Source: Bacillota bacterium (lineage in GTDB: Bacteria > Bacillota > Clostridia > Acetivibrionales > JANLFN01). From it: a DNA stretch of 46,692 nucleotides. Shown here one piece after another: positions 1 through 46,692 of this stretch (the stretch's first letter is position 1; the number at the start of each line of letters is the position of its first letter). The translations under genes and the position numbers were made by a program. Location: assembly GCA_030705825.1 (NCBI GenBank), contig JAUZPR010000011.1, positions 1-46,692 of the forward strand, read 5' to 3'. The notes under the pieces are model-generated. The model ran no database searches. It was given only the letters and a program-made list of their open reading frames with translations, and was not told the origin of the DNA.

Positions 1-2042
1 GGTCCCTGGAAAACAGGCATTATTACAACCGGAAACTCACTACCCTGGCTTTTATGTATTGTTATGGCAAAAGCAGGTTCTATTTCATCAAGAATACTGT
101 AATCATATTCAACAATTCTGTCGTCTTCAAATAAAACTATTATCTTTTGCTCCTTGTCATCTATTTTCTGAATAAGGCCCGTATCTCCGTTAAATACTCC
201 ATTTCCGTCAGAATAGGGTTCTGCAGCCCTTTCCCATCTCAGTTCATAATTATTCCTTATCTGCATTACCCTGTCTCCTTCTCTGAAGGTAAACCTGGGC
301 AACACTTTTTCGTTTTTGTTTCTTGCGGGCGGGTTAAGTATTTTTTGCAATTCCACATTAAGATTATGAACTCCGGTAATTCCCTTTTTCATCGGAGATA
401 ATACCTGGATATGCTTGATGGGATCATAACCATAGCTGTCAGGTATCCTCCTGCCGCATAAGTCTACGATTGTCTCTACCATACTGTCCTGGCTGTTTTG
501 CCTGAGAAAGAAGAAATCCTTATCCTTTTTCCCGATATAAGGCGGCTCCCCGTTATTTATTCTGTGAGCATTCACAACTATGAGGCTTTCTTCAGCCTGC
601 CTGAATATCTCGGTCAGCTTTACAACGGCTATGGTTCCGCTTTCAATTATATCCTTAAGAACTTTTCCCGGGCCGACAGATGGAAGTTGATCCACATCCC
701 CCACCAGAACCAGGCGCGTGCCGGGGGAAACGGCTTTCAACAGATTATTCATAATAAGTATATCTACCATTGACATCTCATCTATTATAACTACGTCGGT
801 ATCTATTGGGTTAGCTTCATTTTTTATAAAAACAGGCTCAACATTTTCCCCTGAATATCCGATTTCAAGAACTCTATGTATTGTCCTGGCTTCATATCCG
901 GTGGCTTCAGTCATCCTTTTTGCGGCTCTTCCCGTAGGTGCGGCCAGTGTAACCCTGTACCCCTCCATATTGAGCAGCATTATAATACTTTTTATTATTG
1001 TTGTCTTACCTGTGCCCGGACCGCCCGTAATTACAGTCACACCATTTATAATTGATTCCTTTATGGCATTTTTCTGCCTTTCTGCCAGCTCTATACCTTC
1101 CTGCTGCTGAACTTTCCTTAAAGCCTCGTCCAATTCATCCAGTTTGTATGAATACCTTACTTGCGACAGTTCATAAAGCTTTTTGCATACGCTTAATTCC
1201 GCAGTATGGAGAGATGCAAGATAAACCCTGTTTACTTCATAGTCTCTTTCAATAAAAACCGACTTATCCATGGCAAGTGAAAAAAGCGAATCCTCAATGT
1301 CAGTTAATTCAATATTAAGCAATTGGGATGCAAGCTCTTTCAATTTATCTTCAGGAAGATAAGTATGGCCGTTTTGCGTAGCCTGAGTCAGTACATATTT
1401 GATACCGCTTATAACCCTGTACTTGGATGAAGGGTCTATACCAAGACTTTCGGCAATTTTATCGGCTGTTTTAAAGCCGAGTCCGAAGGCTTCATCTGAA
1501 AGTCTGTACGGATTTGCCTTGATTTCATCTATAGTCCTGTCACCAAAAGCCTTATATATTTTGGCAGAATATGCAGGGCTTACACCATACTTCTGCAGAA
1601 ACATTGAAACTGCAAGAAGTTCTCTCTGTTCTTCAAATGCCTGTCCTATTTTTATTGCCTTATCCCTGCTGATACCTTTTATTTCTGTCAGCTGTTCAGG
1701 CTGATACTGCAAAACATTAAGGGCGTCAGCGCCGAATCTTTCTACTATCCTTGATGCCGTTACAGGCCCGATTCCTTTAACAACGCCTGATGCAAGATAC
1801 TTTTCAATTGCATCAATAGACTGCGGAAGCTTTTTTTCATACATCTCAACCTTGAATTGCTGTCCATAGTCGGGGTGTAACACCCATTTCCCCTCAATTT
1901 TTAAGATTTCCCCTGCATTTATAAAAGGCATATATCCAACAGCTATGATTTCCGAACTGTCATCTCTGATGGAACAAACCGTATATCCGTTCAATTCATT
2001 AAAATAAATTATTTCCTCTACAGTACCTTCAATAGAACTCAA
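1..2042 (-). CDS. recD2: RecD2-type ATP-dependent DNA helicase, 3' end cut by window edge
   Basis: SF1B 5'-3' DNA helicase of the RecD2/YrrC family, which acts in DNA repair without RecBC. The reading frame starts with TTG at 2042-2040, eight bases after a GGGTG ribosome site; the nearby ATG at 2047 is followed at once by TGA, so TTG is the likely start. About 680 residues are visible and the family is usually 720-760, so only the C-terminal end is missing. The N-terminal part carries the family's helix-hairpin-helix region (SGVVKGIGPVTASRIVERFG, then EQLTEIKGIS). Walker A (GGPGTGKTT) is at about residue 340 and Walker B (VVIIDEMSMVD) lies about 80 residues later. Downstream of it on the same strand the window ends; upstream is a small membrane gene. 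Function is taken from the family. Confidence 0.93.
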   Translation of the reverse strand, partial: MSSIEGTVEEIIYFNELNGYTVCSIRDDSSEIIAVGYMPFINAGEILKIEGKWVLHPDYGQQFKVEMYEKKLPQSIDAIEKYLASGVVKGIGPVTASRIVERFGADALNVLQYQPEQLTEIKGISRDKAIKIGQAFEEQRELLAVSMFLQKYGVSPAYSAKIYKAFGDRTIDEIKANPYRLSDEAFGLGFKTADKIAESLGIDPSSKYRVISGIKYVLTQATQNGHTYLPEDKLKELASQLLNIELTDIEDSLFSLAMDKSVFIERDYEVNRVYLASLHTAELSVCKKLYELSQVRYSYKLDELDEALRKVQQQEGIELAERQKNAIKESIINGVTVITGGPGTGKTTIIKSIIMLLNMEGYRVTLAAPTGRAAKRMTEATGYEARTIHRVLEIGYSGENVEPVFIKNEANPIDTDVVIIDEMSMVDILIMNNLLKAVSPGTRLVLVGDVDQLPSVGPGKVLKDIIESGTIAVVKLTEIFRQAEESLIVVNAHRINNGEPPYIGKKDKDFFFLRQNSQDSMVETIVDLCGRRIPDSYGYDPIKHIQVLSPMKKGITGVHNLNVELQKILNPPARNKNEKVLPRFTFREGDRVMQIRNNYELRWERAAEPYSDGNGVFNGDTGLIQKIDDKEQKIIVLFEDDRIVEYDYSILDEIEPAFAITIHKSQGSEFPVVIMPVFQG

Positions 2043-2085
2043 AACATTCACCCTTTGTATTTTCTATGTACCATTTTAGTATATA

Positions 2086-2460
2086 TTAAATAACCTTATT
2101 ATGAAAGTGTTCTTCAAACTCCGAAACTGCTTTTTCAGCATCCTGTTTTTCAAGGATTTTAATACATTCATAGTCTTTGCTTAATAATTTTAATATTTTA
2201 AGTGTGTCATCTGTAGAACCCATATCTATTACCGTAATTGAGCTTACGGGAATTATCCTGCCTATTGCATTTCCAGCTAATAGGTTTCTTAAAATACCTT
2301 CTATCTTTTCCTCCTGGTTCTTTACCTCAAGAATAAGCTTCATGCCCGGATTATATTCATTAAAACTTCTGTGTATTGAACCTGCTATGCTTATTACCAA
2401 TACTATTGCTCCATATACCGCCAATAAATAAATAAAAGTATCATAGATAACCTGTGACAT
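2086..2460 (-). CDS. Small membrane-anchored protein with a partial GT2-like fold
   Basis: About 124 residues. One hydrophobic segment near the N-terminus (roughly residues 8-27) is followed by a cytosolic part. Start chosen as ATG at 2460: GGCGGTG lies six bases upstream, whereas the longer GTG start at 2469 would sit inside that ribosome site. The stretch SSITVIDMGSTDDTLKILKLL resembles the nucleotide-sugar loop of GT2 glycosyltransferases (V-D-x-G-S-T-D-x-T), but there is no room for the DxD acceptor half, so it is probably not an active transferase. It lies 44 bases upstream of the helicase start on the same strand. I do not recognise a named family; function unknown. The GT2 resemblance is seen; everything beyond it is inference. 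Confidence 0.75.
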   Translation of the reverse strand: MSQVIYDTFIYLLAVYGAIVLVISIAGSIHRSFNEYNPGMKLILEVKNQEEKIEGILRNLLAGNAIGRIIPVSSITVIDMGSTDDTLKILKLLSKDYECIKILEKQDAEKAVSEFEEHFHNKVI

Positions 2461-2554
2461 ATATATCACCGCCTATTAATTATTCTATGAATATTGATAC
2501 TTAATGTTACTTGAAGAAATCATACTAAAATGTACAAATTTTATATGCCAATAA

Positions 2555-2583
2555 GAAGGAATTTGTAGAATCAAGTCGAATTA
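2555..2583 (+). promoter_or_regulatory. SigH-type promoter of the HD-GYP gene
   Basis: GAAGGAATT at 2555-2563 and CGAATTA at 2577-2583, 13 bases apart, fit the SigH consensus (RWAGGAWWT and HGAATWW) at every position. The gene starts about 130 bases downstream. The overlapping AGTCGAA is one base from a Spo0A box (TGTCGAA), which is suggestive only. No comparably good SigA promoter was seen nearby. Confidence 0.65.
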
Positions 2584-2716
2584 TAATATTACAAAACAAA
2601 ATCCCTACCTTTATACTTCTTACTAAAGCTTAAAAGTTATTTTAATTCCAGGTATTTACATTTTTTTGCTGCTGGTTTTTGCAACTTAGAAAATTTTACA
2701 TATGGGGTGAATTGCG

Positions 2717-3772
2717 CTGAAAAAGGTATCTATCAACGAAATTGTACCTGGTATGAAGCTTGCGAAGGACGTTTATTTGTCAGATGGCAGAGTTTTGCTG
2801 CTAGCAGGTTTTATAATAAAGAGCCGGTATATCAGAAAACTTGAATTATTTAATATTCCTTTTGTATATATAACCGAAGAAGAACCTGTAGCATTAACAG
2901 AGTTCAGTGAAGAACGGGTTTATGCAGAGGCCTTTAATACCATAAAATCGGTTATGACCTCGGTCCGTGAAGGCAAAGAGCTGGATATCGCAGCAGTAAA
3001 AGATACCGTCGATGATATTGTACATAAGGTAATAAATAATGAAACTGTTTTCATGCAGCTTACCGGAATAAGAGATATCGATAACTATACATTCCTGCAT
3101 TCCGTGGATGTTTGTATATACTCTGTCATAACCGGAAAAAAATTGGGCCTTAACAAGGAAGAACTTAATGACCTTGGGATTGGCGCTGTTCTTCACGATA
3201 TAGGCAAGTGCAAGGTGCCTAATGAGATACTTCTCAAGCCTGGTAAACTTACCGATGAAGAATTTAATATTATGAAACTGCATACGGTTTACGGGCATGA
3301 AATAGTAAGTAATACACCAGGGTTAAATAAAAAAATTGCTAATATAGCATGCCAACATCATGAGAAATGGGACGGTTCGGGTTATCCGTTGGGGATAAGC
3401 AAATACCAGATTGATAAATTTGCCCGTATTGTAACAGCCGCGGATATATATGATGCATTGACTGCAGACAGAATTTACCGGAAAAGGGATATGCCGCATA
3501 TGGCGGCAGAATATATCGTTGCTAACTCGTCTATTCTTATTGATCCTGAAATTGCCTCTATTTTTATAAAAAATATTACAGTTTATCCTGAAGGGGCAAT
3601 AGTGTTGCTTAATACGGGTGAAATAGGAAGTGTGATAGAAGCCAACAAGAATATGTCTCTCCGCCCGAAAGTCAGGATAATAGCGAGAAAGGAAGGCCCA
3701 CCGGTTCTTGAACCTTATACGGTAGACCTCATGCATGATCTTGACGTGTTTATTATTGATATACTGAGTTAG
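2717..3772 (+). CDS. HD-GYP domain protein (probable c-di-GMP phosphodiesterase)
   Basis: Probable cytosolic c-di-GMP phosphodiesterase. HD-GYP signatures are all present: HDIGK near residues 160-164 (counting from the CTG start), then H at the HTVYGHE and HHEKWDGSGYP segments. An N-terminal region of about 110 residues (KKVSINEIVPGMKLAKDV) precedes it, as is common in clostridial members. The first in-frame ATG, at 2753, has no ribosome site and would cut off the conserved KKVSINEIVPG segment. In the same frame a CTG at 2717 lies six bases after GGGGTGA, and an in-frame TGA just upstream at 2708 rules out longer versions, so a CTG start (351 residues) is the best reading. ATT at 2711 is the only other candidate. 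A SigH-like promoter lies upstream; a shared terminator separates it from the convergent metK. Confidence 0.88.
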   Translation: MKKVSINEIVPGMKLAKDVYLSDGRVLLLAGFIIKSRYIRKLELFNIPFVYITEEEPVALTEFSEERVYAEAFNTIKSVMTSVREGKELDIAAVKDTVDDIVHKVINNETVFMQLTGIRDIDNYTFLHSVDVCIYSVITGKKLGLNKEELNDLGIGAVLHDIGKCKVPNEILLKPGKLTDEEFNIMKLHTVYGHEIVSNTPGLNKKIANIACQHHEKWDGSGYPLGISKYQIDKFARIVTAADIYDALTADRIYRKRDMPHMAAEYIVANSSILIDPEIASIFIKNITVYPEGAIVLLNTGEIGSVIEANKNMSLRPKVRIIARKEGPPVLEPYTVDLMHDLDVFIIDILS

Positions 3773-3796
3773 TAGGGGCGGGGCTCTGCTCCACCC
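3772..3796. repeat. GTAGGG-led hairpin repeat, copy 1
   Basis: Begins at the last base of the HD-GYP stop codon. GTAGGGG is followed by a GGGCGGGGC / GCTCCACCC stem around TCT. It matches the sequence at 19344-19368 with one mismatch in 25 bases, so this is a dispersed element rather than a private terminator. It has no T-run. Confidence 0.7.
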
Positions 3797-3801
3797 GTTC
3801 A

Positions 3802-3871
3802 GAGTTCGGAGTGAGGAATTTGGAGTTGGGAGTTTGGAGTTGGGAGTTTGGAGTTCGGAGTTTGGAGTTCC
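3802..3871. repeat. Heptanucleotide tandem array, left half (GAGTTTG type)
   Basis: Ten back-to-back degenerate seven-base units (GAGTTCG, GAGTTGG, GAGTTTG and variants) with no indels. It faces the complementary AACTCTG-type array at 4069-4117, so together they form an inverted pair around the terminator between the HD-GYP gene and metK. Noncoding. Confidence 0.85.
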
Positions 3872-3885
3872 AGGTTATGTTGTAG

Positions 3886-3907
3886 GGAACGGTGCCCTCA
3901 CCGTTCC
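3886..3907. repeat. GTAGGG-led hairpin repeat, variant
   Basis: Perfect eight-base stem GGAACGGT / ACCGTTCC around GCCCTC, preceded by TGTAGG. A related inverted sequence sits at 5699-5722 behind ftsH (AACGGC...GCCGTT). Probably a member of the same short palindromic family as 3772-3796. Confidence 0.55.
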
Positions 3908-3926
3908 GTTACAGGTTTTAAGACAC

Positions 3927-3959
3927 AAAAATGGATAGTTCAAGAAACTATCCATTTTT
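3927..3959. terminator. Bidirectional terminator between the HD-GYP gene and metK
   Basis: Fourteen-base perfect stem (AAAAATGGATAGTT / AACTATCCATTTTT) with a five-base loop. A-run on one side and T-run on the other let it work for both convergent genes. Confidence 0.85.
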
Positions 3960-4068
3960 ATTTTATAATTTTTCAATTATGTCTTTACTCCGCTTCGAAG
4001 AAGCAGTAAGGCTTCGGAGTACTTCTTTTTCTCTCCCTTGATGTGAGGGAGAGATAGAGAGAGAGTTT

Positions 4069-4117
4069 AACTCCAAACTCTATACCCTGAACCCCCAACC
4101 CTGAACTCTGAACTTTT
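4069..4117. repeat. Heptanucleotide tandem array, right half (AACTCTG type)
   Basis: Seven units: AACTCCA, AACTCTA, TACCCTG, AACCCCC, AACCCTG, AACTCTG, AACTTTT. It is the reverse complement type of the array at 3802-3871 and stops four bases short of the metK stop codon. A CTCTCCCT/AGGGAGAG hairpin lies just to its left at 4031-4053. Confidence 0.85.
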
Positions 4118-4120
4118 ATA

Positions 4121-5311
4121 TTACAATCCAGCGTCCTTTTTCAACGCTTCGGCCTTATCGGTCTTTTCCCAGCTCAGATCTATGTCCAGCCTTCCAAAAT
4201 GTCCATAAGCAGCAGTTTGCCTGTATATAGGCCTTCTTAAATCAAGTGTTTTTATAATGCCTGCCGGTCTCAAGTCAAAATGCTTCTGAATCAATTCAAT
4301 AATTTTTGCTTCGGGAACCTTACCTGTACCAAAAGTATCAACCATAACAGATACCGGTTTTGCAACACCGATAGCGTATGCAACCTGAACTTCACATTTT
4401 CTGGCAAGTCCTGCAGCAACTATATTTTTGGCAACATAGCGTGCCGCATATGAAGCTGAACGGTCAACCTTCGTAGGATCTTTACCTGAGAAGGCTCCGC
4501 CGCCATGTCTTGCGTATCCGCCATACGTATCAACAATAATCTTTCTGCCTGTCAATCCCGAGTCACCCTGAGGTCCTCCTATGACGAAACGGCCTGTAGG
4601 ATTTACCAAAAACCTTGTTTTTGAATCAATAAGGTTTGCAGGTATTGTTGGTTTTATAACATGCTCGATTATATCCTTCTCGATTGTATCATGTTCAGCC
4701 TCGGGACCGTGCTGACTTGATATAACTACCGTATCAACTCTTACCGGTTTATCGTCTTCATATTCAACTGTAACCTGGGATTTACCATCAGGTCTTAAAT
4801 ACGGCAGTGTACCGTTTTTCCTTACCTCGCTTAGCTTCCTTGTAAGTGCATGTGCCAAGGATATAGGCATAGGCATTAATTCAGGAGTTTCATCACATGC
4901 ATATCCGAACATCATACCCTGATCTCCGGCGCCAATTGCTTCTATCTGGGCATCAGTCATTTCACCGGTTTTCGCTTCAAGAGCTTTGTCAACACCCATA
5001 GCTATATCCCCTGACTGTTCATCTATAGAAGTGATTACCGCACAGGTATCACAGTCAAATCCATATTTTGCCCTATCATATCCGATTTCTCTGATTGTAT
5101 TTCTTACTGTTTTTGTAATATCGACATAAGTTTTTGTGGTTATCTCACCCATAACCAGAACAAGACCAGTAGTTACGGAGGTTTCACATGCAACCCTCGC
5201 ATAGGGATCATTCTCATAAATGGCATCCAGAACAGCATCCGATATCTGATCGCAGATCTTATCGGGATGTCCTTCTGTAACCGACTCTGAAGTAAATAAT
5301 TTTCTTGGCAT
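4121..5311 (-). CDS. metK: S-adenosylmethionine synthetase
   Basis: Makes SAM from methionine and ATP in the cytosol. 396 residues, full length for the family. The start [29 protein letters not shown] is the classic MetK N-terminus; [12 protein letters not shown] and [17 protein letters not shown] are the other two family signatures (methionine/ATP and Mg/K binding). ATG at 5311 follows AAGGAGAG at good spacing. The gene is alone on its transcript, preceded by a SAM-I riboswitch with terminator, so it should be shut off when SAM is plentiful. It converges on the HD-GYP gene. Confidence 0.98.
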
Positions 5312-5393
5312 TTAAATCTCTCCTTTATGTTATTTAATCTAGTTAACCCTCACCCCAACCCATCTCCCACGGCATTTGGCAAGGGGTTATAAT

Positions 5394-5424
5394 CAAATAA
5401 AAAACCTCTTCATACCGAAGAGGC
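5394..5424 (-). terminator. Riboswitch-controlled terminator upstream of metK
   Basis: On the minus strand CCTCTTC / GAAGAGG stem followed by TTTTTTATTT, directly after the SAM aptamer. This is the expression platform: the aptamer with SAM bound would leave this terminator free to form. Confidence 0.9.
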
Positions 5425-5435
5425 TTAATTTCTAT

Positions 5436-5538
5436 TTCCTCCTCATCTTTCAGGATTACTCCTGCAGGAATTGGCACCGATGCTTGCTGCCGGTTGCCGG
5501 GTTTCATAGGGCTCAGTCCCTCCACCTCTCTGGATAAG
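5436..5538 (-). ncRNA. SAM-I (S-box) riboswitch
   Basis: Minus-strand sequence holds the S-box core in order: CTTATC-AGAGAGGTGGAGGGA, then GCCCTATGAAACCCGGCAACC, then GGTGCCAATTCCTGC, closing with GATGAGGAGG. All are near-invariant blocks of the SAM-I class. It sits between a SigA promoter and metK, where such switches are known. A 60-codon open frame over it is an accident of the RNA sequence. Confidence 0.97.
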
Positions 5539-5563
5539 GTTCATATATTATTTTGTTACAATA

Positions 5564-5592
5564 AATGTAACATATGCATTTTCTTCCGTCAA
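5564..5592 (-). promoter_or_regulatory. SigA promoter of metK
   Basis: Minus strand TTGACG (5592-5587), 17-base spacer, TACATT (5569-5564), placing the transcript start shortly before the SAM aptamer. A palindrome GTTACA-N5-TGTAAC (5555-5571) overlaps the -10 box; it could be an operator or chance. Confidence 0.7.
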
Positions 5593-5611
5593 GGGCAAAA
5601 TTAAAAATTCG

Positions 5612-5639
5612 AAGTTCGGGGTTCGGGGTTCGGATCTTG
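5612..5639. repeat. Short heptanucleotide array (GGGTTCG type)
   Basis: Four units AAGTTCG, GGGTTCG, GGGTTCG, GATCTTG between the metK promoter and the ftsH terminator. Same family as the arrays at 3802 and 11701, but only one orientation. Confidence 0.7.
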
Positions 5640-5644
5640 GAAGG

Positions 5645-5677
5645 CAAAAAAAATGGGTAGCTATAATCTACCCATTT
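5645..5677 (-). terminator. Terminator after ftsH
   Basis: Minus strand AAATGGGTAG / CTACCCATTT, ten-base perfect stem with a seven-base loop, then TTTTT. Ends the tilS-hpt-ftsH transcript. Confidence 0.9.
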
Positions 5678-5728
5678 CCCTTATCTAAAATCTTTAACGG
5701 AACGGCGAGGATGCCGTTTCCTATTTTT

Positions 5729-7564
5729 TTATTCTCCCTGCACTATTGCTTCGCCGTTAAAAAGTTCCTCAAACTCGGAGCCTTCCAACTTTTCCTTTTC
5801 CAATAAGGCTTTTGCTATTCTATGCAGTTTTTCCATGTTTTCTTTCAGTATAGTTACAGTTTTTTCGTAAGCATTTGAAATAATGCCCTTAACTTCCTTG
5901 TCTATTTCAGATGCTACTTCTTCACTGTAGTTTCTGGTATGGCCGTAATCACGTCCAATGAAAACTTCGTCACTTTCGTTGCCGAAAATAAGGTTCTCAA
6001 GCTTCTCGCTCATACCGTATTTAGTCACCATATTCCTGGCGACGTTATTGGCCTGCTTCAAATCATTATATGCGCCTGTGCTTATCTCACCAAGCACCAG
6101 TTCCTCTGCTGCTCTTCCTCCCAGTGCTATGACAATCATTTCAATCAACTGTGATTTGGTCTGATAGCTCTTGTCTTCCTCAGGTCTGAAGGAGGTATAT
6201 CCGCCTGCCATACCTGATGGAATTATTGATATCCTGTCAACCCTGTCTGTTGATGATGCAATCTTAACAGCTATTGCATGACCAGCTTCATGATAGGCAG
6301 TAAGCTTTTTCTCTTTTTCGTTCATTACTCTGCTCTTCTTTTCAGGACCCATTACAACTTTGAAAGTAGCTTCCTTTACTTCTTCCATTCCTACGCGCTT
6401 CTTATCTTTCCTTGCTGCCAGAAGAGCGGCTTCGTTCAACAGGTTCTCCAAATCTGCTCCGGTAAAGCCTGAAGTATTCTTCGCAAGTTCATCCAGCTTG
6501 ACATCGGATCCAAGTGGTTTCCCTTTGGAATGTACCTTAAGAATTTCTTCTCTCCCTTTAATATCAGGTAATCCTACAACTACGCGCCTGTCAAACCTGC
6601 CTGGCCTCAGCAATGCAGGATCCAGGATATCAGGTCTGTTGGTAGCTGCCAGAATAATAACTCCTTCATTTACACCAAAGCCATCCATTTCGACAAGCAA
6701 CTGATTAAGCGTTTGCTCACGTTCATCATGCCCGCCGCCCAGTCCGGCTCCTCTATGTCTTCCTACCGCATCGATTTCATCTATAAAAACTATACAAGGT
6801 GCATTTTTCTTGGCCTGATCAAACAAATCCCTGACCCTGGAAGCACCGACACCGACAAACATTTCTACAAAATCAGAACCGCTTATACTGAAGAAAGGAA
6901 CCCCAGCTTCACCGGAAACTGCCTTTGCAAGTAATGTTTTACCTGTACCGGGAGGTCCGACCAATAAAACACCTTTCGGAATTCTTGCACCCAATTCAAC
7001 AAATTTCTTTGGAGATTTTAAGAACTCAACAATTTCTTTTAGTTCTTCCTTCTCTTCGTCCGCTCCGGCAACATCATCAAAGGTTACTTTACGTTTGTCG
7101 TCTATAGTCATCTTAGCTCGGCTCTTGCCGAAAGACATTACCCTGTTGCCGCCGCCCCCCTGAGATTGCTGCAGGAAGAATACCCAGAACAGAATAAATA
7201 TTACTATAAGACCTACCGTAGGAAGTATTGCAACCCACCATGGTGCGGTTGGTGGTGGCTGGAATGCGAAGGTCCTTATCTGATTGCTCTTTATGGCGGG
7301 ATTAATTTCCTGCATGAATGAAGTTACATCAGATATATAGACTACGTATTCGTTGCTTTTGCCTGCCACATCCTGTTTTATCAAATCAACGGTTGCCTTA
7401 TTGCCTTCTAATGTTATCTTATCAACATTGTTGGCTTGTATTTCCTTTATCAAATCGGAGTAATTCATCTCCGCAGGACTGCTAGAGTTGTTTAAAAGGG
7501 TTAATACCGCCAGAATTATCACAAAGAGCACAATGTAAAAGCTTATACCTTTTAAATATTTCAA
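5729..7564 (-). CDS. ftsH: ATP-dependent zinc metalloprotease FtsH
   Basis: Membrane-bound AAA+ protease that removes misfolded membrane and short-lived cytosolic proteins. 611 residues, usual length. Two membrane segments (residues 7-24 and 112-131) flank an extracytoplasmic FtsH_ext domain. Then come the AAA module with Walker A GPPGTGKT (203-210), Walker [13 protein letters not shown], an SRH with arginine fingers (RPGRFDRRV) and the zinc protease motif HEAGH. The start is TTG at 7564, seven bases after AAGGAGG; no ATG is available. It follows hpt and tilS, a gene order conserved in Firmicutes, with a terminator behind it. Confidence 0.97.
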
Positions 7565-7759
7565 TCAGTTCCCTCCTTATGCCGAATAAACAGCACCTTT
7601 AAAGCATTACATAAAAACTTTATTAATAAATCATCAACTTTATACCAAAACAAATCAATTATGGCTAATACACCATAACCTAGTACAATACATTATATTA
7701 ACATAACAGTTTTCAAAACACAATAACATCGGTTTTTCTTAATAACTATTCATAAAAGC

Positions 7760-8299
7760 TCAATCCATATATACTTTTGGACTAAGCGTACATACATCAG
7801 GCAAATTCCTGTATTTCCCCGCATAATCCAATCCATAGCCTATTACAAATTTATCAGGTATCTCTATACCCTCATAATCGATATCAATTTCTACTTTTCT
7901 TCTGGAGGGTTTGTCCAGTGCTGTGCATATTTTTACGCTTAACGGACCTCTGGTATTAAATAGCTCTTTTAAATGCTTTAATGTCAGACCTGTATCAACA
8001 AGGTCTTCCACTATAAGTACATGCTTGCCTGCAATATTTATATCGATATCCTTGATCAGCCTCACTATACCTGATGTCTTGGTAGAATTACCATAGCTTG
8101 ATACCGATATGAAATCCATATCTACCGGGATGGTAATCTCCCTCATCAAATCAGCCAGAAATACAAAACCGCCTTTTAATACTCCTACCAAAACAAGGTC
8201 CTTTCCTGCGTAGTCCTGTGAAATCCTTTTTCCTAACTCTCTTATTCTCTCATTTAATACTTCTCTTGATACCAGTATTTCTTCAATATCCCCTTGCAT
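7760..8299 (-). CDS. hpt: Hypoxanthine-guanine phosphoribosyltransferase
   Basis: Purine salvage: turns hypoxanthine or guanine plus PRPP into IMP or GMP. 179 residues, usual length. The PRPP loop is HVLIVEDLVDTGLTLKHL (near residues 93-110); VLKGGFVFLADL and DFVGYGLDYAGKYRNLP-like C-terminal segments (seen as FVIGYGLDYAGKYRNLPDV) match the family. ATG at 8299 follows GGAGG. It sits between tilS and ftsH. The 195-base gap between it and ftsH is AT-rich and holds a possible ftsH promoter, TATAAT at 7697-7692 with a poor -35. Confidence 0.95.
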   Translation of the reverse strand: MQGDIEEILVSREVLNERIRELGKRISQDYAGKDLVLVGVLKGGFVFLADLMREITIPVDMDFISVSSYGNSTKTSGIVRLIKDIDINIAGKHVLIVEDLVDTGLTLKHLKELFNTRGPLSVKICTALDKPSRRKVEIDIDYEGIEIPDKFVIGYGLDYAGKYRNLPDVCTLSPKVYMD

Positions 8300-8393
8300 A
8301 AATAATACCTCCAGATAATTATGATTGAGCTTGATTTTATCTATTTTTTTATTTTATGTTTGTCATAATATTATAACTGCTCCTCAAATACAA

Positions 8394-9797
8394 TCATAGC
8401 TGCTTGAAATTTATTTTAAGCACTCTTTTAGTATTTTCAGTTACTTTAAATTTATCACTGGTTCTATAACCTGTTATCCACACTATTTCATTTTCTACAC
8501 CAATTAATGGGGTTTTGTTTCTTAATTCCCTTGGAACTTTGTTATCTATAAAATATTCTTTTAATTTTTTTGTACCATTTGACTTATAGGGTTTGAAAAT
8601 ATCACCTTGCTTCCTGGTTCTTATAAAAGCTTCCTTTCTGAATTTATCGTAATCAAAATACTGTTCGGATGAATTTTGCTGGTCTTCTGAAAATCTATAA
8701 TTATCTTTGCCATTTCCAAATAAAAATGTTTCAAATATATATTTCCCGTTTAATACTTCTGTAGTTCCCGGAACTTTCAAAACAGCTTCAAAGTCTTCAC
8801 AGATATACAAACTGCTTTCAAAATATATATGTAGGATATCATAAGAGGTCCCGGCACGCAAACCACCGGGAATATGAACCTCCATTCCGGTCTTTCCGCA
8901 GTTTAGCATTTCAATAATATTCCTTATATGAATATATTCTATGCCCTTAAGATCTCCTTTTAAACCTTCGATAGCCTTTCTCAGCACACTTTTTACAATA
9001 GCAGGATGGTTGGCCTTTAAGGCATCAATTCTGAGCTCCACACTATTGCTGTCCTGCTTAAGAATACAATTATTATATACTTTAATTACCGTATCTTCAA
9101 TAAAATCGGCATCTTCCCTTATAAGCTCCGACATTCTTAATATTCTTCGCGAAATATCGGTTTTAAATATATCTCTTACAGCCGGAAGAAGTTCCAATCT
9201 GATTTTATTTCTGGTATAATAATTTTCAAAATTTGAGCTGTCGGTTCTCGGATTTAAATTGTGGCTTTTGCAGTATTCTTCAATTTCTTCTCTTGTAACA
9301 TTAAGAAGGGGTCTAATAATTATCCCCCTTTTATAATCCATTCCTTTCAAGCCTGTAAGACCGGTACCCCGTATTATATTCATCAGTACAGTCTCTGCCT
9401 GATCATTGCTGTTATGGGCTACCGCTATAGCTTTAGCAGATATTTTTTCCGCGATTTTATAAAATTCATTATATCTTGCTTCACGGCCTGCTTCCTCTAT
9501 AGATAAACTCTGATTTCTAGCCAGAGCTTTTATATCACAATGCTCAACAAAAACCGGTATTCCTGCTTTTGAGCAGAATTCCCTTACATATTCCTCATCC
9601 TTTAAAGCATCCTCCCCGCGCAGCATGTGATTTATATGAACAGCTGCAAGGCTGATTCCCAATTCAGACGAAAGTGAATTCAATATGCTGAGAAGACATA
9701 TTGAATCAGGGCCTCCTGAAACACCTATAACAATTTTACTATTTTCTTCAATTAGTCTGTGTTCCTTAATTGTTTCTAAAACCTTTTTTTCAAGCAT
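8394..9797 (-). CDS. tilS: tRNA(Ile)-lysidine synthase
   Basis: Adds lysine to C34 of the CAU-anticodon tRNA-Ile so that it reads AUA. 467 residues. The PP-loop motif SGGPDS is at residues 27-32 and the C-terminal TilS substrate-binding region (KQGDIFKPYKSNGTKKLKEYFIDNKVPRELRNKTPLI) is intact. The start is ATG at 9797, six bases after AAAGG; the TTG two codons upstream touches that ribosome site and is less likely. It heads the tilS-hpt-ftsH cluster. The heptamer array at 9851-9884 lies just upstream and contains TTGACA boxes. Confidence 0.96.
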   Translation of the reverse strand: MLEKKVLETIKEHRLIEENSKIVIGVSGGPDSICLLSILNSLSSELGISLAAVHINHMLRGEDALKDEEYVREFCSKAGIPVFVEHCDIKALARNQSLSIEEAGREARYNEFYKIAEKISAKAIAVAHNSNDQAETVLMNIIRGTGLTGLKGMDYKRGIIIRPLLNVTREEIEEYCKSHNLNPRTDSSNFENYYTRNKIRLELLPAVRDIFKTDISRRILRMSELIREDADFIEDTVIKVYNNCILKQDSNSVELRIDALKANHPAIVKSVLRKAIEGLKGDLKGIEYIHIRNIIEMLNCGKTGMEVHIPGGLRAGTSYDILHIYFESSLYICEDFEAVLKVPGTTEVLNGKYIFETFLFGNGKDNYRFSEDQQNSSEQYFDYDKFRKEAFIRTRKQGDIFKPYKSNGTKKLKEYFIDNKVPRELRNKTPLIGVENEIVWITGYRTSDKFKVTENTKRVLKINFKQL

Positions 9798-9850
9798 ATT
9801 CAACCTTTAATCGGACAGATATGGAATCTGCCCCTATAATATAAAAATAA

Positions 9851-9884
9851 TTGTCAATTATCCATTGTCAATTGTCAATTGATT
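9851..9884. repeat. Heptanucleotide array (TTGTCAA type) between dnaB and tilS
   Basis: Units TTGTCAA, TTATCCA, TTGTCAA, TTGTCAA, TTGATT. On the minus strand each full unit reads TTGACAA and so contains a perfect SigA -35 hexamer pointing towards tilS. Ends exactly at the dnaB stop codon. Confidence 0.75.
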
Positions 9885-11216
9885 CTATTCTTTTTTCAGA
9901 TTTACGAACTTTGTATATTCACCGAACCATCTGAGCTCTACTGAACCTGTTGAACCATTTCTGTGCTTTGCAATGATTATCTCCGAAACATTCTTTTTTT
10001 CAGAGTCCTGATTATAATAGTCATCTCTGTAAATGAACATAACAAGATCCGCATCCTGCTCAATTGCACCTGATTCCCTCAAGTCACTCATAACTGGGCG
10101 GTGATCGGTTCTCTGCTCAGGTGCACGGCTTAGCTGTGATAATGCAATAACCGGAACGTTGATTTCTTTTGCAAGTATTTTAAGAGAACGTGATATCTCA
10201 GATATTTCCTGTTGCCTGCTGTCATTTTTACCTCTGCCCTGCATCAGCTGAAGATAATCTATAACAACTAGCCCCAGCCCCTTTTCAAGCTTCAATCTCC
10301 TGCTTTTGGCCCTAATATCCATAACCGATACACCTGGAGTATCATCAATATATATGGGAGCTTCCGACAGAGGACCTGTCGCACGGGCAAGCTTTTTCCA
10401 ATCCTCATCCTCAAGCTTTCCTGTCCTTATTTTCTGGCTGTCTACCATAGCTTCGCTGCAAAGCATTCTGCTTACCAGCTGTTCCTTTGACATTTCCAGA
10501 CTGAATACAGCAACAGGAACCTTTTTGTTAACTGCGGCATACTGGGCTATATTCAATGCAAGAGCAGTCTTTCCCATTGCAGGACGGGCAGCTATCAAAA
10601 TCAGATCGGAATTCTGGAATCCTGCCGTTTTATAATCTAGATCGGTGAAACCGGATGGTATTCCTGTAATAAAGCTTTTATTATTATATAACTCCTCAAG
10701 CCTGCTGTATGTATCTATAAGAGCGTCCTTAATCTGCGTAAATCCCTGGATGTTCCTTTTTTCAAGAATATCAAAAATACTTTTTTCAGCCTTGTCCAAT
10801 ACGACCGCTACTTCTTCGGCTGCATCATACCCCATGCTTAAAATATTCGATGAAGCTTTTATAAGCTTCCTTAGCAAAGACTTCTCTTCCACAATTTTAG
10901 CATAGTGGCGGGCATTGGCAGTCGTAGGAACTGCAGATGCCATGTTGGTCAGATATTCCAGCCCTCCTATTGCCTCCAAAGAACCCCTTTGCTTTAACAG
11001 ATCAGATACGGTTATAAGGTCTATAGCCTCACCTTTTTCAAAGAGATCCATTATGGCATCATATATTTCCCTATGGCTCTCCTTGTAAAAATCCTCAGTT
11101 TTTAAAATTTCGGCTATATTTGGTACAACATCCTTTTCAAGAAGCATGGAACCTATTACAGACTGTTCGGCTTCCACATTCTGGGGCGGTATTCTGCCGA
11201 TTGCTCCGATTTCCAT
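9885..11216 (-). CDS. dnaB: Replicative DNA helicase
   Basis: Hexameric 5'-3' helicase at the replication fork. 443 residues, standard size. N-terminal primase-interacting domain (PPQNVEAEQSVIGSML...), linker, then a RecA-like domain with Walker A ARPAMGKTAL (210-219), Walker B LVVIDYLQLM and the downstream LSQLSRAPEQR and SDLRESGAIEQDAD blocks. No intein. ATG at 11216 after GGGAG. The rplI stop lies 13 bases upstream, so rplI-dnaB are co-transcribed. Confidence 0.98.
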   Translation of the reverse strand: MEIGAIGRIPPQNVEAEQSVIGSMLLEKDVVPNIAEILKTEDFYKESHREIYDAIMDLFEKGEAIDLITVSDLLKQRGSLEAIGGLEYLTNMASAVPTTANARHYAKIVEEKSLLRKLIKASSNILSMGYDAAEEVAVVLDKAEKSIFDILEKRNIQGFTQIKDALIDTYSRLEELYNNKSFITGIPSGFTDLDYKTAGFQNSDLILIAARPAMGKTALALNIAQYAAVNKKVPVAVFSLEMSKEQLVSRMLCSEAMVDSQKIRTGKLEDEDWKKLARATGPLSEAPIYIDDTPGVSVMDIRAKSRRLKLEKGLGLVVIDYLQLMQGRGKNDSRQQEISEISRSLKILAKEINVPVIALSQLSRAPEQRTDHRPVMSDLRESGAIEQDADLVMFIYRDDYYNQDSEKKNVSEIIIAKHRNGSTGSVELRWFGEYTKFVNLKKE

Positions 11217-11229
11217 GGATATATTCTCC

Positions 11230-11676
11230 CTATTCCTGAACTAATTTGACAGTCATACCGGCACTTACTTCGGGATAAAGCTTAACCTCGACATTATAAG
11301 TGCCAAGAGTTTTTATGGTTTCCGCAAGATTGATTTTCTTCTTATCTATATCAAACCCATAGTCTGATTTCAGTTTATCTGCTATATCCTTGTTGGTTAT
11401 TGAACCAAACAGCTTACCGTTTTCACCTGACTTTGCCTTTATTTCAAGAGTTATGCTTTTTATTTTCGCTGCAAGTTCCCTGGCTTTGGCTAGCTCTTTT
11501 TCCTTCTTTGATTTTTCAGCCTCTTTTTTTGTATTCATTACATTCAAGTTACTTGAAGTAGCCTCCACTACAAGCCCTTTGGGAAGCAAAAAATTACGTG
11601 CATAGCCGTCGCTTACATCCACCATGCTTTCCTTTTTGCCCAATCCTTTAACGTCCTGTTTTAGTATGACCTTCAT
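11230..11676 (-). CDS. rplI: 50S ribosomal protein L9
   Basis: 148 residues, standard L9 size. N-terminal MKVILKQDVKGLGKKESMVDVSDGYARNFLLPKGLV is diagnostic, followed by the long Lys/Glu-rich connecting helix and the C-terminal 23S-binding domain. ATG at 11676 follows GGAGG. It lies in the conserved gdpP-rplI-dnaB order, but here a repeat array fills the gap between gdpP and rplI. Confidence 0.97.
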   Translation of the reverse strand: MKVILKQDVKGLGKKESMVDVSDGYARNFLLPKGLVVEATSSNLNVMNTKKEAEKSKKEKELAKARELAAKIKSITLEIKAKSGENGKLFGSITNKDIADKLKSDYGFDIDKKKINLAETIKTLGTYNVEVKLYPEVSAGMTVKLVQE

Positions 11677-11700
11677 ATAATCCTCCGTATTAGTGTTAAA

Positions 11701-11880
11701 AGTTCGGGGTTCGGGGTTAGGAGTTCGCAGTTGGACTTATAGTGGTTTTTAGTTAGGCGTTCGGTGTTCAGAAAACCCTGAACCTCAGCATTAAACTCTG
11801 AACTCTGACCATGAACCCTGAACTTATAACCCTGAACTCTCAACTCTTAACTCTCAACTCTTAACTCTTAACTCTCAACT
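11701..11880. repeat. Inverted pair of heptanucleotide arrays between gdpP and rplI
   Basis: Left part (11701 to about 11771) runs as AGTTCGG, GGTTCGG, GGTTAGG and similar units. Right part (about 11774-11880) runs in the opposite sense as AACCCTG, AACTCTG, AACTCTC, AACTCTT units. Nearly the whole 190-base gap is repeat. The final codons and TAA of gdpP lie inside the right half. Could fold as a long imperfect hairpin. Confidence 0.85.
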
Positions 11881-13889
11881 TTATTTGTCTCTTCCATGTA
11901 TTCAATTATAGCATATTTTAATTTTTCTTTAGCGTTTTCTATAGAAATATCCTGCAGCTGGGCACCTGCTCCGGTGAGATGACCCCCGCCCCCAAGCTTC
12001 TCCAGTATCATCTGTACGTTTATTTCACCTAACGATCTGCCGCTTATATAAATCTCGTTTCCTACTGTGCAGAGAACAAATGCGGCAGTCAAGCCCGACA
12101 AACCCAAAAATGCATCTGCAGCTTGAGCTGCAATCAGCTGAGGTTTTTTAAGCCCAGCCGGGCAAACGGAAATGGCTATATTTTCATTAATAATTTCAGC
12201 ATCCTTCAGCACATTTGAAACTGCAATATAAGTGTCGAGATCGTTCTGAAACAGTTGTTTTACCGATACGGTATCAACGCCCTGCCTTCTGAGGAAAGCC
12301 GCAGCTTCGAAGGTTCTTACACCGGTTTTGAAGGTAAAGTTTTTTGTGTCCACAACAATTCCCGCATAAAGAGCTTCCGCCTCCAATGGCGTCAGTTTTA
12401 TTTTTTCTTCAACGTACTGTAGCAACTCAGATACCAGTTCACTGGAGGATGAAGCATAGGTCTCCTGATAGGTCAGCACTGCATCCTGTATAAAATCGGC
12501 GCCCCTTCTGTGATGATCTATAACCACTATCTGATCGGTATAATTCAACAGTTCGGGACATTCGGTAAAACTGGGTCTATGTGTATCAACAACTATAAGA
12601 AGCGTCTTTTTATTTATTCTGTCAAGTGCTTCAAGCCTGTTTATAAACAGCCCGTTATAGTCGTCCGATTTTTCCAGCTTTGAAAGTATTCCGTCTATTG
12701 TTGCATTTGACCGGTTCATAACTATGTAGGCGTCCTTGTTCCTGTTTTTTACGATCCTTCTTAGTCCGAGCGAAGCTCCCAGACAATCAATATCAGGGTT
12801 TTCATGCCCCATAATCAATACTTCCGGGCATTGGTCTATCAATTCTCTCAACGCATAGGCAATAACTCTGGCCTTCACCTTTGTCCTCTTTTCAAGTTCT
12901 CTGGTCTTACCTCCGAAGAAGCTGAAATTGTCGCCGTTCCTTATTACGACATGATCTCCCCCCCGGCCCAAAGCTATATCTATACATGCCGTTGCATATG
13001 AAAAGTTCTCTGCAATTGATTTACCGTTAATTCCAAAACCTATACTCAAGGTAACAGGGATTTTATTCCCTATATTGATTTCCTTGATTATATCCAGAAT
13101 TTCAAATTTCTTTTCTTCCAATTCCTTAAGGTATCTGTATTCAAATACAAAAAAATACCTGTCTCTCTCGAATTTCCTTATGGTTCCGCCTGTATGACCC
13201 ATCCATTGAACTATTTTCCTGTCTATTTCAGCAAGCATCTGTGGTCTGCTTGTATCTTCCATACTTTGCATCAAATCGTCGTAATTGTCTATTACTATTA
13301 TCCCTACTGAAATTTTTTCGTCTTCCAATTTCTTTTTAATATCAATCAATTCAGTATTATCAATAAAATATAATATGAGCATATAACTCTCAACGTCTGA
13401 TTTTCCCTCAACCTTTACCAGATTTCCAAGAACATTGTAATATCTGTCTTTTATTATTGCATCTTTTGAAATATTTGAGGTTCCGTTAATAAGTTTTGAC
13501 GGGTGTAAATCTTCAACAAAATCATGGATAGGCTTTTCAAGAAGGTCCTCACCTTCGAATATTTTTCTGAAGGACGAGTTGTACCAAATAATTGTGCCAT
13601 CCAATTCCACTATAGAGAGAGGCATCGGAAAATTAAGAAGAGTATCCTTTGTTGCAGTATCAATATTAAAGGTAAGATTTTCTATGTAACTTGTGATTTC
13701 TTTCTGTCTGGTGTAGCTGGAATGGAAATTATAATATACCAGAACAAGAAGCAGGACAAACCCCGGTATTGCTGCCCAGATGTTATAAACACCTACGGCA
13801 ATTATCAATAAAAATATAACCCACAGATAAAAGCTTGCGCGGGGTATAAAAATGCCGGAATTTTTTTTGCTTTCGGAACTATTATTCAT
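11868..13889 (-). CDS. gdpP: GdpP/YybT-type c-di-AMP phosphodiesterase
   Basis: Membrane phosphodiesterase that degrades cyclic di-AMP. 673 residues. Two close membrane segments (about 16-35 and 37-53), a PAS domain (about 75-175), a degenerate GGDEF domain (no GGDEF motif, as usual for GdpP), then DHH (GHENPDIDCLGASLGL, VVDTHRP, VVIDHHRRG) and DHHA1 (GGGGHLTGAGAQL) domains. ATG at 13889 overlaps the upstream MazG-like stop codon by one base, so the two are translationally coupled. The C-terminal residues VES and the stop are encoded by a tandem repeat, meaning the array has grown into, or supplied, the gene end. Confidence 0.95.
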   Translation of the reverse strand: MNNSSESKKNSGIFIPRASFYLWVIFLLIIAVGVYNIWAAIPGFVLLLVLVYYNFHSSYTRQKEITSYIENLTFNIDTATKDTLLNFPMPLSIVELDGTIIWYNSSFRKIFEGEDLLEKPIHDFVEDLHPSKLINGTSNISKDAIIKDRYYNVLGNLVKVEGKSDVESYMLILYFIDNTELIDIKKKLEDEKISVGIIVIDNYDDLMQSMEDTSRPQMLAEIDRKIVQWMGHTGGTIRKFERDRYFFVFEYRYLKELEEKKFEILDIIKEINIGNKIPVTLSIGFGINGKSIAENFSYATACIDIALGRGGDHVVIRNGDNFSFFGGKTRELEKRTKVKARVIAYALRELIDQCPEVLIMGHENPDIDCLGASLGLRRIVKNRNKDAYIVMNRSNATIDGILSKLEKSDDYNGLFINRLEALDRINKKTLLIVVDTHRPSFTECPELLNYTDQIVVIDHHRRGADFIQDAVLTYQETYASSSSELVSELLQYVEEKIKLTPLEAEALYAGIVVDTKNFTFKTGVRTFEAAAFLRRQGVDTVSVKQLFQNDLDTYIAVSNVLKDAEIINENIAISVCPAGLKKPQLIAAQAADAFLGLSGLTAAFVLCTVGNEIYISGRSLGEINVQMILEKLGGGGHLTGAGAQLQDISIENAKEKLKYAIIEYMEETNKVES

Positions 13890-14233
13890 TAAAATTCCTT
13901 CCTTTTAACTCTTGAACTGTTCAGATGCCTGGTTAATTCGGTCAAATCCCCGTAATACTTTTCAACATCATGGTTTTCTACCAAACCAAGCTTTATTTTA
14001 TTGTCCATCTTTATCTCAATTGCATTGTAGCTTATCCCCAGACGCCTGCCCAGTAAGTAGCATATCAATATAATATTTGACAATGTTTCTGCAACAGAAT
14101 CATGAATTTCTTCCTTTGCACCATTCACCAGTCTTTTAAAAAGGTTGGCAACATCGGTAAGAAGCTCACTTTTCAGCCATTCAATCATCTTAATGTTTCT
14201 GGTTATATCGATTTCCTTCTCCATTAATCCCAT
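13889..14233 (-). CDS. MazG-like family protein
   Basis: 114 residues. All-helical; the segment SVAETLSNIILICYLLGRRLGISYNAIEIKMDNKIKLGL resembles the second half of MazG-type NTP pyrophosphohydrolases and fits the clostridial MazG-like family that sits beside gdpP. The full metal-binding ExxE-ExxD set is not obvious, so catalytic activity is uncertain. ATG at 14233 follows GGGGTG. It is coupled to gdpP by a one-base overlap, which suggests a role linked to nucleotide metabolism (inference). Confidence 0.8.
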   Translation of the reverse strand: MGLMEKEIDITRNIKMIEWLKSELLTDVANLFKRLVNGAKEEIHDSVAETLSNIILICYLLGRRLGISYNAIEIKMDNKIKLGLVENHDVEKYYGDLTELTRHLNSSRVKRKEF

Positions 14234-14293
14234 AATATCACCCCGTTGTCAGGTTCTCGAACGGCAATAGTGCTGCCATATTAACTGCATATT

Positions 14294-14302
14294 ATTATAC
14301 CA
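14294..14302 (-). promoter_or_regulatory. Extended -10 promoter of the gdpP operon
   Basis: Minus strand TGGTATAAT (TGn extended -10) about 60 bases before the MazG-like start. No good -35 at 17 bases; TTGAAC lies 20 bases upstream. Likely promoter for the MazG-like, gdpP, rplI, dnaB run. Confidence 0.5.
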
Positions 14303-14380
14303 TTAAATTCCAGATGGTTGTTCAATTTCCCAATGCTGAAATTTCAGGCATCCTGACAATTTGTCGGGTATATACAGGTG

Positions 14381-15211
14381 TTATTCCTGGTAGCGGGGAT
14401 ATGAGCCAAGAAGTTTATAAAAAGAAGTTTTGCGTTTTATCATTGTGAGAGCATCCTTTAGTTCAGGATCATCATAATGCCCCTCAATATCTATAAAAAA
14501 TATATAGTTTCCCAGCTGGTTTTTTGCGGGCCTGGACTCGATCCTTACCATGTTTACATCCCAAAGATTAAAAATATCAAGAACTCTGTACAGGCTTCCC
14601 GGTTTATCCTCTGTTGAAAATACGATGGAGGTTTTGTTGCAGCCTACATTGGGTCCGTCATTTTTCGAGATAACAACAAATCTTGTTCTATTATTATATC
14701 CGTCCTGAATATTGCTTGCTATTATATCCAGGCCGTATACCCCTGCCACTGAGCTTGAACCTATGGCTGCCAGGTCTCCGGTGCCCTCAGCTACAGTCTC
14801 TGCAGCTCCGGCTGTACTATAAACCGATTTTACATCCACATTCGGATAATTAGAGCTTATAAACTTACGACATTGACCAAGCGGTTGCGGGTGAGAGAGA
14901 ATACACCTGATGTTTTCGGGCAGTGTCCCTTTTTTAACCATAAGGTTTGCACAAATATCGATTACAACTTCGTCCTTTATCTTAAGATCCACTTCAAAAG
15001 CAAGTACATCAAGCGTAACGTTTATTGCGCCTTCAAGGGAATTTTCAATGGGAACTATTGCTTCATCCAGTTCATTCCTGTCAACCGCGAGTATTAATTC
15101 GGCTATGGAATTATAATCGCACCCGGTATATTCGGGCTTATCTTTTATATATTTCAATACTGCTTCATATGAGAATGTTCCCTTGGGTCCTAAATATCCG
15201 ATCTTTTTCAT
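14381..15211 (-). CDS. pheA: Prephenate dehydratase
   Basis: Converts prephenate to phenylpyruvate in phenylalanine synthesis. 276 residues, monofunctional (no chorismate mutase part). The N-terminal catalytic domain starts GYLGPKGTFSYEA and includes the catalytic-site block NRTRFVVIS (around residue 170). The C-terminal ACT domain (TSIVFSTEDKPGSLYRVLDIFNLWDVNMVRIESRPAKNQLGNYIFFIDIEGH) carries the ESRP motif for phenylalanine feedback. ATG at 15211 follows GAGG by six bases. It has its own promoter just after the rpsR terminator. Confidence 0.96.
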   Translation of the reverse strand: MKKIGYLGPKGTFSYEAVLKYIKDKPEYTGCDYNSIAELILAVDRNELDEAIVPIENSLEGAINVTLDVLAFEVDLKIKDEVVIDICANLMVKKGTLPENIRCILSHPQPLGQCRKFISSNYPNVDVKSVYSTAGAAETVAEGTGDLAAIGSSSVAGVYGLDIIASNIQDGYNNRTRFVVISKNDGPNVGCNKTSIVFSTEDKPGSLYRVLDIFNLWDVNMVRIESRPAKNQLGNYIFFIDIEGHYDDPELKDALTMIKRKTSFYKLLGSYPRYQE

Positions 15212-15257
15212 TTATAACCTCATAATTAAAAGTCTTTACGGAAAATCCATCCCATAT

Positions 15258-15286
15258 ATGATACCACTATTCGACACATTTTCCAA
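15258..15286 (-). promoter_or_regulatory. SigA promoter of pheA
   Basis: Minus strand TTGGAA (15286-15281), 17-base spacer, TATCAT (15263-15258) with TGG before the -10. The -35 box overlaps the T-tract of the rpsR terminator. Confidence 0.65.
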
Positions 15287-15319
15287 TAAAAAGCCCGCAG
15301 AACTTTTTCTGCGGGCTTT
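15285..15319 (-). terminator. Terminator after rpsR
   Basis: Thirteen-base stem AAAGCCCGCAGAA / TTCTGCGGGCTTT with a T-run on the minus strand. Ends the rpsF-ssb-rpsR operon. Confidence 0.93.
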
Positions 15320-15331
15320 CTTGAATAGTTA

Positions 15332-15622
15332 TCAATCTGTAGTATAAGGAAGCAATGCAATGTGTCTTGCTCTCTTTATTGCAGTTGTGAGCTGACGCTG
15401 ATGCTTTGCGCAGTTGCCGGAAATCCTTCTTGGCAGTATCTTGCCTCTTTCGGATACGTACTTTCTCAGCTTGGCAACTTCCTTGTAATCTATATCTGTT
15501 ACTTTATCAACGCAGAAAGAGCAGACCTTCTTCTTCATTCTTTTCATTTTCATTCCGCCCTTGCCTTCGCCTTTGTCATACATGTCCTTACCGCTGTTCC
15601 TATCTCTTTTTCCACCAGGCAT
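15332..15622 (-). CDS. rpsR: 30S ribosomal protein S18
   Basis: 96 residues; the S18 core ([64 protein letters not shown]) is complete. The CxxC and later C-x-x-H mark it as the zinc-binding form. An extra basic, Gly/Lys-rich N-terminal tail of about 27 residues ([23 protein letters not shown]...) makes it longer than the usual 75-80. ATG at 15622 follows AAGGAGG. Last gene of the rpsF-ssb-rpsR operon. Confidence 0.97.
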
Positions 15623-15690
15623 TTGTTACAAACCTCCTTCCAAAATCCGAATTCAATATATAATTCGTTTTGTAAATTTTCAATAATAAA

Positions 15691-16104
15691 TTAGAATGGC
15701 AGTTCATCGCTGTCATCCAGAGGATAAAATCCATCCGCCTGATCCGAGTTATGATTTTCCGAGGGCTTTGAAGTATCGTCACTTCTCTTGCCGTCGGCAA
15801 AATATGCTTCTTCAGCAACAACTTCAGTTATGAAGCGTTTTTTGCCTTCATTGTCATCCCAGGATCTTGTCTGGATTCTACCTACTACAACAACCTGTCT
15901 TCCCTTTTGAAAATACTTGCCACAGAACTCGCCCAACTTATTCCATGCAACTATCGGAATAAAATCAGCCTGTCTTTCTTCACCCTGTCTTGCAAATCTT
16001 CTGTCAATAGCAAGGGTAAAGCTGCATACAGCAGTATTATTCGTATTGGTGTACCTAAGTTCAGGGTCTTTTGTCAATCTTCCCATTAAAATTGCCTTGT
16101 TCAT
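15691..16104 (-). CDS. ssb: Single-stranded DNA-binding protein
   Basis: 137 residues. OB fold (MNKAILMGRLTKDPELRYTNTNNTAVCSFTLAIDRRF...) followed by a short acidic tail ending DDSDELPF, the tip that recruits replication and repair partners. Located between rpsF and rpsR as in most Firmicutes; 10 bases separate it from rpsF. Confidence 0.97.
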   Translation of the reverse strand: MNKAILMGRLTKDPELRYTNTNNTAVCSFTLAIDRRFARQGEERQADFIPIVAWNKLGEFCGKYFQKGRQVVVVGRIQTRSWDDNEGKKRFITEVVAEEAYFADGKRSDDTSKPSENHNSDQADGFYPLDDSDELPF

Positions 16105-16114
16105 AACATCACCC

Positions 16115-16402
16115 CTACTTATCCTTTTTAATAATCAAGTATTTGAGTACACCATCGGTAATCTTGTAAATTCTCTCAAGTTCACGTGGGAATTCAGAAT
16201 CTGCACTGAAATTAGCCATGACATAATAACCATCGTTAATGTCATCAATAGGATAAGCCATTTTTCTCTTACCCCATTCATCAATGCTCTCCAACTGAGC
16301 TGATGATTCGAGAATACCTTTGAATTTATCAACTACAGCTTTAACACTCTCTTCACCTAATTCAGGATTGACAATGAAAATAGACTCATATTTGTTTGTC
16401 AT
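16115..16402 (-). CDS. rpsF: 30S ribosomal protein S6
   Basis: 95 residues, standard S6. MTNKYESIFIVNPELGEESVKAVVDKFKGIL and EWGKRKMAYPIDDINDGYYVMANF are typical; S6 pairs with S18 encoded two genes downstream. ATG at 16402 is preceded by AAGGAGGTGA. First gene of the operon. Confidence 0.97.
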   Translation of the reverse strand: MTNKYESIFIVNPELGEESVKAVVDKFKGILESSAQLESIDEWGKRKMAYPIDDINDGYYVMANFSADSEFPRELERIYKITDGVLKYLIIKKDK

Positions 16403-16470
16403 TCGACTTCACCTCCTTCTGGACTGAACGGCCCTGCATCAAAAGTGCAGAGCAAGGATCACGGTAACAT

Positions 16471-16499
16471 ATTTTATCATAATGTGTCGATATTAACAA
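16471..16499 (-). promoter_or_regulatory. SigA promoter of rpsF-ssb-rpsR
   Basis: Minus strand TTGTTA (16499-16494), 17-base spacer, TAAAAT (16476-16471). The leader of about 60 bases contains a small CTGCA / TGCAG hairpin (16435-16451), in the place where S6:S18 autoregulatory leaders occur; I cannot confirm that motif here. Confidence 0.7.
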
Positions 16500-16570
16500 G
16501 GGGAAGTTTTAATTATTATGTTTCATTGCATTCCGCAGGAAGTATCCTGCACTTCTTTATCATGCAAAGA

Positions 16571-16599
16571 TTGTACTACAGTTGTTAGTGATGTATAAT
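16571..16599 (+). promoter_or_regulatory. SigA promoter of glgB
   Basis: TTGTAC (16571-16576), 17-base spacer, TATAAT (16594-16599). It gives an AT-rich leader of roughly 130 bases before the glgB start; no known riboswitch was seen in it. Confidence 0.75.
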
Positions 16600-16734
16600 T
16601 TTAGTAATATCACCAGTCATTTTAAAATAACAATTAAGAACCATGCAATTTTTGCATTTTGCATATCATTATTTCAAATTAAACAAATTATATGAATGAG
16701 GTTTTTAAAAAACAGATAAGGAAAGGACAATATT

Positions 16735-18987
16735 ATGAACACCACTGCCAATATCAGCGAGCTGTATAAATTAATAAACGGCGAACATCCTGATCCGTAT
16801 TCCATATTAGGCATACACAGGCTTGAGGAATGCAAGGATGGGGAGACACTGTTTGCTATCAGGGCATACATCCCCAATGCAAAGGAAATGTATGCAGTTT
16901 CTCTGGAGGACGATGGCAGGTACGAGATGGAGAAAGTACATGAAAGCGGTTTCTTTGAAGCTTTGGTAAATAACAGATGTAACTTTTTCAAGTATAAATA
17001 TGAAGTCCATGATTATCTGGACAATTGTTTCGATCTCTATGACCCATATTGTTTTCTGCCGGTTATATCAGATTTTGATATGCATCTTTTTAATGAAGGA
17101 AATCATCATAAGATATATGAAAAACTGGGCGCACATATTATGAACAATGATGGCATCGACGGAACCCTTTTTGCGGTTTGGGCTCCGTGTGCAAAGCGTG
17201 TAAGTGTAATCGGGGATTTTAATCAATGGGACGGCCGGCGGCACCAGATGAGGTGTCTCGGGAGCTCAGGCATATGGGAAATATTTATACCCGGAGTAAT
17301 GCAGAACGATGTATACAAATATGAAATTAAGACCTGTAAAAACGAGTTGTACAAGAAATCCGATCCTTACGCCTTTTATTCCGAATTACGACCCAGCACA
17401 GCATCAATTGTATATGATCTCAATAATTACGATTGGAACGATGATTCCTGGATGAACGGGCGTAATAACAGCGGCAGCTTTGATAAACCTGTTTCAATAT
17501 ATGAGGTTCACCTTGGATCGTGGCAGAGAGTGACTGAAGAGGATAACAGATTTCTGACATACAGAGAATTTGCCGATAAGCTTGTAGATTATGTCAGTGA
17601 TATGAATTACACCCATATAGAGCTTCTTCCTATAGCAGAGCACCCCTTTGACGGATCCTGGGGTTACCAGTTGACCGGTTATTATTCGATTACAAGCAGA
17701 TACGGAAAGCCGGAAGATTTCATGTACCTTGTTGACAGGTGCCACCAAAAGGGAATAGGAATTATTATGGATTGGGTACCGGCACATTTCCCCAAGGACG
17801 GCCACGGGCTTGCAAGATTTGATGGTACGGCACTATATGAGCATGAGGACCCTCGTCAAGGCGAGCATCCCGATTGGGGTACTCATATATTCAATTTCGG
17901 AAGGAACGAGGTCAGGAATTTCCTTGTATCCAACGCTGTTTTCTGGTTTGAAAATTATCATATAGATGGACTCAGGGTGGATGCTGTAGCATCCATGCTG
18001 TACCTTGACTACGGTAAAAAGGACGGGGAATGGCTGCCAAACAAATGGGGCGGCAAAGAAAACGTAGAAGCTATAGATTTTCTCAAACAGCTGAACACCA
18101 CTGTTTTCAATTACTGTCCCGGTGCTATGATGATTGCCGAAGAATCCACATCGTGGGCTCTTGTTTCCAAGCCGCCATATGTAGGAGGTCTTGGTTTCTC
18201 CTTTAAATGGAATATGGGCTGGATGAACGATTATTTAAGATATGTAAGCATGGACCCCATATATAGAAAATACCACCACAATAATTTAACATTTTCAATA
18301 ATGTATGCCTTCTCGGAAAACTTCATCCTGGTTCTTTCACATGACGAGGTGGTGCATGGAAAATGCTCCATGATAAATAAAATGCCCGGTGACTACTGGC
18401 AGAAGTTTGCCGGTCTCAGAGCTACATACGGGTATATGTACGGGCATCCGGGAAAGAAGCTTCTGTTTATGGGCGGTGAATTCGGCCAGTTCATTGAATG
18501 GGATTATAAACGCAGTCTCGATTGGCATCTGCTTGATTACGACATGCATAAAAAACTACAGCAATATGTAAAAGATCTTAACACATTGTACAAAAATGAA
18601 AAAGCCTTGTTTGAAGTAGATTTCAGCTATGACGGTTTTGAGTGGATAGACTGCAACGATTCCGACCACAGCGTTATATCCTTTATAAGAAAAGCAAAAG
18701 ACTGCCGTGACATGCTGGTTTTTGTTTGCAATTTCACACCGATGGTTTACGAAGATTACAGAATAGGTGTCCCCTATGACTTAAAGTATGATGAAATACT
18801 AAACAGTGATTCTGAGCTTTACGGAGGAAGCAACATCGGAAACCTGGGCGGAGTTCATGCAGAGCAGTACGAATTCCACGGGCGTCCTTACTCAGTCAGG
18901 CTGCGTATCCCTCCTTTCGGCTGTCTGGTTTTAAAGCCAGGGCATGAAGAGATAAAGGAAGTGGAGTGCGTGGAGGAAGAGGAGTAA
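16735..18987 (+). CDS. glgB: 1,4-alpha-glucan branching enzyme (GH13)
   Basis: Introduces alpha-1,6 branches into glycogen. 750 residues, usual GlgB size. N-terminal beta-sandwich region plus CBM48 ([27 protein letters not shown] at about 140-170), then the GH13 barrel: [30 protein letters not shown] with nucleophile Asp416, IAEESTSW with acid/base Glu469, and [12 protein letters not shown]-terminal all-beta domain ends the protein. AGGAAAGGACA precedes the ATG. It is a lone gene between its own promoter and terminator; no glgC, glgA or glgP is next to it in this window. Confidence 0.97.
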
Positions 18988-19025
18988 AAATTTCTAAGAG
19001 TAGTTCCAAATTAATATTTAAATTT

Positions 19026-19052
19026 AATGGCGACCAAAGGTCGCCATTTTTA
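19026..19052 (+). terminator. Terminator after glgB
   Basis: Perfect ten-base stem AATGGCGACC / GGTCGCCATT, three-base loop, then TTTACTT. Confidence 0.9.
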
Positions 19053-19343
19053 CTTATTTTGGGTCGCTCAAAGCAGTTCTCAAAAGGGAAACCCCTTCAA
19101 ACGGCAGAGTTTTCCCTTTTGTAAACCCTTCCTTGCCTTAGGCGCAAAATTTCCATCCCAGAGCTTCCAAGTATTTATTCTTATTTCTATTCGGTCGTTT
19201 CTAACGGCATCCATGCCGTATCCAACTGAACCAGTCTTCCTTGACTGGTTCCCCGAACCTTGTGTAATAAATACAGGAAGCTCTACGTCAGTCAATAAAG
19301 CGCCTGCTCCGCATTTTTTTGTAGTGGACAGCAATTAGCAAAT
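19053..19343. repeat. Hairpin-rich noncoding stretch, possible dispersed element
   Basis: No convincing gene. It holds several clean inverted repeats: AAAAGGGAAA...TTTCCCTTTT (about 19081-19119), ACGGCAT/ATGCCGT (about 19204-19219) and GAACCAGTC/GACTGGTTC (about 19228-19251). Open frames exist on both strands (19027-19338 plus, 19080-19334 minus), but neither has a good ribosome site and they overlap fully in antisense. This looks like a structured element or relic with accidental frames. I faintly recall similar short predicted proteins in clostridial genomes, which would fit a dispersed element; unverified. Confidence 0.4.
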
Positions 19344-19368
19344 GTAGGGGCGGGGCTCTGCTCCGCCC
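19344..19368. repeat. GTAGGG-led hairpin repeat, copy 2
   Basis: Same sequence as 3772-3796 except one base. Stem GGGCGGGGC / GCTCCGCCC around TCT. It lies just after the 3' end of the secreted protein gene (minus) and might stop or stabilise its mRNA, though there is no T-run. Confidence 0.75.
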
Positions 19369-19393
19369 GGATATAATTCAAGTTCCAAAGTTT

Positions 19394-21667
19394 TTAATAC
19401 ACTTCAAACTCCCATAGCGAGTATCCATAACACGTTCCGCGTTGGATTCCCACTAATTTAACATACCTTGCGTTTATTGGACTGATATTTATCTCATCAA
19501 TTCCGCCGTCTCCGCTTGTTGTATAATATACATCGCTCCAGTTGGTACCGTCGGAGGATACCTGAATTTTATACGATTTTCCGTAAGCGGCCTCCCAATT
19601 TAACTTGACCTTGCTTATAGTTTTAACCGAGCCAAGATCAACACTTATCCACTGATTATCGGAAAACAGACTTGACCAGCGGGTATTGCTGTTTCCATCG
19701 AAGGCCTTATCTGAATTCATAGATGAATTAAATATCGAAGATGCGTTGGAGGTTTTATTTAGTGCCAGGTTCTGTACATTCTGTGACACCTGTCCCGGGT
19801 TTATAATTTCAACTCTGTCAGCATTAATATAAGTGCCTGAAGAATTTGAGTTTTTAGTACCGGTAACCCTGACCTTGAGTGTGTGCAGTCCATTATTAAG
19901 AACCGGGCTTGAATAAAGCAGGACATTGTCTTTTCTAACCGCGGAATAGAAATCAATAAGCGTTTCGGAAGAGCCGTCTATTGAAACTGCCGCTATTCCG
20001 TACCCAGGATCTATCGCATTATAGATGTTTGCCTGCGTTCCCTGGAAAACAACCTGATAATACGCATTAGACTGGTTTGACCAGTGATTGTCACTGTTGT
20101 AAGCACCGGTCTGATACCCATAGTACCAGGCTCCCTGATAATTAAACTGGCTCTGTGCTGTTCCGGCCGTATTGTCATTGATTGAAACAACAGACGGATT
20201 TGCCGGTGGAGTGGTAACATTATTCAGAACATCCACCCTGTCTGCATTTACAAAAGTACCGGTTGATGCGGAATTTTTACTTCCTGTTACCCTTACCTTT
20301 AATGTATGCTGACCATTTGAAAGGACAGGACTTGTATAAACAAGCACATTATCCTTTCTTACTGAAGAATAAAAATCTACCAGGGTCTCTGCCGAACCGT
20401 CTATAGATACTGCAGCAATTCCATGTCCCGGGTCTATGGCTCCATAAATATTAACCTGGTTACCCTGGAATATGACCTGATAATATGCATTGGTCTGGTT
20501 GGACCAGTGGTTGTCACTGTTATATGCCCCAGTCTGATATCCATAATACCATGTTCCCTGATAATTGAACTGGTTCAGAGAGGTACCGGTTGTATTATCA
20601 TTTACTGTTGCAAGAGAAGGATTGTTTGGAGGTGTTGAAGGATTATTTAAAATTTCAAGCCTGTCGCTGGTTACTGTAGTTCCGGATGATGCCTGGCTTT
20701 TACTTCCTGTTACCCTGACCTTTAGCGTATGCTGTCCGTTTGGAAGAACAGGACTTGTATAAACAAGCACATTATCCTTTCTTACCGAAGAGTAAAAATC
20801 AACATAGGATTCGGCAGAACCGTCTATTGATACTGCCGCTATTCCATGCCTGGGATCAATAGCTCCATAGAGCTTTACCTGGTTTCCGTGGAATGTGACC
20901 TGATAATATGCATTTACCTTACTTGACCAATGATTGTCATTTTTATATGCACCCGATTGACTCCCATAGTTCCAGCTTCCATGATAAGTGAACTGGTTAA
21001 GAGCGGTACCTGTCTGATTGTCATTCACTGTAACAAGTGCAGGTGTCTGATCATTTCCGCTGTTACCGCTATTATCATTTATTATTATTGTACCGGTATC
21101 CTCATCCCATTCTACCGTTTCTCCGAACTGTTCAGCAATAAACCTTATTGGAACAACAATATATCCTTTGCAGTTAATGGCCGGTACATCGATTCTTACT
21201 TCTCTCCCGTTTACCAAAACAATGTTGCTGTTCATTTTAAGCTGAATTACCGTATTTCCCTTTGTTATTGTTACAACCTTGCTGGATGAGTCCCATTTTA
21301 CATCCGCGCCAAGAGCCGTAACCAAAGCCCTTATAGGAATGAGCATCCTTCCATCTTTATTAAATGGAGGAACATCAAGGGATAGTTCATTTCCGTTTAC
21401 AAATACCATTTTGCTTTCAAGATTGTTCATATCAAGTCCTAACATATGGTATTTACGTTTTAGGTTCTGTATCTGTTTCAGGATGTCTTTTCTTGTATAC
21501 GCATCTTTATAGTATTGTTTGAACATTTGCATAAGGGAGTTCAGATCACCGTAATTTTGTACCGAAGTGTTCTTAGGACCCGAATGGTTGGACTTTGCAT
21601 AGGTAAAAGGCGTACAGACAGACATTACTAAGACAAATGATAAAAAGATTGCAGCAATTTTTTTCAT
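19394..21667 (-). CDS. Secreted protein: copper amine oxidase-like N domain, three CBM-like repeats, F5/8C domain
   Basis: Probable cell-surface or secreted glycan-binding protein, 757 residues. A signal peptide (residues 1-24, cleavage after FTYA) is followed by a helical stretch (35-80) and a copper-amine-oxidase N-terminal-like module (about 85-197; two units, each with VNG...DVP...IPIRA/F). Then come three near-identical jelly-roll-like repeats (211-340, 352-481, 493-622; each with AYYQV-F, AIDPxxGIAAVSIDGS, DFYSxVRKDNVLxY and GxHTLKVRVTG) joined by Pro/Asn linkers. An F5/8 type C (discoidin, CBM32-like) domain occupies 630-757. No catalytic domain is visible. ATG at 21667 follows AAGGAGG by eight bases; a longer frame upstream lacks a signal peptide start. 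It follows sigI-rsgI and has a SigI-type promoter. Confidence 0.9.
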   Translation of the reverse strand: MKKIAAIFLSFVLVMSVCTPFTYAKSNHSGPKNTSVQNYGDLNSLMQMFKQYYKDAYTRKDILKQIQNLKRKYHMLGLDMNNLESKMVFVNGNELSLDVPPFNKDGRMLIPIRALVTALGADVKWDSSSKVVTITKGNTVIQLKMNSNIVLVNGREVRIDVPAINCKGYIVVPIRFIAEQFGETVEWDEDTGTIIINDNSGNSGNDQTPALVTVNDNQTGTALNQFTYHGSWNYGSQSGAYKNDNHWSSKVNAYYQVTFHGNQVKLYGAIDPRHGIAAVSIDGSAESYVDFYSSVRKDNVLVYTSPVLPNGQHTLKVRVTGSKSQASSGTTVTSDRLEILNNPSTPPNNPSLATVNDNTTGTSLNQFNYQGTWYYGYQTGAYNSDNHWSNQTNAYYQVIFQGNQVNIYGAIDPGHGIAAVSIDGSAETLVDFYSSVRKDNVLVYTSPVLSNGQHTLKVRVTGSKNSASTGTFVNADRVDVLNNVTTPPANPSVVSINDNTAGTAQSQFNYQGAWYYGYQTGAYNSDNHWSNQSNAYYQVVFQGTQANIYNAIDPGYGIAAVSIDGSSETLIDFYSAVRKDNVLLYSSPVLNNGLHTLKVRVTGTKNSNSSGTYINADRVEIINPGQVSQNVQNLALNKTSNASSIFNSSMNSDKAFDGNSNTRWSSLFSDNQWISVDLGSVKTISKVKLNWEAAYGKSYKIQVSSDGTNWSDVYYTTSGDGGIDEINISPINARYVKLVGIQRGTCYGYSLWEFEVY

Positions 21668-21706
21668 TATAATTACCTCCTTGGTAAAGTTACTTTTTAA
21701 AATAAA

Positions 21707-21735
21707 TTCGATACCCAATTATATTTTTATGGGGT
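21707..21735 (-). promoter_or_regulatory. Candidate SigI promoter of the secreted carbohydrate-binding protein
   Basis: Minus strand ACCCCA (21735-21730) followed by TAAAAA, 19 bases in total, then CGAA (21710-21707), 40 bases before the start codon. SigI promoters are known for an ACCC-type -35 with an A-tract and a CGWA -10. The same layout and spacing occurs before sigI at 23877-23905. Confidence 0.65.
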
Positions 21736-21812
21736 ATTTATACATTTATTGCAATATGTAATACATATGTAATAAAAAGTAAATTATTCTGTAATATGTT
21801 AGCTCTCCTTTA

Positions 21813-21891
21813 GCATAAAAAGACCGCCCAAAGGCGGCCATTAAACAGAAATACGGCTTCCCCCCCAATGATTCTTCAAGAGGGAAAGCCG
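21813..21891 (-). terminator. Hairpin and terminator after rsgI
   Basis: Minus strand: first a long imperfect hairpin CGGCTTTCCC...GGGGAAGCCG (21891-21854), then CCGCC / GGCGG with TTTTTATG (21837-21813), a good intrinsic terminator. It separates sigI-rsgI from the downstream secreted protein gene, which therefore needs its own promoter. Confidence 0.75.
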
Positions 21892-21921
21892 CACTATGAG
21901 TTTGAGGAATATAAATTATTG

Positions 21922-22989
21922 TCAGTACCTGTTCCAGAAAAAGTACTTGCTGCTTCTATTCAAATTACTATCATTGTTTTGGGTATTCTTATCCCTTAGG
22001 TTCCACCTTTTAGTAGTTTGATCCTGATCCCTTGTTTTGCCTGCACCGCTGTTTTTCGTCATACCCTTGGGCTTTGCAGGTTTGCTGTTATCTTTATTGT
22101 TCGGTTTTATTTTACTGTTTGCTTTTTTGCCTGTATTGTCTTTTATATTGGCTCTTGTGCTGTCCTTTGCAGCTTTTTTTACGGAATTCTTATCCGTATT
22201 TTTAGTATTAGACTTGGAATCTGCCGAAAAAGAAGGTTTTTGGTCATTGTTCAGAGTACCAGTTCTTTTTTGAGCATCCCTTATTGCATTCATAATTTCC
22301 TTTACCGGTTTATTTATATAATCCTTGGTATTGATTTTGGGGTCAGCCTTTTTAAGCTGGTCTATCAGCATCAATTTCCCCGGGGATTCTCCGGTTTTCT
22401 TGGCTTCTTCATGTTTTTCCAGAGGAACCTTTTCTACAAGGACCTCTGCATCCTGACTGGCCTTTTTTACTTCCTTTACAGCCGAATCCTTAATCTGGGT
22501 CTCAATTTCCTGGACCTTTTCATCATTTTTACCCGAAACGGTTATCATGACTGCATCTTTATCCTGGTTATCAAAATATCCCTTCTGAGCGGCTGTCTTA
22601 AGAATACTGTCTACTCCATCCTCCAGCTTCTCATTTTGATAATTACTCTGTGCCAGCAATGCTTTTGCGTCATCATTAAGCGGCCTGCACTTAATGATCC
22701 TGTCATAGATATTTGTTGTAATTTCAACACTTGGGTTAATATCTATGTTCAAATAACTGTAGGGAGCGTTATAACTGTAAACTGCATATCCAAGCCCTAT
22801 TACAAAGAGTATTGAGGCAGCTATGGATACTATTCTCGTCATTCCTCCGGCGTTTAGCTTGATCTGACCTGAAATTTCGACTTCACTGCCTATATCATAG
22901 CTTTTTTGCCGTTTTACCCTTAAAAATTCACCATTTTTACACAGGGTAACTGCTTTATCACCTTTTAATTCTACAACTACAGCTTTCAC
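21922..22989 (-). CDS. rsgI: RsgI-type transmembrane anti-sigma factor
   Basis: Membrane anti-sigma factor that should hold SigI. 355 residues. The N-terminal RsgI_N cytosolic domain (VKAVVVELKGDKAVTLCKNGEFLRVKRQ) is followed by one membrane segment (about 52-72). The extracytoplasmic RsgI core starts NIDINPSVEI; its Asn85-Pro86 bond matches the self-cleavage site reported for clostridial RsgI proteins. The last 120 residues are a low-complexity Lys/Asn/Ser/Asp-rich tail with no recognisable sugar-binding module, unlike cellulosome-controlling RsgIs. Start is GTG at 22989, overlapping the sigI TGA as GTGA and preceded by GGGGGG; the ATG at 23004 lacks a ribosome site. Translational coupling to sigI keeps the pair balanced. 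Confidence 0.92.
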   Translation of the reverse strand: MKAVVVELKGDKAVTLCKNGEFLRVKRQKSYDIGSEVEISGQIKLNAGGMTRIVSIAASILFVIGLGYAVYSYNAPYSYLNIDINPSVEITTNIYDRIIKCRPLNDDAKALLAQSNYQNEKLEDGVDSILKTAAQKGYFDNQDKDAVMITVSGKNDEKVQEIETQIKDSAVKEVKKASQDAEVLVEKVPLEKHEEAKKTGESPGKLMLIDQLKKADPKINTKDYINKPVKEIMNAIRDAQKRTGTLNNDQKPSFSADSKSNTKNTDKNSVKKAAKDSTRANIKDNTGKKANSKIKPNNKDNSKPAKPKGMTKNSGAGKTRDQDQTTKRWNLRDKNTQNNDSNLNRSSKYFFWNRY

Positions 22990-23699
22990 TTCAATCCCCC
23001 CCATGCATCTACAAAGTTTCTTATGTACTGGTAATCGCCGGTTAATATCAGTATTACTGCTATAATATATTTTCGTGCTCTTTCTATAGTTTTGCGGGGT
23101 ATTTTCAACTCTTTTTCTATTTCTGCAACTGGAAGATATTTTTTACTTTTTATAATATTTACCAGATTTGGTTTCGAAAGCAGGAAGGAGATTATCTCAT
23201 TGTATTCCTTTCTGGTTTTTTTATGTTTGGGCGAGGCCTCTGCCAGATCGAAGAAACTTATATCCCAGCCTGCCAGTTCCTCTTTCAATTCCGCAAGTTC
23301 AAGCCTTCTGTATTCGGCCAGTTCTTCATCGGAATACCTCTCCAGTGATTTTCCTTCTGTCAGATCCTGTTCCTCATCCTCCTCATTTAAATATTCATTT
23401 ATGGAAATCACATTGCTGTGTTTCCTTTCCTTTCGATAGTAGTCAATAAGCCGCCGTTTAATTACATTTTGCGAAAACGATAAAAAATTGCCCTTTTCCA
23501 GATCATAAGAATTTACCGATTCGACAAATGCCATCAAACCTATACTCAGTTCATCATCTTCCCCATATCTTACATACCTTCCGGTAACTTTCTGTACGCA
23601 GGAAGCAATAAACTGCCTGTATTCCTCAACAAGACAATTAATTTCAGTCTCATTATTCTTTATGGTATTAACCCTTTCATTTATACTCAAGGGGCACAT
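22986..23699 (-). CDS. sigI: RNA polymerase sigma factor SigI
   Basis: SigI-family sigma-70 factor, 237 residues. Region 2 is clear (EEYRQFIASCVQKVTGRYVRYGEDDELSIGLMAFVESVNSYDLEKGNFLSFSQNVIKRRLIDYYRKERKH). After an acidic linker the family's C-terminal DNA-binding region (LPVAEIEKELKIPRKTIERARKYIIAVILILTGDYQYIRNFV) follows. ATG at 23699 is preceded by AGGAGG. In relatives SigI responds to heat, envelope or polysaccharide signals passed by RsgI. A matching SigI-type promoter 180 bases upstream suggests that it controls itself. Confidence 0.95.
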   Translation of the reverse strand: MCPLSINERVNTIKNNETEINCLVEEYRQFIASCVQKVTGRYVRYGEDDELSIGLMAFVESVNSYDLEKGNFLSFSQNVIKRRLIDYYRKERKHSNVISINEYLNEEDEEQDLTEGKSLERYSDEELAEYRRLELAELKEELAGWDISFFDLAEASPKHKKTRKEYNEIISFLLSKPNLVNIIKSKKYLPVAEIEKELKIPRKTIERARKYIIAVILILTGDYQYIRNFVDAWGGLK

Positions 23700-23876
23700 A
23701 TAATCCTCCTGGGCCGGTATATGAATTATTTTGATTATATCATCAAATATACCTGCAGTTATAGTTTTTAAATACCGGAAATCAAGGCTGTATTATCCTC
23801 CGAATCCATTTATTTGATTCTTGTCTTATTACCCGTTTAACCTCTTAAAAACCCATTAGACCATATCTTTATATAA

Positions 23877-23905
23877 TTCGAAAATCTGTCCTGTTTTTTC
23901 AGGGT
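23877..23905 (-). promoter_or_regulatory. Candidate autoregulatory SigI promoter of sigI-rsgI
   Basis: Minus strand ACCCTG (23905-23900), AAAAAA, 19 bases in total, CGAA (23880-23877). Same architecture as 21707-21735. It leaves an untranslated leader of about 175 bases (23700-23876), in which I see no known RNA motif. Confidence 0.6.
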
Positions 23906-23947
23906 ACTCTTTTATTTTATATACAAGCTTTATCCAAAGTTTTTTAA

Positions 23948-23977
23948 TTGACAAGGCAATGATATAACACTTATAAT
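23948..23977 (+). promoter_or_regulatory. SigA promoter of the 24023 gene
   Basis: Perfect TTGACA (23948-23953), 18-base spacer, perfect TATAAT (23972-23977). It lies back to back with the sigI promoter. Confidence 0.85.
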
Positions 23978-24022
23978 GAAATTGTCTTGATAAATATGTC
24001 ATAATGCCGGGGAGTGAGACGC

Positions 24023-24418
24023 TTGAAGGACATAATGGTTGATGAATTTCAATACATGGTTCAGGAATTGTTGGTTAGAAATAAAAGCATAGTTGACTCC
24101 ATTACCAAATACCAGGATTCCAATGCACGGGTCAACAGGGCTATTGTTAAGGCCGTAACTCAATGCGGTTGTATTAAAATTCATGCAAAGAAACAGTCTT
24201 TCCCCGAAAATGGAGATTTCGACCAGGCCAAAAGTGCAATGAAAACTCATTTGGAGGGAAAACTCTGTAATAACTGCAGAGACCAAATAGAAAAGGATAT
24301 AGGCAGAAATCTGTTTTATCTGGCATCAATATGCAATACGCTGGATCTCAATCTTTACGATATTCTGATAAAGGAATATGACAGGCTGAAAATGCTTGGG
24401 AAATATAATCTTAGATAG
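24023..24418 (+). CDS. Conserved-looking small helical protein with Cys pairs, function unknown
   Basis: 131 residues, cytosolic, mostly helical. Motifs seen: SNARVNRAIVKAVTQCGCIKI (C-x-C), then EGKLCNNCRDQIEKDIGRNLFYLASICNTLDLNLYDILIKEYDRL. The last part recalls the E-x-x-D helix pair of MazG-like NTP pyrophosphohydrolases, and the CNNC plus CGC could bind a metal, but I do not recognise a named family. The start is TTG at 24023, six bases after GGGGAGTG; a GTG at 24014 lies within that ribosome site. It has a strong consensus promoter of its own, so it is probably well expressed. The gene stands alone, next to sigI (divergent) and radA (convergent). Confidence 0.8.
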   Translation: MKDIMVDEFQYMVQELLVRNKSIVDSITKYQDSNARVNRAIVKAVTQCGCIKIHAKKQSFPENGDFDQAKSAMKTHLEGKLCNNCRDQIEKDIGRNLFYLASICNTLDLNLYDILIKEYDRLKMLGKYNLR

Positions 24419-24453
24419 CAGTTCGGAGTTGGGCGTTCAGAGTTCAGAATTTG
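24419..24453. repeat. Heptanucleotide array (GAGTTCA type)
   Basis: Five units CAGTTCG, GAGTTGG, GCGTTCA, GAGTTCA, GAATTTG starting directly after the stop codon of the 24023 gene. One orientation only. Confidence 0.7.
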
Positions 24454-24478
24454 TAATTTAAGAGGACTGTTGCAAAAT

Positions 24479-24545
24479 AGGACGAACACATGGGTTCGCC
24501 CCTACGTACAGAAAATTATGTAGGGGTTGACCCACGTGTCAACCC
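24479..24545. repeat. Head-to-head pair of GTAGGG-led hairpin repeats
   Basis: Two units pointing at each other: minus strand 24505-24479 and plus strand 24520-24545. Each starts GTAGGGG and continues into a hairpin (plus unit: GGGTTGAC / GTCAACCC). About 14 bases separate them. The arrangement resembles REP doublets (REPINs). It lies between the convergent 24023 gene and radA and may serve as their shared 3' structure. Confidence 0.7.
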
Positions 24546-24563
24546 AATAAGCAGCAGTCATTC

Positions 24564-25925
24564 TTATATTAGAATTTCAAGTACATCCTGCACGGTTCTG
24601 ACTGGTTTTATTTTTATTCCTTCAAAACCTTTCATCTTCTCCAGCATTCTGTAATTACCTTCGGGAATTATACAAGTTTTAAAACCTATTCTGGAGGCCT
24701 CTATAACTCTTTTGTCTATCTGGCTGACAGACCTTACTTCTCCGGTCAACCCTACCTCTCCAATCAGTACGGTACCGGAATCTACCGGTCTATCCCTGAA
24801 GCTGGATGCAAGCGCCGTAATTATTCCCAAATCACAGGCAGGCTCATCTATCTTTAAGCCTCCTATGACATTTACAAAGGCATCATTACTGCTCATCTGC
24901 ATACCCATTCTTTTTTCCAGTACGGCCATTAGCAGCGAAACACGGTTGTAATCCACCCCCGTAGCCATTCTTCTTGGCATCCCGAAATTGGTCGGGCATA
25001 CCAGCGCCTGAATTTCCACAAGCATAGGACGCGTACCCTCAAGACTTGACACCACAACAGTCCCCGGCACATTTTCGGGTCTTCCCGAAAGCATTGTCAT
25101 AGAAGGATTGTCAACCTCTACCAGCCCGACATCTCTCATTTCAAATATACCTATTTCATTAGTAGAACCGAATCTATTCTTAACTGCTCTTAAAATTCTA
25201 TAGCTTAAATGTCTTTCACCCTCAAAATAAAGTACCGTATCCACCATATGTTCCAGAACTCTCGGGCCTGCAATAGCACCTTCCTTGGTTACATGCCCGA
25301 CAACAAATATAGCTATACCCAAACCTTTTGCAATTCTCATCAATCCAGCCGTGACATCCCTGACCTGGCTGACACTGCCTGGAGCAGAGCTGATATCCTC
25401 ATTGAACATGGTCTGTATTGAGTCTATTATTGCAAGCTGGGGCCTATTTTTGTCCAATAGACTTTCGACAGCTTTAAAATTTGTTTCGGAAACTATCTGA
25501 ACACCCGGATTCTTTATTCCCAAACGGTCAGCTCTTATTTTTATCTGCTTAACCGACTCTTCACCAGATACATAAAGTAATTTTGTACCTTCATTGACTT
25601 TTTCACAAACCTGCAGCAGCAAAGTGGACTTTCCTATTCCTGGATCTCCTCCTACCAGTATAAGTGAACCCTTTACAATTCCGCCGCCAAGTACCCTGTC
25701 CATTTCCCTGATACCTGTCGAGCAGCGTTCCTCGTTGTCTGCCTCAACCTCATTCAGAGATACAGGTTCAGCGCTAGCAACAGTAACTGTATGGGTGCTT
25801 GTCCCAACAATCCTTGATTCTTCGACAAGGGTATTCCATTGATTGCAGGCAGGACATTTTCCAAGCCACCCTGTAGTTTCATATCCACATTCCTGACAAA
25901 CAAAAACAGCTTTGCTCTTAGCCAT
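24564..25925 (-). CDS. radA: DNA repair protein RadA
   Basis: Helps process recombination intermediates (branch migration). 453 residues, standard. N-terminal zinc finger (CQECGYETTGWLGKCPAC, residues 10-27), RecA-like core with Walker A GDPGIGKSTLL, the RadA-specific KNRFG motif (RAVKNRFGSTNEIG), and a C-terminal Lon-like domain (ETR...VNVIGGLKIDEPACDLGI). Start is ATG at 25925 with GGGAG eight bases upstream; the longer frame adds residues not found in RadA. Upstream a TATAAT lies beside a perfect palindrome CATATT-TT-AATATG (about 25977-25990). Confidence 0.96.
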   Translation of the reverse strand: MAKSKAVFVCQECGYETTGWLGKCPACNQWNTLVEESRIVGTSTHTVTVASAEPVSLNEVEADNEERCSTGIREMDRVLGGGIVKGSLILVGGDPGIGKSTLLLQVCEKVNEGTKLLYVSGEESVKQIKIRADRLGIKNPGVQIVSETNFKAVESLLDKNRPQLAIIDSIQTMFNEDISSAPGSVSQVRDVTAGLMRIAKGLGIAIFVVGHVTKEGAIAGPRVLEHMVDTVLYFEGERHLSYRILRAVKNRFGSTNEIGIFEMRDVGLVEVDNPSMTMLSGRPENVPGTVVVSSLEGTRPMLVEIQALVCPTNFGMPRRMATGVDYNRVSLLMAVLEKRMGMQMSSNDAFVNVIGGLKIDEPACDLGIITALASSFRDRPVDSGTVLIGEVGLTGEVRSVSQIDKRVIEASRIGFKTCIIPEGNYRMLEKMKGFEGIKIKPVRTVQDVLEILI

Positions 25926-26111
25926 CCGAGATACTCCCAACATATTGGATTTGCACAATTTCCTAAATTATATCATATTTTAATATGTCGAGCACACAGT
26001 CTGAAAAGGGGCAAAACCATGCTGACTGCAATAAGAAAGGTTATATTGTTTTTTGATCTGGTAATAAACCATGGCATAAGTCCTTCTACTATTTTGAGAA
26101 ATAAAAGGCCT

Positions 26112-28046
26112 CTAGATGAAACCTTTCTCAATAAGCTCGGTCAAAGTCAGGATAAACATGGCGTGTGACCATGTAAGCGGTATTATCCAGACAGGCTTTC
26201 CATCGTTTTTACCCACCTGTTCGGGAAGAAGTCCCAATCCGGTACAGCTTTTTGCCGCCCACTCCAAATAGTTCCCGGCTTTTTCACAATTTCCCCGTTT
26301 TATATGATATAAAGCTAGCCACAGTGTTGAAATAATCCACGGATTGCCGCCGATATAATTATCATCCTCGTATCTCTTGAAGCCTTCCGAAACTCCGGTA
26401 CCAAGCACCTGCTCAAGCAGTCCGACAGTATTTTCGACCTTTTTGTCTTCTGCCTCAAACACATCAAAAGGAACTGTGATACCCAGAAGGCTGATATCTA
26501 CCTTCCAGTCCTCGAGCGTGACATCTCTCAGATAACCTTTGGGATTGACCTTGACTATCGTAGTATTACCTGAATTTTCACTGCCCCAGGGATTCAATTT
26601 TACCTTTATACTACGTATGAACCTGCTGTTATTTTCTTTCCAGAAGTATTTTTCCATGGAAGCCCTGATTCCTTCCAGAACCGTTTGCCATTTGTTTATC
26701 CGGGGTTCCTGCAGCTTTAATATGCCTGCAATTTCAATTCCTGCTCTTACCCCTCCGTATACGGCAGCCGAAGAATAAAGATGCTCTCCGAATCTTTCTT
26801 CCCACAAGTCAAAGCTTAATGCCGGAAGACCGGTTTCAGGATCTATGAATTCGGTCATAAAATTTACTGCTTTTTTTACGGTACTCCACATTCTGTTCAG
26901 GAAATCAGTATCGCCTGTAACCTTATAGTGCCTTAGGATTCCCCATACAATTGTACCGGTCTCATCAATCTGTAATCCCCAGCTGGGAGCAAGATTTCCG
27001 TCCATATAATATCTTTGCTGCCACGAACCGTTTTCTTCCTGAGCCTCTGCCGCCCAGCAGTAAAACTTCTCGACCGTGTCGTGAAGTCCACATTTATCCA
27101 GAGCTTCAGTAATAAATGCAGCATCTCTTCCCCAACAGTAGGCATATCTGCCGCATTTGGTAAAGTCTTCATCAACTTCGGCAGAAGCCAGCAAGCCGCC
27201 TGTTTTTTCATCAGCCATTAATTTGAATACAAGCAATGACCTTCTATAAAGGTTGTCAAGATTATCCCTTCCGGTATTGACTCTAATGGCTTTATCAAGG
27301 TACTCCTTCCAATAGTCTACGGTTTTCCTATATAAATCATTTAAATCGTAATTTTTTACTTCCGAAGAAAGCTTTTTCACTTCCTTAAGGCCTTTAGAAA
27401 GACAAATAATCAAGTTTACAGACTTCTTCTCTCCTGGAAGAAATGATCCCAGCTTCCACGAGAGTGCACCTTCCGGCATCATACCTATATTGTCATATCC
27501 GCCCAGTTCAGTATAGCAGGCTGCGTTGAAAGCATTGTTGCCAAGCTGAAACTGGTGCACCTCCCGGTCGGCAAAAATAGAAGCATAATAATCGTGTCTG
27601 TAATGAATAAGAGAATCCAGATCAAAATCAAACAAGGAACTCGCCAATTCGGGCGTTGTTGTCACCATGGAAGAGTACTGCATAAGACCGAGATTCAATT
27701 CTGAGTTTCCAATGTTTTCTATATTAAGGCTTCTTATCATGACATCCATTCCAGGTACCACATAATCGGTCTGTATAATTTTAATTCCCTTGTCGGCAGC
27801 TTCACAAATGGTTTGTGCAATATTCGTATCCCCGTCGTAACACTGCCTGTGGCTAAAACCGTTTTCATGCAGCCAGAGGGTACTGTTTTTGTGCTCAGGA
27901 AAGAATATTCCCGTATAAAATCTGTCTATTGACTGCCAGTAATCAATGTTAGGCCAGAAAAGTCTGATAAGTTCTCCATGTTCACTTAAACAACCCAACA
28001 TTCCTGAATTCCCTATTATTGCATTGTTAAAATAAGATTTCGGCAT
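26112..28046 (-). CDS. GH15 family glucoamylase-like glycoside hydrolase
   Basis: Intracellular alpha-glucan hydrolase by family (no signal peptide). 644 residues. An N-terminal beta-sandwich (about 1-250; IIGNSGMLGCLSEHGELIRLFWP) is followed by an alpha/alpha barrel with the GH15 blocks: AYCWGRDAAFITEALDKCG, APSWGLQIDETGTIVWGIL (QxDExG, general acid) and LPALSFDLWEERFGEHLYSSAAVYGGV. Probably removes glucose from alpha-1,4-glucan or trehalose-type ends; the substrate cannot be fixed from sequence. ATG at 28046 after AGGAGA. No terminator is visible between it and radA, so the two may be co-transcribed. glgB lies 7 kb away. Confidence 0.9.
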   Translation of the reverse strand: MPKSYFNNAIIGNSGMLGCLSEHGELIRLFWPNIDYWQSIDRFYTGIFFPEHKNSTLWLHENGFSHRQCYDGDTNIAQTICEAADKGIKIIQTDYVVPGMDVMIRSLNIENIGNSELNLGLMQYSSMVTTTPELASSLFDFDLDSLIHYRHDYYASIFADREVHQFQLGNNAFNAACYTELGGYDNIGMMPEGALSWKLGSFLPGEKKSVNLIICLSKGLKEVKKLSSEVKNYDLNDLYRKTVDYWKEYLDKAIRVNTGRDNLDNLYRRSLLVFKLMADEKTGGLLASAEVDEDFTKCGRYAYCWGRDAAFITEALDKCGLHDTVEKFYCWAAEAQEENGSWQQRYYMDGNLAPSWGLQIDETGTIVWGILRHYKVTGDTDFLNRMWSTVKKAVNFMTEFIDPETGLPALSFDLWEERFGEHLYSSAAVYGGVRAGIEIAGILKLQEPRINKWQTVLEGIRASMEKYFWKENNSRFIRSIKVKLNPWGSENSGNTTIVKVNPKGYLRDVTLEDWKVDISLLGITVPFDVFEAEDKKVENTVGLLEQVLGTGVSEGFKRYEDDNYIGGNPWIISTLWLALYHIKRGNCEKAGNYLEWAAKSCTGLGLLPEQVGKNDGKPVWIIPLTWSHAMFILTLTELIEKGFI

Positions 28047-28219
28047 AAAAAAATCTCCTGTTATTTATGTAATATTATACTAATATTATATCAAAACTCA
28101 TGCAACAAATATTTTCTCTCAATGTGTATAAAATAATGAGGAACTAGAGAAAATCTAACTGGAAAACATTGTACATTAACTTAATCCAGTCACTTAAACA
28201 GCAGCAGGGAGGTTATAAC

Positions 28220-29473
28220 ATGCATTTTATTGATTCGGTTTTATATTACTCAACCCAATTTATTCAGATCGCGATCTTTATTGCTGGTTCATATTTTCTG
28301 GGTGTATCAATATTCGGCTGGATTAAAAGGAAGGAAGAACCTGCAGAAAAATACCCTCCCATAAAGAAATTTGCCCTTGTAATAGCTGCCCATAATGAGG
28401 AGAAAGTGATAGGGCATGTTATTGACAGCCTATTGCGTCAAAATTATCCCAAAATCTTATACAATATTTTTGTAATAGCAGACAATTGCACCGACAAAAC
28501 GGCGAAAATTGCCAGAGTACATGGGGCATCAGTATATGTCAGAACCAACAGCGAGCAGCGCGGCAAGGGCTTTGCATTGGATTGGATGTTCAGCCAGATT
28601 TACACCATGGAAGAAAAATTTGATGTTATTAGTGTTTTTGATGCAGATAATCTTGTTGCTGCAAATTTTTTGATGGAAATGAACAAACAGCTTTGCAAAG
28701 GCCATAAGGTGGTACAAGGTTATATAGACAGCAAAAACCCTTACGATTCCTGGATAACCTGTGCTTACTCCATAGCCTTCTGGCTTGCCAACAGGATCTT
28801 TCAGCTTCCGAGGTATTATCTTGGATTAAGCTGCGGTCTGTGTGGGACAGGCTTTTGTATCGATATTGAAATTTTAAAGAAAATTGGATGGGGTGCTACC
28901 TGCCTGACCGAAGACCTGGAATTTACGATGAAACTTGCTTATAACAATATGAAGGTTGCGTGGGCTCACAATGCTGTTGTATATGATGAAAAGCCCCTGA
29001 CGTTCAAGCAGTCATGGCGGCAGAGAATACGCTGGATGCAGGGACATGCTGATTGCGCCAGCAGATATCTCAAGCCGTTATTGAAAAAATCCTTTAAAGA
29101 AGGCAACCTTATTTCCTTTGACTGTGCAATATATCTTTTCCAACCAATAAGATTCATTTTTATAGGTCTTATTACAATAATGATGTGGATACAGACAATA
29201 TTCCCTCAGTCACCCTTTTATACCTTGAAATATGTTTTTCCAACAGAAGTGTGGTATATTTTTGTAATTCTCCAGTTTTTCTATGGACCTCTGGTAATAC
29301 TTGCCGAAAAGAAATTCAGTCTGAAGGTTATCTGGGGATTCCTGGTTTACCCTATATACTGTCTTACATGGGTTCCCATAACCATCCAGGGATTTTTAAG
29401 CAAGGACAACAAAAACTGGAGCCATACTGCACACACCAGGGAAATCAGTATTAATGACCTTGAAGAAGCCTAA
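28220..29473 (+). CDS. Membrane GT2 glycosyltransferase (paralogue 1)
   Basis: Processive-type family 2 glycosyltransferase of the hyaluronan/NodC-like group; 417 residues. One N-terminal membrane segment (about 10-32) precedes the cytosolic catalytic domain: AAHNEEKVIGHVIDSLLRQNYPK, IADNCTDKTAK, VFDADN (DxD), CLTEDLEF (acceptor TED) and QRIRWMQGH (QxxRW). Three or so C-terminal membrane segments follow. The product is unknown; likely an envelope polysaccharide or glycolipid. Start is ATG at 28220 after GGGAGG; a longer frame from 28169 has no ribosome site. It shares many blocks with the protein at 31416-32690. Its stop overlaps the stop of the convergent LtaS-like gene by four bases. Confidence 0.92.
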   Translation: MHFIDSVLYYSTQFIQIAIFIAGSYFLGVSIFGWIKRKEEPAEKYPPIKKFALVIAAHNEEKVIGHVIDSLLRQNYPKILYNIFVIADNCTDKTAKIARVHGASVYVRTNSEQRGKGFALDWMFSQIYTMEEKFDVISVFDADNLVAANFLMEMNKQLCKGHKVVQGYIDSKNPYDSWITCAYSIAFWLANRIFQLPRYYLGLSCGLCGTGFCIDIEILKKIGWGATCLTEDLEFTMKLAYNNMKVAWAHNAVVYDEKPLTFKQSWRQRIRWMQGHADCASRYLKPLLKKSFKEGNLISFDCAIYLFQPIRFIFIGLITIMMWIQTIFPQSPFYTLKYVFPTEVWYIFVILQFFYGPLVILAEKKFSLKVIWGFLVYPIYCLTWVPITIQGFLSKDNKNWSHTAHTREISINDLEEA

Positions 29474-31365
29474 TGTCCAGAAAGGGTATTTTTTGTTATT
29501 ATATGCTGCTTATCAGAGTACATTTGAAAGTAATTGTCTGTAATCATCTCATTAGCCAGCCTTAAACCCTTTAATGCATCATCCTTTTGTTCTTCGGACT
29601 TCGCTTCTCCTATATATGTACCATTAGCCAGAACCGCGAAGTTTTTGTTGGTCTTTAACAGGATCCTGCCCATTGCAGTATTTTGAAACTGACTTTCATC
29701 TATTCCCATCAAATATGCCATGGTAGGCATTATATCTATCTGTCCGCCTATGACCGACTTGATCTCTCCCATACCGTAATTTTTCTGATAAATTATAAGG
29801 GGCACACATTTATTGTTATCAAGCCACCATTGCTCTGAAGGCTTGATATCTTCCAATTCATCATTGTAATACTTGTGTATGCCGCAGTGATCCCCGTACA
29901 GGACAACTACAGAATTATCAAGTATATGATCCTTATCAAGCTGGTCAAACAGTTTTCCTATTTGCTCATCTGTGTAATGTACACTCTGGAAATACCCCCC
30001 AAGCTTGGTTTTGTCCAACTCCTTATCGAGCCTGAGTGTTCTGTATTTATCGGGAAGGTTGAAAGGACTATGGCTTGACAGTGTTACCAAAAAGGAATAA
30101 AAGGGCTGCTTTTGGGAAACTATTATAGGTTCAACCTGCCTTAAATAGGATTCGTCACTTATACCAAGCCCTATTTGTTCATCCAGCTTAAAGTGTTTTT
30201 CATCAATACAGGCCTTGAAGCCGATTGATTTTAAAGCCGGCATCCAATTCCAATATGCACCCTTGTCAGGATGTATCGCTATTGTATTATAGCCTTCAGC
30301 CTGCATGAGCTTGGGCAGGGAATTGTAGGTATTGTCCGGGAAACGGAAGAAGGTACTTCCCTTGCTTACCGGAAATACAGAGGTATTGGTCATAAGATCC
30401 GCATCGGAGCTGGTTCCCAGATTAACCTGCTCGTAAATTCTCGGAAAGTATATACTGCTGCCCAGAAGCTTATTAATATTCGGAGTAATTTCCTGACCGT
30501 TTATGCTTTGATTAATGACAAAGTTCTCCAGGGATTCTATTTGCAGTACTATGAGATTTTTTCCCTTAAACATTCCCTTATATTTGTTATCGGGAAGATT
30601 TTCCTGTTTTTCGGTATACCAGTCGGAGATTTCTTTTGTTTGGGAAAAGCTTAGACTTACTGTTTTGGAGTCCTTAAAATACGAATAAACGTCATACAAG
30701 TGGTAACCAATCGGTGATAGTGCATTAATGTTCATGGCAGGTGTCCAGAAGGTTTTTAAAAGTCCCTGTTTGGTCTTTCCCTTTATATCAAGTTCATAAT
30801 GAATAAGAAACAGGACAAGAAGAGGTATTATTAAAAATATAAAAAAGTAGGAAGTATTCTTTTTAGCTTCCTTGTAAGGCTTCTTTATAAATACGGCTCC
30901 AACAGCAAAAACAACTGCATCCAATACGATCAGGAAATCCCATTGCCTTGCCATTGACAGTATACTGTCACCAAGGTTGTCAAGATTTGCAAGCTGATTT
31001 AGCTGATGCATGGAAAGAAAATCGTCAAATCCTCTGAAATACCATACATCAAATAATAACAGTACCGAAAAAGCCAGGTTGAATATAACCAGATACCAGA
31101 GTCTTTTTCGGCCTTTTAAAAGAAGTGAAAAGGACATAAACGGCAATATGAAACAAACGTATGTAATAAGCCCCTTGATTAACCCCCACATTCCACCTGC
31201 GCTATCCAAATTGTAATTGCTGTTTACAACAAGAGCAATTACAAGGATAGACTTCAGTAATACCGAAACGAAAGTATAGTGAAACAGGTGATCCTTAAGC
31301 TGATTTAACGTACTTGCCTTTAAACTATTTAAAATACGACCCCTCAATGTTAATAATGCTTGCAT
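29470..31365 (-). CDS. LtaS-like lipoteichoic acid synthase family protein
   Basis: Membrane phosphoglycerol transferase of the LtaS/alkaline phosphatase-like family. 631 residues. Five membrane segments fill the first 200 residues. The extracellular sulfatase-fold domain has NLIVLQIESLENFVI (metal-binding E), NLGTSSDAD (presumed catalytic Thr), FYSFLVTLSSHSPF and VVLYGDHCGIHKYYND (metal D/H). Start is ATG at 31365 after AAGAGA; TTG one codon earlier is possible. It lies 50 bases behind the second GT2 gene on the same strand, and both face the first GT2 gene, suggesting one surface-polymer locus. The substrate (glycerol phosphate or another head group) is not decided by sequence. Confidence 0.93.
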   Translation of the reverse strand: MQALLTLRGRILNSLKASTLNQLKDHLFHYTFVSVLLKSILVIALVVNSNYNLDSAGGMWGLIKGLITYVCFILPFMSFSLLLKGRKRLWYLVIFNLAFSVLLLFDVWYFRGFDDFLSMHQLNQLANLDNLGDSILSMARQWDFLIVLDAVVFAVGAVFIKKPYKEAKKNTSYFFIFLIIPLLVLFLIHYELDIKGKTKQGLLKTFWTPAMNINALSPIGYHLYDVYSYFKDSKTVSLSFSQTKEISDWYTEKQENLPDNKYKGMFKGKNLIVLQIESLENFVINQSINGQEITPNINKLLGSSIYFPRIYEQVNLGTSSDADLMTNTSVFPVSKGSTFFRFPDNTYNSLPKLMQAEGYNTIAIHPDKGAYWNWMPALKSIGFKACIDEKHFKLDEQIGLGISDESYLRQVEPIIVSQKQPFYSFLVTLSSHSPFNLPDKYRTLRLDKELDKTKLGGYFQSVHYTDEQIGKLFDQLDKDHILDNSVVVLYGDHCGIHKYYNDELEDIKPSEQWWLDNNKCVPLIIYQKNYGMGEIKSVIGGQIDIMPTMAYLMGIDESQFQNTAMGRILLKTNKNFAVLANGTYIGEAKSEEQKDDALKGLRLANEMITDNYFQMYSDKQHIITKNTLSGH

Positions 31366-31415
31366 CAAACAATCTCTTCACAAAACACATTTATTAATTA
31401 TTTTATATTAAATTA

Positions 31416-32690
31416 TTATCCCACTTTTTCAAGTTTTTGCAAGTCCGACATATCTATGACTCTTGTATGGAGAGTATGTACCCAATCCTTCTTGTCCCTG
31501 TTTATAAAACCCAGTATTACGATAGGAACCCATGTCAGGTTGTAGAATGGGAGTAAAAACAGGTGGAACAGTACCTTCGGTTTTACTTTTCCTTCAATTG
31601 CTACAAAGAAAGTACCAAGATACATCAGCAAATAAGTCAACACAATTATGGATATATTTGCGAATCCCCATGTTTTGGCTACACCTGAAATAATATTGAC
31701 TGTAAGAAAAACAAATCCGGCAACCATCAGAAGTCCGTTTATAACGGCTGTAATTGGCTGCAGCAAATACATGCAGCAGTCGAAAGCCGTCAGGCTCTTT
31801 TCTTTTAAGGCTTTTTTAAACATGGGTACAAAGAATCTGCCAACACAGTCAAAATGTCCCTGCATCCAGCGTTTCCTCTGCCTCCAGGATTGTTTCAACG
31901 TAAGCGGCTTTTCGTCATATATAACGGCATCATGTGCCCAGTAAATCTTATAATTCTTAAGTACCAATTTAAGTGAGAATTCCAAATCCTCTGTAAGGCA
32001 GGTTGCCTTCCATCCAACTTTTTCAATAATCTCGGTCGCCAGCATAAACCCTGTGCCGCCCAAGATACAGCTTAGTCCAAGGTAGTACCTGGGAAGCTGC
32101 AGCATTCTGTTGGATATCCAAAAAGCTATTGAATTGTTGCCTGAAATCCAGGTGTCAGATGGATTCTTGCTGTCAAGATACCCCTGTACCACCTTGTGTC
32201 CGAGACACATCTGCTTGTTCATTTCAAGCAGGAAGTTGGGCGATATCAGATTGTCGGCATCAAATATACATACGCCATCATATTTTTCTTTCATGTCCGA
32301 AAGTTTTTTAAACATCCATTCAAGTGCATTTCCCTTACCCTTTTTTACACTGTCGAAACGTTCAAAAACCTTGACTCCATGCTCTTTTGCAACATTCGCC
32401 GTAGTATCCGTGCAGTTGTCCGCAATAATAAATATGTCATACATATTTTTAGGATACTTCAATGCTTTAAGGCTTTTTATTATAGCCGGTATTACCGCTT
32501 CTTCATTATGGGCGGCAACAAGCATTGCAAACCTGTTTTTTATAGGAAACTCTTCTGTTGAAGCCTCTTTTTTCCTTCTCCATGCAAATGCCGATATTAA
32601 AAGATAATATGCAAATATTCCTACCAATAGCACCTGAAAAAAGATCTTTCCTATATCAAATAAAATATTATACCACTCAGTGGAACCCAT
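31416..32690 (-). CDS. Membrane GT2 glycosyltransferase (paralogue 2)
   Basis: 424 residues, paralogous to 28220-29473: same order of N-terminal membrane helix, AAHNEEAVIPAIIKSLKALKYPK, IADNCTDTTAN, IFDADN, CLTEDLEF, QRKRWMQGH and C-terminal membrane helices, ending HTLHTRVIDMSDLQKLEKVG (paralogue 1: HTAHTREISINDLEEA). ATG at 32690 after AAGGAG. It precedes the LtaS-like gene by 50 bases and is probably co-transcribed. A possible promoter is TTGACA (32760-32755) with a weak TAGTTT 17 bases on. The pair most likely makes or decorates a lipid-linked glycan used with the LtaS-like enzyme (inference). Confidence 0.92.
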   Translation of the reverse strand: MGSTEWYNILFDIGKIFFQVLLVGIFAYYLLISAFAWRRKKEASTEEFPIKNRFAMLVAAHNEEAVIPAIIKSLKALKYPKNMYDIFIIADNCTDTTANVAKEHGVKVFERFDSVKKGKGNALEWMFKKLSDMKEKYDGVCIFDADNLISPNFLLEMNKQMCLGHKVVQGYLDSKNPSDTWISGNNSIAFWISNRMLQLPRYYLGLSCILGGTGFMLATEIIEKVGWKATCLTEDLEFSLKLVLKNYKIYWAHDAVIYDEKPLTLKQSWRQRKRWMQGHFDCVGRFFVPMFKKALKEKSLTAFDCCMYLLQPITAVINGLLMVAGFVFLTVNIISGVAKTWGFANISIIVLTYLLMYLGTFFVAIEGKVKPKVLFHLFLLPFYNLTWVPIVILGFINRDKKDWVHTLHTRVIDMSDLQKLEKVG

Positions 32691-32921
32691 ACTATATTAA
32701 CTCCTTGTTTAAAAAATAACACACTTTATAAAAACTACTCCTAATTCAATTTAATGTCAAGTTTTGTTTATCATAATATTCCACTATTTTCATGTGCTTT
32801 ATTCAGGTACGGCACAAAAAACAAAGAAATTTTGTCAAATAATTCGCCATACTACGTGTTATCTTTTATTTATACCAAATAGTTATACAATTTTTATAAA
32901 AAATGTACGAAATATATAAGA

Positions 32922-32949
32922 ACTGCTGACAAACATATTTGTCAGCAGT
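32922..32949 (-). terminator. Hairpin after clpC
   Basis: Perfect twelve-base stem ACTGCTGACAAA / TTTGTCAGCAGT with a CATA loop, directly after the clpC stop. The T-run on the minus strand is weak (TCTTATATATTT), so termination may be partial. The rest of 32691-32961 holds only the weak GT2 promoter. Confidence 0.7.
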
Positions 32950-32961
32950 CTAATAATTATA

Positions 32962-35394
32962 TTATTTTTTATTCAATACCAACTCATCTCCGCTGAGGTC
33001 AATCCGGACATTATCCCCGGCCTTAACCTTGCCTTCAAGCATTTCCTCAGCCAGTCTGTCTTCAACAAGGCTTTGTATTGAACGCCTTAAAGGACGTGCT
33101 CCGAATACCTGGTCAAAGCCTTTCTTTGCAAGAAAACCCTTCGCGTCGTCAGTTACTTCAAGCTCAATATCATTCTGTTTAAGCCTTTTTGCAAGGCTGT
33201 CAACCATAAGACCTACAATTTTCTTGATGTGCTCTTCATCCAATGGATGGAATACAATCACTTCATCCACCCTGTTTAAAAATTCAGGACGGAAGGTTTT
33301 CTTAAGTTCACCCATTACATTATTTTTCATATCTTCATATGTTTTGGCTTTTTCATCTACAGCAGCTGAAAAGCCCATTCGTTTTGGCTCGGTTATCAGT
33401 CTGGCTCCGACATTGGAGGTCATAATAATTACAGTATTCCTGAAGTCAACAGTACGTCCCTGTGAATCGGTAAGCCTTCCGTCTTCAAGTATCTGCAGAA
33501 GAATATTGAACACATCGGGATGTGCTTTTTCTATCTCATCGAACAAAATAACAGAATACGGCTTCCTTCTGACCTTTTCGGAAAGCTGTCCGCCTTCCTC
33601 ATATCCTACATAACCGGGAGGTGCTCCTATCAACCTGGCTACTGTGTGCTTTTCCATGTATTCAGACATGTCTATACGGATTATTGAATTCTCATCTCCG
33701 AATATAGCTTCGGCCAGAGCCTTGCTTAGTTCAGTCTTGCCAACTCCGGTAGGTCCGAGGAATATGAATGATCCTACAGGACGCTTGGGATCCTTCAGGC
33801 CTACACGACCTCTTCTTATTGCTTTTGAAACAGCTTTTACTGCTTCATCCTGACCAATAACCCTCAGATGTAGTACTTCCTCCATCTTCATCAGTCTCTC
33901 GGACTCACCCTCCGAAAGCTTTTTAACCGGTATCCCGGTCCAGCTTGCAACGATGTCGGCAATATCATCTTCGGTTACCGTATCGGTTTTAGTCTGGTTC
34001 TTCTGCTGCCAGTCACTTTTGGCCTTATCCAGTTCGGCTTTAAGCTTATGCTCCTCATCCCTGATTCTTGCAGCCTTCTCAAATTCCTGGCATCTTATTG
34101 AATCTTCCTTTTCTTTAGCCAGCTTTTCTACCTTCTCTTCCAGTTCCTTTAAATCGGGAGGTGCCGTAAAGGATTTAAGCCTGACTCTCGAGGCAGCCTC
34201 ATCTATAAGGTCGATTGCCTTATCGGGAAGGAACCTGTCTGTTATATACCTGTCTGACAGCTTTACAGCGGCATCAAGTGCTGTATCTGTTATTTTTACC
34301 CTGTGATGGGCTTCATATTTGTCCCTTACTCCCTTTAATATTTCAAGTGCCTCTTCCTTATTGGGTTCGCCGACAGTAATAGGCTGGAACCTTCTTTCAA
34401 GTGCGGCGTCCTTTTCAACATGCTTTCTGTATTCATCCAACGTTGTTGCACCAATAATCTGTATTTCTCCCCTTGCAAGCAGAGGCTTCAGGATATTGGA
34501 AGCATCTATTGCACCCTCTGCTGCTCCGGCGCCTATAATTGTATGCATTTCATCTATAAACAGGATAACATTGCCGGCTTTTCTGATTTCTTCAACGGCT
34601 TTTTTAAGACGTTCCTCGAATTCACCCCTGTATTTTGCTCCCGCAACCATTGATGAAAGATCAAGAGTAACAACCCTTTTTTCCTTTAATATTTCAGGAA
34701 TGTTGGCTTCCACAATTTTTTGTGCCAGACCTTCCGCAATAGCGGTTTTTCCAACACCCGGCTCACCTATAAGACAAGGATTGTTTTTTGTTCTCCTTGA
34801 AAGAATCTGTATAACTCTTTCTATTTCCTTATCCCTGCCTATAACAGGGTCAAATTTCCCCTCCCGTGCCATTTCGGTCAGATCCCTGCCAAACTGGTTA
34901 AGTGTTGGCGTATTAGAATATGCCGCACTGCTTCTGGGTTCCCCGTTTGCGCCAGGAGATTCCTCGTTCAGTATTTTGACAATTTCGTTGAGAAGCTTCT
35001 GAGGGTCTACCCCAAGATCCATTAGGATCCTGACTGCTACGCTTTCCCCCTCCTTCATTATTCCAAGGAGGAGATGCTCTGTACCTATATAATTGTGTCC
35101 CAGCCTTCTTGCCTCCTTGAAGGATAATTCGAGGACACGTTTTGTCCTGGGCGTGAAACCAAGGGGCTGTTGCCCTGTTTCTTCCCCTCTTCCTATAAGC
35201 TCTTCTATTTCCTTCAAAACCTTATCCTCGGCTACACCCTGAGTCTGAAGCACACGTGCTGCCACACCGCTTCCTTCTCTTACAAGCCCGAGCAACAGGT
35301 GTTCTGTTCCTACATAATTATGTCCCAGCTGCATTGCACTTTCCTGGGAATATGCAATTGCTTTTTCAGCTTTTTCAGTAAAACGTCCGTACAT
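32962..35394 (-). CDS. clpC: ATP-dependent Clp protease ATPase subunit ClpC
   Basis: AAA+ unfoldase that works with ClpP and degrades McsB-tagged (phospho-arginine) proteins. 810 residues, full length. Two N-domain repeats (ending near residue 145), first AAA module with [15 protein letters not shown], a UVR-containing middle coiled coil ([22 protein letters not shown]), and second AAA module with [16 protein letters not shown] and [28 protein letters not shown] at 35394 follows AAAGGAG. Last gene of ctsR-mcsA-mcsB-clpC. Confidence 0.97.
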
Positions 35395-35446
35395 ATAATC
35401 ACTCCTTTGTATTACTGTTAAACACTATTGTCTAAAAAACTTCATA

Positions 35447-36475
35447 TCATCCTTTTAATGTTTTTCTGATCAATTCTGCGCGTTTTATATCCCTTTCATA
35501 TGGGTTAAGCAAGCTTCCGCTTATTTTCTGAAGGTTTGCAGGCTGTATTAAAACCATTAATTCATCCACTTTGTTTACATCTATATCATCAATTATGCCC
35601 AAATTTGCACCCAGTCTCACATCCGAAAGCAATTTTACAGCCTCTTCAGCCGATACTATTCTTGCAGTACAGAGTAATCCGAAAGATCTGCATACCCTGT
35701 CTTCAAACTTATAGGGATTCTGTTTATGTAGTTCCAGCCTTAGAACTCTTTCCTGCTCAATAATCTGATCTATTATGCGGGTTATGTGAGATACAATTTC
35801 CTCTTCACTCTGCCCAAGAGTAACCTGATTGGATATCTGAAACATATTCCCCGAGGCTTCGCTATTTTCTCCGTATAAACCTCTTACAGCCACATTCAGC
35901 TTGGTACATGCCTCCAATATACTTCTAATATATCCGGTCATGGTAAGCGCCGGAAGATGAAGCATAGCAGATGCCCTGATACCTGTTCCGACATTTGTCG
36001 GGCAGCAGGTCAGATACCCATAATCGTTACTATAGGCAAAATCCACCTTTTCTCCAATAATATTATCCAGTTCATTGCATTTGTTCCAGGCCTTATCTAT
36101 ATTCATGCCTTTGAATATGCACTGTAGCCTTAAGTGGTCTTCCTCATTGATCATTATACTTATAATTCCGTCCTGGCTTATTATTACCCCGCTGTCTTTC
36201 TGACTTTCTTCAAGATCAGGACTTATCAGGTGTTTTTCAACAAGGACATGCTTGCTGATGGAATCCAGTTGGTTTACATCAACAAATAAAAACTTTTCAT
36301 TCGATAGCTTTTCATTATTCAAAATTGATTCCCTGGCCTCGTCCAATACCTTAAGTCCCTGCTCTTTGGACATTCTGAAAGGAAAGGGATATTTACTGAA
36401 ATTACGGGCCAATCTTATTCTGCTGCTTACCACAACATCCGAATCAGGTCCGTACGATTCTTTGTCATCAAGCAT
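35447..36475 (-). CDS. mcsB: Protein arginine kinase McsB
   Basis: Phosphorylates arginine residues to mark proteins for ClpC-ClpP and inactivates CtsR. 342 residues. It has the phosphagen-kinase core: GPDSDVVVSSRIRLARN near the start, YLTCCPTNVGTGIRASAMLHLP around the catalytic region, and TLGQSEEEIVSHITRIIDQII. Start is ATG at 36475, seven bases after GGAGG; the frame stays open to a TTG at 36511 that has no ribosome site. It is coupled to mcsA (40 bases apart). Confidence 0.96.
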   Translation of the reverse strand: MLDDKESYGPDSDVVVSSRIRLARNFSKYPFPFRMSKEQGLKVLDEARESILNNEKLSNEKFLFVDVNQLDSISKHVLVEKHLISPDLEESQKDSGVIISQDGIISIMINEEDHLRLQCIFKGMNIDKAWNKCNELDNIIGEKVDFAYSNDYGYLTCCPTNVGTGIRASAMLHLPALTMTGYIRSILEACTKLNVAVRGLYGENSEASGNMFQISNQVTLGQSEEEIVSHITRIIDQIIEQERVLRLELHKQNPYKFEDRVCRSFGLLCTARIVSAEEAVKLLSDVRLGANLGIIDDIDVNKVDELMVLIQPANLQKISGSLLNPYERDIKRAELIRKTLKG

Positions 36476-36514
36476 ATACTTACCTCCATCGATGGGATCA
36501 ACTGATTCCAATAT

Positions 36515-37042
36515 CTAAACCGGCTTGTTTTGTTTAGCTTCCAGGTTCTTAATCCTGTCTCGGATTTCGGCTGCCTTTTCATATTCTTCATTCTGTATGG
36601 CCTTATTTAATAATTCTTTTAAACCGTCTATCTCATTTGCCTGTTTCGGCTGAGTCAAAGCCATGCCTTGCTGTTTACTGCCGGGCGATTTTCCGCAGTG
36701 GACCGCATTTCCATGCAGCCTTTTCAGCAGCAGGTCAAGCTTGTCATGATAAAGCTCATAACAGCTGCCGCATCCCAGCTTCCCGCTTTTTTGAAATTCC
36801 TCATATGTCATTCCGCATTTTTCACATATTACCCGGGGTTCGGACTGAATCCTGTAACCATTGTCGGAAGCAAATTCCATAATACCGGAGAGAAAATCAC
36901 TTATACTGAAGGGTGAACCAAAAGTGACCTGTCCTTTTTCTTTGGCACACTGTTCACACAAATACATTTCTACCTTGTTATTATTAACTACCTGTGTAAA
37001 ATGAACACTCGCAGGTCTTTTCTGACACCATTGACACAGCAT
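36515..37042 (-). CDS. mcsA: McsA, activator of McsB
   Basis: Zinc-finger adaptor needed for McsB activity. 175 residues. Two four-cysteine zinc sites (CQWC...CEQC; CEKCG...CGSC) and a C-terminal UVR motif (LKELLNKAIQNEEYEKAAEIRDRIKNLE). ATG at 37042 with GGGGAG eight bases upstream; the GTG at 37051 lies within the ribosome site. It stands second after ctsR, but a 350-base repeat-filled gap separates them. Confidence 0.95.
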   Translation of the reverse strand: MLCQWCQKRPASVHFTQVVNNNKVEMYLCEQCAKEKGQVTFGSPFSISDFLSGIMEFASDNGYRIQSEPRVICEKCGMTYEEFQKSGKLGCGSCYELYHDKLDLLLKRLHGNAVHCGKSPGSKQQGMALTQPKQANEIDGLKELLNKAIQNEEYEKAAEIRDRIKNLEAKQNKPV

Positions 37043-37062
37043 TAAATTCACTCCCCTTAATT

Positions 37063-37132
37063 CAGTGTACAGTTGACAGTGTACAGTGTACAGTTTCTAG
37101 CTAGTTGAAAATTGACAATTGAGAGATGACAG
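37063..37132. repeat. Heptanucleotide array inside the ctsR operon, left half
   Basis: Ten units in register: CAGTGTA, CAGTTGA, CAGTGTA, CAGTGTA, CAGTTTC, TAGCTAG, TTGAAAA, TTGACAA, TTGAGAG, ATGACAG. It begins about ten bases upstream of the mcsA ribosome site. An AT-rich core of about 100 bases (37133-37230), with no visible motif, follows. Confidence 0.85.
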
Positions 37133-37230
37133 TTCTAATATATAAGAACTTACATCATCTGCTATATATAATATTTAAATAAACAAAAGATTTACCCAAT
37201 ATAATAAAGATATTTAATATTTGCTTACCA

Positions 37231-37396
37231 CTGTCAACTGCATTTCCAACTGTCATCTGTCAATTGTCAACTGTACACTGCCATTTTCAACTGTCCTCTA
37301 TCTGATAACTGTAAATTGTACACTGTAAACTGTACACTATTATTAACTGTACATTGTTCTTAACTGTACACTGTACACTGTCAACTGTACACTATT
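37231..37396. repeat. Heptanucleotide array inside the ctsR operon, right half
   Basis: About 23 mostly seven-base units of CTGTACA/CTGTCAA type with a few indels, opposite in sense to 37063-37132. It runs right up to the ctsR stop codon. Together the halves form an inverted pair of 330 bases between ctsR and mcsA. Confidence 0.85.
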
Positions 37397-37855
37397 TTAT
37401 ATGAGTAGACTTGTCAGCATGTTTTTAAGGATGGACGCCCTTATCAAATCTTTAACCTGAGTAGGAATTCCGACCAGGACCTTGTCACTGACAGCTGCCC
37501 TCAGAATTAATCCTTCCCTTGACGATACCACTTCATAGTCCATAAAGTTATTTATGAAAGCTTCGGCTGACTGTTGGGAAATACTGCCCCCTATGGCATT
37601 GACTATATGCATGAGGTAACTTCCGGTATTACCTATATTTACACGTTTTATTCTTATGTGTCCGCCTCCGCCTCTTCTACTTTCTACATAATAGCCTCTT
37701 TCAGATGTAAATCTGGTATCAATTACGTAATTTATCTGGGAAGGCACACAATTGAACTGGTTTGCAAGCTCATTCCGCTGGATCTCGATAGATCCGTCCA
37801 TATCATCCATCAATTGTTTTATAAATGCTTCTATCAAATCACTTAATCTAGCCAC
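37397..37855 (-). CDS. ctsR: Transcriptional repressor CtsR
   Basis: Heat-sensing repressor of clp genes. 152 residues, standard. N-terminal winged helix (LSDLIEAFIKQLM...IQRNELANQFNCVPSQINYVIDTRFTSERGYYVESRRGGGGHIRIKRV) includes the glycine-rich thermosensing wing RGGGG. Start is GTG at 37855, preceded by AAGGTGA; upstream in-frame extension runs through the operator and is not coding. Its own operator lies just upstream, so the operon is autoregulated. Confidence 0.96.
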   Translation of the reverse strand: MARLSDLIEAFIKQLMDDMDGSIEIQRNELANQFNCVPSQINYVIDTRFTSERGYYVESRRGGGGHIRIKRVNIGNTGSYLMHIVNAIGGSISQQSAEAFINNFMDYEVVSSREGLILRAAVSDKVLVGIPTQVKDLIRASILKNMLTSLLI

Positions 37856-37878
37856 TTTGGTCACCTTCCTGATTTGAT

Positions 37879-37895
37879 TTTGACTATCTTTGACT
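37879..37895 (-). promoter_or_regulatory. CtsR operator
   Basis: Minus strand AGTCAAA-GAT-AGTCAAA, an exact match to the CtsR heptad direct repeat (RGTCAAA-N3-RGTCAAA). It sits between the -10 box and the ribosome site, where binding would block transcription. Confidence 0.95.
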
Positions 37896-37903
37896 TTAAC
37901 AAA

Positions 37904-37932
37904 AGTATACCCCATATCTGAAATAAATTCAA
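37904..37932 (-). promoter_or_regulatory. SigA promoter of the ctsR operon
   Basis: Minus strand TTGAAT (37932-37927), 17-base spacer, TATACT (37909-37904), immediately upstream of the CtsR operator. Confidence 0.85.
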
Positions 37933-37982
37933 TATGAATGTTATTTCATAATGAAAAAATTCATATGGGGTAATTATTTGGT

Positions 37983-38183
37983 CTAATCGCTTCTTTTTTT
38001 ATCATTTTTATTACTGTCAATATCGGGAGTCAGCTCTTTTGTTACTTCCTCCATATGCCTTGCAGTTTTTCTCTGCCTGTCGGGAGTGACCCATTGATGG
38101 AAGGATGAGATAAATTCACCGTACTTGGTTGTGTCTTCTATTCTCTCGTCTGTAATATTTGTTTTATTTTTTTTATTAGCCAT
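37983..38183 (-). CDS. Small charged protein, function unknown
   Basis: 66 residues, hydrophilic, strongly charged (MANKKNKTNITDERIEDTTKYGEFISSFHQWVTPDRQRKTARHMEEVTKEL...). No membrane segment, signal peptide or Cys. ATG at 38183 has GAGGAG eight bases upstream, which supports translation. It lies between the ctsR promoter region and the CDF terminator. I do not recognise the family. Confidence 0.65.
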   Translation of the reverse strand: MANKKNKTNITDERIEDTTKYGEFISSFHQWVTPDRQRKTARHMEEVTKELTPDIDSNKNDKKRSD

Positions 38184-38254
38184 AAAGAATTCTCCTCAAA
38201 ATATATTTTTATATATTTTTTGCAGCCGGGTGTACTTTATACAAAACAAATTTT

Positions 38255-38309
38255 TGAATTAAAAATAAAATTGGGACACACTTCTACTTTTATAGAAGAA
38301 TGTCCCAAT
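38255..38309 (-). terminator. Terminator after the CDF exporter gene
   Basis: Minus strand stem ATTGGGACA / TGTCCCAAT with an inner CTTCTA / TAGAAG stem, followed by TTTTATTTTTAATT. Confidence 0.85.
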
Positions 38310-38334
38310 CAGTCATTTTCAAAAATATACCTGC

Positions 38335-39747
38335 TTATCCCTCAACCGGTTCAACATGTATATGAACCGCCTCGACGTCGCTTATACCTTCACGTATCAT
38401 GTTGGAAATGCCTTTCGAAATCTGTTCGGTCTTTTCAATGGAATAATTCTCTTCCAGTTCACAGTGGAGAAAAATTGTAAGCTTGTTTTCCCTGCTGTAA
38501 ATCTTTATATCATGACAATTTGGCTTTTCAGGTACCTGCTTGATTAATTCATATATATTATCTATAATATGACCACTCTGTCCGGTTATATCTTCAGCGT
38601 GTATATTCTGCTGCTCAACATATTCAAAGTTAACACTTACATCCTGTACATCATCCATTGCTTCCTGTATCAAATTACCTATGGTGTGCGACAATCCATG
38701 CGATTCGTTCAGGCTCATACATTCCTTTACCTCTATATGAATGGCTATGAACTTTTTGCCTGACACCTCATAGACATGGATATTGTGTATATTTGTGCAA
38801 ACAGGAAATTTATCAACTATCTTCTTGACCGTATGATAAACCTCCCTGTCTTCCATGCCCGAAACATCGACAGGAAAGGTACTGATAACAATATCGCTGT
38901 TTGGTATGCTCTTCTGCAGTCTGTTCCTTATCTCATCAACTATGGAATGGACAACCCTATGGCTTTCATTCCTTGCAATGCCTACACTTATATCAATAAA
39001 ATAATTTGCGCCCGAAGGCCTAACACGTGCATTTTCAACATCCAGAACCCCTTTTACTCCGTTAACCTCATGAAGGATTGTACTGACCATACCTTTCGGA
39101 GCAGTATCAAGAAGCGCATCAATAGTACGTTTCCCAAGCTTGATACTTACTGTTATAACCAAAGCCGATACACCAAGAGCTGCAATTGGGTCTCCGTATT
39201 TCATGAACGGGATTTTAAAATAGTCGCCAATGCCTACAAAGAGCAACCCTGCTATTACCACATACGAACTCCATACATCTGTGTCGAAATGAAGAGCGTC
39301 GGCCTCCAAAGCCTGACTTCCGTATTTTTTTGCCGCTTTCCGCAAAACCTTGGCCCTGGTTATATTGATAGCTATTGAAAGTATCATAATACCAATGCCC
39401 CAAAGAGTTTCCGAAACCTTTAGGCTTACCAATTCGCCCAAAAACAGCCTTTTAACCGCCTCATCAATGATCCATGCACAGGTGACCAACAAAAGCAAAG
39501 TTTCTATGAGTGCGGAAAAGCTTTCTACCTTGCCGTGACCGTAATTATGCTCCATATCGGCAGGTTTGTCCGATATCCTTACTGCAAAGAACGTAACAAC
39601 TGCAGCACCTAAATCCAGTGCAGAATGCGCCGCCTCAGACAAAATTCCCAAGCTGCCTGTTGTTACACCAACAATTATTTTGACCAACGTCAGGAAAACC
39701 GCTGCAATTACAGAACTGAATGCAACTTTTTGTTTTTCGCCGTTCAT
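38335..39747 (-). CDS. Cation diffusion facilitator metal exporter with three C-terminal dimer-type domains
   Basis: Proton-driven exporter of divalent metals, 470 residues against about 300 for ordinary members. The membrane domain spans residues 1-205; the two metal-site pairs are H41-x3-D45 (HSALD) and H153-x3-D157 (HFDTD). After it come three related alpha/beta units of the cytosolic ZT_dimer type: about 213-293, 300-376 and 395-466; family members normally have one. Start is ATG at 39747 after GGGGAGG. The transcript starts with a probable NiCo riboswitch and terminator, so cobalt, nickel or iron(II) is the likely cargo (inference from the known partner genes of that riboswitch). Confidence 0.94.
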   Translation of the reverse strand: MNGEKQKVAFSSVIAAVFLTLVKIIVGVTTGSLGILSEAAHSALDLGAAVVTFFAVRISDKPADMEHNYGHGKVESFSALIETLLLLVTCAWIIDEAVKRLFLGELVSLKVSETLWGIGIMILSIAINITRAKVLRKAAKKYGSQALEADALHFDTDVWSSYVVIAGLLFVGIGDYFKIPFMKYGDPIAALGVSALVITVSIKLGKRTIDALLDTAPKGMVSTILHEVNGVKGVLDVENARVRPSGANYFIDISVGIARNESHRVVHSIVDEIRNRLQKSIPNSDIVISTFPVDVSGMEDREVYHTVKKIVDKFPVCTNIHNIHVYEVSGKKFIAIHIEVKECMSLNESHGLSHTIGNLIQEAMDDVQDVSVNFEYVEQQNIHAEDITGQSGHIIDNIYELIKQVPEKPNCHDIKIYSRENKLTIFLHCELEENYSIEKTEQISKGISNMIREGISDVEAVHIHVEPVEG

Positions 39748-39772
39748 CAATACCCTCCCCATTCACCTTGAT

Positions 39773-39811
39773 ATAAATAAACCCGCAGGACAATTAATAT
39801 GTCCCGCGGGT
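39773..39811 (-). terminator. Riboswitch-controlled terminator upstream of the CDF gene
   Basis: Minus strand ACCCGCGGGACA / TGTCCTGCGGGT (one mismatch), seven-base loop, then TTTATTTAT. Its 5' arm is also the 3' part of the metal aptamer, so the two folds exclude each other. Confidence 0.85.
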
Positions 39812-39885
39812 GGTTATCCCTCCGCTGCCCCAAAAGGCCCAGCCCCATATACCAATTTGGCATATTGCCTGCTCAAAAGCATATT
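39796..39885 (-). ncRNA. NiCo (czcD-type) metal riboswitch aptamer
   Basis: Minus strand has the order of the NiCo class as I recall it: GAGCAGGCAAT, a small hairpin (ATGCC / GGTAT), ATGGGGCTGGGCC, a second hairpin returning GGGGCAGCGG, then a last stem and GCGGGACA. The outer stem AATATG (39885-39880) pairs exactly with CATATT (39801-39796). It lies between a SigA promoter and a CDF exporter gene, the known setting, and overlaps a terminator, giving a metal-on switch. The class assignment rests on memory of the consensus. Confidence 0.85.
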
Positions 39886-39909
39886 TATTTTGCTTCTTTC
39901 GAATAATAA

Positions 39910-39937
39910 TATATAACGAACCAGGATTTTCTGTCAA
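39910..39937 (-). promoter_or_regulatory. SigA promoter of the CDF gene
   Basis: Minus strand perfect TTGACA (39937-39932), 16-base spacer, TATATA (39915-39910); TATATT at 18 bases is equally possible. It starts the transcript about 20 bases before the metal aptamer. Confidence 0.75.
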
Positions 39938-39942
39938 GAGTT

Positions 39943-40425
39943 TTATCTGTCATTGTCATGGCAAGCCATATCTATGACAATAGCCAATGCGAGATTGGAA
40001 ATCTGGTCCTCCCCGTCTTCAATATCAACACCATATGTATCGGACATTGCAAAGAACTGTTTTGATATTCTGGCGGTAATTCTTCCGTTTTTAACCAGAT
40101 TGAATTCATGCGCCCAGAAATCACCCTGCACAACATATTGCGTCATATCATTGGTATTAATTACGAAATCATTTTTCAAAAATGCAAATTTCTTTTTAAT
40201 ATTTGCTACCTGCTGGCCCGCAATATAAATATTATATTCCGGCATGAATCTGAACAGCTTCTGTTCTATAAAACAAAGTTCATTTCCCGATAGATCAAAA
40301 ATCCTCAGTTTATGTCCCAGAGACAATACCTGGCTTCTAACAATAAATACATCATTCCCGGTAATATCTTTTATAGCAAAGCTATCACCCAATGAAAATA
40401 TTTTTTGCCTGACTATATACCTCAA
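39943..40425 (-). CDS. LURP-one-related (YxjI-like) family protein
   Basis: 160 residues with the repeated beta-hairpin pattern of the LURP-one/scramblase-like fold: MRYIVRQKIFSLGDSFAIKDITGNDVFIVRSQVLSLGHKLRIFDLSGNELCFIEQKLFRFMPEYNIYI. The C-terminus ends with a hydrophobic helix (SNLALAIVIDMACH). Molecular role in bacteria is not established. Start is TTG at 40425, seven bases after GGGGGG; no ATG fits. It is followed closely by the CDF promoter, so the two are probably separate units. Confidence 0.85.
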   Translation of the reverse strand: MRYIVRQKIFSLGDSFAIKDITGNDVFIVRSQVLSLGHKLRIFDLSGNELCFIEQKLFRFMPEYNIYIAGQQVANIKKKFAFLKNDFVINTNDMTQYVVQGDFWAHEFNLVKNGRITARISKQFFAMSDTYGVDIEDGEDQISNLALAIVIDMACHDNDR

Positions 40426-40490
40426 ATAATACCCCCCTTAACCTGCATATTATCAGTAAAACAATCCATTATTTATTATATCATAAACAT

Positions 40491-40520
40491 TTTACATGTA
40501 GTGCATTAATGAACTATAAT
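40491..40520 (+). promoter_or_regulatory. SigA promoter of the ABC exporter cluster
   Basis: TTTACA (40491-40496), 18-base spacer, TATAAT (40515-40520). It leaves an AT-rich leader of about 130 bases with no recognised RNA motif. Confidence 0.65.
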
Positions 40521-40653
40521 ATGGAAATTATATTAAAATATATACCATTTTTTGTTAATATATACATGAGTATGTTTCAACTAGAAAATACCATAAAACT
40601 GAAACAAATTCCCATTAATTTAAGTCTAATTTGTAATATGGGGTGATTTCTTG

Positions 40654-43254
40654 ATGAGAAAATTCGTAAAATGCACTAAAGCTTTGATGCTAATATTTTC
40701 AGCAGCATTGATATTAGAGGTTTCCATGCCTTTGAACGCTTATGCGGCAGCATCTGGAAGCAGCATAACCATGGCAGTTAAGGCTGGGTATGATGATACT
40801 GCAAGGGTAGGCGCATCGGTTCCGTTTCATGTTGCCATTAGAAACAAAGGCAGTGATATCTCGGGTGAAGTTCAGATTATTCTTTCGACCAATCCCGATA
40901 CTCGAACAGCTTATGCCCAGCCCGTAACACTGCCGAAAGGCACCGATAAGGATATTCTGATATATGTTCCGCTGAATACGGCAAATAAAAAAATTGAAGT
41001 AAGGTTTGTAAGCGGAACCAAAACTATTAAAACAGTCAATTATGACTTTAAAAAGCTTATTCCTCCCGAAACACCTGTTATAGCCATACTTTCGGATGAT
41101 CCCAACGGGTTTGGGAGCCTGGGAGGAATGAAAATCGTTCAAAACATGGATCCCAATCAGGCATATGACCTTAAGCAGAAAATGGCTATGGCTGCATCAT
41201 CTGCAGTTCAGGTCCCAGCTTTGTCAGATGTGCCCGTAGAAATAATACCATTGGGTGCCGATAGTTTCCCAGCGGATATTAAAACCATGAGTGGTTTTGA
41301 TATATTGGTTATAAGTAATTTTGACACTTCATCCCTTTCCGAAAAACAAAAAAACACAATTCAAGATTGGGTTGAACAGGGTAAGACACTTTACATCGGA
41401 ACCGGGCCTAACTGGTCAAAGGTTTACAATGGCCTGCCCGATTCGCTCAGACCTTTTAAAATAAACGGTACAAGAAACATACCTGTACCGACTGCCATAG
41501 GGAAATTCTGCAAGTCTGATGTGCCCTCGGGCAACCTTAATATGGCTAATCTAACCGCCGGAACCGGTACAATAGTTATCAGTGAAGGTTCAACTCCCAT
41601 CTCGACAGCCTATAATAAAGGAAGAGGAATAGTAGCTGTTCTTTCATTCGATCCTTCCTTGAGTCCAATATCCGACTGGAATGATGTCCAGGCCTTCTGG
41701 AAAAACCTTATAATCAAGACAGAGAGCCTTAAAAATATGACGGCTGCTGTGAACAGTTCAGGCGGTTTAACTACTTCCTATAATCCATACATAGATTTTC
41801 AATATCTAGCTTCATCTGTACCTGAAAATCAAACACCTCCCTTCACACTGCTTATTATACTTTTAATCATATACATATTGATTGCCGGACCTGTTATATA
41901 TATTTTACTCAAGCTGAAGGATAAAAGGGATTGGAATTGGCTAGTCATACCGGTCTTCGCACTTGTATTCCTGGGTATCATATATATGGTCGGAAGCAGG
42001 ACCAGATACACCTCTGCTGTTCTTAACAATGTATCCTATATCAATATTGATTCCAAAAATCAGACAGCTGACTTTACAACATGGATGGGTGCGTTCAACA
42101 ATAACCGCGGAAGCATGAAATTTGTATTTGACAAGGATATGGACCTGCAAACGAATAACAACATTTATTACGACCGCGGTATGGTAATGAGTCCCCAGCA
42201 GCAGCTAAACCAACAAATTCTAAGCAAATACACCTTTTCGGATCCGCCATCCTATGAACTATACAACGTTAACCTTTGGGAACCACGATATGTATATACA
42301 AGCAATACCAAACCCTTCAAGGGCTTTTCGATAGAAAAGATATCAATAGATAAGGGAATACTGACGGCATTGATAAAAAACGATACCCCTTACAGTATGA
42401 AGGAATCTGTAATGATTATAGGCAATAATTACGTTGATACCGGCGATATAGCATCAGGCACCGAAAAGAGCATATCCGTCAGCGTGAATAGTAAAGACGT
42501 TAAGAAAAAGCTTGATGAATTTCTTGATTATCGTTATGGCCAGCCTTATATGGGCGGACCGGGACAAAAAATGCCAAAGGATTATGCTGAGAAAAGCAGA
42601 AAAAGGAACATATACGAGAATTTACTCAGGAATGTGCTGAATTACAGATACACAAACGCATCAGGTGTTAAGGATGCAAGTGTGTTATTTGTAGCCATGA
42701 ACTATGATGATCAGGGTTATAACATAACCGTAAACGGAAAAGTACCAAAAAAATATAATACCAATGTCATTTTTTCAAACAGCAGCTTTAATCTGGAAAA
42801 GGGCAAACATGTCGAAATACCTGGAGGTATAATCAACCCTGTACTGGTTACCCAAAACGTTGCATTTTATGATGACCCGGTATCGGGAGGCGTACGCGTC
42901 CAGAATGACGGGGATTTTGAATTCAAGGCCAACATGCCTTTAAACATCAGGATTGACCAGTTAAAAATCAACTGGGCAACCGTGCTGCCAAGCTATATTA
43001 AATACCAGCCCAAACTCCCCAATGGTTCCCAGCAGCAGCCGGCAGCAAAAAACAGCTATAGATTCTATATTTATAACTATAAAACAGCTTCCTGGGAGGA
43101 AATGCAGCAGCAGTTCTCTGTTTCCAACTCAGCCAGTTATATTAAAAACACAGGTGACTTAAAGCTGAAGGTTAGTGCAAAACTGGATAAAAACGGAGCC
43201 CAGCAGGAGCTGCTCGGTATACCTGAAATAACATTGAGCGGGGAGGTACAGTAA
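40654..43254 (+). CDS. Large secreted/membrane protein of an ABC exporter cluster, function unknown
   Basis: About 866 residues. Signal peptide (roughly 1-32, cleavage near AYA). The first extracellular part (35-380) begins with a beta-sandwich (FHVAIRNKGSDISGEVQIILS) and continues with a glutamine-amidotransferase-like or Rossmann-like segment (FDILVISNFDTSSLSEKQKNTIQDWVEQGKTLYIGTGPNW). Two membrane helices follow (about 394-417 and 425-445; LLIILLIIYILIAGPVIYILL and WLVIPVFALVFLGIIYMVG). A second extracellular beta-rich part fills the rest. GGGGTGA precedes TTG 40651 and ATG 40654; either may start it. It overlaps the ATPase start by one base (TAATG), so it is coupled to the transporter. 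It resembles proteins seen beside ABC exporter and MoxR/DUF58 genes, but no function is assigned. Confidence 0.85.
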   Translation: MRKFVKCTKALMLIFSAALILEVSMPLNAYAAASGSSITMAVKAGYDDTARVGASVPFHVAIRNKGSDISGEVQIILSTNPDTRTAYAQPVTLPKGTDKDILIYVPLNTANKKIEVRFVSGTKTIKTVNYDFKKLIPPETPVIAILSDDPNGFGSLGGMKIVQNMDPNQAYDLKQKMAMAASSAVQVPALSDVPVEIIPLGADSFPADIKTMSGFDILVISNFDTSSLSEKQKNTIQDWVEQGKTLYIGTGPNWSKVYNGLPDSLRPFKINGTRNIPVPTAIGKFCKSDVPSGNLNMANLTAGTGTIVISEGSTPISTAYNKGRGIVAVLSFDPSLSPISDWNDVQAFWKNLIIKTESLKNMTAAVNSSGGLTTSYNPYIDFQYLASSVPENQTPPFTLLIILLIIYILIAGPVIYILLKLKDKRDWNWLVIPVFALVFLGIIYMVGSRTRYTSAVLNNVSYINIDSKNQTADFTTWMGAFNNNRGSMKFVFDKDMDLQTNNNIYYDRGMVMSPQQQLNQQILSKYTFSDPPSYELYNVNLWEPRYVYTSNTKPFKGFSIEKISIDKGILTALIKNDTPYSMKESVMIIGNNYVDTGDIASGTEKSISVSVNSKDVKKKLDEFLDYRYGQPYMGGPGQKMPKDYAEKSRKRNIYENLLRNVLNYRYTNASGVKDASVLFVAMNYDDQGYNITVNGKVPKKYNTNVIFSNSSFNLEKGKHVEIPGGIINPVLVTQNVAFYDDPVSGGVRVQNDGDFEFKANMPLNIRIDQLKINWATVLPSYIKYQPKLPNGSQQQPAAKNSYRFYIYNYKTASWEEMQQQFSVSNSASYIKNTGDLKLKVSAKLDKNGAQQELLGIPEITLSGEVQ

Positions 43255-44189
43255 TGCTGGTTATAGAAAATCTTGTCAAACGATATGGTAAATTCAAAGC
43301 TGTCGACGGGCTTTCGCTGGAAATTGATAAGGGCCACATATATGGCTTTGTGGGTCCGAACGGGGCAGGTAAGACAACTACCATGAAAATAATCGCAGGA
43401 TTGCTTAAACCTACACAGGGCAGGGTAATAGTGAACGGTACCGACGTTTCTGTGGATCCCAGAGGTGTCAAAAGAAAGATCGGTTACATGCCGGATTTCT
43501 TTGGTGTCTATGATGATCTTAAAGTAACCGAGTATATGAATTTCTACTGTGGGGTGTATCATATACCAAGGCCGGAACGTCGGAAAATAACCGGCCAACT
43601 GCTTGATCTTGTTGACCTTTCTGTAAAGAAGGATGCTTATGTGGATTCATTGTCAAGAGGTATGAAACAACGTCTTTGTCTGGCAAGGAGCCTAATACAC
43701 AATCCTGAGCTTCTTATACTGGATGAGCCTGCATCAGGCCTTGATCCGCGAGCCAGGATAGAAATGAAGGAAATTCTTAAGGAACTAAAAGGAATGGGAA
43801 AAACCATACTTATCAGTTCACACATATTACCCGAACTGGCTGAGGTATGCTCCTCAATCGGTATTATCGAGCATGGAAAAATGGTAGTTAGCGGAACTGT
43901 GGATGAAATACTTAAGAAAACAGCAAAAAAGAAAACTATAAGAATCAGGACTCTTGACAATTTGGAATCAGCACTGAAATATATTGAAGAACAGCCGTCA
44001 ATGAGCGGTATAAGCATAAACAGCGATTTTATCGATGCTGACTTTGACGGAAACTCCCAAATATTGTCCGAGATATTGAAGGGTATGGTTATGAACGGGA
44101 TTCCAGTAACCTCCTTCTCAGAACTTGAGGGAAGTCTCGAATCAGTATTTATGCACCTTACGGAAGGAGGTATCCAGGATGCAAGTTAA
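43254..44189 (+). CDS. ABC transporter ATP-binding protein
   Basis: 311 residues, one nucleotide-binding domain: Walker A GPNGAGKTTTMKIIAGLL (residues 35-52), signature LSRGMKQRLCLARSLI, Walker B LLILDEPASGLDPRAR and the switch His in ISSHILPELAEV. The C-terminal extension of about 85 residues is typical of drug/peptide/surface-factor exporters. ATG overlaps the stop of the gene before; its own stop overlaps the permease start by 11 bases. The substrate is unknown. Confidence 0.95.
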   Translation: MLVIENLVKRYGKFKAVDGLSLEIDKGHIYGFVGPNGAGKTTTMKIIAGLLKPTQGRVIVNGTDVSVDPRGVKRKIGYMPDFFGVYDDLKVTEYMNFYCGVYHIPRPERRKITGQLLDLVDLSVKKDAYVDSLSRGMKQRLCLARSLIHNPELLILDEPASGLDPRARIEMKEILKELKGMGKTILISSHILPELAEVCSSIGIIEHGKMVVSGTVDEILKKTAKKKTIRIRTLDNLESALKYIEEQPSMSGISINSDFIDADFDGNSQILSEILKGMVMNGIPVTSFSELEGSLESVFMHLTEGGIQDAS

Positions 44190-45156
44190 TCCTGTTATAG
44201 AAAAGGAATTAAAAATAAAAATGAGGGGCTGGAAAGCACCTACCCTGATAACTGTATATCTGGGTTTTTTAGGGCTGATTGTGTTCCTGAATTTCCTGGG
44301 CAGCAAGGTCATAAGTCCAAATAATGTTACCCAGTTCAATCCTCCGATAGCACTTAATTCATACTACTCTCTTGCAACCTTTCAGCTTCTTATGCTTGCA
44401 TTCATTACCCCTGCCATGACAGGCGGTGCCATAAGCGGGGAAAGGGAACGTCAAACTTTGGATCTGCTTCTTTGTACAAACCTATCGCCCTTTTCGGTGG
44501 TGATAGGAAAGATATTTGTATCAATTGCCCATGTCATCCTGCTTATAGCAGCTTCGCTTCCAATACTCGGGACAGTATTCCTTTACGGAGGTATCGGAAT
44601 TACCGACCTTCTGGTATTGTTCGCATTTTATCTTGCGACAGCTATAATGCTTGGCAGTATGGGTATATTTTACTCATCCATTTTCAAAAGAAGTTCTGTG
44701 TCTATGATAATGTCATATATAACCGTATTGTTCCTGTTATTCGGTACAATTATCATATATGGAATCTGGTCATCGATATTTTCCAACAATACGGGAATCC
44801 CTCCCGGGATCGGGCATACAATGGCTTTCATGTTCCCCAATCCAATTTACGGTTTCGGTTCCATCCTCTATGGTTCAAGTTACGGAGCTGGGATACCGGG
44901 AGGCTTATCGGGCATTATAAGTACAGTAATCCCAATGTCAGGTTCCGTTTATGGCGGAAATACACCTAATACAACATTTCCTATGTTTTTGGGTATTCAG
45001 TTCAAGCCCTGGATGGCAAATATAACTTTCGACCTCATAGTTTCGTTTTTATTCATATTTGTAAGTACAATTCGGATACAACCTGCAAAAAGATTCCGTC
45101 TTAGGATAAGACGCAAAAAATCACAGCTGGAAGCACAGATTATACCGAAAAATTAA
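44179..45156 (+). CDS. ABC transporter permease
   Basis: 325 residues with six or more membrane segments (about 20-38, 65-85, 110-135, 140-170, 175-200, 285-303) and the conserved cytosolic loop AITPAMTGGAISGERERQTLDLLLCTNLSPF, where the AISGE-RERxTLDLLL block matches ABC-2 type permeases. Start is ATG at 44179 after GGAGG; the longer frame from 44125 lies inside the ATPase gene. It pairs with the ATPase just upstream. Confidence 0.93.
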   Translation: MQVNPVIEKELKIKMRGWKAPTLITVYLGFLGLIVFLNFLGSKVISPNNVTQFNPPIALNSYYSLATFQLLMLAFITPAMTGGAISGERERQTLDLLLCTNLSPFSVVIGKIFVSIAHVILLIAASLPILGTVFLYGGIGITDLLVLFAFYLATAIMLGSMGIFYSSIFKRSSVSMIMSYITVLFLLFGTIIIYGIWSSIFSNNTGIPPGIGHTMAFMFPNPIYGFGSILYGSSYGAGIPGGLSGIISTVIPMSGSVYGGNTPNTTFPMFLGIQFKPWMANITFDLIVSFLFIFVSTIRIQPAKRFRLRIRRKKSQLEAQIIPKN

Positions 45157-45280
45157 GCAACCCGAAAAACACATACTTGCAGAGAGAGCTAAATATGAGG
45201 ACTTACTTATATAACAAACCGGAAATACATACTATAACTGAAGTTAACCAAGTTTAACAGCTTTTAAGGAGACGGAAAAT

Positions 45281-46692
45281 ATGGATATCAAGGATATCTA
45301 CAAATCCATACGCCCTTTAAAAAACAAAATGCACCTTAATAATGCCATTCTATGTATAACTACGGCTTTCCTTGCCGCCGGATGCATATGTGCAGTATTG
45401 GCTTATACCGCTCTGCTCTTTCCGGTTACATACCTATGGCAGACAATTATAAAAGTATATGCTGCTTCCATTGCTCTAAGTCTGGTTACAGCTTTATTTC
45501 TAAGACCGGGGAATATTAAGGCAATGAAAAAAGCCGATTCCCTTGGCTTAAAGGAAAGGTTAATCACCGCTTATGAGCTGCGTGATGATTCCAATCCTCT
45601 TTCGATACTTCAGCGGAAGGATGCTTTGAAGGAAGCATCGGAAATGAATTACCGTAAGCTTTACAGCCTAAAGCTCCCAAAAAAATATGTAATGGCGGCT
45701 CTTGCTCTTGTTTTCCTGATTGGCGCGTCCTTCCTTATTCCATCTCCAGCAAAAGATAAGGCTTATTCGGCAGAATTGCTGAAAAAGGAAATAACCAAGC
45801 AAGCTGAAAAGCTGGACTCCGAGAGAAAGGCACTTAACAAAAGCAGCAGCCTGTCCGACAAGGTTTTAAGCCAGCTAAATAAAAAAATTGACCAAATGCT
45901 GGGCGATTTGAAGAAATCAAAAAATGAAGCTGATGCGCTTAAAACCCTTTCAAAAGCTAAACACGACCTTGAAGCCTTGAAACAGCAAGACAGCGATTTG
46001 AAAAAGCTGGCTGACGCTCTTTCAAACAACCAACTTACAAAAGAGCTGAGCCAGGCTCTAAAGAACAATAATGCCACAGACATAAAGCAGGAAATGGAGC
46101 AGCTCAGCCGCAATCTTCAAAAAATGAGTGATGCCGACAAAAAAGCTCTTTCAGATAGTCTGAAGCAAGCATCCCAGGCTCTATCCCCCAGTAATGAGCT
46201 TTCCCAAAGTCTGGCAGCTGCCAGTCAGGCTGTCAGTTCAGGAAATTCAGGCTCTGCTTCTGATAAATTGGCAAGCCTTTCAGATTCACTTGCACAAGCA
46301 GCCCAAAGCAACAGTGAGGATGTATCAGGACAGCTTGCAGACGCTGCTTTAAACCAGCTGTCAAGCATGCTGGACGATGCCAGAACTCAAATTTCCGATT
46401 CAGGCAGTAATCTGCCTGGCACATCGGTTGCACTGTCAGGTCTGGACGGACAGAACGGACAAGGTGAAAACGGAGGCCAGGGACAAGGCTCTGGGAGCGG
46501 AGACCAAGGCCAGAACGGGAGCGGCTCAGGCGACGGCAAATCCAATAAAGGAGGCGGTGGAGCAGGAAATACCAGCTCCAACGGTGATCTTGGCTACAGC
46601 GGGGATGAATCGGGTTCAGGCAGCAGACAGCCCGGAGAAAAGCAGGCAAAGGATTATGAGAACATTTACACCTCAAAAAGGCTTGGCGGTGA
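45281..46692 (+). CDS. Membrane-anchored coiled-coil protein, 3' end cut by window edge
   Basis: At least 470 residues, open to the window end. MDIKDIYKSIRPLKNKMHLNNAILCITTAFLAAGC starts it; membrane segments lie near 22-42, 53-72 and 135-151. After them is a long Lys/Glu/Ser/Ala/Leu-rich coiled coil (about 160-370), then a Gly/Gln/Ser/Asn-rich low-complexity linker (about 385-450). ATG at 45281 follows AAGGAGA. It resembles DUF4175-like proteins next to ABC exporters and MoxR-type ATPases; such an ATPase gene may follow outside the window (inference). The 124 bases before it hold only its ribosome site and no clear promoter, so it is probably the fourth gene of the cluster. Confidence 0.8.
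   Translation, partial: MDIKDIYKSIRPLKNKMHLNNAILCITTAFLAAGCICAVLAYTALLFPVTYLWQTIIKVYAASIALSLVTALFLRPGNIKAMKKADSLGLKERLITAYELRDDSNPLSILQRKDALKEASEMNYRKLYSLKLPKKYVMAALALVFLIGASFLIPSPAKDKAYSAELLKKEITKQAEKLDSERKALNKSSSLSDKVLSQLNKKIDQMLGDLKKSKNEADALKTLSKAKHDLEALKQQDSDLKKLADALSNNQLTKELSQALKNNNATDIKQEMEQLSRNLQKMSDADKKALSDSLKQASQALSPSNELSQSLAAASQAVSSGNSGSASDKLASLSDSLAQAAQSNSEDVSGQLADAALNQLSSMLDDARTQISDSGSNLPGTSVALSGLDGQNGQGENGGQGQGSGSGDQGQNGSGSGDGKSNKGGGGAGNTSSNGDLGYSGDESGSGSRQPGEKQAKDYENIYTSKRLGG

Follow-up and report, generated by a model that had tools for sequence, protein, structure and literature searches.

What occupies the long gap between ctsR and mcsA in a clostridial ctsR-mcsA-mcsB-clpC operon, and how could it have been accommodated there? 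We addressed this question in a stretch of 46,692 nucleotides (hereafter, the window; contig JAUZPR010000011.1 of assembly GCA_030705825.1, Bacillota bacterium, Clostridia, Acetivibrionales). The operon identity assigned in a first-pass annotation of this DNA holds, with CtsR, a McsA protein carrying the UVR motif, the McsB kinase and ClpC all recognizable. Both ctsR and mcsA lie on the minus strand and are separated by approximately 345 nt filled with seven-base units. That the two genes are normally close together, as the annotation had maintained, is confirmed by 40 related loci in which the gap has a median length of 60.5 nt (range 2–286 nt) and is nearly always free of arrays, making the gap in the window abnormally long. 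Our preferred interpretation, which we consider on balance probable, is that the gap contains nested palindromic non-coding repeats that were inserted in a short operonic gap, that probably are or have been mobile, and that would loop out of the mRNA.

Nested heptad arms between ctsR and mcsA

The original description of this region, in which seven-base arrays of opposite sense flank an AT-rich core and together fill positions 37063–37396, was borne out (Table 1). The units are grouped into arms, each consisting of about four heptads followed by AGTT, two arms lying toward mcsA and three, with additional fragments, toward ctsR. The outermost arms match at 32 of 32 bases, forming a perfect 32-bp inverted repeat in which the non-uniform order of the units is shared as well. 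Because the registers break between successive arms, the initial tallies of ten in-register units in the left half and about 23 units in the right half were overcounts: the left half consists of two arms offset by 4 nt, and the right half of three four-unit arms and single-unit fragments, about 15 full units. The extent given for the array stood at one end only: it begins just outside the mcsA ribosome site (AAGGGGAG) but its other end is separated by 3 nt from the ctsR stop codon (TAA, 37397–37399) and does not coincide with it. Period-7 arrays are vastly in excess of chance, with 11 in the window compared to a mean of 0.03 per shuffle (40 dinucleotide shuffles), and this period is unique, with 36 arrays in 444 kb of the genome compared to 0–3 for periods 5, 6 and 8–11. 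A derivation of the heptads from the CtsR operator was considered and rejected; the sole match to RGTCAAANANRGTCAAA is the operator upstream of ctsR (37879–37895), and none lies in the arrays.

Table 1. Positions of the heptad arms, the flanking genes and other features of the window
Feature	Position	Strand	Remarks
mcsA	36515..37051	-	UVR motif PF02151; the ATG at 37042 may be the actual start
Outer left arm	37064..37095	+	AGTGTAC AGTTGAC AGTGTAC AGTGTAC AGTT; perfect inverted copy of outer right arm
Inner left arm	37103..37134	+	AGTTGAA AATTGAC AATTGAG AGATGAC AGTT; 4 nt off the register of the outer arm
AT-rich core	37135..37229	none
One-unit arm fragment	37230..37239	-
Third right arm	37248..37279	-	Minus strand: AGTGTAC AGTTGAC AATTGAC AGATGAC AGTT
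One-unit arm fragment	37289..37299	-
Second right arm	37307..37338	-	AGTGTAC AGTTTAC AGTGTAC AATTTAC AGTT
One-unit arm fragment	37345..37355	-
Outer right arm	37362..37393	-	AGTGTAC AGTTGAC AGTGTAC AGTGTAC AGTT; 3 nt past the ctsR stop codon
ctsR	37397..37915	-	PF05848 and PF17727
CtsR operator AGTCAAAGATAGTCAAA	37879..37895	-	Upstream of ctsR; exact match, 0.02 expected; unrelated to the arrays
Second convergent heptad-arm pair	3797..4119		AGTTCGG type, between tail-to-tail genes; core contains a REP-like palindrome (TGTAGGGAACGGTGCCCTCACCGTTCCGTT) that recurs in at least 8 other gaps of the genome
SAM riboswitch	5440..5540	-
TwoAYGGAY RNA	19146..19298	-
Tandem repeat	19852..21036		About 423 bp, 2.8 copies
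NiCo riboswitch	39797..39886	-	Just upstream of the ORF at 38335..39762, which by eye resembles a cation-diffusion transporter

The very long hairpin proposed for the mRNA strand is predicted as well, at -114 kcal/mol (z = -8.9; 0 of 100 shuffles as good), with the inner left arm pairing with the inner right arms and the outer stem extending from 3 nt beyond the ctsR stop codon to about 5 nt short of the mcsA ribosome site. If the predicted fold holds, closing of the outer 32-bp stem would place the mcsA ribosome site no more than about 10 nt from the ctsR stop codon. This geometry points to the opposite of the uncoupling of ctsR from mcsA-mcsB-clpC that had been envisaged, a role that is not supported; looping out would instead keep ctsR and mcsA close for translation, as they are in relatives whose gaps measure 10–60 nt. 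Favorable folding is shared by 14 convergent gaps of the same genome (median z of -4.0, compared to -0.6 in other gaps), which fold better because their arms are inverted. The -35 boxes said to be contained in the units are at chance level, since the region holds 5 promoter-like sites where 5.4 are expected, and we accordingly rejected a promoter role. A role as an intrinsic terminator was also rejected (0 sites in the region combining a GC-rich stem and a T run), and an Rfam search over the element matched no known RNA family or riboswitch.

Among the relatives, two loci have arrays of their own in the ctsR-mcsA gap. Petroclostridium sp. X23 carries convergent RGTTCAC arrays at both ends of the gap, and a locus that probably belongs to the other genome of the window's family (G059) carries a weak AACTCTC array before mcsA. 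Neither locus has the window's units, and the three are therefore probably separate acquisitions.

Polarity, length and placement of the arms across genomes

The first-pass annotation had made its reading depend on further arrays in the genome, and these exist. A scan of the 3.65-Mb genome by pattern searches and in about 750 kb of stretches recovered arrays of the same kind across the genome, including 17 two-sided convergent gaps in 752 kb. These arrays are intergenic, consist of tandem seven-base units, are located at the borders of the gaps, and fall into two subfamilies, AGTGTAC/AGTTGAC and AGTTCGG/AGTTAGG. Units in other genomes vary, comprising RGTTCAC, AGTGGGG, AGTGAAT and AATGGAC in Petroclostridium, AGTTTAC in G056, GTTTAGG in the window's sister, AGTTTTT in G007, AGTTGGT in G032 and AGTGTTT in G102. 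The GTTTAGG unit, which forms convergent arms at one locus of G059 (L171), is the same as that of the plant telomere repeat. Within arrays, units vary mainly at one or two of their seven positions, as in RGTTCAC, where position 1 is A or G and the others are 90–100% one base, a pattern that is only suggestive because the search pattern itself restricts some positions.

The strand with the ARTKNNN (A-purine-T-K) motif points inward at either end of a gap, away from the bordering gene, regardless of gene orientation. With array orientation assigned from the unit motif itself, position playing no part, and with genes called by a simple open-frame rule, six pooled genomes sampled partly from contigs already known to carry arrays yielded 71 inward and 2 outward border arrays, and 15 convergent, 0 divergent and 2 same-sense gaps. 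A second method applied to larger samples from two genomes gave inward to outward ratios of 59:5 and 41:3, many of the exceptions being AATT-type units whose orientation cannot be told, along with 17 and 6 convergent compared to 0 and 1 divergent gaps. The same polarity was found in a small sample of four further genomes (4:0 for arrays and 4:0 for gaps). Two of the genomes studied, G175 and G058, are probably one.

Arm length is similarly constrained. In Petroclostridium X23 (G058), 27 of 37 arms have four units, 9 have three and 1 has five; in the window's genome, four units are found in 14 of 32 arms and three in 17, the AGTTCGG subfamily is often longer than four, and some arrays reach 16 units. 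The outer arms keep a median distance of 4 nt to stop codons and of 20 nt to start codons, in the latter case just clear of the ribosome site, and codirectional gaps measure 201 nt with arms compared to 51 nt without. Arms are commonest in tail-to-tail gaps (12 of 77) and rarest in divergent ones (2 of 80; p=0.0045), the difference between divergent and codirectional gaps not being significant (p=0.14). The element is not specific to the ctsR operon: the same kind lies between many types of genes, including tail-to-tail pairs and apparently rRNA genes. At one locus of G056 (L154), heptad arms are found by eye inside an apparent rRNA operon, between the end of the large-subunit rRNA and a 5S-like gene.

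Left and right arms co-occur in 15 gaps compared to 2.5 expected under independence, a six-fold excess (p=1e-10) that favors a paired origin. The subfamilies of the two arms are coupled (p=0.027), although the arms of one gap may nonetheless differ in subfamily. Identity specific to the pair was rejected as proof of a one-step origin, the two arms of a gap being not significantly closer in unit order than arms taken from different gaps (p=0.054 in the window's genome and p=0.92 in Petroclostridium).

Proposed insertion and its alternatives

Under our preferred interpretation, each element would be built from two arms of about four ARTKNNN heptads, the right one inverted relative to the left; such elements, mobile now or formerly in the manner of MITEs, would have entered a formerly short gap, between the stop codon of ctsR and the ribosome site of mcsA. 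The insert would be tolerated through pairing of the arms in the mRNA, such that it loops out and the ctsR stop codon stays near the mcsA ribosome site. The elements show that a tight operon can accept a 300-base insert with both genes intact.

Expansion of short gaps can be followed at sites that are filled in one species and empty in another of the same genus; these come from genera other than that of the window, and their flanking genes are only about 75–80% identical, for which reason exact junctions cannot be fixed. Between a gyrA-like gene and pfpI, G291 has 22 nt and G319, with arms, has 193 nt; between gltA and leuS, the 27 nt of G231 compare to 127 nt in G371, where the gap holds arms and a dispersed palindrome. 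In both expanded gaps the ribosome site of the downstream gene is preserved, and the upstream stop codon is inside or adjoins an arm. One gap of G319 counts against insertion: a conserved terminator-like hairpin (GCTCTC...GAGAGCTTTTGTT), kept in this gap by sister species (five related genomes, L233–L237), is absent in G319, which has heptad arms there although its gap has not been lengthened. In G371, heptad arms at two loci (L197 and L198) adjoin a dispersed palindrome (CCGGGGTTCGCTCGAGACCCAAAATTCGTG...) that has about 50 matches across the genome, often in tandem about 70 nt apart.

Two elements with heptad arms in G102 have a homologous core in common, as a mobile repeat family would. Against simple mobility, core homology between elements is mostly lacking in the sampled parts of the window's genome and of G058, the core parts that are shared in the window's genome being other dispersed REP-like palindromes. 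No target-site duplication is evident by eye, the outer base often being T (TA) and the flanks of the two sides disagreeing. The distribution is patchy within genera: G171 and G371 are rich in arms whereas G231 and G386 have none, and G319 is rich whereas the rest of its genus is poor. Such patchiness in Clostridia is as expected if the cause is mobile or transferable. The constancy of the architecture suggests a repeat that is mobile or built by a machine.

Growth in place is unlikely, although it is the strongest of the alternatives. Under this scenario, polymerase slippage expands heptads in neutral intergenic DNA and inverted copies arise by template switching within hairpins, in line with the slippage view of heptads attributed to Mrazek 2007 in the account given in PMC4679880. 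Among long simple repeats, heptamers rank first in abundance in many bacteria (PMC4679880), and arrays of up to 16 units do occur in the window's genome. Moreover, one gene border carries about 11 AGTTGCA-type units in G371 and about 3 AGTGGTA-type units in G171, two species of one genus; because these arrays differ in both unit and number, turnover appears to be fast once an array is present, as slippage predicts. It does not predict, however, the constantly inward ARTK strand, the clustering at four units, the outer arms hugging both gene borders or the concentration of variation at one or two unit positions. A separate alternative, in which each border independently gains about four heptads of fixed polarity, for example by templated end addition and rejoining, would produce inward polarity at both borders and a fixed unit number, and would accommodate arms of different subfamilies in one gap; nevertheless, we judge it quite improbable, as arm pairing far exceeds independence, arms differ in unit order and no enzyme of this kind is known.

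Two further explanations invoke function or a different mover. A hairpin retained by selection for operon regulation, through uncoupling, RNase III processing or stabilization of the mcsA-mcsB-clpC mRNA, would account for the strong predicted fold and for the different convergent arrays that Petroclostridium X23 (L061) has in the same gap. The presence of elements between many kinds of genes, tail-to-tail pairs most often, and the lack of arrays in the ctsR-mcsA gap of most relatives make this improbable, if less so than independent arms. The least credible candidate, with hardly any weight in our assessment, is a REP/BIME-like element mobilized by a Y1 (RAYT) transposase. BIMEs have a convergent polarity that the arms resemble, and many cores hold REP-like palindromes. 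The search for a linked transposase, which covered Y1 (PF01797), found no association with arms: the family is present in 13 of the 16 genomes rich in arms and in 10 of the 14 poor in them, and the arm-rich G102, G183 and G289 are without it. Insertion of a paired, probably mobile repeat is the interpretation we favor.

Relation to known repeats

Copies of a MITE share cores and usually have target-site duplications. The elements described here possess the terminal inverted repeats of MITEs, in the form of the perfect outer pair, whereas those of the window's genome differ in having unlike cores and no duplication seen by eye. One example is a Porphyromonas gingivalis MITE that contains a minisatellite and, as far as the available part of the source goes (PMC4596501), is likewise short, non-coding and intergenic, with inverted ends and internal tandem repeats.

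Heptamer repeats have been described in several other groups. MacGregor 2015 (PMC4679880) reported TAACTGA repeats in marine Beggiatoaceae, cyanobacteria and Bacteroidetes and proposed a translational role for them. Like the arrays here, they are intergenic direct repeats of heptamers, patchy across genomes, and on the other strand TAACTGA is AGTTATC, which fits the unit class described here; they differ in being mostly single forward sets that terminate immediately ahead of start codons, an inverted repeat having been reported once. According to the citation in that paper, Mrazek et al. 2007 found 7-nt tandem repeats to be overrepresented in many bacteria, again as here, and explained them by slippage; polarity or pairing is not mentioned in that citation.

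The nearest counterpart is the GGGAATC repeat of Xanthomonas. In the available part of Rehm et al. 2015 (PMC4692102), these repeats prefer four units, form about 70 convergent pairs per genome, are strand-fixed and ORF-proximal and are rare between divergent ORFs, an anatomy that matches that of the arms here; the four units are tied to G-quadruplexes, and the function is left open. The Xanthomonas units and the GGGGA(C/T)T units of Nostoc carry G-tracts and are read there as G-quadruplex formers, whereas AGTGTAC, AGTTGAC and RGTTCAC contain no GGG. Because the units here lack G-tracts, G-quadruplexes cannot be the general cause of the four-unit preference, and we rejected them as such. The enlargement of short gaps and the nesting of arms seen here are not described for Xanthomonas or Nostoc in the available part of that paper.

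So far, slippage, G-quadruplexes and translational control have been invoked, each on its own, for the heptamer repeats of several phyla. Units without G-tracts that share the same four-unit, inward, gene-bordering layout argue for one common, testable cause. More speculatively, and with a probability that we would put as low, unrelated bacteria might share one machine that builds inward-pointing arms of about four heptads (ARTKNNN or, loosely, ANTNNNN) from gene borders, with the unit free and the architecture (period 7, about four units, polarity and border position) fixed, in which case the repeats of Xanthomonas, Nostoc, Beggiatoaceae and Clostridia would be a single phenomenon. Our literature searches found no description of such repeats in Clostridia.
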